From contig NZ_NOKT01000001.1 of the NCBI RefSeq assembly GCF_002237655.1, positions 124,001 through 188,000 of the forward strand: 64,000 bases of DNA. Reading direction: 5' to 3'. The position numbers and the translations under genes were made by a program. How positions within the stretch are numbered: the first letter of the stretch is position 1; the number at the start of each line of letters is the position of its first letter. Shown here piece after piece: positions 1 to 64,000 of the stretch. The notes below the pieces were generated by a model, which was not told the DNA's origin, did not search any database, and saw nothing but the letters and a program-made list of their open reading frames with translations. This DNA is from Streptomyces sp. XY006. GTDB taxonomy: Bacteria; Actinomycetota; Actinomycetes; Streptomycetales; Streptomycetaceae.

Positions 1-286
1 CGATGCCGCCGACGAGCGCCACGGCGACGGCGAGCGACCGGGGCAGGAACCGGGCCAGCAGACCGGCCACCGGCCGCAGGACCGCGGTGACGACGAGGCC
101 CAGGAAGACGGCGACGGCGATCCGGTGGAACTGCCCGAGCAGCGAGAAGGCCACCCGGACGACGACACCGACGGCGATGAGCCGCCACGCGTAGGCGGCC
201 GCGGTCCGCAACAGGGCGGGCACGCGCGCGTCCTCACCGGCGAGGCGTCCGAGCGGCGGAACGGGCGGTTCGGAAGGCGAGGACAC
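1..286 (-). CDS. AI-2E family (PerM-like) transporter, N-terminal part
   Basis: The gene runs off the left edge, so only about the first 95 residues are present. I read it by translating the minus strand from a GTG at 286. The protein starts with a short Ser/Pro-rich cytoplasmic tail. Two hydrophobic stretches follow (about residues 34-50 and 53-70), and then the segment FLGLVVTAVLRPVAGLLARF. This pattern of two helices followed by an L-R-P-V segment is typical of the N-terminus of streptomycete AI-2E/PerM permeases, which are multi-pass inner-membrane proteins of about 350-400 residues. The substrate cannot be told from this fragment. An ATG four bases further upstream is in another frame. 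Confidence 0.7.
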   Translation of the reverse strand, partial: MSSPSEPPVPPLGRLAGEDARVPALLRTAAAYAWRLIAVGVVVRVAFSLLGQFHRIAVAVFLGLVVTAVLRPVAGLLARFLPRSLAVAVALVGGI

Positions 287-361
287 GACATCCCCGTACC
301 ACCGCGTGGTCCCCGGCCCGCACCACGCCCGCGCAATTCCCCCGAAGGCCGGTACGACAGG

Positions 362-616
362 TCAGAGGAAGCCCTGGTGCCGCAAGCGCGAGTGACGGCA
401 GCCGGGTCTGCCGCAAAGGTTCGTGTCGCCCTTGAACTCCTTGCAGGTGCACAGCAGGCAGTTCGTGGCGTCCGCAGCGAGGGTCAGGCCGAGCTCGGCG
501 TCGGGTGCCCTCCCCACCCCCGGTTCGGGTGTGCCGTCCCTCTGTCTCCACGATGGCCCGGGGAGTTCCGCCCCGCACGTCGGCCGCTGACGTGTTGCGT
601 TCGATTTTCGTGTCAT
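362..616 (-). CDS. Small Cys-rich hypothetical protein
   Basis: An 84-residue reading frame whose C-terminal 45 residues are rich in Cys and His: [10 protein letters not shown], then [10 protein letters not shown] and a closing RLRHQGF. This spacing of four to six Cys plus His resembles a small zinc-binding domain, which random GC-rich sequence rarely gives. The start is uncertain: ATG 616 has no clear ribosome-binding site and lies in an AT-rich patch (600-630), and a GTG near 519 would give a shorter protein holding only the Cys/His part. It lies beside the broken P450 gene, so it may itself be a rearranged fragment. Function unknown. Confidence 0.45.
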
Positions 617-639
617 TGCATCAAAATTGGGGGAGCAGC

Positions 640-1161
640 CTGGTCCTGTTCGCGGCGGGCCTCGACACCACCGCCAACATGCTGTCCCTCGGCACCTTCG
701 CGCTGCTGCGCAACCTGGACCAACTCGCCGCGCTGCGCGCCGATCCCGGGCTCACGGACGGTGCCGTGGAGGAGCTGCTGCGGTATCTGACCGTCGCCAA
801 GACCTTCATGAGGACGGCGCTGGAGGACGTCGAGCTGGGCGGCCGGACGATCGAGGCAGGGACGACGGTCGTCCTGTCGTACCACACCGCCAACCGCGAC
901 CCCGAGCGCTTCGCCGACCCCGATGTGCTCGACCTGCGCAGGAAGTACGACGGGCACCTGGCGTTCAGTCACGGCATCCACCAGTGCCTGGGGCAGCAAC
1001 TGGCCCGCGTCGAGATGCGGGTCGCCTTCCGCGCGCTGATCGACCGCTTCCCCACCCTGCGCCTGGCCGTCCCCGCCGAGGAGGTCGCCCTGCGTCCGGA
1101 GACCGCCGACATCTTCGGGGTGAAAAGCCTTCCCGTGACGTGGGACGGAGGGCGGGCGTGA
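640..1161 (+). pseudogene. Cytochrome P450, C-terminal half only
   Basis: P450 similarity begins abruptly inside the I helix ([15 protein letters not shown], about 640-684) and runs to a normal C-terminus. The oxygen-activation AGxxTT motif, the K-helix ExxR (EELLR), and the haem-binding loop with its Cys ligand ([15 protein letters not shown]) are all present. The first 200 or more residues that form the substrate-recognition half are missing. Upstream sequence in the same frame (505-639) shows no P450 features. A bacterial P450 is normally about 400 residues and about 174 remain, so the product should be inactive. The stop overlaps the ferredoxin start by 4 bases, which preserves the original P450-ferredoxin coupling. 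Confidence 0.85.
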
Positions 1162-1364
1162 CGAGGCCGCACCTGCGCGTCGACCGCGAGCGCTGCATCG
1201 GCGCCGGCATGTGCGCCCTGACCGCCCCCGAGGTCTTCGACCAGGACCCCGACGACGGCCTGGTGCTCCTGCTGCACGCCGACCCGCCTGTCGCCCAGCA
1301 CGCCGCCGCGCGCATGGCCGTGGGTGTCTGCCCCGCGCGGGCGATCGCGGTGCAGGAGGAGTGA
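1158..1364 (+). CDS. Ferredoxin (3Fe-4S type), P450 redox partner
   Basis: A 68-residue ferredoxin starting at GTG 1158, with its start overlapping the P450 stop in a GTGA. It shows the single-cluster pattern of P450-associated ferredoxins in actinomycetes: CIGAGMC near the N-terminus (Cys 13 and Cys 19, with the position of a fourth Cys replaced by Gly/Ala) and CPARAI near the C-terminus, flanked by acidic residues ([10 protein letters not shown]). It would pass electrons from a ferredoxin reductase to the haem of the P450. Its partner is truncated here, so it may be a relic or may serve another P450. The gene itself looks intact. Confidence 0.85.
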
Positions 1365-1504
1365 TTACCTGTCAGTAGCTCGTGCGCTCCCGCGTATTGA
1401 CTCGTGCGGCGGCAGGGGCGATTCTCGTCGCACCTTGGGCGAGGTCATGACAAACAGACAGCACCGCCTGCGGCCTCGCCTCCCGCTGACCGAGGGACAG
1501 GGCT

Positions 1505-3568
1505 GTGACCAGAGCCGAACGCCCGTACCGCACGCGCAAGAACCTGACTGTCGTGTCGCTCCTGCTGCTCGTGCTGGCCGTCGCACTGGGCCCGACGCCG
1601 AGTTCGGCGGCCGGGACCGACTGGTGGAACCCCACCGCACGGCCCGCGCCGGACTCGCGGATCAACGTCACGGGGGAGCCGTTCACCGGCACCGACGCCC
1701 GGGGCGAGGTGCGCGGCTTCGTCGACGCGCACGACCACATCTTCTCCAACGAGGCCTTCGGCGGGCGCCTGATCTGCGGGAAGCCGTTCTCCGAGCAGGG
1801 GGTGGCCGACGCGCTCAAGGACTGCCCCGAGCACTACCCGGACGGATCGCTCGCGATCTTCGACTTCATCACGCGAGGCGGAGACGGCAAGCACGACCCC
1901 GTCGGCTGGCCCACCTTCAAGGACTGGCCGGCCCACGACTCCCTGACCCACCAGCAGAACTACTACGCCTGGGTGGAGCGCGCCTGGCGCGGCGGGCAGC
2001 GCGTGCTGGTCAACGACCTCGTCACCAACGGCGTCATCTGCTCGGTGTACTTCTTCAAGGACCGCAGCTGCGACGAGATGACGTCCATCCGGCTCCAGGC
2101 CCGGCTGACGTACGAGATGCAGGACTACATCGACCGGCTGTACGGCGGGCCGGGCAAGGGCTTCTTCCGGATCGTCACCGACAGCGCCCAGGCCCGTCAG
2201 GTCATCGAGCAGGGCAAACTGGCGGTGGTCCTGGGCGTCGAGACCTCCGAGCCGTTCGGCTGCAAGCAGATCCTCGACATCGCGCAATGCAGCAGGGCCG
2301 ACATCGACAAGGGTCTGGACGAGCTGTACGCGCTGGGCGTGCGCAGCATGTTCCTGTGCCACAAGTTCGACAACGCGCTGTGCGGGGTCCGTTTCGACTC
2401 CGGCAGCCTCGGAACGGCCATCAACGTCGGGCAGTTCCTGTCGACCGGCACCTTCTGGAAGACGGAGAAGTGCACCGGGCCGCAAGCCGACAACCCCATC
2501 GGCAACGCGACCGCGGCCGGGGCCGAGGCGAAGCTCCCGGCGGGCGTGGAGGTTCCCGGCTACAGCGCGGACGCCCGGTGCAACGTCCGCGGTCTGACGG
2601 ACCTCGGTGAGTACGCCGTACACGGCATGATGCGGCGCGGCATGATGCTGGAGGTCGACCACATGAGCGTCAAGGCCACCGGCCGGGTGCTCGACCTCTT
2701 CGAGGCCGCGTCCTACCCGGGAGTCATCTCCTCGCACAGCTGGATGGACGCCGACTGGACCGAACGCGTCTACGGCCTGGGCGGTTTCATCGCCCAGTAC
2801 ATGCACGGCTCCGAGGGCTTCGTCTCGGAGGCCAGGCGCACCAAGGCCCTGCGGGACAAGTACGGCGTGGGCTACGGCTACGGCACCGACATGAACGGCG
2901 TCGGCGGCTGGCCGGCCCCGCGCGGAGCCGACGCCCCGAACAAGGTCGAGTACCCGTTCAAGAGCGCCGACGGCGGTTCCGTCATCGACCGGCAGACCAC
3001 CGGCGAGCGCACCTGGGACCTCAACACCGACGGGGCCGCCCACTACGGCCTCGTCCCGGACTGGATCGAGGACATCCGCCGGGTCGGCGGCCAGGACGTG
3101 GTGGACGACCTGATGCGCGGCGCGGAGTCCTACCTCGACACCTGGGGCGCCTCCGAGAGCCACGAGCCCGCGGCGAATCTCGCCACCGGCTCCACCGCCT
3201 CGGCCGGCTCCTCCGAGTGGAGCCTGTTCACGAGCTACCAGCCGCACCGGGCCGTCGACGGCGACCGCCGCACCCGCTGGGCGAGCGACTGGAGCGACGA
3301 CCAGTGGTACCGGCTGGACCTCGGCTCCCTGCAGACCGTCCGGCGGGTCACCCTCGACTGGGAGCGCGCGTACGCGAAGTCGTACCGCATCGACCTGTCC
3401 ACCGACGGCACCACCTGGCGCACCGTCTGGTCCACGACGGCGGGTGACGGCGGCCTGGACACCGCGCGTTTCGCCGCCACCCCGGCCCGGTACGTCCGCG
3501 TCCAGGGCCTCGCCCGCGGCACCGGCTGGGGTTACTCCCTGTACGAGGTGGGGGTGCACGGCAGCTGA
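1505..3568 (+). CDS. Secreted amidohydrolase-like protein with F5/8 type C (discoidin) domain
   Basis: 687 residues. A basic start followed by the hydrophobic run VVSLLLLVLAVAL and an Ala cleavage region (about residue 36) marks a Sec signal peptide. The catalytic part (about 65-550) opens with DAHDHIF, a His-x-His metal-binding motif as in the amidohydrolase and membrane-dipeptidase superfamilies; later acidic and His positions (EVDHMS, SSHSWMD, YGYGTDMNG) could complete the metal site. Residues about 555-687 form a discoidin/F5-8C carbohydrate-binding module (RAVDGDRRTRWAS, WYRLDLG, YVRVQG). The start is GTG 1505 behind GAGGGACAGG. The substrate is unknown; an extracellular hydrolase tethered to a glycan or cell surface is likely. 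Confidence 0.75.
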   Translation: MTRAERPYRTRKNLTVVSLLLLVLAVALGPTPSSAAGTDWWNPTARPAPDSRINVTGEPFTGTDARGEVRGFVDAHDHIFSNEAFGGRLICGKPFSEQGVADALKDCPEHYPDGSLAIFDFITRGGDGKHDPVGWPTFKDWPAHDSLTHQQNYYAWVERAWRGGQRVLVNDLVTNGVICSVYFFKDRSCDEMTSIRLQARLTYEMQDYIDRLYGGPGKGFFRIVTDSAQARQVIEQGKLAVVLGVETSEPFGCKQILDIAQCSRADIDKGLDELYALGVRSMFLCHKFDNALCGVRFDSGSLGTAINVGQFLSTGTFWKTEKCTGPQADNPIGNATAAGAEAKLPAGVEVPGYSADARCNVRGLTDLGEYAVHGMMRRGMMLEVDHMSVKATGRVLDLFEAASYPGVISSHSWMDADWTERVYGLGGFIAQYMHGSEGFVSEARRTKALRDKYGVGYGYGTDMNGVGGWPAPRGADAPNKVEYPFKSADGGSVIDRQTTGERTWDLNTDGAAHYGLVPDWIEDIRRVGGQDVVDDLMRGAESYLDTWGASESHEPAANLATGSTASAGSSEWSLFTSYQPHRAVDGDRRTRWASDWSDDQWYRLDLGSLQTVRRVTLDWERAYAKSYRIDLSTDGTTWRTVWSTTAGDGGLDTARFAATPARYVRVQGLARGTGWGYSLYEVGVHGS

Positions 3569-3602
3569 CGGTCGGGCCCCGGCCGGAGAAAAGGACTCCG
3601 CA

Positions 3603-3655
3603 AGAAGTGGACGCCGCGTTCATATAGTGGTTATATGGACGCAGCGTCCACTTCT
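3603..3655 (+). promoter_or_regulatory. Twin palindromic operator and promoter of the SDR-TetR operon
   Basis: Two 15-base palindromes lie 28 bases apart centre to centre: TGGACGCCGCGTTCA (3608-3622, one mismatch) and TGGACGCAGCGTCCA (3636-3650, perfect). The whole 53-base block is also an inverted repeat (AGAAGTGGACGC at the left, GCGTCCACTTCT at the right). The spacer holds the only AT-rich stretch nearby (TATAGTGGTTATAT, 3623-3636), which could contain the -10 box. The size and symmetry fit two TetR dimers. The obvious ligand is the TetR protein at 5472, encoded last in the same operon. Confidence 0.75.
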
Positions 3656-3671
3656 CGCGGAGGGGAAAGCC

Positions 3672-4436
3672 ATGACCAGCACACCCAGCACCTCCGGCAC
3701 CTCTGGCACCTCGCCCCGCGTCGCGCTCGTCACCGGCGGCTCGGGCGGTATCGGCAGGGCCGTCGTCGAGCGGCTCGCCGCCGACGGCTTCGCCGTCGCC
3801 GTGCACTACGCCGGGAACAAGGCGAAGGCCGAGACCCTCGTCGAGGAGATCACCGCCTCCGGCGGCCTGGCCGTCGCCGTCGGCGGCGACGTCGCCGACG
3901 AGCACGCGATGGCGGCCGCCTTCGAAGCCGTCGAAACGGCGTTCGGCGGAATCGACGTGGTGGTCAACACCGCCGGGATCATGGTGCTCGCGCCCATCGC
4001 CGAGCTGGACCTGGACGACCTGGACCGCATGCACCGCACGAACATCCGCGGCACCTTCGTCGTCGCCCAGCAGGCCGCCCGCCGGGTGCGCCGCGGCGGC
4101 GCGATCGTCAACGTGTCCACGTCCGTCACCCGCACCCAGCTCCCCGCCTACGGGGCCTACGTCGCCAGCAAGGCCGCCGTGCAGAGCATCACCCTGATCC
4201 TCGCCCGCGAGCTGCGCGGCAAGGACATCACCGTCAACACCGTCGCACCCGGCCCGGTCGCCACCCCGCTCTTCCTGGAGGGCAAGGACGAGGCCACCGT
4301 CGCCGCCTTCGCCAGGGCCACGCCGCTGGAGCGGCTGGGCGAACCGCGCGACATCGCCGAATCGGTCGCCTTCCTCGCCGGCCCCGCCCGCTGGGTGAAC
4401 GGCCAGGTCCTCTACGCCAACGGCGGCCTGGCCTGA
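3672..4436 (+). CDS. Short-chain dehydrogenase/reductase
   Basis: A 254-residue classical SDR. It has the cofactor loop TGGSGGIG (residues 21-28), NTAG (99-102), an active-site Ser at about 149-151 and the catalytic pair Tyr163-Lys167 (YGAYVASK). The R/K-rich region after beta-2 (HYAGNKAKAE) suggests NADP(H). The Thr/Ser-rich first 14 residues are extra to the fold. The start is ATG 3672, 4-5 bases after GGAGGGGAAAG; a longer frame upstream would run through the operator and is rejected. It is the first gene of an SDR-SDR-TetR operon. The substrate (a carbonyl or alcohol compound) is unknown, and induction through the TetR repressor is inferred. Confidence 0.88.
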   Translation: MTSTPSTSGTSGTSPRVALVTGGSGGIGRAVVERLAADGFAVAVHYAGNKAKAETLVEEITASGGLAVAVGGDVADEHAMAAAFEAVETAFGGIDVVVNTAGIMVLAPIAELDLDDLDRMHRTNIRGTFVVAQQAARRVRRGGAIVNVSTSVTRTQLPAYGAYVASKAAVQSITLILARELRGKDITVNTVAPGPVATPLFLEGKDEATVAAFARATPLERLGEPRDIAESVAFLAGPARWVNGQVLYANGGLA

Positions 4437-4486
4437 CCCCGCCGCACCGCTCGGCAGGCCCACCGCAGCCCCCAAGGAGCAGACCC

Positions 4487-5398
4487 ATGTCATCCGTCGT
4501 CCTCATCACCGGCGCCGCCACCGGCATCGGCAACCTCACCGCCCGCGCGCTCGCCGCCGAGGGCCACACCGTCTACGCCGGCATGCGCGACCTCCGGGAC
4601 CGCAACGCCGGGCGCGCCCGGGAACTGCTGGACCTCGGCCGCAGCGAGGGGCAGGACCTCCGGGTCGTCGAACTCGACGTCCTGTCCGACGCCTCGGCGG
4701 AAGCGGCCGTCGCCACCGTCCTGCGGGAGGCAGGCCGCCTCGACACGGTCGTGCACAACGCGGGACACCTCTACGTCGGCTACGTCGAGGCGTTCACCCC
4801 CGAGGACATCCAGCACCTGCTGGATGTCAACACGCTCGGCATCCAGCGCGTCAACCGCGCGGCCCTGCCGCACCTGCGCGCCCGCCGCTCCGGCACCCTC
4901 CTCTACGTCGGCAGCACCACCTCGGTCGTCGTACCGCCGTTCCTCGGCCCCTATGTGGCGTCGAAGGTCGCCGCCGACGCGCTCGCCCAGGTGACGGCGT
5001 ACGAGGTGGGCCGGTTCGGCATCGAGACGACCATCGTGATGCCGGGCCCGTTCACGCAAGGGACCGAGCACTTCCCCAACGCCTCGCGCGCCGGTGACGC
5101 CGAGCGCACCCGTGCCTACGCCGCGCTGGACCCGATGGTGGCCCGCAACGAGGCGGCCACCGAGGCGCTGTTCCCGCCCGGCGTGGACGCCCATCCGCGC
5201 GCCGTCGCCGACGAGATCGCCCGGGTCCTGGCCCTTCCGGCGGGCACCCGGCCCTTCCGCACGGTCGTCGACTTCAGCCAGGCCGGTGTGGAGGAGGTCA
5301 ACGAGGTGCTGCGCCGGGCCCAGGAGAGGTTCGTGACCCGCCTCGGCTTCGGCGAGCTCCTGCACGTCGCGGGGCCTGAGCCCGTCCGGGCGCCCTGA
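4487..5398 (+). CDS. Short-chain dehydrogenase/reductase, second of operon
   Basis: 303 residues, an SDR of the longer 17-beta-HSD/retinol-dehydrogenase-like kind. It has TGAATGIG (8-15), HNAG (90-93), Ser at about 143 and Tyr156-x3-Lys160 (GPYVASK), then a C-terminal extension of about 60 residues. MRDLRDR after beta-2 supports NADP(H). The start is ATG 4487 behind AAGGAG, 50 bases after the first SDR. Two different reductases under one repressor suggest consecutive or alternative reduction of a carbonyl compound, or detoxification of it. The substrate is not known. Confidence 0.88.
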   Translation: MSSVVLITGAATGIGNLTARALAAEGHTVYAGMRDLRDRNAGRARELLDLGRSEGQDLRVVELDVLSDASAEAAVATVLREAGRLDTVVHNAGHLYVGYVEAFTPEDIQHLLDVNTLGIQRVNRAALPHLRARRSGTLLYVGSTTSVVVPPFLGPYVASKVAADALAQVTAYEVGRFGIETTIVMPGPFTQGTEHFPNASRAGDAERTRAYAALDPMVARNEAATEALFPPGVDAHPRAVADEIARVLALPAGTRPFRTVVDFSQAGVEEVNEVLRRAQERFVTRLGFGELLHVAGPEPVRAP

Positions 5399-5471
5399 CC
5401 CGCCCCGGCCGCGCACGGACCGCACGGCTTCCTAGACTGATCGACCCCGGACCGAGCGAGGGAGAGACATC

Positions 5472-6095
5472 GTGACGAAGCAGGCCGAGGGCGCCGCCGA
5501 GCGCCCGGCCCGCGGGCGCGGGCGCCGCCCGGCCGACGAGGTCCGCGCGGACGTCTTCCGCGTGGTGGGCGAGGTGCTCCTCGAGGAGGGCATCGCCGAC
5601 CTGACCTTCGAACGCGTGGCCCGCCTGTCCGGGGTCAGCAAGACGACGCTGTACAAGTGGTGGCCCTCCAAGGGAGCCCTCGCCCTGGACGGCTACTTCC
5701 ACGCCGTCGAGGAGACCCTCGCCTTCGAGGACACCGGGGACATCCGCGCCGACCTCACGCGTCAACTGCTGTCCTTCGCCCACCTGATGACCCGGACACC
5801 GGCAGGGCGGGTGCTGACCGAGCTGATCGGCCAGTCCCAGACCGACGAGGACCTGGCCACCGCCTTCCGCTCCCTGTACTCCTCCGGGCGGCGACGGCTG
5901 GCGGGGGAGCGGCTGCTGCGCGCGAAGGAGCAGGGACAGATCCGCGAGGACGTCGACGTCCAGGTCCTCGTCGACCAGCTCTGGGGGGCGGTGTACCACC
6001 GGCTGCTGATCCCCGACGAGCCCGTGACGGACGAGTTCGTCCTCGCCCTGGTCTCCCACCTGTTCGACGGCATCGCTCCACGGCCCGGGGCGTAG
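5472..6095 (+). CDS. TetR/AcrR family repressor
   Basis: 207 residues. A basic tail rich in Arg and Pro comes first, followed by a TetR helix-turn-helix (about residues 22-68) with the hallmark VSKTTLYKWWPSKGAL. The remaining all-helical half is a ligand-binding and dimerisation domain. It starts at GTG 5472 behind GAGGGAGAG, 73 bases after the second SDR gene. It probably binds the two palindromes at 3608-3650 and so represses its own operon until the SDR substrate is present. The effector is unknown. Confidence 0.9.
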   Translation: MTKQAEGAAERPARGRGRRPADEVRADVFRVVGEVLLEEGIADLTFERVARLSGVSKTTLYKWWPSKGALALDGYFHAVEETLAFEDTGDIRADLTRQLLSFAHLMTRTPAGRVLTELIGQSQTDEDLATAFRSLYSSGRRRLAGERLLRAKEQGQIREDVDVQVLVDQLWGAVYHRLLIPDEPVTDEFVLALVSHLFDGIAPRPGA

Positions 6096-6141
6096 CCGAC
6101 CCCGGGCCTGGTCGACCAGGGCCTGGGCTGCCCGGGGTCGG
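6096..6141. terminator. Bidirectional terminator
   Basis: A perfect 12-base stem: CCGACCCCGGGC (6096-6107) pairs with GCCCGGGGTCGG (6130-6141). It sits between the convergent TetR gene and the hydrolase gene ending at 6160. There is no T tract, as is usual in this GC range. Confidence 0.7.
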
Positions 6142-6159
6142 GGTCGGGGCCTGGCCGGG

Positions 6160-6876
6160 TCAGGTGGTCGCGCGGACCGCCTCGCGGATCAGCTCGGCCA
6201 CGTCCTTCGGCCGGGAGACCGCGACGGCGTGCGAGGCGCCGTCGATCTCGACGACCGTCGCACCGGCCCGCTTCGCGCCGAAGCGCTCCACCTCCGGGTT
6301 GATCGCCTCGTCCGCCCCGGCCACGAGTGCCCAGGACGGCTTGTCCTTCCAGGCCGCGGCCGACGCCGTCTCCGTGAACGTCGAGGCGGCCAGCGGGCGC
6401 TGCGCCACCGCCAGGACCTTGGTGACGGCCGCCGGGACGTCGGCGGCGAAGATCGCCGGGAACGCCTCGGCCTCGATCGTCACCTCGACCGCGCTCTCCC
6501 CGCCGTCGACCGGGTACGTCTTCTCCTTGAGGCTGCCCACCAGCGGCGAGAGCGGGAAGCGTCCCTGCAACTCGCCGAGACTCTCGCCCTGTTCCGGTAT
6601 GTACGCGGCGACGTAGACCAGGCCCACGACGTTCTCCGCGGTACCGGCGACGGAGATGACGGCCCCGCCGTAGGAGTGGCCGACCAGGACGACCGGGCCG
6701 TCGATCTGGGAGGCCTGGGAGGCGATGTACGCGGCGTCGGACGCCAGACCGCGCAGCGGGTTGGGCGGTGCCACCACGGGGATGCCGTGGTTCTGCAGCT
6801 CCGCGATGACGCCGGACCAGCTGCCGGCGTCGGCGAAGGCGCCGTGGACGAGCAGGGCGGTCGGAGTGGTGACCAT
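6160..6876 (-). CDS. Alpha/beta hydrolase (esterase family)
   Basis: 238 residues, a compact alpha/beta hydrolase of the hydroxynitrile-lyase/methyl-esterase-like kind common in actinomycetes. It has the oxyanion segment HGAF (11-14), the nucleophile elbow GHSYGG with Ser68, an acidic residue in VAGADEAINP, and a C-terminal His in GASHAV. There is no signal peptide, so it is cytoplasmic. The start is ATG 6876 with AAGGAG nine bases before it; the longer open frame upstream overlaps the neighbouring lipase and is rejected. It follows the lipase at 6915-7886 by 38 bases and is probably cotranscribed with it. The substrate is unknown. Confidence 0.88.
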   Translation of the reverse strand: MVTTPTALLVHGAFADAGSWSGVIAELQNHGIPVVAPPNPLRGLASDAAYIASQASQIDGPVVLVGHSYGGAVISVAGTAENVVGLVYVAAYIPEQGESLGELQGRFPLSPLVGSLKEKTYPVDGGESAVEVTIEAEAFPAIFAADVPAAVTKVLAVAQRPLAASTFTETASAAAWKDKPSWALVAGADEAINPEVERFGAKRAGATVVEIDGASHAVAVSRPKDVAELIREAVRATT

Positions 6877-6914
6877 GTCGGTGCTCCTTGGAACGGTCGG
6901 GCCCGGGTGCCGGG

Positions 6915-7886
6915 TCATCGGGTGTGCAGCGCGGCGTGGAGGACGGCGGAGGCCTGACGGATGGCCGCGTCGGCGGCGTGGGTCCCGCGCAGGGCGTTGA
7001 GCATCACGAAGTCGTGGATGACGCCCTGGTAGCGCACGGCCGTGACGGGCACGCCCGCCTGACGGAGCTTGTTGGCGTAGGCCTCGCCCTCGTCGCGCAG
7101 CACGTCGGCCTCGGCGGTGATCACCAGGGCCGGGGGCAGCCCGGTGAGCTGCTCGGTGGTGGCGCGCAGCGGCGAGGCGGTGATCTGCGCCCGCTCGGCC
7201 TCGTCGGTCGTGTACTGGTCCCAGAACCACTGCATGCCGTCGCGGCGCAGGAAGTAGCCGGTCGCGAACTGGTGGTAGGAGTCGGTGTCGAAGCTCGCGT
7301 CGGTCACCGGGTAGAACAGCACCTGCTGCACCGGCGTGACGTCGCCGCGCTCCTTGGCCATCAGGGTGAGCGCGGCGGCCATGTTGCCGCCCACGGAGTC
7401 GCCGGCCACCGCCAGCCGCGCACCGTCCAGGCCCTTGGCGGCGCCTTCGGTCACGACCCACTGGGCGACGGCGTAGTTCTGCTCGATGGCGACGGGGTAA
7501 CGGGCCTCGGGGGAGAGGTCGTACTCGGGGAAGACCACGGCCGCGTGCGCGCCGACGGCGAGTTCGCGGACCAGGCGGTCGTGGGTGTGGGCGTTGCCGA
7601 ACACCCATCCGGCGCCGTGGATGTAGAGGACGACGGGCAGGACGCCCTCCGCGCCGGCGGGCTTGACGATCCGGGCGCGGACGCTGCCGGTCGGACCGCC
7701 GGAGACAGTGATCCACTCCTCGTCCACGGCGGGCTTGGCGATGTCGCCCGACTGCACGTCGTCGACGGCCTTGCGGCCCTCGGCCGGGGCGAGGTCGAAC
7801 AGGTAGGGCGGGTTGGCGGTCGCCTTGGCGAACTCCGCCGCGGCCGGCTCCAGAACCGGCTCGACCGGCTCAAAGGTGTGGGACAT
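6915..7886 (-). CDS. Alpha/beta hydrolase, hormone-sensitive lipase family
   Basis: 323 residues. It has HGAG at 90-93, a variant of the family's HGGG oxyanion motif, then GDSVGG with nucleophile Ser164, the acidic part of the triad in [12 protein letters not shown], and the catalytic His in VIHDFVML. This order is that of the HSL (family IV) esterases, which cleave short acyl esters. There is no signal peptide. The start is ATG 7886 behind AGGAGT. It is the first gene of a two-gene operon with the esterase at 6160-6876 and is divergent from the secreted cutinase-like gene. Confidence 0.9.
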
Positions 7887-8268
7887 GCGAACTCCTGGGA
7901 CTCTCCGCTCGCCGGTGTCTCCGGCGAGGCGGCCCGCAGCGCATCGAAGATCCGCCGGGCCGCCTGCGGCCACGCTAGGTCCGGCAGGCCCGGTGCCCTT
8001 GCCCGCCCGCGCACGGTGTCTGCTCCCCGGGCGCACGGTGCGTCCCGCCGGGGCGGTGGGCAGTCGTGCCGGGGTCCTGCGGGACGGTCGCCGGTGCGCG
8101 GGTCGTACGAGACCGGTGACATTGCCGGTCCGCGCGCGGTGTCCGGTCCCCGACAGTGGCACGGCCAGCCCAACGGCGGTGCCCGGAGCCGCGGGCACGC
8201 GGTGGACGCCCCAGGTCCCGCGTGCCCGCCGCACGGGCCGCCCGCCACGACAGAGAGGACGACTCGTC
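7887..8268. other. Divergent intergenic region
   Basis: 382 bases between the lipase operon and the cutinase-like gene. It should hold both promoters. Sequence around 7985-8160 carries loosely repeated CGCGCACGGTGTC, GCGCACGGTGCG and GCGCGCGGTGTC elements (about 8014, 8030 and 8130). These could be a repeated binding site, but I cannot pick out confident -10 or -35 boxes. I see no gene in it. Confidence 0.3.
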
Positions 8269-9198
8269 GTGCACCTCCACCCCCACACCGCTCCCCGTAC
8301 CGGGTCCCGCGGCTCCCTCGGACGCCGGGCCGGGCGACTGGCCGCGGCCGCCGCGACCCTCGCCGTCGTCGTCGGCCTGGGCCCTCTGACCAGCCCCGGC
8401 GCCCACGCCGCCGACAACCCCTACGAGCGCGGCCCGGCCCCCACGACGTCCAGCATCGAGGCGAGCCGCGGCCCGTACGCCGTGTCGCAGACGTCCGTCT
8501 CCTCGCTGTCCGTCACCGGATTCGGCGGCGGCACCATCTACTACCCGACCAGCACCAGCGACGGCACCTTCGGCGCGGTGGCCATCTCGCCCGGCTACAC
8601 GGCCTACGAGTCGTCCATCGCCTGGCTCGGACCGCGCCTGGCCTCGCAGGGCTTCGTGGTGTTCACCATCGACACGCTCACCACGCTCGACCAGCCCGAC
8701 TCGCGCGGCCGCCAGCTCCTGGCCGCGCTGGACTACCTCACCGAGCGCAGTTCGGTGCGCGGTCGCGTCGACGCCTCGCGCCTCGGCGTCATGGGCCACT
8801 CGATGGGCGGCGGCGGCAGCCTGGAGGCGGCCAAGTCGCGTCCGGCGCTGCAGGCGGCGATCCCGCTGACGCCGTGGAACCTCGACAAGAGCTGGCCCGA
8901 GCTCACCACGCCGACCCTGATCTTCGGAGCCGACGGCGACACCATCGCCCCGGTCTCCTCCCACGCCGAGCCGTTCTACTCCAGCCTGTCCTCCTCGCTG
9001 GACCGGGCCTACCTGGAGCTGAACTCGGCGACGCACTTCACGCCCAACTCGTCGAACACGACGATCGCGAAGTACAGCATTTCCTGGCTCAAGCGGTTCA
9101 TCGACAACGACACCCGCTACGAGCAGTTCCTGTGCCCGCTGCCCCGGCCGAGCCTGACCATCGAGGAGTACCGGGGCAACTGCCCGCACGGCTCCTGA
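8269..9198 (+). CDS. Secreted cutinase / polyester hydrolase (PET-hydrolase-like)
   Basis: 309 residues with a long Sec or Tat-like signal peptide ([18 protein letters not shown], cleavage after AHA at about 47). The mature protein follows actinobacterial cutinases throughout: NPYERGP start, [47 protein letters not shown] and [10 protein letters not shown]. The triad is Ser178, Asp224 and His256. The oxyanion hole is Tyr110 and Met179, and Trp203 is the aromatic clamp of PET-active relatives. Cys289 and Cys305 should form the C-terminal disulfide. It cleaves esters in cutin or synthetic polyesters outside the cell; activity on PET is inferred from the family. The start is GTG 8269 behind AGAGAGGA. 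Confidence 0.93.
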
Positions 9199-9208
9199 CC
9201 GTCCCTCG

Positions 9209-9239
9209 CCCCGGGCCGTGAAGCCGCGGCGGCCCGGGG
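9209..9239 (+). terminator. Terminator after the cutinase-like gene
   Basis: CCCCGGGCCG (9209-9218) pairs perfectly with CGGCCCGGGG (9230-9239) across an 11-base loop, 11 bases after the stop codon. Confidence 0.7.
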
Positions 9240-9412
9240 ACCGGCGGCGGACGCGCCACGCGTCCGCCGCCGGTGTCGTGCCGGGGCACGGCCGGGGCGG
9301 CCGGGGGTTGGGCCGGAGCACAATCCGCCGCCGTGCCGTACCCGCACCTCACCCGGCCATTCTGAGCAAACTCGCAGGTGCCGCCGGGGTTCTTGGCGTT
9401 CCGCAGCGCGGA

Positions 9413-9437
9413 CGTAAGCCTTCCGGTCTTCCTTACG
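9413..9437 (+). promoter_or_regulatory. Inverted repeat upstream of the LuxR-type gene
   Basis: CGTAAG (9413-9418) and CTTACG (9432-9437) flank a 13-base centre, ending 20 bases before the start codon. It is a candidate operator in the promoter region. The arms are short, so this could be chance. Confidence 0.3.
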
Positions 9438-9456
9438 CGCAAGTAACCTCCGTGGA

Positions 9457-11439
9457 ATGACGGGAGACACAAGCTGGGTGCGCACGGCTCCCCGCGCGAG
9501 GAGCCCGCACGGACGCGACGCCGTCCGGTCGGCCGCGGAGACCCGCGGCCACGCCGAACTCGCGCGGGGCCGACGGCAGTTGTACGACGGTCCGGTGGGT
9601 GACGCGCGCGAGTCCCTGCTGCTGGCCGCGTCCCTCCTGGCCGCCGACGCGCCGGACGGGGCGGAGACCGCGCGCCTCTTCGCCGCTGACGCGGCGTGGG
9701 CGGCGGGCGACGTGCCGGCCTGCCTGGCCACCCTCGACGGCGCCGACACCGCGGCCCGGGCATCCGACTACGCCGCCCTGGACGACGCCCCGGTGAGAAC
9801 GGGCGCGGACCGTGACGACGCCTCGCCACTGACACGAGCCACCGCCGTCCCGGCGCCCCCGCCGCCCGACGCCACGGCCCGCGCCGCCGCTACGGCGACC
9901 GACCCGGGCCGCGACGTGGCTCCCGCGACCGGCCCGGGCCATGCGGAACCCGGCCCCCCGGCGGGCGCGGCCGGCCCGGGCAACCGGGAACCGCGTCTGT
10001 CCGGCGGCGGGGGCGGCCCGGAATCGCGTCTGTCCGGCGGCGGGGCCGGCCGGGAGCTGCGCCCGTCCAGCGACGAGGGCGGCGGTTCGGACGTTCGAGA
10101 GCCGGGTCCGTACGGTCGCGGGGGCGGCCCGGACCGTCGAGGACCGGATTGGTCCCGTGGCGAGGGCGGCCCGGACGTTCGAGAGCCGGGTCCGTACGGA
10201 GGTGGGCCCGGGCCCGGCTGGCCTCGGGATCCGTTCGTGCGGGATTACCGCGACGGGATGCGCGCCCTGCTCGCGCGGCGGCCCGGGGAGGCCGTCGGCC
10301 CGTTGCGGCGGGTGCTGGAGCAGGCGTGGGCCGACGGCCGCCCGGAGCGGCTGCTGCGTGCCGCCGCGGCCGCCCTGCTCCTCGGGGACCTGCACGCGGC
10401 CCGCTCCGCCGGAGCCCGCGCGCTGGCAGCCGCCCGCAACGCCGAGTGCACCGCCTCCGAAGCGCGGGCCCTGGAGTACCTGGCCTACGGCGAGCTGCGG
10501 GCCGGCCGTCACGCGCAGGCGCGCCACCACGCCGAGGAGGGCGTACGCGCGGCACTGGCGGCCGGCCGGCGCAACACCGCGGCGAGTCACCACGCGATGC
10601 TCGCCCTGGCCGCCTCGATCGAGGGGGACACCGCCGCCGTCGCCGGATACGCCGGGGCCGCCCTGCGCACCGCCCGCCGCCACGGCCTGGCCCAGGCGGC
10701 CACCCTGGCCGAGTGGGCCATCGCCCGCGCCGACCTGGCCCGCGGCCGGCCCCTGGACGCCGCCGACCGGCTCGGCCCGCTCGTCGGACCGGGCCCCCGG
10801 CGCGGACACTTCGCCGTCTGGATGCTCGCCGTACCGTGCTTCGTGGAGGCCGCGGTGCTGGCCGGGCAGCCGGACGACGCCCGGGGTGTCGTCGCGGACC
10901 TGGCCCAGTGGGCGGCCTTCGGCGCCGACCCGCACGCCCCCGCCCAGCTCGCCCGCTGCGGCGCCCTGCTGGCCGTGGACGACGCCGAGGCCGACGATCT
11001 CTACCTGCGCGCGCTCGCCCTGCACGACGCGTCGGGCGGCGACTTCGAGCGCGCCCGCACGGAGCTGCTGTACGGCCGGTGGCTGCGGCGGCGCCGCCGG
11101 CTGCGCGAAGCCCGCGCCCGCCTCGGAGCCGCCCTCGTCGGCTTCGAACGCTGCGGCGCCGGCGCCTGGGCGGCCCAGACGCGCGGCGAGCTGCGCGCCA
11201 ACGGGGCCGCGTCCGGGGCCGCCTCCGGGTCCGAGCCGGCCGGAGGGCTGTCCCGCCTGACCCCGCAGCAACTGCGCATCGCCCGCCACGTGGCCGAGGG
11301 CGCCACCAACCGGGAGGTCGCCCAGCGGCTGGCCGTCAGCACCCGCACGGTCGACTACCACCTGCGCAACGTCTTCGCCGTCCTCGGCGTGCGCTCCCGC
11401 GTCGAACTGGCCCGCATGGTGGACCAGGAGAGCCGCTGA
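9457..11439 (+). CDS. LuxR-family transcriptional regulator with TPR-like middle
   Basis: 660 residues. The C-terminal 65 or so are a LuxR/GerE helix-turn-helix (LTPQQLRIARHVAEGATNRE, then VSTRTVDYHLRNVF). Residues about 260-560 are Ala-rich helical repeats like the TPR-like part of LAL regulators, but the N-terminal AAA/NTPase module of full LAL proteins (about 900 residues) is absent. In its place is a short helical segment and about 150 residues of Gly/Pro/Arg-rich low complexity, with repeated REPGPYG and SRLSGGG-type units (about 9990-10215). The start is ATG 9457 with a weak ribosome-binding site (GTGGA). The target genes are unknown; the neighbouring cutinase is one candidate. Confidence 0.85.
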   Translation: MTGDTSWVRTAPRARSPHGRDAVRSAAETRGHAELARGRRQLYDGPVGDARESLLLAASLLAADAPDGAETARLFAADAAWAAGDVPACLATLDGADTAARASDYAALDDAPVRTGADRDDASPLTRATAVPAPPPPDATARAAATATDPGRDVAPATGPGHAEPGPPAGAAGPGNREPRLSGGGGGPESRLSGGGAGRELRPSSDEGGGSDVREPGPYGRGGGPDRRGPDWSRGEGGPDVREPGPYGGGPGPGWPRDPFVRDYRDGMRALLARRPGEAVGPLRRVLEQAWADGRPERLLRAAAAALLLGDLHAARSAGARALAAARNAECTASEARALEYLAYGELRAGRHAQARHHAEEGVRAALAAGRRNTAASHHAMLALAASIEGDTAAVAGYAGAALRTARRHGLAQAATLAEWAIARADLARGRPLDAADRLGPLVGPGPRRGHFAVWMLAVPCFVEAAVLAGQPDDARGVVADLAQWAAFGADPHAPAQLARCGALLAVDDAEADDLYLRALALHDASGGDFERARTELLYGRWLRRRRRLREARARLGAALVGFERCGAGAWAAQTRGELRANGAASGAASGSEPAGGLSRLTPQQLRIARHVAEGATNREVAQRLAVSTRTVDYHLRNVFAVLGVRSRVELARMVDQESR

Positions 11440-11642
11440 ACGGCCGCCGAACCCTCGCCGATCATCACGCACCCGTCGAGAAGAGTGCCGCACGACTCTG
11501 GGGACCGACCGGACGGTATGCCATTCTTCGGAGCAGGACTGTAGGGGTGACTAGGGCCGCCCGCGCAGCGCACCCGCCGGACGCCGCCTTGGCGGGCCGG
11601 CGACGGGCGCCGCCGGAAGGCCGATGTTGGGGGAGGACCGCG

Positions 11643-12938
11643 ATGCATCCTGCCGCACGCACACGCACGACGTTCCGCAGCGGGCCCATGCCCGTTCCGC
11701 AACCGCGGACACGGCGGATCCGGTCGCTGATCGACGCCGACGCGCTGCGCGTCCTGCACCGGGCGGCCCGCGTCCTGCTCGACGAGCTGCCGGAGCTGAC
11801 CGACCGGCTGCTGGTGGTCCTGCGCGAGCAGGAACCGGCGTACCGGACCACGCTGGAGAACGACCACGCCGCCACCTGGCAGGAGACCCACCGCTCCCTG
11901 CGGCACAGCGTGACCTCGCTGCTCGACCCGCGCGGCGCCCGCGAGGCCGCCCACCGCTGCACCTGGCGGATCGGTGCCACCCGGGCCGAGCAGGGGCTGC
12001 CGCTGGACGCCCTGCTGCACGCGTTCCGGCTGGGCGGCTCCCTGGTGTGGCAGCGGCTGGTCGAGGAGACCGCCCGCGCGGAACCGGACGACATCCGCCT
12101 CCTGGTGCACGTGGCCACCGACGTGTGGAACTTCGTCGACGAGCACTGCACCCTCGTGGCCGACGCCTACCGGCAGACGGAGCGGCAGCTCGCCTGGCGG
12201 CGCGAGAACCGGGTGCGCCTGCTGGCGGCTGCCCTGCTGGACGGCACCAGCCGGATCGCCGACCTGCCCGAGACCGCCGACGGGCTGGGGCTGCCCGAGC
12301 ACGGCCGGTACGTCGTCGTCGCGGTCGCCGGCGTACGGCCGCAGGGGCCCACGGGCCTGCGGGCCTGCGTCCGCGCCGCCGGCACGAGCGCGTACTGGCA
12401 TCCCGGCGCGGAGGTGGACTACGGCATCGTCCTGGTCGGGGAGGCGGGGGACGGACAGGACGACCGCGACCCGGCCTCGGCCCTCGGGCTGCCGGGCGAC
12501 GGGCAGGCCGCCGGATGCCGCGTCGGCGTCGGCAGCGCCGTGACGGGACTCGCCTCGGTCGGCGACGCCCGGCGCCTGGCCGATCTGGCCCTGGGTATCT
12601 GCCCGCCCGAGGGCGGTACGGTCCGCCTCGCCGAGCACCTGCCCGAGGCGCTGGTGTTCTCCTGCCCGGAGCTCGGCGCGACCCTGACCGAGCGGGTGCT
12701 CGGGCCCCTGCTGCGGCTGGAGCCGGCCGACCGGGACGTCCTGCTCGACACCCTGGTCGCCTGGTTCGCCTCCGAGGGGTCCGCCCAGCGCGCCGGTGAG
12801 CGGCTGTACTGCCACCGCAACACCGTCCTGAACCGGCTGCGCCGCTGCGAACAGCTCATCGGCCGCTCCCTGGCTCGCCCGCTCGACGTGGTGGAGATCA
12901 ACCTCGCCCTGACGGCCCACCGCCTCCTACCCGGCTGA
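11643..12938 (+). CDS. PucR-type helix-turn-helix regulator
   Basis: 431 residues. The N-terminal half (about 30-180) is an all-helical sensor-like region as found in streptomycete PucR/CdaR-type proteins. A GGDEF-like fold region follows, and then a C-terminal PucR helix-turn-helix (about 360-425) with the typical LVAWFASEGSAQRAGERLYC and HRNTVLNRLRRCEQL. These proteins are usually activators of catabolic or metabolic genes. The start is ATG 11643 behind GGGGGAGGA; an in-frame ATG at 11688 is possible. It may control the branched-chain type ABC operon downstream, which is inferred from position only. Confidence 0.85.
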   Translation: MHPAARTRTTFRSGPMPVPQPRTRRIRSLIDADALRVLHRAARVLLDELPELTDRLLVVLREQEPAYRTTLENDHAATWQETHRSLRHSVTSLLDPRGAREAAHRCTWRIGATRAEQGLPLDALLHAFRLGGSLVWQRLVEETARAEPDDIRLLVHVATDVWNFVDEHCTLVADAYRQTERQLAWRRENRVRLLAAALLDGTSRIADLPETADGLGLPEHGRYVVVAVAGVRPQGPTGLRACVRAAGTSAYWHPGAEVDYGIVLVGEAGDGQDDRDPASALGLPGDGQAAGCRVGVGSAVTGLASVGDARRLADLALGICPPEGGTVRLAEHLPEALVFSCPELGATLTERVLGPLLRLEPADRDVLLDTLVAWFASEGSAQRAGERLYCHRNTVLNRLRRCEQLIGRSLARPLDVVEINLALTAHRLLPG

Positions 12939-13354
12939 CCGGCCCCCGACGACCCGACCGCTCGCCCTGACCGGCTGCTCGTCGGGTCCGGCCGCTCGCC
13001 CTGCTCGGGCCCGCTCGCCCTGCTCGGGCCCGCTCGCCCTGCTCGGGCCCGCTCGCCCTGCTCGGGCCCGCTCGTCCTTCCCTGCGGTAGCGCGCCCCGG
13101 GCGGCTGCTCGTCCCGCCCCGCGGCAGTTCCTCCCGCGCGGCTGCTCGTGCTGCCCGGTCGCCGCACCGGGCCCACCCCTACCCTCGCCCCTCGCCGGAA
13201 GGCGCTGGGCAGCCGCACAGTCACCGCCGAGCCGCGTTGGGACCGCGCAGCCACCCGGCCCGAACACCTGTACCGCGTGTCCGCGCCCGTGCTGTCGTGG
13301 GCTGCCCTTCCCCCGAAGCACCCGTGCCGGACGGCACGGACCCGAGGAGCCGTG
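12939..13354. other. Repeat-bearing intergenic region before the liv operon
   Basis: 416 bases with no gene. A likely terminator for the PucR gene uses CCCGACGA (starting about 12946) and TCGTCGGG (ending about 12987). The 19-base tandem repeat (12994-13069) and diverged flanking copies of GCTCG follow. The rest is GC-rich with no clear promoter box, though the liv promoter must lie here. Confidence 0.4.
12994..13069. repeat. 19-bp tandem repeat, four perfect copies
   Basis: The unit GCTCGCCCTGCTCGGGCCC occurs four times head to tail without a mismatch (12994-13012, 13013-13031, 13032-13050, 13051-13069). Partial copies sit on both sides. Each unit contains two GCTCG pentamers. There are no spacers, so it is not CRISPR. 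It looks like a recent slippage minisatellite, perhaps variable between strains. Confidence 0.9.
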
Positions 13355-14203
13355 ATGCCCGAAGCACCACCGGACGAAGAGCCCGCCCTGCGCGTCGAGG
13401 GCCTCGACGTGACCTACGGCCGCGCCGTGTCCGCCCTTCGCTCCGTGACCCTGACCGTCCCGCACGGCCAGGTCGTCGCCCTCCTCGGCGCCAACGGGGC
13501 GGGCAAGACGACCCTGCTGCGGGCGGTGTCGGGCACCCTGCGCCTGCACCGCGGCGCGATCACGGCCGGCCGTGTCCGCTACGGCAGCACGGAACTCGAC
13601 GGACGCGACCCGGTCGCCGCGGTGCGCGCCGGAGTCGTCCAGGTCCCCGAGGGGCGCCGGGTCTTCGCCGGCCTCACCGTCGACGAGAACCTGCGCACCG
13701 GCGGCCTCGGCCTCGGCCGCCGCCGCCCGGACCAGGTCGCCGAGGCACGGGACCGGGTCTTCACGCTCTTCCCGCGCCTCGCCGAACGCACCCGGCAGGC
13801 CGCGGGCCTGCTCTCCGGCGGCGAGCAGCAGATGCTCGCCATCGGCCGGGCCCTCATGACCGCGCCGCGCCTGCTGCTGCTCGACGAGCCCTCCCTGGGC
13901 CTCGCCCCGCAGATGGTCTACCGGATCGCCGAGGTCGTCCGCGAGATCAACACCCAGGGCACAGCGGTCCTGCTCGTCGAGCAGAACGCCGGCATGGCGC
14001 TGTCCCTCGCCGACACCGCCCACGTCCTGGAGGTCGGCGAGGTCCGCCTCTCCGGTCCGGCCGACGAACTCGCCCGCACGGACGCCGTGAAACGGCTGTA
14101 CCTCGGCGAGACCACCGACGACACCGCCACGACCGGCACCGACACGACCGGGACCGACACCGCACAGACCGCCGCAAGAACCGAGGGGCAGGGAGCCGCG
14201 TGA
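13355..14203 (+). CDS. livF: Branched-chain amino acid type ABC transporter ATPase (LivF)
   Basis: 282 residues. It has Walker A GANGAGKTT, a LivF-type Q-loop region (VQVPEGRRVF), signature LSGGEQQM, Walker B LLLLDEPSLGLAP and the switch His replaced in context LLVEQNA, all typical of LivF. A Thr/Asp-rich tail (DTATTGTDTTGTDT) extends past the domain. The start is ATG 13355 behind GAGGAG; GTG 13352 is directly in front and in frame. It is the first gene of a livF-G-H-M-binding protein operon in which every junction overlaps. It drives import of branched-chain amino acids or related small solutes. Confidence 0.93.
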   Translation: MPEAPPDEEPALRVEGLDVTYGRAVSALRSVTLTVPHGQVVALLGANGAGKTTLLRAVSGTLRLHRGAITAGRVRYGSTELDGRDPVAAVRAGVVQVPEGRRVFAGLTVDENLRTGGLGLGRRRPDQVAEARDRVFTLFPRLAERTRQAAGLLSGGEQQMLAIGRALMTAPRLLLLDEPSLGLAPQMVYRIAEVVREINTQGTAVLLVEQNAGMALSLADTAHVLEVGEVRLSGPADELARTDAVKRLYLGETTDDTATTGTDTTGTDTAQTAARTEGQGAA

Positions 14204-15003
14204 CCGTCCGCACCACCGCACCACCCGAACTCGCCGTGACGGACGTGACCGTCCGGTTCGCCGGTCTCACCGCCCTGGACGCGGTGTCCTTCACCGTCGC
14301 CCCGGGCTCCGTCCACGCGCTCATCGGACCCAACGGAGCGGGCAAGTCCACCTGCTTCAACGTCCTGTCCGGACTGTGCCGCCCGGCCACCGGCACCGTA
14401 CGCCTCGGCGACGCCGACCTCACCCGGCTCGCCCCGCACCGCATCGCCGCCCTCGGCGTCGCCCGCACCTTCCAGAACATCGTCACCACGCAGGGCACGG
14501 TCGCCGACAACCTGATGCTCGGCCGCCACGCCCTGTCCCGGGCCGGCTTCGCCGCCAGCGCCCTGCGCCTGCCGCAGGCGCGGCGCGAACAGCGCACCCA
14601 CCTCGACCGGGCGCGCGAGATCGCCGAACTCACCGGCCTGGCAGCGCACTTCGACCGGCCCGTGGCCCTGCTCTCCTACGGCGACCGCAAGCGCGTGGAG
14701 TTCGCCCGCGCCCTCTGTCTGGAGCCCAGCGTGCTGCTGCTCGACGAGCCCGTCGCCGGGATGAACGCGGCCGAACGCGCCCGCACCGTCGAGGTCGTGC
14801 ACGCCGTGCGCGCCGAACTCGGCCTGTCCGTCGTCCTCGTGGAGCACGACATGGGGCTGGTGATGCGGCTCGCCGACGAGGTCACCGTCCTCGACTTCGG
14901 CCGGGCCATCGCCCACGGCACCCCGGACGAGGTCCGCCGCGACCCGGAGGTGCTGCGCGCCTACCTCGGCACCGGCTCCGAGACCGAGGAGGACGCGGCA
15001 TGA
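14200..15003 (+). CDS. livG: Branched-chain amino acid type ABC transporter ATPase (LivG)
   Basis: 267 residues. It has Walker A GPNGAGKST, the LivG-type FQNIVTTQGTVADNLMLG stretch, a degenerate signature LSYGDRKRVE, Walker B LLLDEPVAGMN and H-loop VLVEHDM. It starts at GTG 14200 in a GTGA overlap with livF and ends in an ATGA overlap with livH. It would form a heterodimer with LivF on the cytoplasmic side of the LivHM permease. Confidence 0.94.
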   Translation: MTVRTTAPPELAVTDVTVRFAGLTALDAVSFTVAPGSVHALIGPNGAGKSTCFNVLSGLCRPATGTVRLGDADLTRLAPHRIAALGVARTFQNIVTTQGTVADNLMLGRHALSRAGFAASALRLPQARREQRTHLDRAREIAELTGLAAHFDRPVALLSYGDRKRVEFARALCLEPSVLLLDEPVAGMNAAERARTVEVVHAVRAELGLSVVLVEHDMGLVMRLADEVTVLDFGRAIAHGTPDEVRRDPEVLRAYLGTGSETEEDAA

Positions 15004-15899
15004 CGACCTTCCTCGACAACGTCTTCAACGGCCTCGCCCTGGGCGCGGTCTACGCCCTCGTCGCCCTCGGCTTCGTCATCATCTTCAAGGCCTCCGGCGT
15101 CATGAACTTCGCCCACGGCTCCCTGCTCCTGCTCGGCGGCTACCTCACCGCCGTGCTCCACGACGACCTCGGCTTCGCCGGCGCCCTGGCCGTGTCCGTC
15201 CTGGTGACCGCGGCCGTGGCCGGCGCCATGGACCGCTTCCTGCTCCAGGCCGGCGGCGGCGCCGACCCGCACGCCGCGCACGTGCAGACCATCGTCACCA
15301 TCGGCGTCGACATCCTCATCCTCACCGACCTGTCCCGGCGCATCGGCGGCGACCTGCTCTCGCTCGGCGACCCGTGGGGCGACTCGGTCAGCGGGCTGGG
15401 GCCGGTGACCGTCGCGGACAGCCGTATCGCCGCGATCGTCGTCTCCACCGTGGTCATCGCCGGGGTCTTCGCCCTGTTCCGGTACACCTCCTGGGGCCTG
15501 TCGCTGCGCGCCTCGGCCGAGGACGTCGAGGCCGCCGCCCTGATGGGCGTGCGCCTGGTGCGCATCCGCATGCTCGCCTGGTGCCTGGCCGGGGCCCTGG
15601 CCGCCCTGGCGGCGGTCTTCCTCGCCGCGTTCCCCGCTCCCGGCCTGGAGCGCACCACGGGGCAGATCGCCCTCAAGGCGTTCCCGGCGGCGATCCTCGG
15701 CGGGATGGCCTCGCCGCCCGGCGCCCTCGCGGGCAGCCTGCTGATCGGCATGACCGAGGCGCTCGTCGCGGGCTACCAGTCCGACCTGCACGTCCTCGGC
15801 GAGGGCTTCGGCGACGTCGCCCCCTACGCGGTGATGGTGCTGGTCCTGCTGGTGCGGCCCACCGGCCTGTTCGGCGGAAAGGCGGCGGTCCGTGTCTGA
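15000..15899 (+). CDS. livH: Branched-chain amino acid type ABC permease (LivH)
   Basis: A 299-residue membrane protein of about eight helices. The opening FNGLALGAVYALVALGFVII and FKASGVMNFAHG are the hallmark of LivH. The coupling-helix region (LRASAEDVEAAALMGV) is clear. The start is ATG 15000, overlapping the livG stop; the end overlaps livM by 8 bases. Confidence 0.94.
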   Translation: MTTFLDNVFNGLALGAVYALVALGFVIIFKASGVMNFAHGSLLLLGGYLTAVLHDDLGFAGALAVSVLVTAAVAGAMDRFLLQAGGGADPHAAHVQTIVTIGVDILILTDLSRRIGGDLLSLGDPWGDSVSGLGPVTVADSRIAAIVVSTVVIAGVFALFRYTSWGLSLRASAEDVEAAALMGVRLVRIRMLAWCLAGALAALAAVFLAAFPAPGLERTTGQIALKAFPAAILGGMASPPGALAGSLLIGMTEALVAGYQSDLHVLGEGFGDVAPYAVMVLVLLVRPTGLFGGKAAVRV

Positions 15900-17034
15900 C
15901 CGGCTCTCCGGAATCCGCACCGGCACCCCGCGCCTGTGGTGGACGCTCGCGGTCGTCACCGTCCTGTGCGCGCTGCCCTTCTACCTCGACGCGTTCTGGC
16001 TGCGCATCGGCCTGTTCTCGATGGCGGCGGCCGTCGGCGCGGTCGGCCTCGGCCTGCTGTCCGGCACGGCGGGCCAACTCTCCCTCGGCCACGCCTTCTT
16101 CCTCGCCGTGGGCGCCTACGGCTACGTCTGGCTGGCCGGCGAACCGGGCCCCGGACTGCCGACCGCCGTCGCCGCCGTGCTCGCGGTCCTGCTCGCCGGG
16201 GCAGCGGGCGGACTCTTCAGCCCGGTCGCCGGCCGGGTGCGCGGCGTCTACCTCGGTGTCGCCACCCTGGCCCTGGTCTTCCTCGGCCACCACGTCCTGC
16301 TCACCGCCGACTCCGTCACCGGCGGCTTCAACGGCCGGTCCGTGCCCCCGCTGGAACTGGGCGGCTTCTCCTTCTCCGCCGACTCCGAACTGACCGTGCT
16401 GGGCGTGCCGTTCGGCGCCGAGGAACGGCTGTGGTACCTGGGGCTCGCCCTGTTCGCGCTCACCTGGTTCACCGCCCGCGGACTGCTGCGCGGCCGTCCC
16501 GGACGCGCCCTGGTGGCGCTGCGCGACAGCGAGACCGCCGCCGCCGTCATGGGCGTGGACGTCTCCCGCTACCGCTCGGCGGCCTTCGTCGTCTCGTCGA
16601 TGTACGCCGGCCTCGCCGGGGTGATGATCGCCCTGTCGTTCCGCCGCGTCGTGCCCGACTACTTCGGCCTCGTGCTGTCGGTGGACTACCTCGCCATGAT
16701 CGTCATCGGCGGGCTGGGCTCGGTCGCCGGAGCCACCGCCGGCGCCGTCTTCGTCACCGCGCTGCCCCTGCTGATGACCCGCTACGCCGACCAACTGCCC
16801 CTGGTGGCCGCCCCCGGCACCACCGGCGGCACGGTCGGCCCCACCGAGGCCGCCCGCTACCTCTACGGAGCGGCCATCGTCCTGATCCTGCTGTTCGCCC
16901 CCGACGGGCTGCACGGCCTCGTCCGCCGCCTGCGCGCCCGCCTGCGCCGCCGGTCCGCCCCGCCACCCACAGCCGCCACCTCCCCGACACCCTCACCCGC
17001 GCCCGCCGCACGAACCAAGGAGCCCACCCCGTGA
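15892..17034 (+). CDS. livM: Branched-chain amino acid type ABC permease (LivM)
   Basis: A 380-residue multi-pass permease. It has the LivM-type segments GLLSGTAGQLSLGHAFFLAV, the coupling motif ALRDSETAAAVMGVDV and SMYAGLAGVMIA, and ends in a Pro/Arg/Thr-rich cytoplasmic tail. The start is GTG 15892, eight bases inside livH. Its stop overlaps the binding-protein start (GTGA). Confidence 0.93.
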   Translation: MSDRLSGIRTGTPRLWWTLAVVTVLCALPFYLDAFWLRIGLFSMAAAVGAVGLGLLSGTAGQLSLGHAFFLAVGAYGYVWLAGEPGPGLPTAVAAVLAVLLAGAAGGLFSPVAGRVRGVYLGVATLALVFLGHHVLLTADSVTGGFNGRSVPPLELGGFSFSADSELTVLGVPFGAEERLWYLGLALFALTWFTARGLLRGRPGRALVALRDSETAAAVMGVDVSRYRSAAFVVSSMYAGLAGVMIALSFRRVVPDYFGLVLSVDYLAMIVIGGLGSVAGATAGAVFVTALPLLMTRYADQLPLVAAPGTTGGTVGPTEAARYLYGAAIVLILLFAPDGLHGLVRRLRARLRRRSAPPPTAATSPTPSPAPAARTKEPTP

Positions 17035-18314
17035 ACTCCACGCACCACACGCACCGCGTACGCCCCAGGACGCTCCTGGCCACGGCCCTCGCGGCCCTGC
17101 TGCTCACCGCCACCGGATGCAGCTCCAAGGCCGACTCCTCCCAGGGCACCGGCGACGGCGCCGACGGCGTCAAGACCGGGCCCGGAGTGACCGACAAGGC
17201 CATCAAGCTGGGCGCCCTCACGGACCTCACCGGCCCCTACGCCACCCTCGGCAAGAGCATCGTGCAGGCCCAGCAGATGTGGGCGGACGAGGTCAACGCC
17301 CGCGGCGGCATCTGCGACCGCCGCGTCGAGATCGTCGTCAAGGACCACGGCTACGACGTCCAGAAGGCCGTCACCGCCTACGCCGACCTCTCCGCGGACG
17401 TGGTGGCGCTGCCCCAGGTCATCGGCTCGCCCGTGATGGCCGCGCTCCTCGACGACATCGAGCGGGACAAGGTGCTCACCTTCCCGCAGGCCTGGGCCGC
17501 CTCCCTGCTCGACCGGGACTCCGTCCAGGTCCTGGGCACCACCTACGACATCGACATGATCGCCGCGGTCGACTTCCTCACCCGCACCAAGGGCCTGAAG
17601 AAGGGCGACACCATCGGCCACGTCTACTTCGAGGGCGACTACGGCGCCAACGCGCTCGAAGGCGCGCAGTGGGCGGGCAAGAAGGCCGGCCTGAAGGTCG
17701 TCGGACAGAAGATCAAGGCAACGGACACCGACCTGTCCGCGCAGGTCTCCGCCCTGCGCAAGGAGGGCGTGAAGGCCATCCTGATCAGCGCCGGACCGGC
17801 CCAGACCGCCTCCCTGGTCGGGGTGGCGGCCTCGCGCGGCCTGAAGGTGCCCGTCGTCAGCAGCGCCCCCGGCTACGCCCCGCAGCTGATGAAGACGCCG
17901 GCCGCTCCCGCCCTCACCGCCCTGCTGAACGTGGTCAGCGCGGCGCCCGCGGTCAGCTCCGACCTGCCGGGCGTGCGCAAGATGGTCGCCTCCTACCAGA
18001 AGAAGTACCCGGGCTCCCTCGTCGACTCCGGCGTGCTGTCCGGCTACAACGCCGCCCGACTCCTGGGCAACGACCTGAAGAAGGCCTGCGAGAACGGCAG
18101 CCTCACCCGCGAGGACGTGGTCAAGGCCCACCGCTCCCAGTCCGCGGTCGACGTCGGCCTCGGCACCGCGCAGAACTTCTCCGACAAGGCACAGCCGGCG
18201 AGCACCTCGACGTACGTGCACAAGCCGGACGCCAAGGCGGTCGGCGCCGCGGTGAACGTGGAGGACGCGCACACCGCTCCGGGCGTCAAGGAGTACCTGG
18301 CCTCCCGCTCGTGA
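17031..18314 (+). CDS. ABC transporter substrate-binding lipoprotein (Leu/Ile/Val-type)
   Basis: 427 residues. A type I periplasmic-binding fold follows a lipoprotein signal with the lipobox ending ATGC (Cys30). It shows IKLGALTDLTGPYATLGKS, the family's first beta-alpha unit, and ARGGICDRRVEIVVKDHGYD. It is anchored outside the cell and delivers solute to LivHM. The start is GTG 17031, overlapping the livM stop, behind AAGGAG. The true ligand cannot be read from sequence; such proteins also bind aromatic acids, urea and short amides. Confidence 0.9.
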   Translation: MNSTHHTHRVRPRTLLATALAALLLTATGCSSKADSSQGTGDGADGVKTGPGVTDKAIKLGALTDLTGPYATLGKSIVQAQQMWADEVNARGGICDRRVEIVVKDHGYDVQKAVTAYADLSADVVALPQVIGSPVMAALLDDIERDKVLTFPQAWAASLLDRDSVQVLGTTYDIDMIAAVDFLTRTKGLKKGDTIGHVYFEGDYGANALEGAQWAGKKAGLKVVGQKIKATDTDLSAQVSALRKEGVKAILISAGPAQTASLVGVAASRGLKVPVVSSAPGYAPQLMKTPAAPALTALLNVVSAAPAVSSDLPGVRKMVASYQKKYPGSLVDSGVLSGYNAARLLGNDLKKACENGSLTREDVVKAHRSQSAVDVGLGTAQNFSDKAQPASTSTYVHKPDAKAVGAAVNVEDAHTAPGVKEYLASRS

Positions 18315-18320
18315 CCGGCG

Positions 18321-18351
18321 GGGCCCGGCCGCACGCCGGCCGGCCGGGCCC
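18321..18351. terminator. Bidirectional terminator after the liv operon
   Basis: GGGCCCGGCCG (18321-18331) pairs with CGGCCGGGCCC (18341-18351) across a 9-base loop. It lies between the convergent binding-protein gene and the PotD-like gene; the last base is part of the latter's stop codon. Confidence 0.75.
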
Positions 18352-19538
18352 TACAACCCCGCGATGGCGTTCCACCGCCGGGCGAACTCCACGCGTTCGC
18401 CCGACGTGATGTCCCGGGCGATCGCCAGCCGGCTGCGCATCCGCGCGTCCGGGAAGATCAGCGGGTGCTCGGCCAGGGCGGCCGTCTCCTCGTCGCTCGC
18501 GGACGCGAGGACGTCCCGGGCGGCCGGGACGGGGCACACGTAGGTGACCCACGCGGCCAGCTCGGCCGCGACCTCCGGATCGTAGTAGTGGTCGACGAGC
18601 CGCTCGGCGTTCGCCTTGTGGCGGGCGAGGTCGGGGATCATCAGCGACTCGGCCCACAGCTCCGCGCCCTCCTCCGGGACGACGAACTCGATGTCCGGGT
18701 CGTCCGCCTGAAGCTGGATCACATCACCGGAGTACGCCTGACAGGCCAGGACGTCACCGCTGGACAGGTCCTTGATGTAGTCGTTGCCCGTGAAGCGCCG
18801 GATCTGCCCGCGGCGCACCTGCTCCTCCACCTGGTCGCAGACCCGGTGGAAGTCGTCGGCCGTCCAGCGTGTGATGTCGACCCCGTTGCCCTGCATCAGC
18901 AGCGCGAACGCCTCGTCCAGCCCGGACAGCAGGGTGACGCGGCCCTTCAGGTCCTTCGCCCACAGGTCGGCGACCCGCCGGATCTCCCGGCCGGTCCTGC
19001 GCCGGTTGTACGCGATCCCGGTGATCCCGGACTGCCAGGGCACCGAGCACATCCGGCCGGGGTCGAAGGAGGGCGAACGCAACTGCATATCCAGGTGCGC
19101 GGCCACGTTGGGCTGCCGCGCCCGGTCCATCTCCTGCACCCAGCCCAGCCGTACGAACCGCGCGCACATCCAGTCGCTGACGACGATCAGGTCGCGCCCG
19201 GTGGGCTGACGGTTCATCAGGGAGGGGCTGATCTTGCCGAAGAACTCGTCGTTGTCGTTGATCTCCTCGACGTAGTCCACCGCGATGCCCGTGCGCCTCT
19301 CGAAGGCGTCCAGGGTCGGGCGCCGCGCCGCGTCCTCGTCGTCCGTGTCGATGTACAGGGGCCAGTTGGCCCACGTCAGCCGGCGGTCGGTGGCCGAGAG
19401 ATCGGGGGCGGCGCGGTCACCGGGCCGCACGTACGCGGCCGGGACACCGCACCCGGCGAGTCCGCCGAGCGCGGCCCCGGCGCCGAGGGCGCGCAGCAGT
19501 AAGCGGCGGGAGAGCGGAGGGATCGTCTTCAGCGGCAT
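18351..19538 (-). CDS. Spermidine/putrescine-type binding lipoprotein (PotD-like)
   Basis: 395 residues. The signal carries a twin-Arg pair and a lipobox (SRRLLLRALG, then LGGLAGC, Cys30), so it is probably exported folded by Tat and lipidated. The mature part matches polyamine-binding proteins: LTWANWPLYID, ERRTGIAVDYVEEIND, PWQSGITGIAYNRR, and QAYSGDVIQLQ. No permease or ATPase lies beside it, so it either borrows an unlinked transporter or acts as an orphan sensor. The start is uncertain: ATG 19538 has no good ribosome-binding site, and an upstream in-frame ATG near 19574 is possible. Confidence 0.82.
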   Translation of the reverse strand: MPLKTIPPLSRRLLLRALGAGAALGGLAGCGVPAAYVRPGDRAAPDLSATDRRLTWANWPLYIDTDDEDAARRPTLDAFERRTGIAVDYVEEINDNDEFFGKISPSLMNRQPTGRDLIVVSDWMCARFVRLGWVQEMDRARQPNVAAHLDMQLRSPSFDPGRMCSVPWQSGITGIAYNRRRTGREIRRVADLWAKDLKGRVTLLSGLDEAFALLMQGNGVDITRWTADDFHRVCDQVEEQVRRGQIRRFTGNDYIKDLSSGDVLACQAYSGDVIQLQADDPDIEFVVPEEGAELWAESLMIPDLARHKANAERLVDHYYDPEVAAELAAWVTYVCPVPAARDVLASASDEETAALAEHPLIFPDARMRSRLAIARDITSGERVEFARRWNAIAGL

Positions 19539-19642
19539 TGAGGCAGCATGGCGCGCCCCGGCGCGGCGCACCATCGACACCCCGTCGAGCGCTGCGGCCC
19601 CGCGGCCCGACACCCTGTCTCGTCGGCGGGCCCGACGTCACG

Positions 19643-20101
19643 TCAGCGCGGTTCGAGCGCCGCCTCGGCCGCCGCCCTGATCCGGGCACCGAAGGCCGGG
19701 GCGTCCCGGCGGGCGGCGAGCAGCGCCAGACCGACGAGGAGCTTGCCGAGTCCGTGGCCCTCCAGGACGTTGAAGATGCGCACCCGGGTTCCGCCGCCGG
19801 CCAGCGGCTCCAGGTCGTAGCCGCCCTCGTCGACCGTGACGCTGTTCTTCGACACCTCGGTCCAGCGGATGCGCACCGGCTCCCGGAGCTCCGTGATGCG
19901 GAACTCCCGGGCCGTCTTCATCCCGGCGTCCTTGACCGTGCTGCGGAACACCGTTCCCACGGCGGTGGGCGTGTCGGGCACCCGCTCGATCTTCTGCACC
20001 CGAGGGCTGAACTGCGGATCGTTGCGGCCGTCGGCGAGATACGCGAAGACCGCCTCGATCGGCCGGTCGATCTCGACGACCGCCTCGAACTGACCTGACA
20101 T
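19643..20101 (-). CDS. SRPBCC (START-like) family protein
   Basis: 152 residues. It opens EAVVEIDRPIEAVFAYLADG and has the beta-rich middle RIRWTEVSKNSVTVDEGGY, typical of SRPBCC/polyketide-cyclase-like proteins, which form a hydrophobic cavity that binds small lipophilic ligands. There is no signal or membrane segment. The start is ATG 20101 behind GGGGAGC. The role is unknown; the fold alone does not tell enzyme from binding protein. Confidence 0.82.
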   Translation of the reverse strand: MSGQFEAVVEIDRPIEAVFAYLADGRNDPQFSPRVQKIERVPDTPTAVGTVFRSTVKDAGMKTAREFRITELREPVRIRWTEVSKNSVTVDEGGYDLEPLAGGGTRVRIFNVLEGHGLGKLLVGLALLAARRDAPAFGARIRAAAEAALEPR

Positions 20102-20237
20102 GGAAGCTCCCCGATCACTCGAGCCATGGCGAAGTGCCGTCGGTGCGTCCCGCCGTAGCGGCACCGCGACCCTACGCGACCGCCGGGCATCCCGCGAGGC
20201 GACGGACGCGGTGCGAGCACCGCCCCAGGGCGCCGCA

Positions 20238-20277
20238 GGACCGGTGAGGACCGGTGGGAACCGGTGAGGACCGGGGG
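20238..20277. repeat. Four 10-bp tandem repeats
   Basis: The unit GGACCGGTGA occurs four times with one or two changes per copy, just upstream of the GAF-ANTAR gene and inside its promoter region. It could be a binding array or plain slippage. Confidence 0.6.
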
Positions 20278-20388
20278 GCTGTCCCTTCGTCCCCGTCATC
20301 GGCCGCGTGGGTCTGTAGGGTGGTCGGAGAGGCCTGGCCCACGACACGACGCCTACGAGGGGCCGACGGCCACCTGGAGGAGCACGCG

Positions 20389-21126
20389 GTGACCTCTGAC
20401 AACGCCCACGACAACGCTTCCGTCAGCGCATCCGTCATGGATTGGCTCCTGGAGACGGAGTCGCTGGAGGACTTCCTGCAGTCCCTGGCCGAGGCGGCGC
20501 TGGAGCTGTCCCACGCCGAGGGAACCGGCGTGACGATCGAGCGCGAGCACCGGCCCCTCACGGTGGCCAGCGCGGGCCCGCCGGCCCCCAAGCTGGACGA
20601 GCGGCAGTACGGCCAGGACGACGGCCCGTGCCTGCAGGCCGCCCGCACCGGCGAGGAGGTCATCGTCCGGGACATGCTCGCGGAGACACGCTGGGGCGAC
20701 TACCCGGCCTACGCCGCGGCCTGCGGGATCCGCTCCTCCGTCTCCCTGCCGATCGCCGCCCGCACGCACACCGTCGGAGCGCTGAACCTATACGGCGGCC
20801 CGGCCCGCGCGTTCGACGACGCCGACCTGAGCGCGCTGCGCTCCCTGGCCGCGCAGGCCACCGGGGCGATCGCGCTGGCCCAGCGGATCGCCGACGCGGA
20901 GGCGTTCGCCGACCAGATGCAGACGGCGATGCGGTCCAGGGGCGTCATCGACCAGGCCATGGGGGTGGTGATGGGCCAGCGCGGCTGCACCGCGGACGAG
21001 GCCTTCGCCATCCTGCGCTCCGCCTCGCAGCACCGGAACATCAAGCTCCGTGACCTGTGCACGGAACTGATCACCAACCTCACCGGCCACCGCCCGGACG
21101 ACCCGGACCTACGCCCCCGCCCCTGA
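20389..21126 (+). CDS. GAF and ANTAR domain regulator
   Basis: 245 residues. Residues about 15-165 form a GAF sensor domain (GTGVTIEREH, DDGPCLQAARTGEEVIVRDM, VSLPIAARTHTVGALNLYGG). Residues about 175-235 form an ANTAR RNA-binding domain (MRSRGVIDQAMGVVMGQRGC, ADEAFAILRSASQHRNIKLR). Proteins of this type act as antiterminators that bind paired hairpins in nascent RNA, here probably controlled by a small ligand or redox signal through the GAF domain. The start is GTG 20389, six bases after GGAGGAG; the longer upstream frame has no coding character. Confidence 0.92.
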   Translation: MTSDNAHDNASVSASVMDWLLETESLEDFLQSLAEAALELSHAEGTGVTIEREHRPLTVASAGPPAPKLDERQYGQDDGPCLQAARTGEEVIVRDMLAETRWGDYPAYAAACGIRSSVSLPIAARTHTVGALNLYGGPARAFDDADLSALRSLAAQATGAIALAQRIADAEAFADQMQTAMRSRGVIDQAMGVVMGQRGCTADEAFAILRSASQHRNIKLRDLCTELITNLTGHRPDDPDLRPRP

Positions 21127-21364
21127 GCCACCACGCACCACACCGGCCCGGCTCGGCGGCGGCACCGGGGCGTGGAAGCCGCAGAGGGCGCCGTGGCGAT
21201 GAAGTGCCCGGACAGCGTTAGTGGAGCAGGTGGGGGGCCTTTTACGTCGAGACGTCGTGTCGAGATGCCGTGATTGAATGCGCCTACCACGAGCCTGACC
21301 AGCTCGTTCGCGCCATCTGCGCGACAGCTGTCAGAAAGCGCAGTGCACTTACAGGGGGGATTCC

Positions 21365-21985
21365 ATGGCGACCGGCAATGCCCAGCTCTCGTGCGGCGCC
21401 TCGGGGGAGCCGACCCGCGGCAAGCGCAGCTTCCTGCTCGTGCTGGTAGGCGTCGTGGCCGTCAGTGCTGGGGCCTTCTGGTTTCTCTCCAGGGACAGCT
21501 ACGAAGGCGGCTACCGAGTCGGCAGCGCACTCGACAGCGGCATCCAGTCCGGGCTCGAGGTGACCAGCCCGCACACGCAGGTCGGCAAGGAGTACTGGGT
21601 CGCACTGCCCACGGCCGACAACGTCTCCGACCGGCCGCTGACACTGCTGCGCGGGGAAATCACGCAGGTGCCCGAAGGCCTCGAGGTTGTCGGCTACAAA
21701 GCCATCAGCCACGAGGACACCGACGGACACCCGCTGAGCGCCTCCCCGGTCGAGGGCTCACCCGGCGTACCCAAGCTGACGAAACTGCCGGATCACTCCA
21801 GCCGGCCCTCCCTCGTACCAGCACACGAACCCGGTGACGTCTTCTGGGCGGCCCGAGTCCGCGTGACAGGCAAGGTCACCGGCGATCTGACGGGATGCCG
21901 CTACTACTACCGCCAGGACGGCACCGAGTACGGGCAGAACGTGGCCTGCACCTCCAGGATCCGTCTCGGACCGGCCCTGGACTAG
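21365..21985 (+). CDS. Membrane-anchored hypothetical protein
   Basis: 206 residues. A polar N-terminus with a positive patch (TRGKRS) is followed by a single membrane helix (about 22-43, FLLVLVGVVAVSAGAFWFLS) and an external domain of about 160 residues. That domain has YEGGYRVGSALDSGI, VGKEYWVALP and a Cys pair near the end (GCRYYY, NVACTS) that could form a disulfide. I do not recognise the family. The start is ATG 21365 behind AGGGGGGAT. It stands alone, closed by a strong hairpin downstream. Codon use is slightly less GC-extreme than its neighbours. Confidence 0.75.
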   Translation: MATGNAQLSCGASGEPTRGKRSFLLVLVGVVAVSAGAFWFLSRDSYEGGYRVGSALDSGIQSGLEVTSPHTQVGKEYWVALPTADNVSDRPLTLLRGEITQVPEGLEVVGYKAISHEDTDGHPLSASPVEGSPGVPKLTKLPDHSSRPSLVPAHEPGDVFWAARVRVTGKVTGDLTGCRYYYRQDGTEYGQNVACTSRIRLGPALD

Positions 21986-22044
21986 GGGGCGCAGAGCGGG
22001 GAAGCCCGTACCGAACTGCATATGGCGGGTCTCTGTGCGGGTGT

Positions 22045-22080
22045 GCACTGCCCGACTCCCATGGGGTAGTCGGGCAGTGC
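22045..22080. terminator. Strong bidirectional terminator
   Basis: A perfect 13-base stem, GCACTGCCCGACT (22045-22057) with AGTCGGGCAGTGC (22068-22080). It is extended by CCCATGGGG pairing inside the loop. It separates two convergent genes. Confidence 0.85.
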
Positions 22081-22178
22081 GTATGTCGGACGAGTGCGCC
22101 AGCCGGGGGTTGACCCGCAACGCCGTACGGTCGGCCGGTGACCGGGCCGCGCGGTGGCCGGCGCACGCGGAGCCGGGT

Positions 22179-23288
22179 TCAGTCGAAGCGCTGGACGCGG
22201 GGTGCGAACGTGTTCTCCGGTCCTGCGGCGCGGCCGACCGACCACACCGTCTCCGTGCCCGGCACCGGGGCCAGCTGCAGCAGCTGGGAGTCGCCCTCCC
22301 CGGCCACGGCCGGTTCGTCGTACGCGGTGAACGACTGCCCGTTCCAGGCGAGGAAGTCCGGCCCGGGGACGAGCGGAGGTGTGCTGCCCGGCGGACCCCA
22401 CTTCTGCGAGCGGGACACCGCGACCCACCCCAGGGAACCGGACGCGGCCGGTGCCAGTGAGGTGATCGCCCCGAAGTCGGCGGGCAGGCTCACCCGGCTC
22501 CAGGTCTGTCCGTCGAAGCGGACCAGCAGTGGTGGTATCGGACGGCCGGCCGGGCCGCCGATGAAGCCGGCGGTGCCGCCCGCCCACACCTCGGTCGGTG
22601 AGACCGCCAGCACACTGCCCACGGCCGCCCGCGGGAACCCGTCCACGATCGTCTGCCGCCACTCCCGCCCGTCCCAGTGCGACACGGCCGCGCCCGTGCC
22701 GGTGGCGCCCGCGGCCCACACGTCGTCACGCGCCAGAAGGTGCAGGCCGTACACGGATCCCGGCGGGGCCGGCACGTCCTGCCAGCTGCGCCCGTCCCAG
22801 CGCAGCAACGCCTGCGTGCCGTCCCGTGAACCGATCAGCCAGACCTCCCCGCCGCCCGCGACGGCCCGGGTCGGCACGACACCGCGCGGCGCCCGTCTCT
22901 CGTGCCAGTCGCGTCCGTCGAACCGGAGCAGACGGGTGCCGCCCGCCGTGTCCCGGCCGACCGCCCAGACGGAGGACGGTGAGGTCCCCGCGACGGACAG
23001 CAGCTCTCCTTGCCGGCCGGCCCCGGGGACGCTCTGCCGCTGCCACGCTGTTCCGTCCCAGCGCAGCAGCAGCGGGAAGCCCGGCGCCTCGCGGCCTACG
23101 GCGTCGGTGCCCACCGCCCAGGCCAGGCCGGGCCCGAAGGCCACGGCGTCGTTCAGCGCGGCCTGGGGGCGTACCCCGTCCGGGACCGGGACGTGCTGCC
23201 AGGACCGGGTGCCGGCCGCGGCCGGGCCCAAGTGGGCCAGGAGGGTCAGGGCGAGGGCGAGTGCCGCGACGACGAACCTGCGTGTCAT
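22179..23288 (-). CDS. Secreted WDGxxW-repeat (propeller-like) protein, copy 2
   Basis: 369 residues with a clear signal peptide (MTRRFVVAALALALTLLAHL, cleavage after AAA at about 25). The mature protein carries at least five repeats of the form L-x-R-[WF]-D-G-x-x-W (LLRWDGTAW, LLRFDGRDW, LLRWDGRSW, VSHWDGREW, LVRFDGQTW), each followed by VWAVG- or VWAAG-like strands. This periodicity of about 45-50 residues suggests a beta-propeller on the outside of the cell. No catalytic residues are recognisable. Its start overlaps the stop of the upstream paralogue (ATGA), so the two are translationally coupled and probably work together. Confidence 0.8.
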   Translation of the reverse strand: MTRRFVVAALALALTLLAHLGPAAAGTRSWQHVPVPDGVRPQAALNDAVAFGPGLAWAVGTDAVGREAPGFPLLLRWDGTAWQRQSVPGAGRQGELLSVAGTSPSSVWAVGRDTAGGTRLLRFDGRDWHERRAPRGVVPTRAVAGGGEVWLIGSRDGTQALLRWDGRSWQDVPAPPGSVYGLHLLARDDVWAAGATGTGAAVSHWDGREWRQTIVDGFPRAAVGSVLAVSPTEVWAGGTAGFIGGPAGRPIPPLLVRFDGQTWSRVSLPADFGAITSLAPAASGSLGWVAVSRSQKWGPPGSTPPLVPGPDFLAWNGQSFTAYDEPAVAGEGDSQLLQLAPVPGTETVWSVGRAAGPENTFAPRVQRFD

Positions 23289-24343
23289 GACCGGCCTCCC
23301 CGCCGCTCGCTCATCAGGTTCGGTTTCGAGCCGTAGATCTCGACGGTCCCGAAGGACAGCAGGGAGGACCCGGCCCGGGCCAGGGCGCGCGGCCTGACGT
23401 CGATCGCGTCCTCGCGCTCCGGGCCGTAGGAGAAGGTGGTCCGCGCTCCGTCCACCCGCGCGTACTTCGACTGGAAGGCGCGGTCGCTGCGCACCGGCAG
23501 CCACAGCGCGCCGTCCGGGCCGCGCACCAGGCCCTCGACGGGTGTGCCGTCCAGCGGCGGGTGGGTGGTGTGCCAGGCGCGCCCGTTCCCGGTCATCAGG
23601 AAGGTGCGGGTCGTGCCGTCGGTGTACCGGCTGCCGCCGATCGTGACCCGCCCGGAGGCCTCCGCGAGGATCACGTGCACATTGCTGTCCGGCGGCAGCG
23701 GCACCTGCGCGTCCCGCCACGCCGCGCCGTCCCAGCGCAGCACGGTGGTCCCGGCGGCGGTGTCCGCCCAGGCCCAGGCGTCGGTGGCGGTCCGCGCGGT
23801 GATGCCCATGACGTACAGCACGCCGTCCGGGGTGGCCTGACGGGTCCAGCGGGTGCCGTCGTAGTGGAGCACCTGCACTCCCGTGTCGTCCTCGCCCACG
23901 ACCCACGCGGCGCCCGGAACGGCGGCGAAGTCCTGGTACGTCCACAGCGTCTGAGGCAGCGCGACGGTGCTCCACCCGGCCGCCGAGCGGCGCAGGAGTT
24001 CCCTCATGCCCGCGCGGTCGCGCAGGAACCACACCTCCTCGCCGGCGAACTGCGCCGTGCCGAACCAGCCCGGGTCGCCGGCGCCGGGGAAGGAGGTCTC
24101 CCGGCTCCACGCCGCGCCGTCCCACCGGTACAGCATCGGCCGCAGCCCGTCGGCGGCGTGCTCGTACCCGCTCGCCCACGCCTCGTCCGGCCCGCGCGCG
24201 GCGAGGCCGGACACGGTCACCGGCGACACCGCCGCCGGCGGCACCGGCAGCGCGGACCAGCCAGGCGTCACCGCCACGGCGGGCGACACCACCGCGGCGC
24301 ACACGAACACCAGGCAGACGACCACCGCACGCAGAGCGTTCAC
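23285..24343 (-). CDS. Secreted WDGxxW-repeat (propeller-like) protein, copy 1
   Basis: 352 residues, a paralogue of the next gene in the operon. It has a signal peptide (VNALRAVVVCLVFVCAAVVS, cleavage near AVA at about 23) and repeats such as YRWDGAAW, LHYDGTRW and LRWDGAAW alternating with DAWAW- and EVWFL-like strands. I prefer GTG 24343, which follows a run of G; a TTG at 24355 in the same frame is an alternative with no ribosome-binding site. The two-gene operon has no regulator beside it. Function unknown; an extracellular binding or scaffold role is a guess. Confidence 0.78.
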   Translation of the reverse strand: MNALRAVVVCLVFVCAAVVSPAVAVTPGWSALPVPPAAVSPVTVSGLAARGPDEAWASGYEHAADGLRPMLYRWDGAAWSRETSFPGAGDPGWFGTAQFAGEEVWFLRDRAGMRELLRRSAAGWSTVALPQTLWTYQDFAAVPGAAWVVGEDDTGVQVLHYDGTRWTRQATPDGVLYVMGITARTATDAWAWADTAAGTTVLRWDGAAWRDAQVPLPPDSNVHVILAEASGRVTIGGSRYTDGTTRTFLMTGNGRAWHTTHPPLDGTPVEGLVRGPDGALWLPVRSDRAFQSKYARVDGARTTFSYGPEREDAIDVRPRALARAGSSLLSFGTVEIYGSKPNLMSERRGGRS

Positions 24344-24479
24344 GGGCCCCCCCAACGCGAAGGCCGCACACGCTAGGCGCGACGGCCCGCCCGTGAACAG
24401 ACGTCATCCGGCCGAAGGGCGACGGGAAGTGGGACGTGCCCGGCACGCCCGTGCGGGCGAGTGCATAAGATTTGATCCC

Positions 24480-24848
24480 ATGTCGAAGCCTGACGAGCTG
24501 ATCGTCTCCATCGCCTCCCTCGTGGAGAGCGGGCAGAGCACCCAGATGTCCCTGACGGTGGTCACCGGCGGTGCGGTCATCACCGGTCGCCTGGCCCCCG
24601 AAGCCGTGTGGAGGCAGCGGGTGTCGGAGGTCCTGACGGACTCCGCCCGGCTGGGCGAGTTCTCCGCCGTGTTCGACGCCCCCGGGACGAAGGACGGGCC
24701 GCCCACCCATCTGCACTTCCATGTCGCCCGGATCCTGCAAGGCACGGTGGGCATCCCGGAAACGGGCGGGATGTACCGTGTCGCGATCGAGGACGTCAGC
24801 GCCTGGACGGTGGGTGACTTCAGCTACTCCGACCAGTTGACCCGCTGA
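24480..24848 (+). CDS. GvpU-like (gas vesicle accessory family) protein
   Basis: 122 residues, cytoplasmic. The core SLVESGQSTQMSLTVVTGGA followed by VITGRLAPEAVW and HLHFHVARIL recalls proteins annotated in actinomycetes as GvpU-like. The assignment is from memory of the pattern and is tentative. No other gvp gene is in the window, so a gas-vesicle role is doubtful. The start is ATG 24480, the only one giving this domain; the frame further upstream runs antisense through the propeller gene and is not coding. The ribosome-binding site is poor (AAGATTTGATCCC), so the message may have a short leader. Confidence 0.6.
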   Translation: MSKPDELIVSIASLVESGQSTQMSLTVVTGGAVITGRLAPEAVWRQRVSEVLTDSARLGEFSAVFDAPGTKDGPPTHLHFHVARILQGTVGIPETGGMYRVAIEDVSAWTVGDFSYSDQLTR

Positions 24849-24888
24849 CCGACCGAGTTGCCGTCCCGCGGTGGGGCCGACCGGTGGG

Positions 24889-25917
24889 TCACCGGGACAG
24901 CTCCACCTCGATGTGCCGGGACAGCGCGCGCAGGAAGTCGGGCGCGTCGAAGATCTCTCCGGCGGAGACGACACCGACGGCACACGTCCGGCCCGTGAGG
25001 ACGCGGTCGAGGGCCTCCACGACGAGGGGCGCCGTGACGGCGTAGATGTCCCGCCCACGGGCCACGGCGCGCCGCTCGGCACCTCCCGCGCGGACGACGA
25101 CGTCGACGAGGAAGGTCTGCGCGGACCGCCCGCGCTCGTCGACCGGGGCAGGTTCCGGGGTGTCCGCGGCAGCGATGTCGCGGGCCGCCTCGACCGTCAT
25201 GTAGGTGCAGACGGCGGGGATCTCCAGATGGCTGGGGAGGGTCACGACGTCGGCCATGGTGAACTCCCCGATGACCGCGCGCCGGCCCAGCGGGCGCGGG
25301 AAGGCCCACTCCAGGGTCGGCGGGGCGTCGTCGCGGTACTCCAGGCGTCCGCCGCTGTAGCTCAGGCGCCGGCCGTCGCGGCGCTGCCGGGAGACCGCGC
25401 CCGACGTGCGCGTTCCCGTGGTGGGGTGCCAGCTGTTCAGCCCGTAGGCGATGTGCGCCTCGTCCGCCGAGGTCCAGTCGCCCAGCGCCGCGGTGGCCAG
25501 CAGATCGCCGAGACCGCCGAAGAAGGCCATCGCCGGGACCACGACCGCCCCGGCCTCCCGGGCCCGGTCCGCGAAGTGCGCGAACGTGTCGAGGTTGGCC
25601 TCGATCTCGGCGGCCACGTCCAGGTAGGGGATTCCGGCGCGCAGGGCCGCCTCGATCACCGGGGCGGCCGTCGCGGCGAAGGGCCCCGCGCAGTTGATCA
25701 CGGCCGCCGTGCCGGCCAGCGCGCGGTCGAGCGAGGCGGCGTCGTCCACGGAGGCCGGACGGGCGTCGAGACCCGTCTCGTGCGCCAGCTTCCGCAGCCG
25801 CTCGGCGTCGCGGCCGGAGAGAACCGGGACGAACCCGCGCTCCCGCAACTCCGCGACCACGAACCGCCCCGTGTGCCCGTACGCGCCGAACACCGCCACC
25901 GTCTGGCCCGGTCCCAT
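24889..25917 (-). CDS. Saccharopine-dehydrogenase-like NAD(P)-binding oxidoreductase
   Basis: 342 residues. It opens with a Rossmann motif, VAVFGAYGHTGR (about 6-17), then LSGRDAERL after the second strand, NCAGPFA, and the family's YLDVAAEIE. This matches the saccharopine dehydrogenase/trans-acting enoyl-reductase-like superfamily, whose members reduce varied substrates. The C-terminal half is less conserved. The start is ATG 25917 behind GGGGGAA. It is divergent from the GlxA-type regulator at 26028, which probably controls it through the inverted repeats between them. The substrate is unknown. Confidence 0.85.
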   Translation of the reverse strand: MGPGQTVAVFGAYGHTGRFVVAELRERGFVPVLSGRDAERLRKLAHETGLDARPASVDDAASLDRALAGTAAVINCAGPFAATAAPVIEAALRAGIPYLDVAAEIEANLDTFAHFADRAREAGAVVVPAMAFFGGLGDLLATAALGDWTSADEAHIAYGLNSWHPTTGTRTSGAVSRQRRDGRRLSYSGGRLEYRDDAPPTLEWAFPRPLGRRAVIGEFTMADVVTLPSHLEIPAVCTYMTVEAARDIAAADTPEPAPVDERGRSAQTFLVDVVVRAGGAERRAVARGRDIYAVTAPLVVEALDRVLTGRTCAVGVVSAGEIFDAPDFLRALSRHIEVELSR

Positions 25918-25981
25918 GGATTCCCCCTGCGCTCGAATGATCCGCCGGTCTCTGTCCCCCCGATCCTGGCGACTACGGCCA

Positions 25982-26028
25982 GGACACCGTGAGTGTCCGG
26001 AACGCCACGCCCCATACACTTCCGGACA
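25982..26028 (+). promoter_or_regulatory. Overlapping inverted repeats at the start of the GlxA-type gene
   Basis: GGACAC (25982-25987) and GTGTCC (25993-25998) form one palindrome. TGTCCGGAA (25994-26002) and TTCCGGACA (26020-26028) form a second, wider one whose right arm ends on the A of the start codon. Together they give three TCCGGA/GGACA half-sites in 47 bases between divergent genes. This is a likely autoregulatory operator that blocks translation start or promoter. Confidence 0.6.
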
Positions 26029-26987
26029 TGACCACCGTCGCGCTGGCCGTCACCGACGGCATGCTCCACTTCGAACTGGCCCTGGCCTGCGAGGTCTTCG
26101 GGGCCGGTGTGAGCGGCCCGGACGGTTCCTGGTACCGCCTGTCGATCTGCGGCCCGGGCGCCGTGCGGGCCGGGCGCTTCCGTCTGGAGCCCGACCACGG
26201 GCTCGACCGTCTCGCCGGGGCCGACACCGTGATCGTCCCGGGCTGGGCGGACATCGACCGGGACCCGCCGGCCGAGCTGGTCGACGCGGTGCGCGCGGCC
26301 CACGAGGCGGGCGCCCGCGTGGCCTCCCTGTGCACGGGCGCCTTCGTGCTGGCCGCCGCGGGCCTGCTGGACGGCCGGCGCGCGACCACGCACTGGGCAC
26401 ACACCGGGGAACTGGCCCGGCGCCACCCCCGGGTGCGCGTGGACCCGGACGTCCTGTACGTCGACGAGGGCAAGGTGCTCACCTCGGCCGGCAAGGCCGC
26501 GGCCATGGACCTGTGCCTGCACCTGGTCCGCCTCGACCACGGCTCGTCGGTCGCCAACACGCTGGCCCGGCGCCTGGTCGTGCCGCCCCACCGGGACGGC
26601 GGCCAGGCCCAGTTCGTGACCACGCCCGTCCCGGCCCCGGACAACCACCCGCTCGCGGCGCTGTTCCCCTGGGTGATGCAGCGGCTGGACCGCCCGCTCA
26701 CCGTGGAGGACCTGGCCCGCCGGGCGGGGATGAGCTCGCGCAACCTGGGCCGCCACTTCAAGTCGGTGACGGGCACCAGTCCGTTGAAGTGGCTGCTGAC
26801 CCAACGCATCCGCCACGCCCAGGTGTTGCTGGAGACGACCGACGACACCGTGGACGCCATCGCGACGGCCACGGGCATGGGCACGGCCACGACACTGCGC
26901 CGGCACTTCCACCGCACGGTCGGCGTCCCGCCCGACGCCTACCGCCGTACGTTCCGCTCCCGCGGCCGGGACGGAACACGGGCGTGA
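26028..26987 (+). CDS. GlxA family regulator (DJ-1/PfpI plus AraC-type HTH)
   Basis: 319 residues. The first 165 or so are a DJ-1/PfpI-like domain with the nucleophile-elbow Cys in ASLCTGAFVLAAAG, which in regulators is a ligand or redox sensor. Residues about 215-310 hold an AraC-type double helix-turn-helix (VEDLARRAGMSSRNLGRHFK and MGTATTLRRHFHRTVG). The start is ATG 26028; a longer frame begins at 25989 but would run through the operator. It probably controls the divergent oxidoreductase and itself. The 3' end including the stop codon has been duplicated in tandem. Confidence 0.9.
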   Translation: MTTVALAVTDGMLHFELALACEVFGAGVSGPDGSWYRLSICGPGAVRAGRFRLEPDHGLDRLAGADTVIVPGWADIDRDPPAELVDAVRAAHEAGARVASLCTGAFVLAAAGLLDGRRATTHWAHTGELARRHPRVRVDPDVLYVDEGKVLTSAGKAAAMDLCLHLVRLDHGSSVANTLARRLVVPPHRDGGQAQFVTTPVPAPDNHPLAALFPWVMQRLDRPLTVEDLARRAGMSSRNLGRHFKSVTGTSPLKWLLTQRIRHAQVLLETTDDTVDAIATATGMGTATTLRRHFHRTVGVPPDAYRRTFRSRGRDGTRA

Positions 26988-27031
26988 CCGCGTCGGCCGG
27001 GACGGAACACGGGCGTGACCGCGTCGGCCGG
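26970..27031. repeat. 31-bp perfect tandem duplication over a stop codon
   Basis: Positions 26970-27000 and 27001-27031 are identical. The first copy encodes the last residues and the TGA of the GlxA-type gene (26985-26987), so the second copy lies wholly downstream and carries a second, unused stop. Confidence 0.92.
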
Positions 27032-27086
27032 GGCGGGACCGTCCGCGGGTGCGAGAGGGACCCCTGCCCTCCAGCCGGACCGTCGG

Positions 27087-27142
27087 GCGGGGCGAGGTCA
27101 GGCCGGGGCGCCGAGCGGGGCGAGGTCAGGCCGGGGCGCCGA
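27087..27142. repeat. 28-bp perfect tandem duplication at the 3' end of the RibD-like gene
   Basis: Positions 27087-27114 and 27115-27142 are identical. The right copy contains the stop codon (27126-27128) and the last few codons of the minus-strand gene. The left copy lies downstream of that gene. Confidence 0.92.
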
Positions 27143-27731
27143 GCGGCGGGTGGTCGAGCACGCGGGGCTTGTACTCGACCAGCTGGATGCGGCCGTCGAA
27201 GGTGCGGTGCCCGATCATGTCGAGGGCGACGTCCGGATAGCCGTCGTAGATGCGTTCCTGGCCCGTGGCCCCGGTGATGACCGGGAACATCACGACCCGG
27301 AAGCGGTCGACGAGTCCGGCGCGCAGCAGGGACCGGCACAGGCTGAGGCTGCCGATCGTGCTGAGGAGCCCCTCGCCTTCGGCCTTCATGGCCCGGACCG
27401 CCTCGACGGCGTCGTCGCGCACGAGCGTGGAGTTGGCCCACGTCAGCGGTTCCTCGAGCGAGGAGGAGAACACCACCTTGGGCGCTTGCGTGAGCTCGTC
27501 GACGGACGCCTCTTCCTCGGGCCGGAACTCGTCCTGGCCGGCCGGGACGTCGCCTGCCGCGAAGCCCGACATCAGGCGGTAGGTGTTCGCCCCCATCAGG
27601 TAGGTGACCGCGGGCTGCTCGCCGAGCCACGCGAGGTACTCCGGGCCCTCCAGGCCCCAGAACCCGGGCCATCCCTCTCCGGACGCGTAGCCGTCGAGGG
27701 AGGTGATGAAGTCGACCAGAAGTTCCGACAT
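27126..27731 (-). CDS. Dihydrofolate reductase family (RibD C-terminal domain) protein
   Basis: 201 residues. It starts with LLVDFITSLDGYASG, the usual opening of RibD-C/DHFR-like reductases. YLMGANTYRLM and KVVFSSSLEEPLTWANSTLV follow, then GLLSTIGSLSLCRSLLRAGLVD and the MFPVITG strand. These are cytoplasmic NADPH-dependent enzymes of mostly unknown substrate. The start is ATG 27731 behind AAAGGA. It is convergent with the GlxA-type gene. The C-terminal codons lie in a tandem duplication. Confidence 0.88.
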   Translation of the reverse strand: MSELLVDFITSLDGYASGEGWPGFWGLEGPEYLAWLGEQPAVTYLMGANTYRLMSGFAAGDVPAGQDEFRPEEEASVDELTQAPKVVFSSSLEEPLTWANSTLVRDDAVEAVRAMKAEGEGLLSTIGSLSLCRSLLRAGLVDRFRVVMFPVITGATGQERIYDGYPDVALDMIGHRTFDGRIQLVEYKPRVLDHPPLGAPA

Positions 27732-27834
27732 GACGGTGTCCTTTCCTGGGTGTCATCAGGTTGGACCGGCCGAGAGCCCCGAACTCATCGGCCGCGCTGA
27801 GGAGCAACGAGAAAACCCCTGACGCAGCAGCCGC

Positions 27835-28812
27835 TCAGGTGGGCGTCTCCGTGTAGCGGGCGACGATCGCGGCGGCACGGTCGCGCAGCGCGGTGCGCAC
27901 CGACCGGGGGGCCAGGACCTCCACGTCCGCCGTGAGCTGCCACAGCGCCCATTCGGCGTGCCGTGCGTCCTGGAAGGTCACTTCGAGGCGCAGCCGGCCG
28001 TCCGCCTCGGGTTCCTCGGCTCGTACGGCCAGTGCCGTGCGCGCCAGCTCCTCACGCCGCTCGGGGTTCACCCTCACCAGCACCGTGAGGTGAGGCCCGT
28101 CGGACAGGAACTGCGCGCAGCGGTCCCGCCAGACGCGGTCCAGATCGACCTGGTGCGGTCGCCGCGCCGGCTCGGGCAGTTCCTCTGCGGCCAGCATCCG
28201 CGACAGCCGGTACGTACGGTCCGCGCCCGCCCTCGTGGCCAGCAGATAGGCCCGTTCGCGCACGGTGACCAGGCCGATCGGGTCCACGGTGCGCCACGTG
28301 GGCGCCTGGTCCGCGGCCGCGTAGTGGATGCGCAGCCTGCGCCCGGCGAGCACCGCGCGCCGCACCACGGCCATCGTCGTGCCCGGCACGGGCTCGGCGG
28401 CCTGGCGACGGGAGAGCAGATCCGTCTCCGGGTCGATCAGCATGCGCCGGGCGGCGTCGCTCGCGGCGGTCCGGTGCCGGTCCGGCAGGGCGTCCACCAC
28501 CTTGCGCATGGCGGAGGCGAGCGCGGAGCCGAGGCCGAAGGCCTGCTCGCCGCGCCCCGATCCGGCGACGAGCAGGGCGAGGGCCTCGTCGTGGTTGAGC
28601 CCCGTGAGGTCGGTCCGGAAGTCGGGCAGCAACGCGAAACCGCCGCGCCGGCCGCGCTCGGCGTAGACCGGGACGCCGGCCGCGGACAGCGCCTCGATGT
28701 CGCGCAGCACGGTCCGGGTGGACACCTCCAGCTCGCGGGCCAGCGCGGTCGCGGTCATCCGGCCGCGCTGACGTAGCAGCAGCACCAGCGAGATCAACCG
28801 GTCGGCGCGCAT
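27835..28812 (-). CDS. WYL-domain (DeoR/YafY-type HTH) regulator
   Basis: 325 residues. The N-terminal winged helix-turn-helix (about 1-60, MRADRLISLVLLLRQRGRMT and LEVSTRTVLRDIEALSAAGV) is followed by PVYAERGRRGGFAL and a WYL domain (about 140-210, RLRIHYAAADQAPTWRTVDP, where the WYL tripeptide itself is degenerate). A C-terminal WCX-like domain ends the protein. WYL proteins sense nucleotides or other small ligands. The start is ATG 28812. It is divergent from the RidA gene 136 bases away, its most likely target. Confidence 0.9.
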   Translation of the reverse strand: MRADRLISLVLLLRQRGRMTATALARELEVSTRTVLRDIEALSAAGVPVYAERGRRGGFALLPDFRTDLTGLNHDEALALLVAGSGRGEQAFGLGSALASAMRKVVDALPDRHRTAASDAARRMLIDPETDLLSRRQAAEPVPGTTMAVVRRAVLAGRRLRIHYAAADQAPTWRTVDPIGLVTVRERAYLLATRAGADRTYRLSRMLAAEELPEPARRPHQVDLDRVWRDRCAQFLSDGPHLTVLVRVNPERREELARTALAVRAEEPEADGRLRLEVTFQDARHAEWALWQLTADVEVLAPRSVRTALRDRAAAIVARYTETPT

Positions 28813-28947
28813 GCCGGAACGCTAGCCGAATACGTGACGGTGGGTGTCGTCATTCGCCGGGAGGCTTGTCGGTGTGAGGACGGGGCCGGTGGCTGCCCCG
28901 AGCCTTTTGACGGTCATGCCGACGCATCGAATGGAGCTGATGTGGTG

Positions 28948-29343
28948 ATGGAGCGATCGACGGTCGACCCGTGGAGGTGGTCGGTGGAGATGGGCTACAG
29001 CCAGGGAGCGGTCGTCACCGGTCCGGCCCGGACCCTGTACTGCTCCGGCCAGGCCGCGATGAGCGGCGACGGCAAGCCCGAGCACGCCGATGACCTGGCG
29101 GGGCAGCTGGCGCTCGCCGTCGACAACCTGGAGGCCGTGCTCGGCGAGGCCGGCATGTCCCTCGCGCACCTCGTCCGGCTGAACGTGTACACGACCGACG
29201 TGGACCGGCTCTTCGAGCACTACGGCGTGCTGGCCGCGCGGTTGGGCGCCGCCGGGGTGGCGCCGGCCATGACGCTGCTCGGGGTGACACGGCTGGCGCT
29301 GCCCGGCCTGATGGTCGAGCTGGAGGGCACGGCGGTGGCCTGA
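28948..29343 (+). CDS. ridA: RidA family enamine/imine deaminase
   Basis: 131 residues. It has the RidA/YjgF-type core: LYCSGQAAMSGDGKPEHADD, QLALAVDNLEAVLGEAGMSL, and HLVRLNVYTTDVD. The usual catalytic Arg near residue 105 is in doubt, because the corresponding stretch reads APAMTLLGVTRLALPGLMVE, so the deaminase activity may differ from canonical RidA. It is expected to hydrolyse reactive 2-aminoacrylate-like imines in the cytoplasm. I chose ATG 28948; two in-frame GTG codons at 28942 and 28945 sit closer to GGAG and are equally possible. Confidence 0.85.
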   Translation: MERSTVDPWRWSVEMGYSQGAVVTGPARTLYCSGQAAMSGDGKPEHADDLAGQLALAVDNLEAVLGEAGMSLAHLVRLNVYTTDVDRLFEHYGVLAARLGAAGVAPAMTLLGVTRLALPGLMVELEGTAVA

Positions 29344-29396
29344 GGCGACCGGGCCGGGGAGGGCCGGGGGAGGGCCGTGTGTCCCCGAGAGCCGCG

Positions 29397-29798
29397 TCAG
29401 GCGCTTTCCGACGCGGCCGGGGGAGCGGGCGGCCGCCCGGGGGAGCGGGTCCCCGCCCGGATCTGCCGGGCGCGGGTGACGGCCTCGCCGAGCGCCGGCG
29501 TGATGGTCAGCACGGTGTCCAGGCCGAGCACGTCCATCCGCCGGCGCAGGCCCTCGTCGGGCACGGCCAGGACGAGAGCGCCGTCCGCGGCGTGCAGACG
29601 CTGCCAGAAGGCCAGCAGGACGGTGATGCCGCTGGAGTCGATGAAGCCGAGCGACGACGTGTCCAGGACGAGGTAACGACAGCCGTCGTCCAGCAGGGCG
29701 AGGCCGGCGTTGCGCAGGCCGGAGCTGGTGTAGAAGTCGACGTCGTCCGCGAGAGCGGCCACCGCCAGATCCCCGTCGCGTTCGATGAGCTGGAGCAC
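29397..29798 (-). CDS. STAS-domain anti-sigma factor antagonist
   Basis: 133 residues. A single STAS domain with the phosphorylation-site motif LGFIDSSGITVLLAFWQ (the second Ser is the usual target of an anti-sigma kinase) and DGCRYLVLDTSS before it. A Pro/Ser-rich tail of about 25 residues follows. Such proteins release a SigF/SigB-like sigma factor by binding its kinase. No kinase or phosphatase lies nearby, so its partners are elsewhere. I start it at GTG 29798, seven bases after GAGGGG; a TTG at 29813 would lengthen it by five residues but lacks a binding site. Confidence 0.88.
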   Translation of the reverse strand: MLQLIERDGDLAVAALADDVDFYTSSGLRNAGLALLDDGCRYLVLDTSSLGFIDSSGITVLLAFWQRLHAADGALVLAVPDEGLRRRMDVLGLDTVLTITPALGEAVTRARQIRAGTRSPGRPPAPPAASESA

Positions 29799-30065
29799 GG
29801 TGTGACCCCTCAACGCGTGGAGTGGAGCCGGGCGGACCCGGCGGCACGGGGACCGTGTTCATCTGCCGCCTGATTCCTAAGCGGGATGATCATGTTCTTC
29901 CTAGGGCTGGTGAGAGAGCTTCCGGTCACTGATCGTTTCTGTTGCGCAGTTTTCGCTTACCCCCGGTGGCCGCCCCTGATGTGGTGACCGCCGGCACGTC
30001 CCGTCGCCACAGGGGCCGCATACCTCGGGTCATCCTGACACGGAACGCAGGCCGACGGGCACGAG
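29799..30065. other. Intergenic region between the STAS gene and the permease terminator
   Basis: The left part should hold the STAS promoter. The AT-rich stretch 29865-29945 (ATCATGTTCTTCCTAGG and TTTCTGTTGCGCAGTTTTCGC) is the best candidate. I see no gene in it. Confidence 0.35.
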
Positions 30066-30103
30066 CCGGGGCGGGACGCCGCACACTCGGCGTCCCGCCC
30101 CGG
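30066..30103 (-). terminator. Strong terminator of the lone permease gene
   Basis: A perfect 16-base stem, CCGGGGCGGGACGCCG (30066-30081) and CGGCGTCCCGCCCCGG (30088-30103), with a 6-base loop, 13 bases past the permease stop codon. Confidence 0.88.
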
Positions 30104-30115
30104 GGAAGATGCCGC

Positions 30116-31123
30116 TCAGCGGTCGGCGCCTGCCGTGGGGCGGGCGTCGGCGGCCGTCGCCGCGCTCCAGCGGGAGCGGACGTCGGCGAGCCGGCGCCGC
30201 GATCGCTGCAGCGGAGTGGGCGGCAGCGCGCGCGAGTCGCCCCGCGCGTAGTACCGCTCGACGTAGTACTGACCCGCGCTGAGCACGCTGGTGACCGCGA
30301 TGTACCAGAGCGTCGCGACCATGAGCAACGGGATGACCTGGTACGTCTGGTTGTAGATCAGCTGCGTGGAGTACAGCAGGTCGTGCACGGCCAGCACGCT
30401 GACGATGCTGGTGCCCTTCAGGGTGCCGATCAGCATGTTCCCGGCCGTCGGCACGATGGAGCGCATCGCCTGCGGCACGACGACCCGGCGCAGGGTGCGG
30501 CCCCTGCTCAGGCCGAGCGCCTGAGCGGCCTCGGTCTGGCCGGGGTCTACGGAGAGGATGCCGCCCCGCACCACCTCGGCCGCGTAGGCGCTCTCGTGCA
30601 GGGTCAGGCCGATGACGGCGGTCAGGGTCGGACCGAGCAGGTTGACCGTCTTGACGGTGACGAACTCCGGGCCGAACGGGATTCCGAACCCCAGCGTCGG
30701 GTAGAGGGCGCCGATGTTGAACCAGAACAGCAGCTGCACCAGCAGGGGAGTGGAGCGGAAGATCCACACGTAGCCCCAACTGAGCGTGCGCAGCACCGGG
30801 TTGCCCGACAGGCGCAGCACCGCCAGCACGGTGCCCAGCAGGAAGCCGAGCACCATGACCGCCCCGGTCAGCCACAGGGTCAGCAGCAGCCCGTCCAGTA
30901 CGGCGGCGGTCGTGAAGTACCGCCCCACCACGGCCCATTGGAACGCCTCGTTGCGGACGACGGAGTGGAGCACCATGGCGAACACGAGCAGCGCGGCCGC
31001 GGCGGTGGCCCAGCGGCCGGGGTGCCGGCGCGGCACGATCCGGGGCAGTTCGTGTTCGGGGGTGCCCGTGCGCTGCGGCGGTGCCGTGGCGGGAGCGGGC
31101 GAGAGGTCGGACGGTGTGACCAT
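30116..31123 (-). CDS. Polar amino acid type ABC transporter permease (unpaired)
   Basis: 335 residues. A cytoplasmic tail of about 40 residues is followed by about five membrane helices and a His/Glu/Gln-type permease domain: LGTVLAVLRLSGNPVLRTLS, IFRSTPLLVQLLFWFN, and the coupling EAA loop EAAQALGLSRGRTLRRVVVP. It closely resembles the permease at 34459-35490 in the divergent operon. No ATPase or binding protein is on its own strand, so it probably shares those of the divergent operon. The start is ATG 31123 behind GGAGAG. Promoters for it and for the leader at 31421 must share the 297 bases between them. Confidence 0.9.
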   Translation of the reverse strand: MVTPSDLSPAPATAPPQRTGTPEHELPRIVPRRHPGRWATAAAALLVFAMVLHSVVRNEAFQWAVVGRYFTTAAVLDGLLLTLWLTGAVMVLGFLLGTVLAVLRLSGNPVLRTLSWGYVWIFRSTPLLVQLLFWFNIGALYPTLGFGIPFGPEFVTVKTVNLLGPTLTAVIGLTLHESAYAAEVVRGGILSVDPGQTEAAQALGLSRGRTLRRVVVPQAMRSIVPTAGNMLIGTLKGTSIVSVLAVHDLLYSTQLIYNQTYQVIPLLMVATLWYIAVTSVLSAGQYYVERYYARGDSRALPPTPLQRSRRRLADVRSRWSAATAADARPTAGADR

Positions 31124-31384
31124 GGGGAGGCTCTCCGGGGGAGGGAATCACAGGCGTGGGTGACCACCCGGTGGCGCGCGTGGTGCTGCACTGCGGCAGC
31201 ACCGCCGCGGTCCGGTGCGCGGTCGGGATTCCGCGTCGTCACGAACGCCGCGTCCCTCAACGCGGCCGGAGCGGCGGCCGCGCGGGGCGGAGCCGTCCGC
31301 CGACGATCGTATGTGTCCCGGGCACGGATCTGTCAACAGCGCGTGGCGGGCGCCGGATCGGTAGGTCCGGCATCCGGGCGCTGC

Positions 31385-31414
31385 TTGACGGGAAGCACGC
31401 GGTACTGCTCAATT
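31385..31414 (+). promoter_or_regulatory. Promoter of leader peptide 1
   Basis: TTGACG (31385-31390), an 18-base spacer, and TCAATT (31409-31414). The -10 box ends six bases before the ATG of the leader ORF, so transcription should begin at or next to the start codon (leaderless message). Confidence 0.6.
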
Positions 31415-31420
31415 AATCGC

Positions 31421-31498
31421 ATGAATGCCCAGCAGCGCTTGGTCTCGCGCGACCACATCGACTTCGGTCGGGTGTGGTCCGCGGCGTGTTGCGCCTGA
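31421..31498 (+). CDS. Cys-codon leader peptide 1 (putative attenuator ORF)
   Basis: A 25-codon ORF too short for normal calling. Its middle reads SRDHIDFGRVW, matching the R-x-H-[VI]-D-[LF]-x-R core of streptomycete leader peptides found ahead of sulfur genes. Residues 23 and 24, just before the final Ala and the TGA, are tandem Cys codons (TGT TGC). It has no ribosome-binding site, and the predicted promoter places transcription start at the ATG. A hairpin begins nine bases after its stop. Ribosome stalling at the Cys codons when Cys-tRNA is scarce would raise expression of the operon that starts at 31716. Confidence 0.82.
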   Translation: MNAQQRLVSRDHIDFGRVWSAACCA

Positions 31499-31507
31499 CT
31501 CGGCAGC

Positions 31508-31525
31508 GGGCCGTCTGACCGGCCC
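31508..31525 (+). terminator. Candidate attenuator hairpin after leader 1
   Basis: GGGCCG (31508-31513) pairs with CGGCCC (31520-31525) over the loop TCTGAC, followed by TTCCCTCCCTC. A ribosome stopped at the two Cys codons would be about 10-15 bases away and could melt it. The remaining 190 bases to 31716 are pyrimidine-rich and without a gene. Confidence 0.5.
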
Positions 31526-31715
31526 TTCCCTCCCTCGGTGACCCCGTCGCGGGCCGAGCTCTCCTCCTTGCGCGCGCTGCCGCACCCCCGTTTCTCCCGA
31601 CGCACGGCGTCGTCACATCCGCACTTCCCGCTTCTCTGACGCTCGGTCATCTCTGCCCGCACGCACGGCGGTTCCGCCATGCCTGCGTGCGGTCGCTCCC
31701 GAAAGGGCCACTGTC

Positions 31716-32870
31716 ATGCCCGTGGAATTCCTCGGCATCGCCGCCACCAACGACGGCTCCGAGACCACCCCGCGCTCCGGCGCCGCCTTCGACAAGGAGT
31801 ACACGCTCCGCCTCGCCCGGGCCCATGAGGACCACGGCTGGGACCGGGTGCTGTTCGCCTACGGCTCCGGCTCGCCCGACCCGGCACCCGCCGCCGCGTA
31901 CATCGCGAGCAGGCTGGACCGGTTGCAGATCCTGCTCGCCCACCGGCCCAACGTCTCCTACCCGACCTTCGCCGCGAAGACCTTCGCCACCCTCGACCAG
32001 ATCAGCGAGGGCCGGCTGACCGTCCACTTCATCACCGGCGGCAACGACCACGAGCAGGGCCGCGAGGGCGACACCCTGACCAAGGACGAGCGCTACGCCC
32101 GCACCCGCGAGTACATCCGGATCGTCAAGAAGATCTGGACCACGCGCGAACCCTTCGACCACGAGGGCGAGCACTACCGCTTCCACGACTTCGTCAGCGA
32201 CGTCTTCCCCGTCCAGCAGCCGCGCCCGGGCGTGTCGTTCGGCGGTTCGTCGCCCGCCGCGTACGCCGCCGGCGGGGCGGAGGCCGACATCTACTGCCTG
32301 TGGGGCGAGCCGCTGGAGAGGACCGCCGAGCAGATCGAGGCGGTACGGGCCGCCGCGAAGGCCGCGGGCCGCACCGACGTGCCGCGCATCCAGGTGGCGT
32401 TCCGCCCCATCATCGCCCCGACCGAGGAGCTGGCCTGGGAGATGGCCCACCGCACGGTCGGCGCCATCCGGGAACAGGGCGCGGCAGGGCTCAAGCGGCG
32501 CCATCGCACCGGCGCCCCGCAGAACACGGGCTCGCAGCGGCTGGTCGCCATCGCCGAGGCGGGGGAGCGCTACGACCGGGCCCTGTGGACCCCGACGGCC
32601 GCCGCGACCGGTGGCGCGGGCAACTCCAACGCCCTGGTCGGCACCCCGGAGACGGTCGCGCAGGCCCTCCTCGACTACTACGACCTCGGCGTCGACATCC
32701 TGTCCGCCCGCGGCTACGACCTGCTGGGCGACGCCATCGACTTCGGCCGGTACGTCATCCCCCTGGTCCGCGAGGAGGTCGCCAAGCGCGACGCCAAGCG
32801 CGACGCCGAGCGCGACGCGGGCGCGGAACGGAACCGCGGGGAGCACGACCGCGCGGTGGTGGGCGCGTGA
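31716..32870 (+). CDS. SsuD-type FMNH2-dependent alkanesulfonate monooxygenase
   Basis: 384 residues, a luciferase-like TIM barrel. It has VLFAYGSGSPDPA, QILLAHRPNVSYPTFAAKTF, LTVHFITGGNDHEQGREGDT and FGGSSPAAYAAG, matching SsuD and related sulfonate monooxygenases. These use FMNH2 and O2 to release sulfite from alkanesulfonates. It ends in a charged tail with repeated KRDA/ERDA units. The start is ATG 31716, 217 bases after leader 1. It is the first structural gene of the first sulfur operon. The flavin reductase is supplied from the second operon (45876) or elsewhere. Confidence 0.88.
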   Translation: MPVEFLGIAATNDGSETTPRSGAAFDKEYTLRLARAHEDHGWDRVLFAYGSGSPDPAPAAAYIASRLDRLQILLAHRPNVSYPTFAAKTFATLDQISEGRLTVHFITGGNDHEQGREGDTLTKDERYARTREYIRIVKKIWTTREPFDHEGEHYRFHDFVSDVFPVQQPRPGVSFGGSSPAAYAAGGAEADIYCLWGEPLERTAEQIEAVRAAAKAAGRTDVPRIQVAFRPIIAPTEELAWEMAHRTVGAIREQGAAGLKRRHRTGAPQNTGSQRLVAIAEAGERYDRALWTPTAAATGGAGNSNALVGTPETVAQALLDYYDLGVDILSARGYDLLGDAIDFGRYVIPLVREEVAKRDAKRDAERDAGAERNRGEHDRAVVGA

Positions 32871-33487
32871 CGTCCGTAGCGCCGACACCGCACCGGTCGG
32901 CGGACCTGACCGTCGTGCACGTCCCGGTCGGCGACCGCCGTGTGCGACCGCTGCTGCGCGAACTGGGCCACGAGTACTCCACGCGCTACGGCAAGGACGC
33001 ACACGCCGAGATCTCCCGCTACCCGGACGAGGAGTTCACGCCGCGGTACGGCGGCCTGCTCCTGCTGCTGCTGGAGCACGGCAACCCGGTCGCGGGCGGC
33101 GCCTTCCGCCGGTACGACGCGGCCACCGCCGAGCTGATGGGGGTCCCCCCGGACGAAGTCTGGGGGAGGATCTGGACGCACTCCGCGCACCGCCGGCGCG
33201 GACTCGCCCGCCGTGTGCTGGACGAGCTGGAACGCGAGGCCGGCGCACGCGGATACCGCCGTGTCTTCCTCACCACCGGGCCGCGCCAGCCCGAGGCCCG
33301 CGGCCTCTACCTCGCCACCGGCTACACACCGCTGTTCGACACCGAGGCCGACCCGGAGACCATCGGCCCGCTGCCGTTCGAGAAGCACCTGCCACCCGGC
33401 ACGTCCCCTGTCACGCCCCCCGTCACCACGCCCCCCGTCACCTCGCCCCCCATCACCACGTCCCCCGGAAAGGCCACGGACCTGTGA
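32867..33487 (+). CDS. GNAT family N-acetyltransferase
   Basis: 206 residues. The acetyl-CoA-binding part [22 protein letters not shown] (motif A, R/Q-x-x-G-x-A/G) is clear, and the C-terminal part [10 protein letters not shown] closes the GNAT fold. Just before motif A the protein has an unusual [10 protein letters not shown] segment encoded by an inserted palindromic element (33138-33170). The last 25 residues are a Pro/Thr/Val repeat ([15 protein letters not shown]). The start is GTG 32867, overlapping the monooxygenase stop. In this operon it might acetylate Cys- or Met-related compounds; that is inferred from context. Confidence 0.85.
33138..33170 (+). repeat. Palindromic GGGGGTCCCCCC...GGGGGAGG element inside the GNAT gene
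   Basis: Two G runs and a C run form a nested hairpin (CCCCCCGGAC, loop GAA, GTCTGGGGG). This resembles the short palindromic repeats scattered through Streptomyces genomes, usually between genes. Here it sits in frame and adds about ten residues to a GNAT protein. Confidence 0.6.
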
Positions 33488-34437
33488 ACCTCCCTGCCCT
33501 CAGAGGCCGTCTGCGCGGCGCGGCCGTCCTCGCGGCGCTGCCGCTGCTCGCGCTGACCGCGTGCGGCTCCGGCGACACCGGCGGCACCGCGGCCGTGGGT
33601 GCCCAGGCCTCGCCCGCACCCACGGCCGACCCGGTCGCCTCCGTGCGCAAGTCGGACGCCGTCGCCGCGCTGCTGCCCGCCGACGTCCGCCGGGCGGGCA
33701 CGCTGCGGGTCGGCAGCTCCATCGGCTTCCCGCCGGGCGCGTACTACCCGAACGGGCCGGACAAGGCCCCCGCGGGCCAGGACATCGACCTCGCCGACGC
33801 CGTCGCCAAGGTCCTCGGAGTGAAGCTGCAGCGTCAGGACGCCTCCTTCGAGACGATCCTGCCCGCCCTCGGCAGCGGCAAGTACGACGTCGGCACGGGC
33901 AACTTCGGGGTGACCACCGAGCGCCTGAAGACCATCGACTTCGTCACCTACATCAACGACGGCCAGGGCTTCGCGGTGAAGAAGGGCAACACCGCGCTCA
34001 AGAAGGTCACCGACCTGACCCAGCTGTGCGGACTGACCGTCGGCACCGGCGCCGGCACCACCTTCGAGACCACCCTCACCGAGCAGAAGGGGGTGTGCGC
34101 GAAGGCCGGGAAGAAGCCCTACGACGTGAAGGTCTACTCGGAGAACGCGGCGACCCTCACCGCACTCCAGCAGGGCCGCATCGACGTGATCATGTCGACC
34201 ATCAACGGCCTGCGGTACCAGGCCTCCCAGCCCGCCGCGCAGACCACGTTCCTCGGCGAGTACCACCGCCTCGACGTGGGTTTCGCCTTCAAGAAGGGCT
34301 CCCCGCTCACCAAGGCCTTCCGGGCCGCCGTCAACGAGCTGATCAAGGACGGCACGTACGCCCGGATCCTGCAGAAGTGGGGCACCTCAGCCTCCGCGAT
34401 CGAGACGTCGCGGATCAACCCGCCCGAGCACGCCTGA
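33484..34437 (+). CDS. Amino-acid-type ABC transporter binding lipoprotein, first copy
   Basis: 317 residues. The lipoprotein signal ends in LLALTAC (Cys about 27). The mature part is a type II binding protein of the polar amino acid family: [53 protein letters not shown], and SRINPP at the end. The start is GTG 33484, overlapping the GNAT stop. With two binding proteins, two permeases and one ATPase in the region, it probably brings in cystine, methionine or a related sulfur compound; the ligand is inferred from context only. Confidence 0.88.
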
Positions 34438-34458
34438 GAAGCGACCAGGAACACCACG

Positions 34459-35486
34459 ATGGCATCCACCACCGGCGCCGCGCCTCCGGGCCCGGCCACC
34501 GCGGACCTGCGCCCCGGCGCCCCGCCCGCCCCGGACGACCCGGCCTCCCTCAAGGTCGTCCCCGCCCGCCACTACGCCCGCTGGGCCGCGGCCGTCGCCG
34601 TGGCCGTGCTGGTCGCCCAGTTCGTGCACGGACTGGCCACCAACCCCGTCTGGGAGTGGGGCGTCTTCCGCGACTACGTCCTGTCCGAGACGATCGTGCG
34701 GGCGGTGTGGGTGACGCTCCAGCTCACCGCCTACGCCACCGTCCTCGGCTTCCTCCTGGGCACCGTCCTGGCCTTCATGCGGCTGTCCCGCAGCCCGGTG
34801 CTGCAGACCGTCGCCTGGACGTACATCTGGATCTTCCGGTCGATCCCGATGATCGTGCAGCTGGTCTTCTGGTTCAACCTCAGTGCCCTGTACCGGGAGC
34901 TGGGCGTCGGCATCCCGTTCGGGCCGGTGTTCTGGTCGGTCGACAGCAACAGCCTGATCGGCACCATCGGCGCCGCGATCATCGGGCTGACGCTGCATCA
35001 GGCCGCGTACGCCGCCGAGATCGTCCGCGGCGGGGTCATCGCCGTCGACCGCGGACAGCTGGAGGCCGCGGCCGCGCTGGGCATCCCCCGGCTGCGGCAG
35101 ATCCGGCGCATCGTGCTGCCCCAGGCCATGCGCGCCATCCTGCCCACGGCCGGCAACGAGATCATCGGCCTGCTCAAGGGCACCTCGGTGGTCTACGTGA
35201 TGTCCATCGGCGAGCTGTTCTACCAGGTGCAGGTCATCTACGGCCGCAACGGCCGGGTGATCCCGCTGCTGCTGGTCGCCACCGCCTGGTACGTGGTGCT
35301 GACCTCCCTGCTGTCCGTCGCCCAGTACTACGTGGAACGCCGCTACGCCAGGGGAGCCGACCGCACCCCGCCCCCGACGCCCGTCCAGCGCGCCCGGCGT
35401 TTCGTGCGCACCCTGCGCGAGGCGGCCACCCGGCGCGACCGGCCCGTCGTACCGCTGAAGACCCTGGGACCCGTGGGGGAGAGCCG

Positions 35487-35490
<4 letters not shown>
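34459..35490 (+). CDS. Polar amino acid type ABC transporter permease
   Basis: 343 residues. It has a tail rich in Pro/Ala, then membrane helices with [40 protein letters not shown] and the coupling loop [20 protein letters not shown]. It is a paralogue of 30116-31123. It starts at ATG 34459 and ends overlapping the ATPase start (ATGA). It forms the membrane channel with the ATPase that follows. Confidence 0.92.
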
Positions 35491-36251
<761 letters not shown>

Positions 36252-36284
36252 CCCCCTGCCCGTCCGCACGCAAGGAGCACCACC

Positions 36285-37280
36285 GTGGCCACCACCCTCA
36301 CCGCCCGCCGCACCACCACCGGGGCGGCCCTCGCCCTCGCCACCGCCCTCGTCCTCGCCGGCTGCGCCGATCCCTCCGAGGGCGGCACCACCGAGGTGGC
36401 GGCCACGCCCGGCGGCAGGACCACCATCAAGATCAACACCAGCCCGGACCAGAAGCGCGTCAGGACCGGCAAGGTCGCCTCCATCGCCGCCGAGGTCCCC
36501 CAGCGCATCCGCGACAGAGGCACGCTGGAGCTCGTCGCCTCCTCCGGCTCCGCCGCGCCGCTCACCTTCTACGCCACCGACAACAAGACCGTCATCGGCG
36601 TGGAACCCGACATCGCCCACCTCGTCGCCGACGTGCTCGGCCTGAAGCCGCGCATCAACACCGTCTCCTGGGAGAACATCTTCGTCGGCCTCGACAGCGG
36701 CAAGTACGACGCCGGCCTGAGCAACATCACCGTCACCGAGGAACGCAAGGAGAAGTACGACTTCGCCACCTACCGCGAGGACAACCTGGGCTTCGAGGCG
36801 AAGAAGGGCAGTGGCCTGAAGATCACCGGGCCCGAGGACGTGGCGGGCAAGACGGTCGCCGTGAGCAGCGGCACCAACCAGGAGAAGCTGCTCATCGAGT
36901 GGAGCAAGGAGAACGAGAAGGCCGGCCGCAAGCCGGTGGACATCAAGTACTACCAGAACGACAGCGACACCTACCTCGCCCTCCAGTCCGGCCGCATCGA
37001 CCTCTACCTCGGCCCCAACCCGACCGCCGCCTACCACGCGGCCACCAGCGGCAAGACGGAGGTCGTCGGCACCTACTCCGGCGCCGGCGCCACCCTCCAG
37101 GGCCTCATCGCCGCCACCACGAAGAAGGACAGCGGCCTGGTCAAGGCGCTCGCCGACGCCCTCAACCACGTCATCGCCAACGGCACGTACGCCAAGGTGC
37201 TCCAGCGCTGGGGCCTGTCCGGCGAGGCCGTCACCACGTCCGAGATCAACCCGCCTGGCCTGCCCAAGACCAACAAGTAG
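36285..37280 (+). CDS. Amino-acid-type ABC transporter binding lipoprotein, second copy
   Basis: 331 residues. Lipobox VLAGC after a short Thr-rich start (Cys about 27). The body is again of the polar amino acid family (GTLELVASSGSAAPLTFYA, DIAHLVADVLGL, KYDAGLSNITVTEERKEKYD, TSEINPPGLP) but diverged from the 33484 copy, and it has a longer linker with many Lys/Thr. The start is GTG 36285 behind AAGGAG. Two binding proteins of different specificity feeding one ATPase would widen the range of sulfur compounds taken up. Confidence 0.88.
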   Translation: MATTLTARRTTTGAALALATALVLAGCADPSEGGTTEVAATPGGRTTIKINTSPDQKRVRTGKVASIAAEVPQRIRDRGTLELVASSGSAAPLTFYATDNKTVIGVEPDIAHLVADVLGLKPRINTVSWENIFVGLDSGKYDAGLSNITVTEERKEKYDFATYREDNLGFEAKKGSGLKITGPEDVAGKTVAVSSGTNQEKLLIEWSKENEKAGRKPVDIKYYQNDSDTYLALQSGRIDLYLGPNPTAAYHAATSGKTEVVGTYSGAGATLQGLIAATTKKDSGLVKALADALNHVIANGTYAKVLQRWGLSGEAVTTSEINPPGLPKTNK

Positions 37281-37305
37281 GCGACCCCCAGCAGGAAGGC
37301 ACCCC

Positions 37306-38508
37306 ATGTCCTCGACCCCGCCCGCACCACTGCACCTCGCCGTCGCCCTGGACGGCACCGGCTGGCACCCCGCCTCCTGGCGTGAGCCGGGAGCCCGCCC
37401 CCGGGAGCTGTTCACCGCCGCCTACTGGGCCGATCTCGTCACCGAGGCCGAGCGCGGACTCCTCGACTTCGTCACCGTCGAGGACGGCCTCGGCCCCCAG
37501 TCCTCCCACGCCTTCGAGCCGGACGAACGCACCGACCAGGTGCGCGGCCGTCTCGACGCCGTGCTCGTCGCCGCCCGCGTCGCGCCCCTGACCCGGCACA
37601 TCGGCCTCGTGCCGACCGTCGTCGCCACCCACACCGAGCCGTTCCACATCTCCAAGGCGATCGCCACCCTCGACTACGTCAGCAACGGCCGCGCCGGCCT
37701 GCGGGTGCAGATCACCGCACGCCCCAATGAGGCCGCCCACTTCGGCCGCCGCACCGTCCCGCGCATCGAGGCCTACGACAGCCCCGACGCCCTGGCGACG
37801 GTGACCGACCTGTTCGACGAGGCCGCCGACCACGTCGAGGTGGTGCGCCGCCTCTGGGACAGCTGGGAGGACGACGCCGAGATCCGCGACGTCGCCACCG
37901 GCCGCTTCATCGACCGGGACAAGCTGCACTACATCGACTTCGAAGGCAGGCACTTCAGCGTCCGCGGGCCCTCCATCACACCCCGCCCGCCGCAGGGGCA
38001 GCCGATCGTCAGCGCCCTCGCCCACGACACCGTCCCGTACCGGCTCGTGGCCCGCGCCGCCGACGTCGGCTGCATCACGCCACGCGACGCCGACGAGGCC
38101 CGCGACACCGTCGCCCGGATCCGCGCCGAGCAGGACGCCGCCGGGCGGGCGTCCGAGCCCCTGCACGTCTTCGGCGACCTCGTCGTCTTCCTCGACGACG
38201 ACGCGGCCACCGCGCGCGCCCGCCGGGAGCGGCTCGACGCGCTCGCCGGAGAGCCGTTCACCAGCGATGCGCCGGTCTTCACCGGAACCCCCGCACAACT
38301 CGCGGACCTGCTGCTGGAGTTGCGGGCCTCCGGACTGACCGGGTTCCGGCTGCGGCCGGGCGTGGCCGCCCACGACCTGCCGGCCATCACCCGCGGCCTC
38401 GTCCCCGAGGTGCAGCGCCGCGGTGCCTTCCGCCGTGCCTACGAGGCCGGCACCCTGCGCGGTCTGCTGGGCCTGCCCCGCCCCGCCAACCGCTACGCCG
38501 CCGCCTGA
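37306..38508 (+). CDS. Luciferase-like flavin monooxygenase
   Basis: 400 residues of the bacterial luciferase-like fold: LHLAVALDGTGWHPASWRE, then FVTVEDGLGP, GLVPTVVATHTEPFHISKAI, LDYVSNGRAGL and a C-terminal GTPAQLADLLLEL. It is nearest in pattern to the NtaA/SnaA group but is shorter. It uses FMNH2 and O2 with a separate reductase. In this operon the substrate is probably an organosulfur compound. It starts at ATG 37306 behind AGGAAGG, 25 bases after the binding protein. Confidence 0.85.
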   Translation: MSSTPPAPLHLAVALDGTGWHPASWREPGARPRELFTAAYWADLVTEAERGLLDFVTVEDGLGPQSSHAFEPDERTDQVRGRLDAVLVAARVAPLTRHIGLVPTVVATHTEPFHISKAIATLDYVSNGRAGLRVQITARPNEAAHFGRRTVPRIEAYDSPDALATVTDLFDEAADHVEVVRRLWDSWEDDAEIRDVATGRFIDRDKLHYIDFEGRHFSVRGPSITPRPPQGQPIVSALAHDTVPYRLVARAADVGCITPRDADEARDTVARIRAEQDAAGRASEPLHVFGDLVVFLDDDAATARARRERLDALAGEPFTSDAPVFTGTPAQLADLLLELRASGLTGFRLRPGVAAHDLPAITRGLVPEVQRRGAFRRAYEAGTLRGLLGLPRPANRYAAA

Positions 38509-38528
38509 GCCGGAAGGATCCCGCACCG

Positions 38529-39902
38529 ATGACCAAGCCCCTGAAGCAGATCCACCTGGCCGCGCACTTCCCCGGCGTCAACAACACCACCGTCTGGAGC
38601 GACCCGCGGGCCGGCAGCCACATCGAGTTCAGCTCCTTCGCGCACTTCGCCCGCACCGCCGAACGCGCCAAGTTCGACTTCCTGTTCCTCGCCGAAGGGC
38701 TCCGCCTGCGCGAACAGGGCGGCCAGATCTACGACCTGGACGTCGTCGGCCGGCCCGACACCTTCACCGTCCTCGCCGCGCTCGCCGCCGTCACCGAGCA
38801 CCTGGGCCTGACCGGCACCATCAACTCCACCTTCAACGAGCCCTACGAGGTGGCCCGCCAGTTCGCCAGTCTCGACCACCTCTCCGGCGGCCGGGCGGCC
38901 TGGAACGTCGTCACGTCCTGGGACGCCTTCACCGGCGAGAACTTCCGCCGCGGCGGCTTCCTGCCGCAGCAGGAGCGCTACTCCCGAGCCAAGGAGTTCC
39001 TGGCCACGGCCCACGAGTTGTTCGACTCCTGGCGCGGCGACGAGATCCTCGCCGACCAGGAGACCGGCCGCTTCCTGTCCGACGCCAAGGCCGGCGCCTT
39101 CGTGCACTCCGGCCGGCACTTCGACATCCACGGCCGGTTCAACGTCCCCCGCTCCCCGCAGGGCCGGCCCGTGATCTTCCAGGCCGGTGACTCCGACGAG
39201 GGACGCGAGTTCGCCGCCGCCGAGGCGGACGCCATCTTCAGCCGGCACGGCACCCTCGAAGCGGGCCGGGCCTTCTACAGCGACGTCAAGAGCCGCCTGG
39301 CCAAGTACGGCCGCGGGCGCGACCAGCTGCTCATCCTGCCGGCCGCGACCTTCGCCCTGGCCGACACCGACGCCGAGGCCGAGGAACTCGCCCGCGAGGT
39401 GCGCCGGCAGCAGGTCAGCGGCGCCACCGCGCTCAGGCACCTGGAGTTCGTCTGGAACCGGGACCTGTCCGCCTACGACCCGGACGGCCCGCTGCCCGAC
39501 ATCGACCCGGACATCGGCGAGGACCACATCTCCCAGGGCCGCGCCCAGGTCCGCATGTACCGGGACCCGCTCGCCACCGCCCGCGAGTGGCGCGAACTGG
39601 CCGAGGCCAACCGGTGGTCCATCCGCGACCTGGTCATCCACACCGGCAACCGGCAGAACTTCGTCGGCTCCCCGGCCACCCTCGCCCGGACCATCGACGC
39701 CTTCGTCCAGGCCGACGCGAGCGACGGCTTCATCCTCGTCCCGCACCTCACCCCGACCGGCCTCGACGAGTTCGCCGACAAGGTCGTCCCGCTGCTGCAG
39801 GAGCGGGGTGTGTACCGCACCGAGTACGAGGGCACCACCCTGCGCGACCACCTCGGCCTGGCCCACCCGGACGGCAGGCGCACCGAGCGGGCCGCGTCGT
39901 GA
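38529..39902 (+). CDS. NtaA/SnaA/DszA-type flavin monooxygenase
   Basis: 457 residues, full length for the NtaA/SnaA/DszA/ScmK group. Markers are QIHLAAHFPGVNNTTVWSDP, HIEFSSFAHFARTAERAKFD, FLFLAEGLRLREQ, the GGRAAWNVVTSWDAFTGENF stretch, and VIFQAGDSDEGREFAA. Members of this group oxidise nitrilotriacetate, pristinamycin intermediates or dibenzothiophene sulfone (DszA). Because a DszC/SfnB-type pair and a flavin reductase lie in the next operon, a sulfone or sulfonate substrate is plausible. It starts at ATG 38529 and ends overlapping the next gene (GTGA). Confidence 0.88.
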   Translation: MTKPLKQIHLAAHFPGVNNTTVWSDPRAGSHIEFSSFAHFARTAERAKFDFLFLAEGLRLREQGGQIYDLDVVGRPDTFTVLAALAAVTEHLGLTGTINSTFNEPYEVARQFASLDHLSGGRAAWNVVTSWDAFTGENFRRGGFLPQQERYSRAKEFLATAHELFDSWRGDEILADQETGRFLSDAKAGAFVHSGRHFDIHGRFNVPRSPQGRPVIFQAGDSDEGREFAAAEADAIFSRHGTLEAGRAFYSDVKSRLAKYGRGRDQLLILPAATFALADTDAEAEELAREVRRQQVSGATALRHLEFVWNRDLSAYDPDGPLPDIDPDIGEDHISQGRAQVRMYRDPLATAREWRELAEANRWSIRDLVIHTGNRQNFVGSPATLARTIDAFVQADASDGFILVPHLTPTGLDEFADKVVPLLQERGVYRTEYEGTTLRDHLGLAHPDGRRTERAAS

Positions 39903-40999
39903 AGTTCCTCGCCGTCACCCTGATCGTGCACCGCCCGGACCCCGTCACGGGAATCCTCACCTCCGCCCATGACCGCTTCCGGGAGGTCGTCGGCAACGCG
40001 GTGCTCGCCGAGGAACTGGGCTTCGACGGTTTCGGTGTGGGGGAGCGGCACGAGCGGCCGTTCCTGTCCTCCGCCCCGACCGTCGTCCTCAGCCACGTCG
40101 CGGCGCTCACCCGGCGCATCCGCCTCTTCACCGCCGTGACCACCCTGAGCCTGCTCGACCCGGTGCGCGCCTACGAGGACTACGCCACCCTGGACCATCT
40201 CTCCGAAGGCCGCCTGGACCTGATCATCGGCAAGGGGAACGGCACCGCCCAGCGCGAGCTGTTCCACGTCACGCCCGAGGACCAGTGGGACCGCAACGCC
40301 GAGAGCTACGAGGTCTTCCGGCGTCTGTGGCGCGAGGAGAAGGTGACCGCGGCGACCCGCTTCCGCCCTCCGCTGACCGACGCCGAGGTCCTGCCGCGCC
40401 CCTACCAGCAGCCGGTGCGCGTCTGGCACGGCAGCGCCACCAGCAAGGAGTCGGTCGACCTCGCCGCACGCTACGGCGACCCGCTCTTCTCGGCCAACGT
40501 CACCCACCCCGTCGAACCGTACGCCGAGCTGGTCCGCCACTACCGCGAACGCTGGGAGCACCACGGCCACGACCCGGCGCGCATCGCGATCGGCGCCGGC
40601 ACGGCCGGCCTGCACGTGGCGCCGACCTCCCAGCAGGCGCTCGCCGCCTACCGGCCGGTCTTCGAGGCCAACCTGGCCTTCGCCCGCCGCACGGGCCTGC
40701 CCGTGGTGTTCGAGACCCTGGAGGACTTCGCCGAGCGCAGCTCCGCCCTGATCGGCAGCCCCGAGCAGGTCATCGACAAGGTGCACCGCTACCACGAGCG
40801 GCTCGGGCACACGGTGCTCCACGTCCACGCGGACGCGGGCGGCCTCGGCGACAGGCGGCACCGCCACTCGCTGGAACTGTTCCAGTCGGCGGTCGTGCCG
40901 GTGCTGCGCCGGAGCATCCCGGACCCGCCGTTCGCGTGGGCCCCGGCCCTGCCCGCATCACCGACCACTCGTTCAGAAGAAGGGCTGGCCCATGCCTGA
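39899..40999 (+). CDS. Luciferase-like flavin monooxygenase
   Basis: 366 residues. Markers are LAEELGFDGFGVGERHERPF, LFTAVTTLSLLDPVRAYEDY, LDHLSEGRLDLIIGKGNG and LIGSPEQVIDKVHRYHERLG. It belongs to the luciferase-like group with the N-terminal D-G-F-G-V-G-E-R-H segment, which often acts on long-chain or amine-containing compounds; the exact substrate is unknown. The start is GTG 39899, overlapping the DszA-like stop. The ATG at 39971 would cut the first barrel strand and is rejected. Confidence 0.83.
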   Translation: MKFLAVTLIVHRPDPVTGILTSAHDRFREVVGNAVLAEELGFDGFGVGERHERPFLSSAPTVVLSHVAALTRRIRLFTAVTTLSLLDPVRAYEDYATLDHLSEGRLDLIIGKGNGTAQRELFHVTPEDQWDRNAESYEVFRRLWREEKVTAATRFRPPLTDAEVLPRPYQQPVRVWHGSATSKESVDLAARYGDPLFSANVTHPVEPYAELVRHYRERWEHHGHDPARIAIGAGTAGLHVAPTSQQALAAYRPVFEANLAFARRTGLPVVFETLEDFAERSSALIGSPEQVIDKVHRYHERLGHTVLHVHADAGGLGDRRHRHSLELFQSAVVPVLRRSIPDPPFAWAPALPASPTTRSEEGLAHA

Positions 41000-42146
41000 C
41001 ATCCCCCTCGGCGTCCTCGACCTGGTCCCCGTCTCCTCCGGCTCCACGGCGGCCCAGGCGCTGCACCACTCCATCGACCTCGCCCGGCAGGCCGAGCGGC
41101 TCGGCTACGCCCGCCACTGGTTCGCCGAGCACCACCTCAACCCGGGAGTGGCGGGCACCTCCCCGGCGGTCGTCCTGGCCCTGACCGCCGCTGCCACCTC
41201 CACGATCCGGCTCGGCTCCGGGGCCGTCCAGCTCGGCCACCGCACCGCCCTGTCCACCGTCGAGGAGTTCGGCCTGATCGACGCCCTGCACCCCGGCCGC
41301 CTCGACCTGGGCCTGGGCCGCTCCGGGGGCCGCCCGCCGGGGGAGAGCGCGCCCCTGCCGGACGAGCCGCCGGCCGCCGGCCGCGCCCCGAACGGCCTGC
41401 TCATCCCACCCCGCTTCTCCTTCACCCACCTGCTCGGCTCGCCCCGCGTCGCCCTGCAGCGCAAGCTGCTCCTGCTGCCGAACGCCGAACCGCAGGACTA
41501 CGCCGAGCAGATCGACGACATCCTCGCCCTGCTGGCCGGCACCTACCGCTCCCCGGAGGGCGTCGAGGCACACGCCGTGCCGGGCGAGGGAGCCGACGTC
41601 GACCTGTGGATCCTGGGCAGCAGCGGCGGCACGAGCGCCGAGGTCGCGGGCGCCCGCGGTCTGCGGTTCGCCGCGAACTACCACGTCAGCCCCGCCACGG
41701 TCCTGGAAGCGGTGGACGGCTACCGCTCCTTCTTCAAGCCCTCCGAGTTCCTCGACCGGCCGTACGTCAGCGTCTCCGCCGACGTCGTCGTCGCCGAGGA
41801 CGACGCCACCGCCCGGGAACTGGCCACCGGCTACGACCTGTGGGTGCGCAGCATCCGCACCGCCGAGGGCGCCATCCCCTACCCGACGCCCACCGAAGCG
41901 CGCGCCCATCCGTGGAGCGACGAGGACCGCGAGCTCGTGCAGGACCGCGTCGACACCCGGTTCGTGGGCTCACCGGGCCGGGTCGCGGACCTCCTGGAGC
42001 AGCTCCAGGAGGCCACGGGGGCCGACGAGTTGCTGATCACCACCATCACGCACGCACACGCGGACCGGGTCCGCTCCTACGAACTGCTCGCCCGGGAATG
42101 GCGCCGTCGCGGACACCTCTCCCGGCCCGAGGCGCCCGCCCGGTGA
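40992..42146 (+). CDS. Luciferase-like flavin monooxygenase
   Basis: 384 residues. It reads LGVLDLVPVSSGSTAAQALH, RLGYARHWFAEHHLNPGVAG, then TIRLGSGAVQLGHRTALSTV, as in the MsnO8/YhbW-like luciferase group. An insertion (SGGRPPGESAPLPDEPPAAG) interrupts the usual GRLDLGLGR region. It starts at ATG 40992, eight bases inside the previous gene, and is the last gene of the first sulfur operon, which runs from 31421. Confidence 0.85.
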   Translation: MPDIPLGVLDLVPVSSGSTAAQALHHSIDLARQAERLGYARHWFAEHHLNPGVAGTSPAVVLALTAAATSTIRLGSGAVQLGHRTALSTVEEFGLIDALHPGRLDLGLGRSGGRPPGESAPLPDEPPAAGRAPNGLLIPPRFSFTHLLGSPRVALQRKLLLLPNAEPQDYAEQIDDILALLAGTYRSPEGVEAHAVPGEGADVDLWILGSSGGTSAEVAGARGLRFAANYHVSPATVLEAVDGYRSFFKPSEFLDRPYVSVSADVVVAEDDATARELATGYDLWVRSIRTAEGAIPYPTPTEARAHPWSDEDRELVQDRVDTRFVGSPGRVADLLEQLQEATGADELLITTITHAHADRVRSYELLAREWRRRGHLSRPEAPAR

Positions 42147-42176
42147 CGGCCGCGGGCCCCGGCCCGCCACGTCCGC

Positions 42177-43091
42177 TCAGGGGCGCAAAGCCGCCCGGTA
42201 CGTCCCGGCGTTGCGCACGAACAGCTCGTGCAGGTCCCGGACGGCCCGCGGGACGGAACCGGCGTGCCGGCGCTGCAGCACCAGCAGCACCTCGGTTCCC
42301 TCCTCCGCCAGCGGCCGCACGGTGATCGTGCCCCGCCGCTCCAGCGGGTCCCCGACGACGCTGAAGTCCGGCAGCACCGTCGCGCCCAGCCCCTCCGCGA
42401 CCATCAGCTTCCCCATCTCCGCACCGTCCGTGGAGTACGAGAACGCCGGGGCCCGCCCGCGCAGCAGACGGTGCAGGAAACGGTGCATGACATAGCCGGA
42501 CCGCATCACGACCAGCGGTTCGGCCAGCAGACTGTCCGTGTCCACCCGCTCCAGGGCCGCCAGCGGACTGTCGGGGCGCACACACACCACGGGCCGGCCC
42601 CGCAGAAGCTCGGTGGTCTCGAACCCGGGCGGCATGTCGTCGCCCTCCAGGTAGTTCACCAGGCCCAGGTCGAACGAGCCCTCCAGCAGCCCGCGGTGGA
42701 TCCGGGACTGCTGCGCGCCCACCAACTCGACCTGGGTGAGCGGATGCGAGGAGCGGAACTCCCGCACGGTCGGGATGACCAGCGGAACCGTGGCCGTGTT
42801 GACCGTGCCGAGCCGGACCATGCGGCTGATGCGGTGCTGGTCGTCGGCCGCGCCGCGCAGCCGGTCGACCGCGTCCAGCACGCTCATGATGTGGGGGAGC
42901 AGCTCCCGCCCCTCATCGCTGATCTTCGCCCCGGACCGTTTGCGCTCCAGCAGATCCACCCCGAGCTCCCGCTCCAGGTTGCGCACGGTCTCGCTGAGCG
43001 CCGGCTGGGACAGATGCAGTTCCTCGGCAGCGCGCCGCAGCGACCCCAACCGGGTGACGGCGGCGATGTATTCGAGCTGTTCGATGCGCAC
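42177..43091 (-). CDS. LysR-type transcriptional regulator
   Basis: 304 residues. The N-terminal helix-turn-helix reads VRIEQLEYIAAVTRLGSLRR and AAEELHLSQPALSETVRNLE; the C-terminal effector domain has VRLGTVNTATVPLVIPTVRE and VVCVRPDSPLAALERV. I start it at GTG 43091, where the conserved R-I-E-Q-L-E-Y begins; the frame is open to 43169 but the extra residues do not fit the family. It is convergent with the first sulfur operon and divergent from leader 2 (43228), whose promoter it probably controls, perhaps sensing a sulfur metabolite as CysB and Cbl do. Confidence 0.9.
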   Translation of the reverse strand: MRIEQLEYIAAVTRLGSLRRAAEELHLSQPALSETVRNLERELGVDLLERKRSGAKISDEGRELLPHIMSVLDAVDRLRGAADDQHRISRMVRLGTVNTATVPLVIPTVREFRSSHPLTQVELVGAQQSRIHRGLLEGSFDLGLVNYLEGDDMPPGFETTELLRGRPVVCVRPDSPLAALERVDTDSLLAEPLVVMRSGYVMHRFLHRLLRGRAPAFSYSTDGAEMGKLMVAEGLGATVLPDFSVVGDPLERRGTITVRPLAEEGTEVLLVLQRRHAGSVPRAVRDLHELFVRNAGTYRAALRP

Positions 43092-43190
43092 GGCAGGAGA
43101 CTGCCGACCGCACCGCGCCGGGTTCAAGGGAATCCCTGTCACAACCTCGTGAATACCGAAGCCCAGCATGTGAAATCAGGCCGGGCATTC

Positions 43191-43220
43191 TTGACCGGCC
43201 GGACGTCGCGCTGCTTTGAT
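43191..43220 (+). promoter_or_regulatory. Promoter of leader peptide 2
   Basis: TTGACC (43191-43196), an 18-base spacer and TTTGAT (43215-43220). The -10 box ends seven bases before the leader ATG. Spacing and position match the promoter of leader 1. GAGGAC lies between, so a ribosome-binding site exists only if transcription starts further upstream. Confidence 0.65.
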
Positions 43221-43227
43221 CGAGGAC

Positions 43228-43308
43228 ATGAAGCGACAGGACCTCACGCGGCGACGCCACGTCGACCTCGCGCGTGTCTGCAGCTCCCGCTGTCGCTGTC
43301 GGGCCTGA
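43228..43308 (+). CDS. Cys-codon leader peptide 2 (putative attenuator ORF)
   Basis: A 26-codon ORF. Its core LTRRRHVDLARVC is the classic streptomycete leader-peptide motif. Cys codons at 18, 22 and 24, separated by Arg and Ser, precede the final Arg-Ala and TGA. It lies 178 bases ahead of the SfnG-like gene and 136 bases from the divergent LysR start. A hairpin starts six bases after the stop. It is very probably a sensor of charged Cys-tRNA controlling the operon 43486-50125. Confidence 0.88.
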   Translation: MKRQDLTRRRHVDLARVCSSRCRCRA

Positions 43309-43314
43309 GCGCAC

Positions 43315-43329
43315 CGAGGGAAACCCTCG
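43315..43329 (+). terminator. Candidate attenuator hairpin after leader 2
   Basis: CGAGGG (43315-43320), loop AAA, CCCTCG (43324-43329), followed by a pyrimidine tract (CCTCCCGTCCCTCCCTTCC). Placement after the leader matches leader 1. Confidence 0.5.
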
Positions 43330-43485
43330 CACCCGCGCCTCCCGTCCCTCCCTTCCGTGAATTCCCGTCCCGGCCGCGTCCCTGTGTGACGGCGGTTTTC
43401 CCGGGACCGCCGACCCGGCGCGCCTGAATTCCGGAAGATCCCCCGTCACGCTTTCGCGCAGCATTCGCCGGCCAGGAGTTCTCCC

Positions 43486-44616
43486 ATGCCCGAATTCCCC
43501 GCAACCGACCCCGTCCGCTTCGCCTACTGGGTGCCGAACGTCAGCGGCGGCCTGGTCACCAGCACCATCGAGCAACGCACCGACTGGGGCTACGACTACA
43601 ACCGCGAACTGGCCGTGCTCGCCGAGAACAACGGCTTCGACTACGCCCTCAGCCAGGTCCGCTACATGGCCAGCTACGGCGCCGAGTACCAGCACGAGTC
43701 GACCAGCTTCAGCCTCGCCCTGCTCCTCGCGACCCAGCGGCTCAAGGTCATCGCCGCCGTCCACCCGGGGCTGTGGCACCCGGGCGTCCTCGCCAAGCTC
43801 GGCGCCACCGCCGACCACCTCTCCGGCGGCCGCTTCGCCGTCAACGTCGTCAGCGGCTGGTTCAAGGGCGAGTTCACGGCCCTGGGCGAGCCCTGGCTGG
43901 AACACGACGAGCGCTACCGCCGCGCCGAGGAGTTCATCACCGCGCTGCGCCGCATCTGGACCGAGGACCACGCCGAACTCGCCGGTGACTTCTACCGGCT
44001 GCGTGACTTCTCCCTCAAGCCCAAGCCGCTCAACACGCCCGAGCGCCCGCACCCGGAGATCTTCCAGGGCGGCAACTCCACCGCCGCCCGCGCCATGGCC
44101 GGCCGTGTCTCCGACTGGTACTTCAGCAACGGCAAGGACTTCGACGGCGTCACCGAGCAGATAAGAGACGTGCGCGCCTCCGCCGCACAGGCGGGCCGCA
44201 CGGCACCGAAGTTCGGCCTCAACGGCTTCCTCATCGCCCGCGACACCGAGGCCGAGGCCCGCGAGACGCTGCGCGAAATCGTCGCCAAGGCCGACACACC
44301 CGCTGTCCACGGCTTCCGCGACGCCGTCCGGCAGGCCGGGCAGTCCACCGGCGACGGCAAGGGCATGTGGCAGGACTCCACCTTCGAGGACCTCGTCCAG
44401 TACAACGACGGCTTCCGTACCGGGCTGATCGGCACGCCCGAGCAGATCGCCGAACGGATCGTCGCCTACAAGCGGCTCGGCGTCGACCTCTTCCTGCTCG
44501 GCTTCCTGCACTACCTGGAAGAGGTCGAGTACTTCGGCAAGCGGGTCCTGCCGCTGGTGCGCGAACTGGAGGCGCAGCAGCCCGAGTTCGAGCCGGCCGC
44601 CGCCGCGCACGTCTGA
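43486..44616 (+). CDS. sfnG: FMNH2-dependent dimethylsulfone monooxygenase (SfnG)
   Basis: 376 residues. FAYWVPNVSGGLVTSTIEQR, GFDYALSQVRYMASYGAEYQ, VNVVSGWFKGEFTALGEPWL and EIFQGGNSTAARAMAGRVSD are strongly SfnG-like. SfnG turns dimethylsulfone into methanesulfinate, feeding the sulfonate branch. It starts at ATG 43486 behind AGGAG and is the first structural gene after leader 2. It needs FMNH2 from a reductase, for which 45876 is the obvious partner. Confidence 0.93.
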   Translation: MPEFPATDPVRFAYWVPNVSGGLVTSTIEQRTDWGYDYNRELAVLAENNGFDYALSQVRYMASYGAEYQHESTSFSLALLLATQRLKVIAAVHPGLWHPGVLAKLGATADHLSGGRFAVNVVSGWFKGEFTALGEPWLEHDERYRRAEEFITALRRIWTEDHAELAGDFYRLRDFSLKPKPLNTPERPHPEIFQGGNSTAARAMAGRVSDWYFSNGKDFDGVTEQIRDVRASAAQAGRTAPKFGLNGFLIARDTEAEARETLREIVAKADTPAVHGFRDAVRQAGQSTGDGKGMWQDSTFEDLVQYNDGFRTGLIGTPEQIAERIVAYKRLGVDLFLLGFLHYLEEVEYFGKRVLPLVRELEAQQPEFEPAAAAHV

Positions 44617-44645
44617 CCAGCCCCCCCCACGAGAGGAAGACGCTC

Positions 44646-45863
44646 ATGAGCACCGTCGCCCGCACCGACTGGCAGACCGCCCCCGTACCCGAGGACGCCG
44701 AGGGCTGGATCAGCCGCGCCGCCGAGGTCGCCGCCGTCCTCGCCACCGACGCCGCGGCCCGGGACAAGGCCGGCGCCACCCCCTACGAGGAGATCCGGCT
44801 GCTGAAGGACTCCGGCCTCGTCACCCTGCTCGGCCCCGTCGAGCACGGGGGAGGCGGACAGGACTGGCCCACCGCCTACCGCGTCGTGCGGGAGGTCGCC
44901 AAGGCGGACGGCTCCATCGGCCAGCTGCTCGGCTACCACTACCTGTGGAACTGGGCCGCCCGGCTGGTCGGCACCCGCGAACAGTGGGAGCAGGTGGAGG
45001 CCGAAGCCGCCCGCAACCGCTGGTTCTTCGGGGGCGCCGTCAACCCGCGCGACGCCGACGTGGTCGTGCGCGACGAGGGCGACACCCTCACCTTCACCGG
45101 CCGCAAGACCTTCTCCACCGGCAGCAAGGTCTCCGACGTCACCGTGCTCGAAGGCGTCCTGGAGGGCACCGAGGACCATGTCTTCGCCATCGTCCCCTCC
45201 GACAGCGAGGGCCTGACCTTCCACGACGACTGGGACAACATCGGCCAGCGCCTCACCGAGAGCGGCGGCGTCACCCTCGACGCCGTGCGCGTCCCCTGGT
45301 CGGCCGCCGCCGGATACGTGGACAAGCGGTTCCGGCCCCGCGTGTACAACACGCTCAACGTGCCGACCATCCAGCTCGTCTTCGTCAGCTTCTACCTCGG
45401 CATCGCGGCCGGTGCCCTGGAGACCGCCGCCACCTACACCCGCGCCAAGTCCCGTCCGTGGCTGCACGGCGGCCACGAGCGGGCCGTGGACGAGCCGTAC
45501 GTCATCGACACCTACGGCGACCTCACCGCCAAGCTGTGGGCCGTCGAGGCCCTGGCCGACGCCGTGGCCGCCGAGGGCCAGAAGCTGCACGACGACCCGG
45601 ACGCGGTCACCGAGCAGGCCCGCGGCGAGTTCGAGGTGCGGGTGGCCGCGGTCAAGGCCCGCGCCACCGACGTCGCCCTGGAGATCACCCACCGCATCTT
45701 CGAGGTGACCGGCGCCCGCGCCACCGCCTCCGCCGAGGGCCTCGACCGCTTCTGGCGCAACGTCCGCACCCACACCCTCCACGACCCCGTCGCCTACAAG
45801 CGCCGCGAGGTCGGCCGCCACGTCCTGACCGGCGAACTGCCGCAGCCCACCTGGTACTCCTGA
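44646..45863 (+). CDS. Acyl-CoA-dehydrogenase-fold flavin monooxygenase (DszC/SfnB-type)
   Basis: 405 residues with the acyl-CoA dehydrogenase fold: YEEIRLLKDSGLVTLLGPVE, GSIGQLLGYHYLWNWAARLV, FTGRKTFSTGSKVSDVTVLE, and GARATASAEGLDRFWRNVRT. This is the group containing DszC (dibenzothiophene to its sulfone) and SfnB/SfnC-like enzymes, which use FMNH2 and O2 rather than acyl-CoA. The His-Pro/Arg-Tyr-rich tail (VGRHVLTGELPQPTWYS) is like DszC. The start is ATG 44646 behind AGAGGAAGA; a longer frame upstream lies antisense to SfnG and is not coding. Confidence 0.9.
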   Translation: MSTVARTDWQTAPVPEDAEGWISRAAEVAAVLATDAAARDKAGATPYEEIRLLKDSGLVTLLGPVEHGGGGQDWPTAYRVVREVAKADGSIGQLLGYHYLWNWAARLVGTREQWEQVEAEAARNRWFFGGAVNPRDADVVVRDEGDTLTFTGRKTFSTGSKVSDVTVLEGVLEGTEDHVFAIVPSDSEGLTFHDDWDNIGQRLTESGGVTLDAVRVPWSAAAGYVDKRFRPRVYNTLNVPTIQLVFVSFYLGIAAGALETAATYTRAKSRPWLHGGHERAVDEPYVIDTYGDLTAKLWAVEALADAVAAEGQKLHDDPDAVTEQARGEFEVRVAAVKARATDVALEITHRIFEVTGARATASAEGLDRFWRNVRTHTLHDPVAYKRREVGRHVLTGELPQPTWYS

Positions 45864-45875
45864 AAGGTCCCTCCC

Positions 45876-46433
45876 ATGGCCACGATCCTGTCCGTCTCCG
45901 GCAGCCCCTCCGCCACTTCCCGCACCGCGCGACTCCTGCGCCACCTGGACCAGCGGCTCACCGCGCAGGGACACGAGGTGATCCCCTTCGACGTCCGCGA
46001 CCTGCCCGCCGAGGCCCTGCTCGGGGCGGACTTCCGGCACCCGGCCATCGTCCAGGCCACGGCGCTGGTCGAGCGGGCGGACGGGGTCGTGGTCGGCACC
46101 CCCGTCTACAAGGCCGCCTACTCCGGTCTGCTGAAGTCGCTGCTCGATCTGCTCCCGCAGTACGCGCTGGCCGGCAAGACGATCCTGCCGCTGGCCACCG
46201 GTGGCTCCGTCGCCCACGTCCTGGCCATCGACTACGCGCTGCGCCCCGTGCTGAGCTCCATGGGCGCCACGCACATCGTCCCGGGCTGGTTCACCCTCGA
46301 CAAGGACATCACCGCGGGCGACGACGGCACCCTGACCGTCGCGCCCGGCTCGGCGGAGGCCCTGGCGCAGGTCACGGACCAGTTCTCCGCCGCCCTGGGC
46401 GGACGCACGACACTGCTGGCGGCCACCGGATGA
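45876..46433 (+). CDS. ssuE: NAD(P)H-dependent FMN reductase (SsuE-like)
   Basis: 185 residues of the flavodoxin-like fold. ILSVSGSPSATSRTARLLRH is the FMN phosphate loop, and DGVVVGTPVYKAAYSGLLKS with LAGKTILPLATGGSVAHVLA match SsuE/MsuE. It supplies FMNH2 to the many two-component monooxygenases here. It starts at ATG 45876, 12 bases after the DszC-like gene, and ends in an ATGA overlap with the next. Confidence 0.93.
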   Translation: MATILSVSGSPSATSRTARLLRHLDQRLTAQGHEVIPFDVRDLPAEALLGADFRHPAIVQATALVERADGVVVGTPVYKAAYSGLLKSLLDLLPQYALAGKTILPLATGGSVAHVLAIDYALRPVLSSMGATHIVPGWFTLDKDITAGDDGTLTVAPGSAEALAQVTDQFSAALGGRTTLLAATG

Positions 46434-47626
46434 GCGCCGCGCACGTGATCGCCGACGACAGCGAGGCGCTCACCGTCGCCGCGGCACTCGCCGCGGAGTT
46501 CCGCAAGGACGCCGCCGAGCGGGACGCCCGCCGGCGGCTGCCGCACGCGGAGCTGGACCGGCTCTCGGCGTCGGGGCTGCTCGCCGTCTCGGTGCCGGCC
46601 GAGTCCGGCGGCGCGGACGTCGGCGCGGGCACGCTCGCCGAGATCTTCCGGCTGCTGGCCACCGCCGACGCCAGCCTCGCCCAGATCCCGCAGAGCCATT
46701 TCGTGTACGTCAACGTGCTGCGGCGGCAGGGGACCGACGAGCAGCGGGCGTTCTTCTTCGGCGAGGTGCTGGCCGGCAAGCGGCTGGGCAACGCCCAGTC
46801 CGAGGCGGGCACCCGGCACGTACAGGACCTGCGCACCCGGCTCGTGCCGCGGCCGGACGGCTCGTACGTCCTCGACGGCGTCAAGCACTACTCCACCGGC
46901 GCCCTGTTCGCCGACTGGATCCCGGTGCTCGCCCGGGCCGAGGACGACACCCTGCACGTCGCCTACGTGCCGCGGGACGCCCCGGGGCTCACCGTGGTCG
47001 ACGACTGGGACGGCATGGGGCAGCGCACCACCGCCAGCGGAACCGTCCGTCTGGAGTCGGTGCCCGTCCCCGCCGGCCGGGTCGTCCCGCACCACCTCAC
47101 CTTCCAGGGGCCGCAACTGCACGGCGCGGTGGCCCAGTTGCTCCACGCGGCGATCGACACCGGGATCGCCGCCGGAGCACTGGCCGAGGCGGTGGAGTTC
47201 GTCCGCGCCAAGAGCCGGCCCTGGTTCGAGAGCGTGGAGGAGGGGCACGCCACCGCGGCCGAGGACCCGCTTCTGATCCAGCGGTTCGGTGAACTGTCGA
47301 TCCGGGTCCGCACGGCCGAGGCGCTGCTGCGCGAGGCGGCCCGCACGGTCGACGCCGCGGACGCCGACCTGACCGACGACTCGGCAGCCGCCGCCTCCAT
47401 CGCGGTGGCCACCGCCAAGGTGGCGGCGGCCGAGGCGGCCGTGGAGCTGGGCAGCGCCCTCTTCGAGGTCGCCGGGACCCGCTCGGCGCTCGACTCCCTT
47501 GGGCTGCACCGCCATTGGCGGGACGCCCGGACCCACTCCCTGCACGACCCGGCCCGCTGGAAGGTCCAGCACATCGGCCGCTACGTGCTGAACGGCACCA
47601 GGCCGCCCCGGCACGGACTTCTCTGA
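46430..47626 (+). CDS. SfnB family sulfur acquisition oxidoreductase
   Basis: 398 residues of the acyl-CoA dehydrogenase fold. RRLPHAELDRLSASGLLAVS, DASLAQIPQSHFVYVNVLRR, RLGNAQSEAGTRHVQDLRTR and YSTGALFADWIPVLA are typical of SfnB. It is a paralogue of 44646-45863. The family is annotated as part of dimethylsulfone and sulfur-source use, though the exact reaction is not settled. It starts at ATG 46430, overlapping the reductase stop. Confidence 0.9.
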   Translation: MSAAHVIADDSEALTVAAALAAEFRKDAAERDARRRLPHAELDRLSASGLLAVSVPAESGGADVGAGTLAEIFRLLATADASLAQIPQSHFVYVNVLRRQGTDEQRAFFFGEVLAGKRLGNAQSEAGTRHVQDLRTRLVPRPDGSYVLDGVKHYSTGALFADWIPVLARAEDDTLHVAYVPRDAPGLTVVDDWDGMGQRTTASGTVRLESVPVPAGRVVPHHLTFQGPQLHGAVAQLLHAAIDTGIAAGALAEAVEFVRAKSRPWFESVEEGHATAAEDPLLIQRFGELSIRVRTAEALLREAARTVDAADADLTDDSAAAASIAVATAKVAAAEAAVELGSALFEVAGTRSALDSLGLHRHWRDARTHSLHDPARWKVQHIGRYVLNGTRPPRHGLL

Positions 47627-47658
47627 CGACCCCCAGCGCACCTGATCGGAGCCCCCGC

Positions 47659-48816
47659 GTGTCCCTGACCTTCCACTGGTTCCTGCCCACCAACGGCGAC
47701 AGCCGCCATGTCGTCGGCGGCGGCCACGGCACCCCGGCGACGGAGACCGGCCGCGACCGGCCGCCGACGGTCGGCTATCTGAGCCAGATCGCCCGCGCCG
47801 CCGAGGACCTCGGCTTCGTCGGTGCCCTCACCCCGACCGGCGCCTGGTGCGAGGACGCGTGGCTGACCACGGCCATGGTCAGCCAGCGGACCGAGCGGCT
47901 GAAGTTTCTCGTCGCCTTCCGGCCCGGTTTCGTCTCGCCGACGCTCGCCGCGCAGATGGCCTCCACCTTCCAGCGCCAGACGGGCGGACGCCTGCTGCTC
48001 AACGTCGTCACCGGCGGCGAGAGCCACGAGCAGCGCGCCTACGGCGACTTCCTGGACAAGGACGCCCGCTACCGCCGTACCGGTGAATTCCTCCAGATCG
48101 TCCGAGAGTTGTGGGCCGGCAAGACCGTCGACCTGCACGGCGAGCACCTCCAGGTGGAGGACGCGCGCCTGGCGCGGGTGCCCGACCCGGTGCCCCAGGT
48201 CTACTTCGGCGGCTCCTCGCCGATCGCCGGAGAGGTCGCCGCCCGGCACGCCGACGTGTACCTCACCTGGGGTGAGCCGCCCGCACAGGTCGCCGAGAAG
48301 ATCGCCTGGGTACGGGCGCTGGCGGCCCGGGAGGGCCGCGCCGTCCGCTTCGGCATCCGGCTGCACGTCATCACCCGGGACACCTCGGAACAGGCCTGGG
48401 CGGAGGCGGAGCGGCTGCTGGCCGGCTTCGACGCCGAGACCGTGGCGTCGGTCCAGGCGGGGCTCGCCCGCAGCGAGTCGGAGGGACAGCGGCGCATGCT
48501 CGCCCTGCACGGCGGCGGCAGCCGCGACCGCCTGGAGATCCACCCCAACCTGTGGGCCGGCATCGGCCTGGTGCGCGGCGGCGCGGGCACCGCCCTGGTC
48601 GGCAGCCACGACGAGGTCGCCGAGCGTATCCAGGAGTACGCGGCCCTGGGCATCGAGGAGTTCGTGCTCTCCGGCTATCCGCACCTGGAGGAGGCGTACT
48701 GGTTCGGTGAGGGCGTCCTGCCCCGGCTGCAGGCCCGGGGAGTGTGGCAGCACCCCTTCGGCCGGCCGACGGCCCCCTCCGCGCAGGTGCCCTTCGCCGA
48801 CGCGGGACGTCCCTGA
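47659..48816 (+). CDS. ssuD: Alkanesulfonate monooxygenase, SsuD-type
   Basis: 385 residues. FHWFLPTNGDSRHVVGGGHG is the SsuD start. AFRPGFVSPTLAAQMASTFQ, LLLNVVTGGESHEQRAYGDF and FGGSSPIAGEVAARHADVYL carry the sulfonate-site residues of the family. It cleaves alkanesulfonates to aldehyde and sulfite with FMNH2 from the SsuE-like enzyme. It starts at GTG 47659 behind TCGGAG. It differs from the copy at 31716, so the two probably have different substrate ranges. Confidence 0.93.
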   Translation: MSLTFHWFLPTNGDSRHVVGGGHGTPATETGRDRPPTVGYLSQIARAAEDLGFVGALTPTGAWCEDAWLTTAMVSQRTERLKFLVAFRPGFVSPTLAAQMASTFQRQTGGRLLLNVVTGGESHEQRAYGDFLDKDARYRRTGEFLQIVRELWAGKTVDLHGEHLQVEDARLARVPDPVPQVYFGGSSPIAGEVAARHADVYLTWGEPPAQVAEKIAWVRALAAREGRAVRFGIRLHVITRDTSEQAWAEAERLLAGFDAETVASVQAGLARSESEGQRRMLALHGGGSRDRLEIHPNLWAGIGLVRGGAGTALVGSHDEVAERIQEYAALGIEEFVLSGYPHLEEAYWFGEGVLPRLQARGVWQHPFGRPTAPSAQVPFADAGRP

Positions 48817-48859
48817 ACGCACCACCCTCCCCGGAACCACCCACACCGAAGGAGAACGT

Positions 48860-50125
48860 GTGAGCCCGTACAGAACCCGTCCCGCCGCCGTCGCCCTGGG
48901 CGCGGCGGTGCTGCTCGCCGCGTCCCTCGCCGTGCCGGGGGCCGCCGCGGCCGACCGCGGCACCACCGCGCTCACCTGGTACGACGCGACGGCCGAGACC
49001 GTCGCTGCCGCCGGGGCGTCCACCCAGATCACCAACAGCCGCACCTGGGCGATCGGTTGGCTCGCCGCGGCCCGGGCGACCCGGAGCGTGCCGGCGGGCG
49101 TGGAGCGCGCCCCCTACCAGGAGGCGGCGCTGGCCGCGGCCGTGCACCGGGCGCTGGTCACGCTCGTGCCGAGCCGGACCGAGCAGCTCGACGCGACGTA
49201 CGAGAAGACACTCGACGCCGTGCCCGACGGCCCTGCGGAGCGGCGCGGGATCGCTGCGGGCGAGCGGCAGGCGAACCTGCTCCTCGCGGCGCGGCAGGGC
49301 GACGGCCTCGACCCCGGCTCGGTCAACGCGCCCTACCCCGTACGGCCCGCGGCGCCCGGTGTGTGGCAGCCGACGCCACCCGCCTACGCCCCGGCGGCGC
49401 AGTACGGCAACCGTCTCGCCGAGCCGTTCGTGCTCAGGGCGGGCGACCAGTTCCGGCTCGGCCCGCCTCCCGCACTGGACTCCGCGCGCTACGCCGCCGA
49501 CCTCGCGGAGGTACGGGCGTACGGCGGCGCGGACAGCACGGCACGCAGCGCCCACCAGACCGAGACGGCCACCTTCTGGCTCGGCTCCTCCCTCACCCTC
49601 TACACCGAGCCGTTGCGCGTGGCCCTCTCCCGCGCGCGGCAGGGGCCGGCCGGACAGGCTCGGCTGGTGGCGCTCTTCCATGTGGCGCTCGTGGACACGC
49701 AGATCGCCACCTCCGACAGCAAGTACGCCTACGAGCGCTGGCGTCCGGTGACCGCGATCCGCACCGGCGCCCTCGACCCCGACCCGGACTGGACGCCGCT
49801 GCACGCCACCCCGGCGCATCCGGACTACCCGAGCGGCCACAACACCTACTCGGGCGCCGCGGAGACGGTGCTGTCGGCGCTCGTGGGCCCGCGGACCGCC
49901 CCCTTCGACCTGACGAGCCCCACCGCGCCCGGCGTGACCAGGACGTACACCACCTGGCGGCAGCTGTCGGACGAGAACGTGGACGCCCGGGTCCTGTCGG
50001 GCATCCACACCCGCTCCGCCGACGAGGCCGGCATCACACTCGGCACGAACGTGGCCCGCCACGTCCTGCGCCACGCGGGACACCTCCTGGCTCCTGTCCA
50101 GCACACGGCGGCGGACAGCCACTGA
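48860..50125 (+). CDS. Secreted vanadium-dependent haloperoxidase-like (PAP2) protein
   Basis: 421 residues with a signal peptide (ALGAAVLLAASLAVPGAAA, cleavage near residue 32). The vanadate or phosphate site of the haloperoxidase/acid-phosphatase superfamily is visible: KYAYERWRPVTAIR, then PDYPSGHNTY (P-S-G-H), and RVLSGIHTRSADEAGI. This C-terminal order fits streptomycete vanadium haloperoxidase homologues. It is the last gene of the second sulfur operon, 43 bases after ssuD, with its own AAGGAGAA and GTG 48860. A secreted peroxidase could oxidise thioethers to sulfoxides, which is speculative; a phosphatase role is also possible. Confidence 0.87.
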   Translation: MSPYRTRPAAVALGAAVLLAASLAVPGAAAADRGTTALTWYDATAETVAAAGASTQITNSRTWAIGWLAAARATRSVPAGVERAPYQEAALAAAVHRALVTLVPSRTEQLDATYEKTLDAVPDGPAERRGIAAGERQANLLLAARQGDGLDPGSVNAPYPVRPAAPGVWQPTPPAYAPAAQYGNRLAEPFVLRAGDQFRLGPPPALDSARYAADLAEVRAYGGADSTARSAHQTETATFWLGSSLTLYTEPLRVALSRARQGPAGQARLVALFHVALVDTQIATSDSKYAYERWRPVTAIRTGALDPDPDWTPLHATPAHPDYPSGHNTYSGAAETVLSALVGPRTAPFDLTSPTAPGVTRTYTTWRQLSDENVDARVLSGIHTRSADEAGITLGTNVARHVLRHAGHLLAPVQHTAADSH

Positions 50126-50130
50126 CGCGC

Positions 50131-50164
50131 ACGTCCCGGCCGGTCACGCGACCGGCCGGGACGT
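50131..50164. terminator. Very strong bidirectional terminator
   Basis: A 15-base perfect stem, ACGTCCCGGCCGGTC (50131-50145) with GACCGGCCGGGACGT (50150-50164) and the loop ACGC. It separates the convergent second and third sulfur operons. Confidence 0.92.
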
Positions 50165-50224
50165 CTGTGGCTTGCGCCCGCGTCCCGCGCCGCCAGGGCG
50201 CGGGCGCTGCTTTCCGGTCCCGGG

Positions 50225-51109
50225 TCAGCGGCCCGTTGTCGCGGGGCCGACCGGGGTGTCGCCGCGGAGTGTGATGCGGTGCATGACGCGGTGCCGGTCG
50301 CCGTAGTCGCGGTTGGCGTAGTGGGCCGTGCTGCGGTTGTCCCACAGGGCGACGTCCCCCTGCTGCCAGCGGTGCCGCACCACGTGTTCGGGCTTGGTGA
50401 GGTGCGCGTACAGGATGTCCAGGATGCCCCGGCTCTCGTGTTCCGAGACGCCGACGATGTGCGAGGTGAAGCCGGGGTTGACGAACAGTCCCTTGCGGCC
50501 GCTCTCCGGGTGCACCCGCACCACCGGGTGCTCCACCGGCTCCAGGGCGGTGAACACCTCGCCCTCCCACAGGTTGCCCCGGCCCTGACGGCGCTGGGCG
50601 AGGTAGTAGCCGAACTCGCGACTGCCGTCGTGCACGGCGGTGAGCGTGTCGACGTACTCCCGCAGGCCCGGTGACAGCGACTCGTAGGCGAGCTGGCTGT
50701 CGGCCCAGTTGGTGTCGCCGCCCAGCGGCGGCAGCACCACGGCACGCAGCACGGAGATCGCCGGCGGCCGCCGCACGAACGTCACGTCCGTGTGCCACAC
50801 GTCGGCGAACCCGTTGTCCTGGCTGTCCAGCGAGTACACCTCGGGCGCCACGTCACCGGAGTCGTGCACCGGGTGGCCCACGGTGACCTCGCCCAGCCGC
50901 CGGCCGAACTCGATCTGCGCGGCGTCGTCGAGGCCGTGCTGCCTCCGCACGAAGAGCACCTTGTACGCCACCAGGGCCTCACGCAGCGCCAGCACCTGGT
51001 CGTCGTCGAGGCGCGCGAGGTCGATGCCGTCGATCTCGGCACCGAAACCGGGTCCGAGCCGGGTCAGGGGCAGCCGGGTCACGGCGGGCCGCTCGCTGAG
51101 AACGCTCAC
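50225..51109 (-). CDS. TauD/AtsK-type Fe(II)/2-oxoglutarate dioxygenase
   Basis: 294 residues. The iron triad is visible: VWHTDVTF gives His and Asp, and the distal His is in NRSTAHYANRDYG. VMHRITLRGD supplies the Arg for 2-oxoglutarate. The LTRLGPGFGAEIDGIDLARL start is typical of the TauD family. It would release sulfite from taurine-like sulfonates or sulfate from alkyl sulfates; the WHTDVTFV context is also seen in AtsK. The start is GTG 51109 behind GAAGGA. It is the last gene of the leader 3-ssuC-ssuA-ssuB operon. Confidence 0.92.
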   Translation of the reverse strand: MSVLSERPAVTRLPLTRLGPGFGAEIDGIDLARLDDDQVLALREALVAYKVLFVRRQHGLDDAAQIEFGRRLGEVTVGHPVHDSGDVAPEVYSLDSQDNGFADVWHTDVTFVRRPPAISVLRAVVLPPLGGDTNWADSQLAYESLSPGLREYVDTLTAVHDGSREFGYYLAQRRQGRGNLWEGEVFTALEPVEHPVVRVHPESGRKGLFVNPGFTSHIVGVSEHESRGILDILYAHLTKPEHVVRHRWQQGDVALWDNRSTAHYANRDYGDRHRVMHRITLRGDTPVGPATTGR

Positions 51110-51157
51110 TTGTGGATCCTTCCTGTTCGTGCGTTACCTGTCCGTGTGATACGGGAC

Positions 51158-51976
51158 TCAGGCCGCCGCGGCGGCCTTGACGGCGTGGGACACCTGCGCG
51201 CGCAGCTCGGCGAACTCCTGTGAGCCGCGCAGCTCCTCGGCGTCGACGTCGCCGCGCGGCAGGGTGATCGGCAGATCCAGGGCCACGGTCCCGGGACTCC
51301 GGGTCAGCACCACGATGCGGGAGCCGAGGAACACCGCCTCGTCCGCCGAGTGCGTCACGAACACCGCGGTCCGCCCGGTCCGTTCGGTCATCCGGCGGAC
51401 GTCCTCCTGGAGCCGCTCCCGGGTCAGCGCGTCCAGCGCCGCGAACGGCTCGTCCAGCAGGAGCAGCGGGTTCTCGGCGGCGAGTGCCCGGGCGATGGCG
51501 ACGCGCTGCTGCTGGCCGCCCGAGATCTCCCAGACGCGCCGCCGCTCGGTGCCCTCCAGGCCGACCCGGGCCAGCAGCTCCGCGCGCCGCTCGGGCCAAC
51601 GGGCGCGCTCCACGCCCGCGTACCGCAGCGCCAGGTCGATGTTGCCGCGTACGGTCCGCCAGGGGAACAGCCGCGGTGTCTGGAAGACCACGCCGGCCGC
51701 TTCCCCGGGCCGCGGCTCGGCGCCGGAGACCCGTACCGAGCCGTGCGTGGGCCGTTCGAAACCGGCGATCAGCCGCAGCAGCGTGCTCTTGCCGCAGCCG
51801 GAGGCACCCACCAGGACGAGGAACTCCCCGGCCGGCACGGTCAGATCGACCGGCCCTACGGCGGTGAAGGTCTCGCCGCCCCGGCCGTACCGGTGGGTGA
51901 CGTGGTCGAGCCGGACCGACCCGGCCCGCGAGGTGTCCGCCGAGGTCGCTGCCTCGGTCGTCTCACTTGAGGACAT
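51158..51976 (-). CDS. ssuB: Sulfonate/taurine-type ABC transporter ATPase
   Basis: 272 residues. Walker A GASGCGKST, Q-loop VVFQTPRLFPWRTVRGNIDL, signature ISGGQQQR, Walker B LLLLDEPFAALDALT, H-loop VTHSADEAVFLGSR. The PRLFPWRTVRGN stretch is characteristic of SsuB/TauB. It starts at ATG 51976, 14 bases inside ssuA. Confidence 0.94.
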   Translation of the reverse strand: MSSSETTEAATSADTSRAGSVRLDHVTHRYGRGGETFTAVGPVDLTVPAGEFLVLVGASGCGKSTLLRLIAGFERPTHGSVRVSGAEPRPGEAAGVVFQTPRLFPWRTVRGNIDLALRYAGVERARWPERRAELLARVGLEGTERRRVWEISGGQQQRVAIARALAAENPLLLLDEPFAALDALTRERLQEDVRRMTERTGRTAVFVTHSADEAVFLGSRIVVLTRSPGTVALDLPITLPRGDVDAEELRGSQEFAELRAQVSHAVKAAAAA

Positions 51977-53015
51977 CGGGCAGCCCCTTGAGGTAGAAGG
52001 CCTTGCGGACGACGTCCTCGGACGGCGCGGCGGGGATCTGCTGCTGGTCGGCCAGGAACGCCCCGGTGTCGGTGACGTAGCCGAGCAACTTGCCGGGGCT
52101 GCCGTCCGTGCCCAGCCAGTCGGCGGAGACCACCTGCTCGGGAGTGAGGAACACGCCCTGGGACAGCTGTGCCTCGGCGTCCTTCTCGGGGATGCCGAGT
52201 TCGGCGGCGACCGCCTTGACCGTGCCGGCCGGGTCGGACTTGATCAGGCGCAGCGCCTCGGCCTCCGCCTTGCGCCAGGCGTCGATCGCCTTGGGGTCCC
52301 TGGCGATCAGGTCGTCCGACACGACGGCCAGGTCCAGCGTGGGCTTGCCCGCCGCCCCGATCTCCTTGCTGCTGGTGAGCTGGGTGCCGGTGGCGCGCAG
52401 TTCGTCCAGGGTGGGCAGCCAGACGTAGGCGGCGTCGATGTCCCCGCGTTGCCAGGCGGCGAGGATGGGCTGCGGCTGCAGGTCGATGAGTTCGACGTCC
52501 GACGGCTTGAGGCCGGCCGACTCCAGCGCCGCCAGCAGGCTGTAGTGGGAGGTGGAGGCGAAGGGCGTGGCTATCTTCCTGCCCTTGAGCCCGGCGATCT
52601 CGGTGATGCCGGTGGCCTTGCGCGCCACCAGTGCCTCGTTCTCGCCCGCGACGTCGAGGATCCACGCGACCTTGTACGGAATGGGTGAACTGCCCGACAC
52701 GCCACGGGCGAAGGGGCTGGAGCCGAGTGCGGCGATGTCGAGGGACTTGCCGATGAAGGCCTGGTTGACCCCGGCACCGGAGTCGAACTTGATCCAGGTG
52801 ATCTCGTGGTCCGGCAGCGCCTTCTCCAGCAGCTTTCTGTGCTTCACGATCAGGTCCCCGCTGGGAAAGGCGAAGTAGCCGACGCGCAGCCGTTTCGAGC
52901 CGCCGGACGCGGACGCCTCACTGCCGGAGGAGCAGCCGGTGACGGCCGCGGACACCGCGGCGAGGGCCCCGGCGAGGAGGAGGCGGCGGGACGGGCCGTG
53001 CGAGGCAGGGGACAT
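51963..53015 (-). CDS. ssuA: Sulfonate/taurine-type binding lipoprotein
   Basis: 350 residues. The signal has a twin-Arg (GPSRRLLLAGALA) and the lipobox AVTGC (Cys28). The mature part is SsuA/TauA-like: LRVGYFAFPSGDLIVKHRKL, FDSGAGVNQAFIGKSLDIAA, GLKGRKIATPFASTSHYSLL, and WLPTLDELRATGTQLTSS. It captures aliphatic sulfonates or taurine outside the cell. The start is ATG 53015 behind GGCTCCTCC-complementary GGAGGAG-like sequence. Confidence 0.92.
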   Translation of the reverse strand: MSPASHGPSRRLLLAGALAAVSAAVTGCSSGSEASASGGSKRLRVGYFAFPSGDLIVKHRKLLEKALPDHEITWIKFDSGAGVNQAFIGKSLDIAALGSSPFARGVSGSSPIPYKVAWILDVAGENEALVARKATGITEIAGLKGRKIATPFASTSHYSLLAALESAGLKPSDVELIDLQPQPILAAWQRGDIDAAYVWLPTLDELRATGTQLTSSKEIGAAGKPTLDLAVVSDDLIARDPKAIDAWRKAEAEALRLIKSDPAGTVKAVAAELGIPEKDAEAQLSQGVFLTPEQVVSADWLGTDGSPGKLLGYVTDTGAFLADQQQIPAAPSEDVVRKAFYLKGLPDVLK

Positions 53016-53067
53016 GGAGGAGCCGTTTCTGTGCGGAGGAGCGGGAAGGGAGAGGCAGGCAGGCGGA

Positions 53068-53934
53068 TCAGGCGCGGCCGCGCCAGGGAACGGCGACGCG
53101 TTCGAGCCGGAGCAGCAGGCCGTCGATGATCAGGCCCGAGACGCCGATGGCGATGATGCCGACGAGCACCACGGGGGTGTTGTTGTAGTTGGCGGCGTCC
53201 TTGACCATGCCGCCGATCCCGGGCAGACCGTTGACCAACTCGGCGGCGACCAGGGAGGAGTAGGCCACACCCACGGCGAGCCGGACTCCGGTGAGGGTCT
53301 CCGGCAGGGCGGAGGGGACGACGACGTCCCTGACCACGTCCCAGCGGGACGCGCCGAGCGCCCGGGCGGCCTCGATCAGCTGCTTCGGCACGGCGGCGAC
53401 GGCCGTGGTCGTGGACACCGCGACGGGTGGGAAGGCGGCCACGGCCAGCAGCGTCACCTTCGGCTCCTCGTTGATGCCCAGCCAGATGATGAGCAGGGAG
53501 AAGTACGCGAGCGGCGGCAGGGTGCGCAGGAACGTGATCCAGGGCTCGAACAGCGAGCGCACCCAGCCGACGGTGCCCATCAGCAGCCCGAAGACCACGC
53601 CGGCGACGACGCCGATGCCGGCCCCGAGCCCGATACGCCGCAGGCTGATGCCCAGGTGCTCGACGAGCGTGGTGCCGTTGTAGCCCCGGATGCCGTCGTG
53701 GGTGGTGGAGACGTCGACGAACGCGTCCCACACCCTGGCCGGCGGAGGGACGAGCGTCTCGCTCCACGTCCCGCTCGCCGCGAGCAGCTGCCACAGCAGG
53801 AGGAAGAGCAGGAGCGAGCCCGACGGCAGCGCGACAGGGCGCACACGCAGCCACACGCTCCGCGCGGGCGCGGCGGGTTCGGGTGGCGCGTCGGCCGGGT
53901 CGGCGGGTTTCAGGAGTGCGGGAGTCGTGGACAC
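53068..53934 (-). CDS. ssuC: Sulfonate/taurine-type ABC permease
   Basis: 288 residues with about six membrane helices. The coupling motif EAARALGASRWDVVRDVVVP and PAxLPETLTGVRLAVGVAYS are of the SsuC/TauC family. It starts at GTG 53934 behind GGAGGACC, 181 bases after the stop of leader 3. It is the first structural gene of the third sulfur operon. Confidence 0.93.
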   Translation of the reverse strand: MSTTPALLKPADPADAPPEPAAPARSVWLRVRPVALPSGSLLLFLLLWQLLAASGTWSETLVPPPARVWDAFVDVSTTHDGIRGYNGTTLVEHLGISLRRIGLGAGIGVVAGVVFGLLMGTVGWVRSLFEPWITFLRTLPPLAYFSLLIIWLGINEEPKVTLLAVAAFPPVAVSTTTAVAAVPKQLIEAARALGASRWDVVRDVVVPSALPETLTGVRLAVGVAYSSLVAAELVNGLPGIGGMVKDAANYNNTPVVLVGIIAIGVSGLIIDGLLLRLERVAVPWRGRA

Positions 53935-54115
53935 GGGGGTCCTCCAGGGGTGCCGGGGACATGCGCGGCCGACCCCGCGCGGGCGGGGGTGGCGGCGGTC
54001 CGGGGCAGGGTCGGGCCGAACGAAGGGGAGCGGGCGCGCGTCTCAGCGACGGAGCGTGGGAACGGCCCCGGTGCGGGTGGCGTCACCGCACGGCAAGGGC
54101 GTCACCGAAGCGGGT

Positions 54116-54187
54116 TCAGCGACAACACGAGCCCGGGCGTCGGCACAGGTCGATGACCAGGCGTCGCACCAAGGACTCGGAATTCAT
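54116..54187 (-). CDS. Cys-codon leader peptide 3 (putative attenuator ORF)
   Basis: A 23-codon ORF on the minus strand with the core VRRLVIDLCRR, a variant of the R-x-H-V-D-L-x-R motif (His replaced by Val/Ile). Cys codons fall at 15, 21 and 22, the last two in tandem (TGT TGT) before a final Arg and TGA. It is the only such ORF between the promoter and ssuC. The 180 bases after it contain a direct repeat of GGTGACGCC rather than an obvious simple terminator. It would link the ssuC-ssuA-ssuB-tauD operon to cysteine supply. Confidence 0.8.
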   Translation of the reverse strand: MNSESLVRRLVIDLCRRPGSCCR

Positions 54188-54195
54188 GAGGCATA

Positions 54196-54224
54196 TTTCT
54201 ACCGCAGACGCGGCCCGGCACCAA
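54196..54224 (-). promoter_or_regulatory. Promoter of leader peptide 3
   Basis: Read on the minus strand: TTGGTG (54224-54219), a 17-base spacer, TAGAAA (54201-54196). The -10 box ends eight bases before the leader ATG at 54187, matching the leaderless layout of leaders 1 and 2. Confidence 0.5.
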
Positions 54225-54336
54225 CAGGCGTCCACTTCCTGGAACACACCGTGCGGCGCACGCCGCTCGCCGCCGCGCACAGGGGATCTGCCGGGCGAGG
54301 AGTGAAAACGCCGTACCGGGGTAATCGCTCGCAGCT

Positions 54337-54386
54337 GGAAGGAGGGGCCGCGACACCTGGGGAGGTCGAAGCGGCCCTTCCCTTCC
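54337..54386. other. Imperfect hairpin in the 54188-54491 intergenic region
   Basis: GGAAGGAGGGGCCGC (54337-54351) pairs with GCGGCCCTTCCCTTCC (54371-54386) with one bulge. It lies upstream of leader 3 and downstream of the hydrolase gene. It could be a second terminator or a protein site. I see no gene in the rest of this 304-base stretch. Confidence 0.4.
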
Positions 54387-54451
54387 GGTGACCGTGCGGG
54401 AGCCGCCCCTGCCCGAGCGGACGGCCGCCGTCACCACCCACACCGGCCCGC

Positions 54452-54480
54452 GCGCCACCGACCGGCCCGATCGGTGGCGC
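54452..54480 (-). terminator. Terminator of the alpha/beta hydrolase gene
   Basis: GCGCCACCGA (54452-54461) pairs with TCGGTGGCGC (54471-54480), 11 bases past the stop codon of the minus-strand hydrolase. Confidence 0.75.
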
Positions 54481-54491
54481 ACGCTCGTGGC

Positions 54492-55433
54492 CTACTTGCT
54501 CCGCAGCTCTCCCAGCGGGTGAGGGGCCTCCTCCAGCTCCGTGGCCGCCGCCTTCCAGCCGGTGTCGTCCAGCTGGAGGGCGTCGCGCAGGTAGGCCGTG
54601 GTCAGTCGCTGGAGCAGGGCGACGCGTTCGGGACTCTCGTCGGTGGTCTCGGCGACCTCGTAGCCGGGGATGCCGCCCAGTGAGTGCTCCGCGCCGAACA
54701 GGGTGAGCAGGGTCTTGCTGCCCGGGCTGTGGGTGTAGGGGTCGGTGAACCAGTCGGGTCCGCGCGTGGACAGGTGGGACCGGTCGCTGTCCCCGGCGAC
54801 GATCAGGGCCGGTGTGGTCATGGTGTCGAAGGAGGGCCTCATGAAGGGGAAGTGTTCGGCGGCGAAGGGTGTCAGGTCGTCGCCGAGACCGGTCAGGGCG
54901 AGCAGGACACCGGCCTTGACGCGGGCGTCGGACAGGTCCTCGCCGGGAACGCCGTCGGGTCCGAGGACCCGTGCGCCCAGCAGCGTGCTCGCCGTCTGGG
55001 CTCCCCAGGAGTGGCCGGCCACGGCGACGCGGTCGCGGTCGAGGCGTCCGGCGAGGCCCGGCACGGCGGCTTCCAGCACGTCGAGTCCGTCCAGCACGCG
55101 CTTGAGGTCCTCGATGCGGATGCGCCAGATGTGCGGGGTGCGCGGGTCGTCGGCGGGCAGGGCGAGTGTCCGGGAGTCGAGGTGGGTGGGCTGGACGACG
55201 ACGAAGCCGTGGGCGGCCCAGAAGTCGGTGAGCGGGGCGTAGCCGTCCATCGACCAGCCGAAGCCGTGCGAGAAGACGAGGACGGGCAGATCGCCGCCGG
55301 TCGCGGGGGCGGACACGCGTACGCGCAGGTCCTCGCCCCGCCCCGGGGCGGGCAGGACCACGGGCTTGGCGGACAGCACCGTGACGGGCGCGTCCGCGGT
55401 CCACGGGGTGTGCGCGGGGTTGGCTTCGGGCAT
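54492..55433 (-). CDS. Alpha/beta hydrolase (chlorophyllase/PAF-acetylhydrolase-like)
   Basis: 313 residues. LPVLVFSHGFGWSMDGYAPL carries the oxyanion region; AVAGHSWGAQTASTLLGARV holds the nucleophile Ser in GHSWG. An acidic residue in IVAGDSDRSH and a His in FGAEHSLGG complete a likely triad. There is no signal peptide. The start is ATG 55433; the longer frame up to 55595 runs through the operator. It is divergent from the TetR gene at 55610 and very probably repressed by it. The substrate is unknown. Confidence 0.87.
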   Translation of the reverse strand: MPEANPAHTPWTADAPVTVLSAKPVVLPAPGRGEDLRVRVSAPATGGDLPVLVFSHGFGWSMDGYAPLTDFWAAHGFVVVQPTHLDSRTLALPADDPRTPHIWRIRIEDLKRVLDGLDVLEAAVPGLAGRLDRDRVAVAGHSWGAQTASTLLGARVLGPDGVPGEDLSDARVKAGVLLALTGLGDDLTPFAAEHFPFMRPSFDTMTTPALIVAGDSDRSHLSTRGPDWFTDPYTHSPGSKTLLTLFGAEHSLGGIPGYEVAETTDESPERVALLQRLTTAYLRDALQLDDTGWKAAATELEEAPHPLGELRSK

Positions 55434-55543
55434 GGAGGGGCCTTCTCTCGGCTCTGGAGTGCTGCTGATGGGCGGGCCACGTCGGCTCGCGGGCGGACGG
55501 GCGCCTGGTCGGCCGCTTCCGGGTCTGTCATCATGAATGAAGC

Positions 55544-55580
55544 GGAACGTTGTTCCACTTACGATACGGAACATCGTTCC
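55544..55580. promoter_or_regulatory. Two TetR operators between divergent hydrolase and TetR genes
   Basis: GGAACGTTGTTCC (55544-55556) and GGAACATCGTTCC (55568-55580) share GGAAC-n3-GTTCC, 24 bases apart centre to centre. TACGAT (about 55560-55565) between them could be a -10 box. The AT content is well above the surroundings. Confidence 0.8.
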
Positions 55581-55609
55581 GTTTTTCAACGGCACGGAAG
55601 GAAACAGCG

Positions 55610-56200
55610 GTGAACGACAGCGACGAGCGCACGGGAGCCCCGGCGAAGCCCCGGCGCAAGGACGCCCGGCGCAACCAGCAGAACCTGCTGGACGCGGCCG
55701 CCGCGGTCTTCGCCGCCTCGGGCGTCGAGGCGCCGGTGCGCGACATCGCGGCCCAGGCGGGCGTCGGGACGGGCACGATCTACCGTCACTTCCCCACCCG
55801 GTCCGACCTCGTCATCGCCGTCTACCGGCATCAGGTCGACGCCTGCGCCGAGGCCGGTCCCGCTCTGCTGGAGACCGGTCCCACTCCGTACGCCGCCCTT
55901 CAGCGGTGGGTCGACCTCTTCGTCGACTTCCTGGTCACCAAGCACGGTCTGGCCGCGGCGATGCAGGGGGACAGCGCCGGCTTCGAGACGCTGCACGCCT
56001 ACTTCCTCGATCGCCTCCTGCCGGTGTGCGGCCGGCTCCTCGACGCCGCTGTGGCCTCCGGCGAGATCCGTCCGGGCCTCGACGCCTACCAACTGATGCG
56101 TGGCATCGGGAACTTGTGCATCGGCGCCGACAGCGACGCCCGTTACGACGCGCGCCGGCTCGTCGGGCTCCTCGTCGCGGGTCTGCGCCGGACGGAATGA
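55610..56200 (+). CDS. TetR family repressor
   Basis: 196 residues. The helix-turn-helix (about 20-65) reads VRDIAAQAGVGTGTIYRHFP. The C-terminal half has the SBD-type helices (LQRWVDLFVDFLVTKHGLAA, GRLLDAAVASGEIRPGLDAY) seen in many actinobacterial TetR proteins. It starts at GTG 55610 behind GGAAGGAAA; the frame is open back to 55550 but that covers the operator. It controls itself and the divergent hydrolase. Confidence 0.92.
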   Translation: MNDSDERTGAPAKPRRKDARRNQQNLLDAAAAVFAASGVEAPVRDIAAQAGVGTGTIYRHFPTRSDLVIAVYRHQVDACAEAGPALLETGPTPYAALQRWVDLFVDFLVTKHGLAAAMQGDSAGFETLHAYFLDRLLPVCGRLLDAAVASGEIRPGLDAYQLMRGIGNLCIGADSDARYDARRLVGLLVAGLRRTE

Positions 56201-56247
56201 GTCAGGAGTGGCCGGGTCGGCCCTGCGGCTCTCAGGCCGTGCGGCTC

Positions 56248-56772
56248 TCAGGCCGTGCGGCAGAGCGCCGCCGGGCCGACCGCCGTCGGAACCCGGACGG
56301 GAGGCGGGCAGGGCGTGGCTGCGCGGCCGCGGCCGGTGGCCTCGGTCCGCGTCTGCTGCCGTGCGAAGACGACCAGGCGCAGCACGGCGAACCGCGCGAC
56401 ACCGGCCAGCGCGGAGGCGGACAGGTAGACGGCCTGTTCGAGCGCCGCGCCGGGCGACGGTGCGAGGTGGTGCAGAGCGAGCATCGCCGCGCAGGTCACC
56501 GCGTAGGCGGCGACCGCCGACCCGGCCGACTGCGTGTGCTGGCGCCAGGTCGCGTGCCGGCCCGCGCCGAAGGTGAAACGGGCGTGCAGCTCGGTGGCGA
56601 GGAGCGTGGACGCCGTGGTGACCAGCGCGTTGGCCACGATCCAGGGCACCCAGGAGGCGAGGGCCACCACGGCGAAGCTGGAGGCGAGTCCCACTGCGCC
56701 GCCGCAGAGCACGAAGCGGGCGAAGGTGGCGAGAGCGCCGGGCCCTGTCCGCTGTCCCTGTGCTGTCTCCAT
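56248..56772 (-). CDS. GtrA family membrane protein
   Basis: 174 residues with four membrane helices (about 13-35, 40-58, 75-97, 108-130). ARFVLCGGAVGLASSFAVVA and ARFTFG are the GtrA signature; proteins of this type take part in moving lipid-linked sugars across the membrane or anchor to glycosyltransferases. It ends in an Arg/Thr/Pro-rich tail. The start is ATG 56772 behind GGGGGGAT; an upstream ATG (56844) in the same frame has no binding site. Confidence 0.85.
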   Translation of the reverse strand: METAQGQRTGPGALATFARFVLCGGAVGLASSFAVVALASWVPWIVANALVTTASTLLATELHARFTFGAGRHATWRQHTQSAGSAVAAYAVTCAAMLALHHLAPSPGAALEQAVYLSASALAGVARFAVLRLVVFARQQTRTEATGRGRAATPCPPPVRVPTAVGPAALCRTA

Positions 56773-56833
56773 GATCCCCCCGATCGCCCACGCTGTTTCG
56801 TCAAGCGGAAACGCTACGTTGCGTTCGCTGATC

Positions 56834-56941
56834 TGGCAACTCATTTATTGCACTGGTGATGCGTAGATGCAGCTCAGTGCGGCTAAATCGTTGCAACCGG
56901 TCCCCGTAATGCAACTGCCTTAGTGTCGGCGCATTGCAATG
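56834..56941. promoter_or_regulatory. Cluster of TTGCA boxes upstream of the GtrA gene
   Basis: Within 108 bases: GGCAAC (about 56835-56840), ATTGCAC (56847-56853), the palindrome GTTGCAAC (56890-56897), ATGCAACT (56909-56916) and the 10-base palindrome CATTGCAATG (56932-56941). The region is AT-rich for this window. It may be an array for one regulator that controls GtrA. Confidence 0.45.
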
Positions 56942-56980
56942 AAGAGGCGTGAAGGCAATGGGGTGCTCACGACGGGCCTG

Positions 56981-57742
56981 TCACGCGTGGGACAGGGCGA
57001 ACGAGACCAGGAAGCCGCTGACGGTCACCAGCCCGATCGCCAGGTGAGCCTCCTGGAACGCCTCGGGAATCATCGTGTCGGCGATCATCGCCAGAATCGC
57101 GCCCGCGGCCACGGCCGTCACCGCCGCGATCACCGCCGTGGAGAAGCCTCCGACCACGGCGTAACCCAGGACGGCGGAGACCGCGCTCGCCGCGGCGATC
57201 GCACCCCAGACGCCGAAGACGTAGCCCTTGCCGCGACCGGCCTTCCGCATGCCGGCCGAACTGGACAGCCCCTCGGGGATGTTGCTGATGAACACCGCCG
57301 CCACCGTGACCGCGCTGACGGCACCCCCTTGGAGCAGCCCGACCCCGATGACCGCGGATTCGGGAACACCGTCGAGCAACGCGCCCAGCGCCAGGGCCAG
57401 GCCCGATCCCTTGTCCTGCTCCTCGGAGGGCTGCGCCTGGTCGGGGTGGTGCCCGGAGCGTTTGCGATGCCGGGCGCCGCGGCGGGCCAGCCACAGATTG
57501 CCGGCCGTGTAGGCCAGGGCCCCGGCCAGCGTTCCGAGGGCCGCGGGGACGAGCCCGGCCTCCTCGTAGGCCTCGCCGACCAGCTCGAACGAGACGGCCG
57601 ACAGCAGCACGCCGGCTCCGAAGGCCATCACCAGGGCGATGACCTTCTGCGGGACGCGCAGCCGGTAGCCGAGCACCGCTCCCAGCAGCAGGGCGGAGCC
57701 GGCCACGATTCCCCATCCGCCGGCTTGGATCACTTCAGGCAT
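56981..57742 (-). CDS. ZIP family metal transporter
   Basis: 253 residues with about eight membrane helices and a His-rich cytoplasmic loop (RHRKRSGHHPDQAQPSEE) between helices 3 and 4, as in ZIP transporters. The metal-site helices read ALGALLDGVPESAVIGVGLL and FISNIPEGLSSSAGM. The usual His of H-N-x-P-E-G and H-E-x-P is replaced by Asp or Ser, so the metal specificity may be altered or the protein may carry something other than zinc. The start is ATG 57742 behind GAGGCAGC. Confidence 0.85.
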   Translation of the reverse strand: MPEVIQAGGWGIVAGSALLLGAVLGYRLRVPQKVIALVMAFGAGVLLSAVSFELVGEAYEEAGLVPAALGTLAGALAYTAGNLWLARRGARHRKRSGHHPDQAQPSEEQDKGSGLALALGALLDGVPESAVIGVGLLQGGAVSAVTVAAVFISNIPEGLSSSAGMRKAGRGKGYVFGVWGAIAAASAVSAVLGYAVVGGFSTAVIAAVTAVAAGAILAMIADTMIPEAFQEAHLAIGLVTVSGFLVSFALSHA

Positions 57743-57945
57743 GCTGCCTCGTCTACCCCCGCACGACGCCGTTCCACCCGCTTGGGCCTGCTTGTGGTGG
57801 GCCCGGACTGTGGGGGCCCGTTCCGGGGAGCGGCTCGGCGGAGTTGAACGTCGAGCGAACACTGGCGGGACAGCAGTGACGGACTGTTCGGACAGACGTA
57901 CGGTGACCCCACCATCGGAGCTCTGGGAGTGGCGGGGGACCACCA

Positions 57946-59469
57946 GTGGAGTGGCTGAGTCTTGAGAACGTCATCGCCATCGGCACGTCCGTCCTCGGTC
58001 TCCTCGTGCCCATCGCGATGTTCCTCTACGACCGCCGGGTGCCGCGCCGCAAGCTGATCGGCTACCGCGTGCAGATGGACAGCCCCATCGGCGACGGGTC
58101 GTTCAACCCCCGTCTCGGCGATTTCGACGTACCGAACATGGCGGACGCGTCGCTGGTGCTGCTGCGCATCGAGAACGACGGTTCGCAGAGCGTCGCGGAC
58201 AACGACTACACCTCCTCCGAAGTCCACGGCCTGACCGCCGAGTTCACGGGCCGCACGGTCCAGGCCGTCTCGGTCACCCAGCCGTCCGGCATCGAGCACC
58301 TGAACAGTCACTTCACCAACGCCAACGGCTTCGAGCACGTCGGCAGCACGGTGACCATCCCGCGCGTGCCGCTCAATCCGGGCGACCACTTCAAGCTGCT
58401 GGTGCTGCTGTCCGGCGGTCCGGCCGAAGGGGAGGTCAAGCTGATCGGCGGCCTCCGGGACGGCCGGGTCCACCGCAACAGCGCTCCCAAGCCGGACGAG
58501 AAGCAGCGCACGTTCAGCCTGCCGGCGCGGCTGCTCAGTGGTGCGCTGGCCCTCGCGGTGCTCGCCCTCGCCGGCATCATCGTGCTGCGCGTCGGCAATC
58601 CGATCGAGTGCGAGCAGGGCGAGTTGACCCTGACGGGCTCGACGGCGTTCGAACCGGTCGTCCGCACGATCGCCGCGCAGTACGCGGATAAGTGCCAGGG
58701 CGCCGACATCTCCGTCGAGGCGCGCGGCAGCGAGGACGGGGTGTCCCAGCTCGCGGAGCTGGGGGAGCGGTCGCCGAGCGCCGCCCGGTCCGTGATCGCC
58801 TTCTCGGACGGGCCGATGGGGGAGCGCTGGGACCTGACGGGCACCGAGGTCGCACTGTCCTTCTTCACCCTGGTCGTCCACAAGGACGTCGACCTCGGCC
58901 CGCGCGGGCTGTCCCCACAGCAGGTACGGGACATCTACGCGGGCGAGTACCGGCGCTGGGGTGAGGTCGTGCCCGGCCGGAAGGAGCTCGCCGACCTGCC
59001 GATCGTCCTGGTCAGCCGGGGGGACGAGTCCGGGACGCGGCAGATCTTCCAGGACCGGGTGCTCAAGGGGTGGGAGCGGGCGCCGAGCACGTCCCTGGAC
59101 TGCGGCCCGGCCGCGGCGGCCGGCGACACCGTCACCCGCTGCGAACTCGGCTCGACCCGGGCCGTGCTGGACAAAGTGGAGGAGCAGCCCGGCGCCATCG
59201 GCTACAGCGAAGTCGGCCTCGCCGTCGAGCGCGGCGCCGGGCTGAACAGGGTGCCCCTGGACGGCGACTGGCCGAACCCGGAACAGATCGACCTGGGCGC
59301 CGGCCCCTACCCGTACAAGGACGTCGAGTACGCCTACACCTACGGCCCCGCCCCGGCCGGCTCCCTCGCCGCAAGCTTCCTGGCCTACCTGGACGAGTCC
59401 ACCAGCCAGAAAACCATCAGATCCAAGGGCCACCTCCCCTGCCTACGGGAACCGGAACAGTGCCGGTGA
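57946..59469 (+). CDS. Two-TM protein with PstS-like extracellular binding domain
   Basis: 507 residues. TM1 (about 8-28, VIAIGTSVLGLLVPIAMFLY) is followed by DRRVPRRK, a cytoplasmic domain of about 170 residues with beta-rich character, TM2 (about 207-228, LSGALALAVLALAGIIVLRV), and a PstS/PBP-like domain (about 238-500: LTGSTAFEPVVRTIAAQYAD, SRGDESGTRQIFQDRVLKGW, IGYSEVGLA). Positive charges suggest the binding domain is outside. There is no output domain of known type, so it may be a sensor or adaptor rather than a transporter part. The start is GTG 57946 behind GCGGGGGA. It stands alone. Confidence 0.82.
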   Translation: MEWLSLENVIAIGTSVLGLLVPIAMFLYDRRVPRRKLIGYRVQMDSPIGDGSFNPRLGDFDVPNMADASLVLLRIENDGSQSVADNDYTSSEVHGLTAEFTGRTVQAVSVTQPSGIEHLNSHFTNANGFEHVGSTVTIPRVPLNPGDHFKLLVLLSGGPAEGEVKLIGGLRDGRVHRNSAPKPDEKQRTFSLPARLLSGALALAVLALAGIIVLRVGNPIECEQGELTLTGSTAFEPVVRTIAAQYADKCQGADISVEARGSEDGVSQLAELGERSPSAARSVIAFSDGPMGERWDLTGTEVALSFFTLVVHKDVDLGPRGLSPQQVRDIYAGEYRRWGEVVPGRKELADLPIVLVSRGDESGTRQIFQDRVLKGWERAPSTSLDCGPAAAAGDTVTRCELGSTRAVLDKVEEQPGAIGYSEVGLAVERGAGLNRVPLDGDWPNPEQIDLGAGPYPYKDVEYAYTYGPAPAGSLAASFLAYLDESTSQKTIRSKGHLPCLREPEQCR

Positions 59470-59488
59470 CGGCACGCGCCCGCCAGGT

Positions 59489-59992
59489 TCATCGATCGCG
59501 GACCGAGGCCCCGTACGCATCGCTCTGCCGCAGCACGGCCGTCTTCCCCGGAGGTTCCGGCCAGGACTGGACGAGGTACCACTCGCTGACCTCGTCGGGT
59601 GCGAGATCGACGGCACTGTCCCGGCCCCGGGCATGGATCCGCAACCGGTAGTCCCCCGGGCCGAGGAACGACAGGACCGGGAGTTCTTCGTCGAGGTCGT
59701 CCATGATGCCGCTGACCTTGAGCTCCCCGGAGACGGAACGTGCCGAGATCTCGACGATCTCCTGCCAGTCAGCGCTGTCCGGTTCGGGCCGCGTGCTGTG
59801 CAGGGTGACCGTGACGCCGACGTCGCCGGTGTGGATGCCGGTCAGTACCGTGATGGCGTCGACAGCGACCGACACCAGCCCGTTGTGCTTCTGGTCCAGG
59901 GCAGTGGCGGCCGGAGCGTCCTCGTCCTTGATGTCGAACTGGTGGTACTGCACGGGCACGAGGGCCTGGGCCCGTTCGATCGGGTCGTTCAT
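59489..59992 (-). CDS. Hypothetical protein, ComB-like operon partner
   Basis: 167 residues, acidic (many Asp/Glu), no signal or membrane segment. It has [52 protein letters not shown] and [20 protein letters not shown], suggesting a beta-sandwich. I do not recognise the family. It starts at ATG 59992, overlapping the stop of the ComB-like gene (ATGA), so the two are made together. Confidence 0.75.
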
Positions 59993-60723
59993 CTCGACCT
60001 CACATCCGGCGGGCATGAGCCTTCCGGGGTCACCGGACGGAGCACCGTCAGGGACTTCTCGTGTCGGATCCTCATGGCGAAGGGGAATCTGTCCAGTTCC
60101 AGGCAGAGGGCGACGTCGTCGGGGTGGGTGCCTTCTCGTGTGCCGTTGGTGAGTTCCGCCGCGGCGCGGGACGTTCTCGCGCGGTGGAGGTAGGGGGCCG
60201 GCGTGACGTCGGTTCCGGACATGCGGTGGCTGATGTACTCGGCGCAGGCCAGGTCCTCCTCCGCGCGTCCGTCCTCCCCGGTGACGACGAACGTCACCGG
60301 GCCCGGGCCATGGGCCCGCAGGAACCGTGCGGTCGGGCCCGCCACGACGAAGCTCGCGCACAGCACCAGGGGCGCGTCGGCGACGGCCAGGGCGCCGACG
60401 GTCCCTGCCGTCGTCTTCTGCACCAGCGTGCGACCGGTGAAGTCACGCGACCGCAGCCGCCCGGGGGAGTTGACCGCGTCGAAGCCCGCCGCCGGAGGAC
60501 CGTCCTTCAGCGCCAGCCAGCCCGGCCGGCTCTCCTTGAGGGCGAGTGCCTCGTCCACCGTCGACGCCAGCACGATCCGCTCGGCGCCCCGGGCGAACGC
60601 CCATGCGGCCACGGTGAAGGCCCGCATGACGTCGATGACGACCGCGACACGGGGAACGCCGGTCACCTCCGGTATGCCGACGAAGTGATGAGTCGTCGTC
60701 TTCCTCGTCTTCATCGCCTCCAT
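59989..60723 (-). CDS. 2-phosphosulfolactate phosphatase family (ComB-like) protein
   Basis: 244 residues. [40 protein letters not shown] and [20 protein letters not shown] follow the ComB pattern (the D-V-x-R-A segment and T-T-A-G loop). ComB removes phosphate from 2-phosphosulfolactate in coenzyme M synthesis, but many bacterial members have an unknown role, and no other coenzyme M gene is here. The start is ATG 60723 or ATG 60714; both fall in a 24-base direct repeat. It is the second-to-last gene of the right-hand operon. Confidence 0.8.
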
Positions 60724-60755
60724 CGCCCCATCGTCTTCATCGCCTCCATTGCCCC
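60706..60755. repeat. 24-bp direct repeat over the start of the ComB-like gene
   Basis: Positions 60706-60729 and 60732-60755 match at 23 of 24 bases, 26 bases apart. Each copy contains a GGAGG-like sequence and ATG codons on the minus strand, but the offset is not a multiple of three. A third, worn copy seems to follow up to about 60778. Confidence 0.8.
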
Positions 60756-60784
60756 CGTCGCCTTCGTTGCCTCGATGGACCCGG

Positions 60785-61579
60785 TCAGCACGGGCTGCGC
60801 CATACCCCCAGCTCCGGCTTCTTCAGCATCGACGAAAGGCCCAGCCGCCGGGACTGGGCGCAGAAGCCGCTGCGCCGTTGCGTGTACTCCACGTGGAACA
60901 CCGCCTTGCCCGCCTCGACGAACGGGGAGAGCGCGTCGCACTCGTCGTACTGGGCGCACTCCTCGTTGACCGCGAAGTCGAAGTGGGACACGAGCTGGGG
61001 GATCTGGGGGAGGTCGTTCTTCAGTCCGACGGACAGGCCCCGCTCGTGGGCGATGGCCGCGATCATGCGGTTGTACGCGAGCTGGTCGCCCGCGCTCAGC
61101 GGAAAGCCCGTGTCGTTGCCGTAGCCCTCCATCAGATCGGGCTCCACCGCGTCGAAGCCCTTGTCGCGGCACATGTCGAAGCGGCGTTCCATGATCGGGC
61201 GCAGGACGTCCCGCTGCCGGATGTCCAGCCAGCGTTCGCCCTTCCAGCCGTTGGGCTCGCCCAGCACCGAGCGCGGGAAGGCGCCCCGGTCCGGCCGGAA
61301 GTCCTCCCACGCGCCGACGTTGACGTAGCAGATGACCTTCCGGCCCGCGCGGTGCAGCCGGGTCACGTCCGCCGCGGAGTTCTCGAAGCCGTCGATGTCG
61401 TAGACGGGCACATCGGCCGACGGATCCACCCTGCCGTCGAGTTGCCACTGCCAGGCGAGGCCCGGACGGGGCTTCCACCGCGGCTCGGCGGTGCCGGAGC
61501 CGCCGTCCGAGCAGCCCGTCAGCACCGCTGCCGCCAGCCCGGTCAGCAGGGCCGCGCCGGCCAGGACCCGCCTTCTCAT
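60785..61579 (-). CDS. Endo alpha-1,4 polygalactosaminidase (GH114) lipoprotein
   Basis: 264 residues. The signal ends in the lipobox AVLTGC (Cys about 23). The mature part is GH114: [72 protein letters not shown] (likely catalytic acids) and [20 protein letters not shown]. It cuts alpha-1,4-linked galactosamine polymers outside the cell, like fungal Ega3 and the hydrolase part of PelA. The start is ATG 61579, overlapping the stop of the spherulin-4 gene (ATGA). Confidence 0.92.
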
Positions 61580-62238
61580 CGCTCCGCCCCGGTGAGGGCC
61601 GGCGTCAACCGGGCCCAGGGGTTGGGCGGTTCGCCCGTCACCGGCCCGCAGACCGCCGCTCCGCGCTCGTGCGCCGTACGCACGGCGAGCGGAACGAGCG
61701 CGTCGGGCACGCCGTAGACCAGGTGGCACAGCCGCTCGGGCGGATGGCGTGCCGTCCACGCCGGGCGGCTGAACGCGGAGACGTACGTCGACCAGTGCCC
61801 CTCGAAGGTGACGGTCAGGTCGGCGAGGCGGGCGTACCCCGGCGCCGGATGGACCCCGGGGTTGAGGACGACCGTCCCGGCACCCAGCCGGCGCACCGTC
61901 CGCACCAGCCGGCGACAGGCCGCGAGCCCGTCCGGCGTCGCCGTCACCCGGTCCAGGAAGCAGCCGTCCGCCGCGTACCACTCCCGGTGACGGCGTACGT
62001 CCTCGGTGATCTCCGCTAGGTCGCGCACCCCGTAGTCGGTGTCGACGTAGCCCAGCAGCCGCGCCCCCGCGGCCCGCAGCGCACCGGCCGCGGCCGTGAA
62101 CCCCGGGTCGGGGACCTCGCCCGGGCCGCTCGCCGGGTTCAGGACGACTCCGTAGGTGCGGTCGGCCGCGGTGATCAGCCGGTGCCAGGCACCCGGGTCC
62201 TCGGCCGGGTGGACGTACAGCGGAATCAGCAGACTCAC
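61576..62238 (-). CDS. Spherulation-specific family 4 (Sph3-like) glycosidase
   Basis: 220 residues. SLLIPLYVHPAEDPGAWHRL is the usual start of the family. YGVVLNPASGPGEVPDPGFT, LLGYVDTDYGVR and VVLNPGVHPAPGYARLADLT complete the barrel, with acids in the D-T-D-Y-G and F-L-D-R-V segments. Fungal Sph3 is a GH135 enzyme needed to make galactosaminogalactan. There is no signal, so it may act in the cytoplasm or be exported otherwise. The start is GTG 62238, overlapping the epimerase stop (GTGA); the frame is open to 62259. Confidence 0.88.
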   Translation of the reverse strand: MSLLIPLYVHPAEDPGAWHRLITAADRTYGVVLNPASGPGEVPDPGFTAAAGALRAAGARLLGYVDTDYGVRDLAEITEDVRRHREWYAADGCFLDRVTATPDGLAACRRLVRTVRRLGAGTVVLNPGVHPAPGYARLADLTVTFEGHWSTYVSAFSRPAWTARHPPERLCHLVYGVPDALVPLAVRTAHERGAAVCGPVTGEPPNPWARLTPALTGAER

Positions 62239-63128
62239 GGGGTGCGGCCGCCTTCCCACAGGGCGAGCAGCGCCTCACCGAGGCTGTGGGCCGGGCGCCA
62301 GCCCAGTGCCTCCTCGGCGGCGCCGATGTCGGAACACTGCCACGACACCAGCGCCGACCGGGCCGAACCCGCCGTGGTCTCCTCGATCCGGCCCCGGAAA
62401 CCGGCGAGGTGGGCGAGGGTGCGCACCAGGTCGCGCACCGGCACCGCCCGGCCCCCGCCGATGTTGAGGACCGGCGGCAGCGGGCCGGGGGCCGTGGCCG
62501 CGAGCAGGGCGGCCCGTGCCACGTCGCGTACGTCGACGAAGTCGCGGTGGGCGGACAGGTCGCCGAGCCGCAGCACCGCCTCCGGGTCGGACCCGGCCTC
62601 GCGCAGCAGCGCGGCGATCCGGCCGGGCAGCCCGGTGGGCGGCGCTCCGGCACCCACCGGGTTGCCCACCCGCAGGACCACCGCGTCCAGGCCCGAGGTG
62701 GTCACCGTGACCGTGCCCGCGAGTTTGGTCGCACCGTAGGGGCCGACCGGGCGGGTGGCCGCCGCCTCCGTGACCGGCGCGTCGGGGATGCCTGGGCCGT
62801 ACTCGGCGGCCGAGCCCAGGTGCACAAGGCGGGCGGCGGGGGCCGCCGCCCGCAACGCGGCGCACAGGACGGCCGGACCGCGGGTGTTGACCTCGGCGAG
62901 GGTGACGGCGTCGCCGCCGGTCGCGCCCGCACAGTTGATCACCGTGTCGGGCGCGGCCGGCGCGAGGGTCTTCGCCAGCTGCTCCGGGCCGACCCGGGCG
63001 AGGTCGACGTCGAGGTCGGCGGCCGGCGACCGGCCGCCGGTGAGGACCAGCGTGCCGGGCAGGGCACGCAGCCGCTCGGCGACGTGGGCGCCCAGATAGC
63101 CGGTGGAGCCCAGGACGAGAATGCGCAT
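62235..63128 (-). CDS. NAD-dependent epimerase/dehydratase
   Basis: 297 residues, extended SDR fold. MRILVLGSTGYLGAHVAERL carries G-x-x-G-x-x-G (about 7-13). LVHLGSAAEYGPG and PVGPYGATKLAG give the Ser and the Tyr-x3-Lys. DLSAHRDFVDVRDVARAALL and LNIGGGRAVPVRDL follow as in nucleotide-sugar enzymes. It likely makes or changes an NDP-hexose(amine) for the polymer. It starts at ATG 63128, 7 bases after the nucleotidyltransferase. Confidence 0.9.
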   Translation of the reverse strand: MRILVLGSTGYLGAHVAERLRALPGTLVLTGGRSPAADLDVDLARVGPEQLAKTLAPAAPDTVINCAGATGGDAVTLAEVNTRGPAVLCAALRAAAPAARLVHLGSAAEYGPGIPDAPVTEAAATRPVGPYGATKLAGTVTVTTSGLDAVVLRVGNPVGAGAPPTGLPGRIAALLREAGSDPEAVLRLGDLSAHRDFVDVRDVARAALLAATAPGPLPPVLNIGGGRAVPVRDLVRTLAHLAGFRGRIEETTAGSARSALVSWQCSDIGAAEEALGWRPAHSLGEALLALWEGGRTP

Positions 63129-63135
63129 GGCGTGC

Positions 63136-63849
63136 TCAGGCTCCCTTGAGCAGAAGCGACTTGCGGGTGGTGAACTCGGCGTTGGCCTGGTCGTAGTCGT
63201 CCGGGCGGCCGATGTCCAGCCAGTAGCCGTCGAACTCGTAGGCGTGCGGCTGGTTGGAGGACTTCAGCAGGTCGAGGACCAACTCGTCGAAGCCGAGCGG
63301 GAGTCCGGGCGTGTACCCCTCCAGCGTGGAGCGCGACAGACCGTACACGCCCATCGAGACGCGGTAGTCCATGCTCGGCTTCTCGGTGAACGCCACGACC
63401 TTGCTGGCGTCGGTGGTCAGCACCCCGAAGTCGATGTGCACCTTGCGGGCGTACGTGGCGATGGTCAGCGGAGCGCCGGAGTCCCGGTGGCGCCGCAGGA
63501 CGTCGGCGTAGTCGAGGTCGGTCAGGACGTCGCCGTTCATCACCAGGAAGGTCTCGGGCAGCCGGTCGCGCAGGGTCAGCAGCGGGCCCATGGTGCCGAG
63601 CGGGCTCTCCTCGGTCGCGTAGTCGACGGACAGGCCCCACTGGGAGCCGTCGCCGACGTAGGCGCGGATGATCTCGCCGAGGTGGCCGATCGCGATGGTG
63701 CAGCTGGTGAAGCCGGCGGTGGAGAGCTGGCGCAGCACGATCTCCAGGATCGCGTGCTGGTCGCCGATGGGGACGAGCGGCTTGGGCAGCGCCGTGGTGT
63801 ACGGCCGCAGCCGGACGCCCTTGCCTCCCGCCAGGATCACTGCGTGCAT
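63136..63849 (-). CDS. Sugar-phosphate nucleotidyltransferase
   Basis: 237 residues. MHAVILAGGKGVRLRPYTTA and LPKPLVPIGDQHAILEIVLR form the G-x-G-x-R...K-P signature. VMNGDVLTDLDY holds the metal-binding Asp, and LDIGRPDDYDQAN is the C-terminal motif. It makes NDP-sugar from sugar phosphate and NTP in the cytoplasm. The start is ATG 63849 behind AGGAGGAG. It lies 43 bases after the partial epimerase. Confidence 0.93.
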   Translation of the reverse strand: MHAVILAGGKGVRLRPYTTALPKPLVPIGDQHAILEIVLRQLSTAGFTSCTIAIGHLGEIIRAYVGDGSQWGLSVDYATEESPLGTMGPLLTLRDRLPETFLVMNGDVLTDLDYADVLRRHRDSGAPLTIATYARKVHIDFGVLTTDASKVVAFTEKPSMDYRVSMGVYGLSRSTLEGYTPGLPLGFDELVLDLLKSSNQPHAYEFDGYWLDIGRPDDYDQANAEFTTRKSLLLKGA

Positions 63850-63892
63850 GGGGCTCCTCCTTCGTGAACGTGCGCTGACGTGCCGGACAGGG

Positions 63893-64000
63893 TCAGATGT
63901 TGTAGATGCCGGTCTTGTAGCGGGCGAGGTTGGCCGGGTCGCGGAAGAACGCCACGGTGTGGGCGAGGCCCTCCTCCAGGGTGTGCGCGGGCTGCCAGCC
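63893..64000 (-). CDS. NAD-dependent epimerase/dehydratase, C-terminal fragment
   Basis: The last 35 residues of a gene that continues past the right edge, read by translating the minus strand: GWQPAHTLEEGLAHTVAFFR, then DPANLARYKTGIYNI. This is the usual end of GalE/RmlB-like nucleotide-sugar epimerases. It is the first visible gene of the right-hand operon. Confidence 0.75.
   Translation of the reverse strand, partial: GWQPAHTLEEGLAHTVAFFRDPANLARYKTGIYNI

What the first reader, a model, noticed from the sequence alone, without database searches (positions are those of the whole stretch)
60785..64000. Edge of a galactosamine-polymer locus resembling fungal galactosaminogalactan and bacterial Pel sets
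An epimerase, a spherulin-4 protein (GH135 family, as Sph3) and a GH114 hydrolase (as Ega3) are directly linked with ATGA/GTGA overlaps, behind a nucleotidyltransferase and another epimerase. In Aspergillus the same three activities make and trim galactosaminogalactan; PelA plays a like part in bacteria. A streptomycete version would be a new surface polymer system.
Basis: partly seen in the sequence, partly recalled or inferred. Interest (0 to 1): 0.6.

Follow-up and report, generated by a model that had tools for sequence, protein, structure and literature searches.

The report
Streptomyces Pel-like sugar polymer operon
This is one end of a conserved Streptomyces gene set that appears to make, export, deacetylate and trim a sticky amino-sugar polymer like those of fungal and bacterial biofilms, probably with an altered sugar building block.

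Summary
In detail: GH114 and Spherulin-4 (GH135) genes sit in GTGA/ATGA-coupled order behind an SDR and a nucleotidyltransferase. The eight-gene operon agd3-pelF-tm-legB-ntp-sdr2-sph-gh114 is conserved: of the 80 closest named loci, 64 are long enough; 64 of 64 hold the first seven genes, 53 of 64 also gh114 (one a fragment). The kind is not new: Bamford 2020 reported actinobacterial agd3 operons with glycosyltransferase, membrane protein, GH114 and spherulin-4. The 'epimerases' look more like a LegB-type 4,6-dehydratase and a 4-reductase, with a dedicated nucleotidyltransferase. This cassette is absent from a second, 'compact' locus type. PelF alone is over-diverged between the types, and the residue beside the GH114 nucleophile is Leu/Val in cassette loci and Asn in well-aligned non-cassette loci. 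That suggests a Pel/GAG-like polymer with a different, perhaps 6-deoxy, amino sugar. No chemistry is shown.

The parts
60785..61579 (-). GH114 endo-alpha-1,4-galactosaminidase-like lipoprotein (Ega3-like), lipobox LTGC; nucleophile D148 and acid/base E206 (protein numbering) conserved
   Evidence: PF03537 290.1 bits; PDB Ega3 6oj1 E 1.3e-55; conserved residues
61576..62238 (-). Spherulin-4 / GH135 (Sph3-like), no signal peptide in this gene from either start, predicted cytosolic; GTG start at 62238 (GTGA) or 62259
   Evidence: PF12138 124.2 bits; Sph3 5c5g E 2.4e-18; N-termini of orthologues; sequence
62235..63128 (-). sdr2: extended SDR, best PDB match GDP-6-deoxy-D-lyxo-4-hexulose reductase; proposed 4-keto reductase (or 4-epimerase)
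   Evidence: PF01370; 2pk3 E 1.3e-16, 6wjb E 3.6e-16
63136..63849 (-). ntp: sugar-1-phosphate nucleotidyltransferase, closest to mannose-1-phosphate guanylyltransferases
   Evidence: PF00483; NF052502 140.7 bits, below its cut-off of 440; 7d72 GMPPB E 2.3e-29
63893..64000 (-). 3' end of legB-like SDR (333 aa; L003:3894-4895, continues to 64894 in window numbering). Upstream, beyond the edge, same strand: tm 64932-66350, pelF 66347-67921, agd3-like 67967-70096 or 70201
   Evidence: TIGR04180 450 bits, cut-off 475; pelF NF038011 169.9 bits, cut-off 100; tm MOP fold; agd3 fold 6nwz

Best explanation
The window edge holds the downstream half of an operon for a Pel/GAG-like, partly de-N-acetylated, cationic exopolysaccharide. 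Inferred mechanism: legB, ntp and sdr2 make a nucleotide-activated sugar. PelF polymerises it in the cytosol. The MOP-fold protein takes the chain across the membrane. A signal-peptide-less Spherulin-4 trims acetylated chain on the cytosolic side. The secreted Agd3-like enzyme deacetylates the chain outside. The GH114 lipoprotein cuts deacetylated stretches at the cell surface. Shown here: gene content, families, folds of predicted models, conservation, catalytic residues, operon order. Inferred: substrate, export and every activity. The sugar cassette probably changes or adds a monomer relative to plain GalNAc.
For: Families and folds: GH114, GH135, PelF equivalog over cut-off, Agd3 fold Z 26.9, rmsd 2.7 over 548 residues, MOP fold Z 20.9. 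Agd3 catalytic residues (motifs from PMC7229062) have invariant counterparts D303/D304, H394/H398, R507, H588 in 28 homologues (mapping by motif, mine). Conservation: 64 of 64 and 53 of 64 long loci among the closest 80. legB in 15 of 61 Streptomyces genomes, in all 15 at 3.1-4.2 kb from an agd3 match (in G016 an agd3 fragment). Cassette-linked change: PelF divergence ratio 1.33 against 1.01-1.08 for four other genes; 18 fixed differences of 464 columns against 1 of 629 in Agd3; GH114 site 149. A related locus without the cassette has a true GalE (337 bits, cut-off 262.3; L112).
Against: No activity or polymer is known to me for any of these Streptomyces genes. The agd3-like protein here scores under the Pfam Agd3_CE cut-off (18.7 against 27.6) and finds no PDB sequence match; the link rests on a predicted fold (mean pLDDT 77.5). 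11 of 64 long loci lack gh114. No PelG by sequence, no PelD/PelE in the operon. GH114 is in 55 of 61 genomes but agd3 in 33 of 61, so GH114 has other roles too. One genome (G028, 1300 contigs) has a cassette-type agd3 but no close legB. With one glycosyltransferase in the operon, a second monomer would need a promiscuous PelF. PelF is well conserved, so the fixed-difference count favours it; the normalised distances are the fairer test.
Confidence: 0.75

Rival explanations
1. The polymer is ordinary alpha-1,4-GalNAc/GalN as in Pel or GAG; the cassette merely raises supply of a standard UDP-sugar, the SDRs being 4-epimerases.
For: 6wjb (its identity as PelX is recalled; the chain is labelled only 'NAD-dependent epimerase/dehydratase') is the top PDB match of legB by a narrow margin and second for sdr2. 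A locus in another family (L112) has GalE in that role. Type C loci have sdr2 without legB or ntp beside it.
Against: LegB motif S-T-S-E-T-Y carries the Glu found in the dehydratase 1r66; 6wjb has Ala there. GalE score 141.7 under cut-off 262.3, unlike the L112 gene. A dedicated nucleotidyltransferase is not needed for UDP-GalNAc. PelF and GH114 residues follow the cassette.
Confidence: 0.35
2. The operon is for attack: it breaks down polymers of fungi or other bacteria rather than making one.
For: GH114 occurs in genomes with no agd3 match (for example G019, G026, G027, G031, G037, G057), and this genome has a second copy beside a broken sph.
Against: PelF, the MOP-fold protein and sugar-nucleotide genes are in 64 of 64 long loci; Spherulin-4 has no signal peptide here.
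Confidence: 0.05
3. The locus makes a wall-bound glycan or protein glycan unrelated to galactosamine, reusing the enzyme folds.
For: MOP-fold proteins also include lipid-linked glycan flippases WzxE and MurJ; LegB serves legionaminic acid synthesis in Campylobacter (PMC7439481, passages).
Against: Four hallmark families of Pel/GAG (PelF, Agd3, GH135, GH114) are together, with catalytic residues kept; none of the eight operon proteins matched a ligase, acyltransferase or nonulosonate family.
Confidence: 0.1

Closest known systems
Actinobacterial agd3-containing operons (Bamford et al. 2020, PMC7229062; passages read)
   Same: Agd3 homologue, cytoplasmic glycosyltransferase, multi-spanning membrane protein, GH114, and spherulin-4 in some Actinobacteria, as stated in the text
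   Different: 'dehydratase' and 'nucleotidyl' do not occur in its main text; cassette, compact type and linked residue changes are not mentioned in the passages seen. Fig. 8c and supplements were not visible to me
Aspergillus fumigatus galactosaminogalactan cluster (uge3, gtb3, sph3, ega3, agd3)
   Same: Agd3, Sph3 and Ega3 counterparts
   Different: Epimerase Uge3 replaced by legB-ntp-sdr2; Gtb3 (one transmembrane synthase, PMC7229062 and PMC9030451 passages) replaced by PelF plus a separate MOP-fold protein; Spherulin-4 has no signal or anchor here
Gram-positive pelDEADAFG operon (Whitfield et al. 2020, PMC7112168; section 6 and passages read)
   Same: PelF; a MOP-fold protein in the place of PelG
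   Different: No PelD or PelE in the operon, no PelG family match in the genome; Agd3-type deacetylase, GH114 and GH135 hydrolases
Campylobacter LegB route from GDP-GlcNAc to legionaminic acid (PMC7439481, passages; PtmE recalled)
   Same: LegB-type dehydratase, here beside a nucleotidyltransferase
   Different: No aminotransferase or nonulosonate synthase among the eight proteins; an RMD-like SDR instead

Membership tests
PelF (NCBIfam NF038011) | score over curated cut-off | tested here: met
   169.9 bits against 100, residues 33-492 of 524; DUF3492 206.5 bits
GH114 | Pfam model and Asp/Glu catalytic pair | tested here: met
   290.1 bits; D148/E206 in 65 of 68 cassette-locus rows, the other 3 being fragments, and 16 of 16 compact rows; pair from PMC12054363
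GH114 | cleaves alpha-1,4-galactosamine polymer | not testable with these tools
   no assay
GH135 / Spherulin-4 | Pfam model, nucleophile Asp and acid/base Glu | tested here: met
   124.2 bits; D103 and E153 in 82 of 82 cassette rows and 23 of 23 compact rows
CE18 / Agd3 | three-domain Agd3 fold | tested here: met
   6nwz Z 26.9, rmsd 2.7, 548 residues, best of 1000 chains; Foldseek E 1.5e-27; predicted model, pLDDT 77.5
CE18 / Agd3 | Pfam Agd3_CE over its cut-off | tested here: not met
   18.7 against 27.6 bits; 17 of 28 homologues match at E up to 0.01
CE18 / Agd3 | catalytic motifs CM1-4 | tested here: met
   D303 D304, H394 H398, R507, H588 invariant in 28 of 28; assignment by motif, not by a printed structural alignment
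Pel operon | PelG (PF16933) | tested here: not met
   no match in the genome; tm protein 0 Pfam families. Fold is MOP superfamily
Pel operon | PelD and PelE in the operon | tested here: not met
   no such family among the eight operon proteins; rest of genome not searched
GAG cluster | Uge3/GalE-type 4-epimerase | tested here: not met
   legB GalE score 141.7 and sdr2 53.1, cut-off 262.3; the L112 gene passes the same model at 337
GAG cluster | single transmembrane synthase Gtb3 | tested here: not met
   PelF and tm are separate genes, GTGA-coupled
LegB (TIGR04180) | score over curated cut-off | tested here: not met
   450 against 475 bits, the best of its NCBIfam matches; HTSTSETYGTA and YAASK invariant in 83 rows

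The most novel reading that the evidence does not exclude
Streptomyces make a 6-deoxy relative of Pel/GAG: LegB, the nucleotidyltransferase and sdr2 make a GDP- (or other NDP-) linked 6-deoxy-GalNAc (D-FucNAc), a specialised PelF polymerises it alone or with GalNAc, and the GH114 partner has swapped Asn for Leu/Val beside its nucleophile to fit a sugar without O6. Some species carry both this and the compact, plain version, hence two different cationic polymers.
Probability: 0.25. Interest if true: 0.78.

Novelty: new variant of a known kind. Interest (0 to 1): 0.5.

Why it matters
Cationic amino-sugar polymers hold fungal and bacterial biofilms together. A streptomycete set with most of the fungal cluster's enzymes, in both a cassette and a compact form, gives tractable soil bacteria in which to study them, and bears on the suggestion (PMC7229062) that fungi obtained the GAG cluster from bacteria. 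If the cassette changes the sugar, it gives polymers and hydrolases of new specificity, and a natural experiment on which PelF and GH114 residues set it.

Tried and rejected
Pfam for the membrane protein: only chance-level matches, to 2 families, in at most 3 of 49 members. Idea that sdr2 must be a reductase because it sits with a dehydratase: weakened, because type C loci have sdr2 with no legB or ntp next to it. Idea of a riboswitch upstream of agd3: no Rfam family (one chance match at E 0.84) and 0 of 35 predicted pairs with changes on both sides. c-di-GMP control: no GGDEF match among the operon proteins; not searched genome-wide. Trees for sph and gh114 did not finish; the tm tree is a quick one. 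Exceptions to the coupling: L142, without cassette, shows Leu at GH114 149 in a 42-bit partial match; L140's second PelF-like copy (28% identity, no cassette) has Ser at 273; three cassette GH114 rows are fragments. PelA itself was a weak fold match of the agd3-like model (9cgy, Z 11.2, rmsd 10.7).
Full report
WHERE IT LIES. The window is G000:C11:124001-188000 of an 8.25-Mb genome; the 80 closest named relatives of its agd3-like gene are all labelled Streptomyces. The genes named in the finding are real and in the stated order on the minus strand. sdr2 and sph share GTGA, sph and gh114 share ATGA, and beyond the edge pelF and tm share GTGA.

BEYOND THE EDGE. I fetched about 36 kb past 64000. 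In the same direction come, upstream of the nucleotidyltransferase: a LegB-like SDR (333 aa), a membrane protein (about 472 aa), a glycosyltransferase (524 aa) and a secreted protein (744 aa from the first start; likely start at residue 36, where GGGGAGGGGA-type sequence precedes the ATG). The glycosyltransferase passes the NCBIfam PelF equivalog (169.9 bits, cut-off 100) and has DUF3492.

THE DEACETYLASE. By sequence the link to Agd3 is weak: Pfam Agd3_CE 18.7 bits, under its cut-off of 27.6; 17 of 28 homologues match that family and 4 of 28 CBM87_Agd3 at E up to 0.01, and 3 of 28 a heparan sulfate deacetylase family; no PDB sequence match at E up to 1. The predicted structure (mean pLDDT 77.5) has Agd3 6nwz as its best match by Foldseek (E 1.5e-27) and VIA-align (Z 26.9, rmsd 2.7, 548 residues; next human heparan N-deacetylases, Z 22.1 or less). 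The residues that Bamford et al. 2020 list as base, metal triad, arginine and acid (PMC7229062, passages) have invariant counterparts by motif in all 28 rows.

THE EXPORTER. The membrane protein has no Pfam family. Its model (pLDDT 85.8; I count about 12 transmembrane helices and an N-terminal helical domain) has the MOP fold: MATE NorM Z 20.9, WzxE 14.9, MurJ 13.7 (Foldseek best E 3.3e-4). PelG's family is absent from the genome. That PelG itself belongs to the MOP superfamily is recalled, not tested.

THE HYDROLASES. GH114 aligns with Ega3 6oj1 at E 1.3e-55 (the chain is labelled endo alpha-1,4 polygalactosaminidase, and PMC7229062 names 6OJ1 as Ega3) and has a lipobox; 59 of 67 orthologue rows match a lipobox pattern, the misses including wrong starts. 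Spherulin-4 aligns with Sph3 5c5g at E 2.4e-18 and keeps its Asp and Glu. Neither of its two possible starts in this genome leaves room for a signal peptide. In 83 orthologues with a recognisable barrel start there are 5-19 residues before it; the 16 with 15 or more showed no hydrophobic stretch. In many of the 84 rows a start further upstream, inside the preceding gene, is formally possible (36 rows by 200 residues or more). I infer a cytosolic enzyme. The catalytic pairs are from PMC12054363 (passages).

THE SUGAR CASSETTE. legB scores best with TIGR04180 LegB (450 bits, cut-off 475) and under cut-off with GalE (141.7 of 262.3). Its S-T-S-E-T-Y motif has Glu where the 4,6-dehydratase 1r66 has Glu (S-T-D-E), while 6wjb, its nearest PDB match, has Ala. 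LegB of Campylobacter dehydrates GDP-GlcNAc (PMC7439481, passages). ntp is closest to GDP-mannose pyrophosphorylases. sdr2 is closest to GDP-6-deoxy-lyxo-hexulose reductase 2pk3, with 6wjb nearly as close. Taken together they point to GDP-6-deoxy sugar chemistry; none is proven.

TWO LOCUS TYPES. Agd3-like genes are in 33 of 61 Streptomyces genomes. Among the closest 80 of 238 named loci, 64 reach far enough downstream: 64 of 64 have the first seven genes including the cassette, 53 of 64 also gh114, in fixed order (one gh114 is a fragment). This list is biased to the query's own type. Other loci are compact: agd3-pelF-tm-sph-gh114 without legB, ntp and sdr2; some also lack a gh114 match, and L024 lacks sph. 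Close legB homologues (E up to 1e-100) occur in 15 of 61 genomes, one each, all 15 at 3.1-4.2 kb from agd3 (in G016 agd3 is in fragments). G028 has a cassette-type agd3 on a short contig and no close legB. In the trees of Agd3 and PelF (careful) and tm (quick) cassette and compact loci are separated by one change. Five of the 61 genomes (G006, G017, G024, G034, G038) have both types; the second locus of G017 is cut by a contig end and is typed by similarity only.

DISTRIBUTION. Outside the genus the set is rare in the samples searched: the tm profile matches 30 of 296 genomes of the class, 28 of them Streptomyces, many of these only by weak N-terminal matches; the agd3 profile matches 13 of 396 genomes of the phylum, 7 of 236 genera. 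PF12138 is in 201 of 293 genomes of the order.

COVARIATION. Divergence between cassette and compact loci, divided by divergence between the two cassette clades, is 1.33 for PelF but 1.03, 1.01, 1.08 and 1.04 for Agd3, tm, Sph and GH114. Fixed differences: PelF 18 of 464 columns, Agd3 1 of 629, tm 2 of 364, Sph 3 of 174, GH114 2 of 231. One GH114 difference is residue 149, next to the nucleophile D148: Leu with an intact catalytic pair in 65 of 68 cassette rows (the others fragments), Asn in 16 of 16 compact rows. Beyond that set: Leu in cassette loci L151 and L154; Leu and Val in the two copies of L113, a cassette locus from another family whose LegB scores 457 bits; Asn in L112 (GalE, 337 bits, over cut-off), in L139, L140, L147 and L148 (no cassette) and in this genome's second GH114. 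Ega3 has Asn there (alignment). Against: L142 (no cassette) shows Leu in a 42-bit partial match. PelF 273 is Ala in 91 and Ser in 3 of 94 covered cassette rows and 278 is Gly in 94 of 94; compact rows have Asp in 25 of 25 and Cys or Val. L113, L149, L151 and L154 (cassette) have Ala/Gly; L112, L139, L140, L142, L143, L145, L147, L148 (no cassette) have Asp or Glu with Cys, Val or Ile, but L140's second, distant copy has Ser/Val; L144, with ntp and sdr2 but no close legB, has Gly/His. Type C PelFs, which have sdr2 but no legB, have Ala or His with Gly, so PelF may follow sdr2 rather than legB. Few independent events underlie this; it is a lead.

OTHER SUGAR MODULES. L112 has GalE; L144 has ntp, sdr2, a nucleotide-sugar dehydrogenase (TIGR03026, 291.8 bits, over cut-off) and an SDR of no clear family. 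So the sugar module varies while PelF, the membrane protein and Agd3 stay.

LITERATURE. PMC7229062 (passages) already reports bacterial agd3 operons with a glycosyltransferase, a multi-spanning membrane protein and, consistently, GH114, with spherulin-4 in some Actinobacteria; it notes galactosamine polysaccharides in Streptomyces walls and an endogalactosaminidase from S. griseus, and supports transfer from bacteria to fungi. PMC7112168 (section 6; passages) describes pelDEADAFG in Gram-positives. PMC9030451: passages. In the listings of searches (26, 33, 86 and 103 list only part of their hits) I saw no paper on the function of such a Streptomyces locus; the library holds open-licence papers only. 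Seen in listings only: PMC13254593, PMC12022489, PMC11356417.

VERDICT. A real, conserved, to my knowledge uncharacterised operon of a kind predicted in 2020; the new part is the swappable sugar cassette and the linked changes in PelF and GH114.

Noticed in passing
L003:10097-10280 (window numbering 70096-70279, beyond the edge): About 180 nt upstream of agd3 are strongly conserved in cassette loci; this genome has a perfect 20-bp palindrome at L003:10244-10263, and the ribosome-binding site could pair with a CCCC-rich stretch. No Rfam family and no covariation support. Compact loci have a different recurring block upstream.
   Followed up: partly
L156 (G000:C38:10000-26000): This genome has a third type of set, PelF-like, membrane protein, sdr2-like, Spherulin-4-like; in four related loci there is no agd3 or gh114 match, and their Spherulin-4 lacks the acid/base Glu in 4 of 4 and the nucleophile Asp in 2 of 4, so it may be a pseudoenzyme. 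DUF3492, the PelF domain, is in 58 of 61 Streptomyces genomes.
   Followed up: partly
L155:8942-9922 (G000:C20): A broken Spherulin-4 fragment, closest to the compact type, sits before an intact second GH114: probably what is left of a compact locus.
   Followed up: partly
L144 (G153:C1:2827500-2847400): A distant actinobacterial relative carries agd3, pelF, tm, ntp, sdr2 and a nucleotide-sugar dehydrogenase: a further sugar module.
   Followed up: partly
60700-60785, window: Short near-repeats (GCGATGGAGGCGATGAAGACG-like) lie between gh114 and the downstream 2-phosphosulfolactate-phosphatase-like gene.
   Followed up: no
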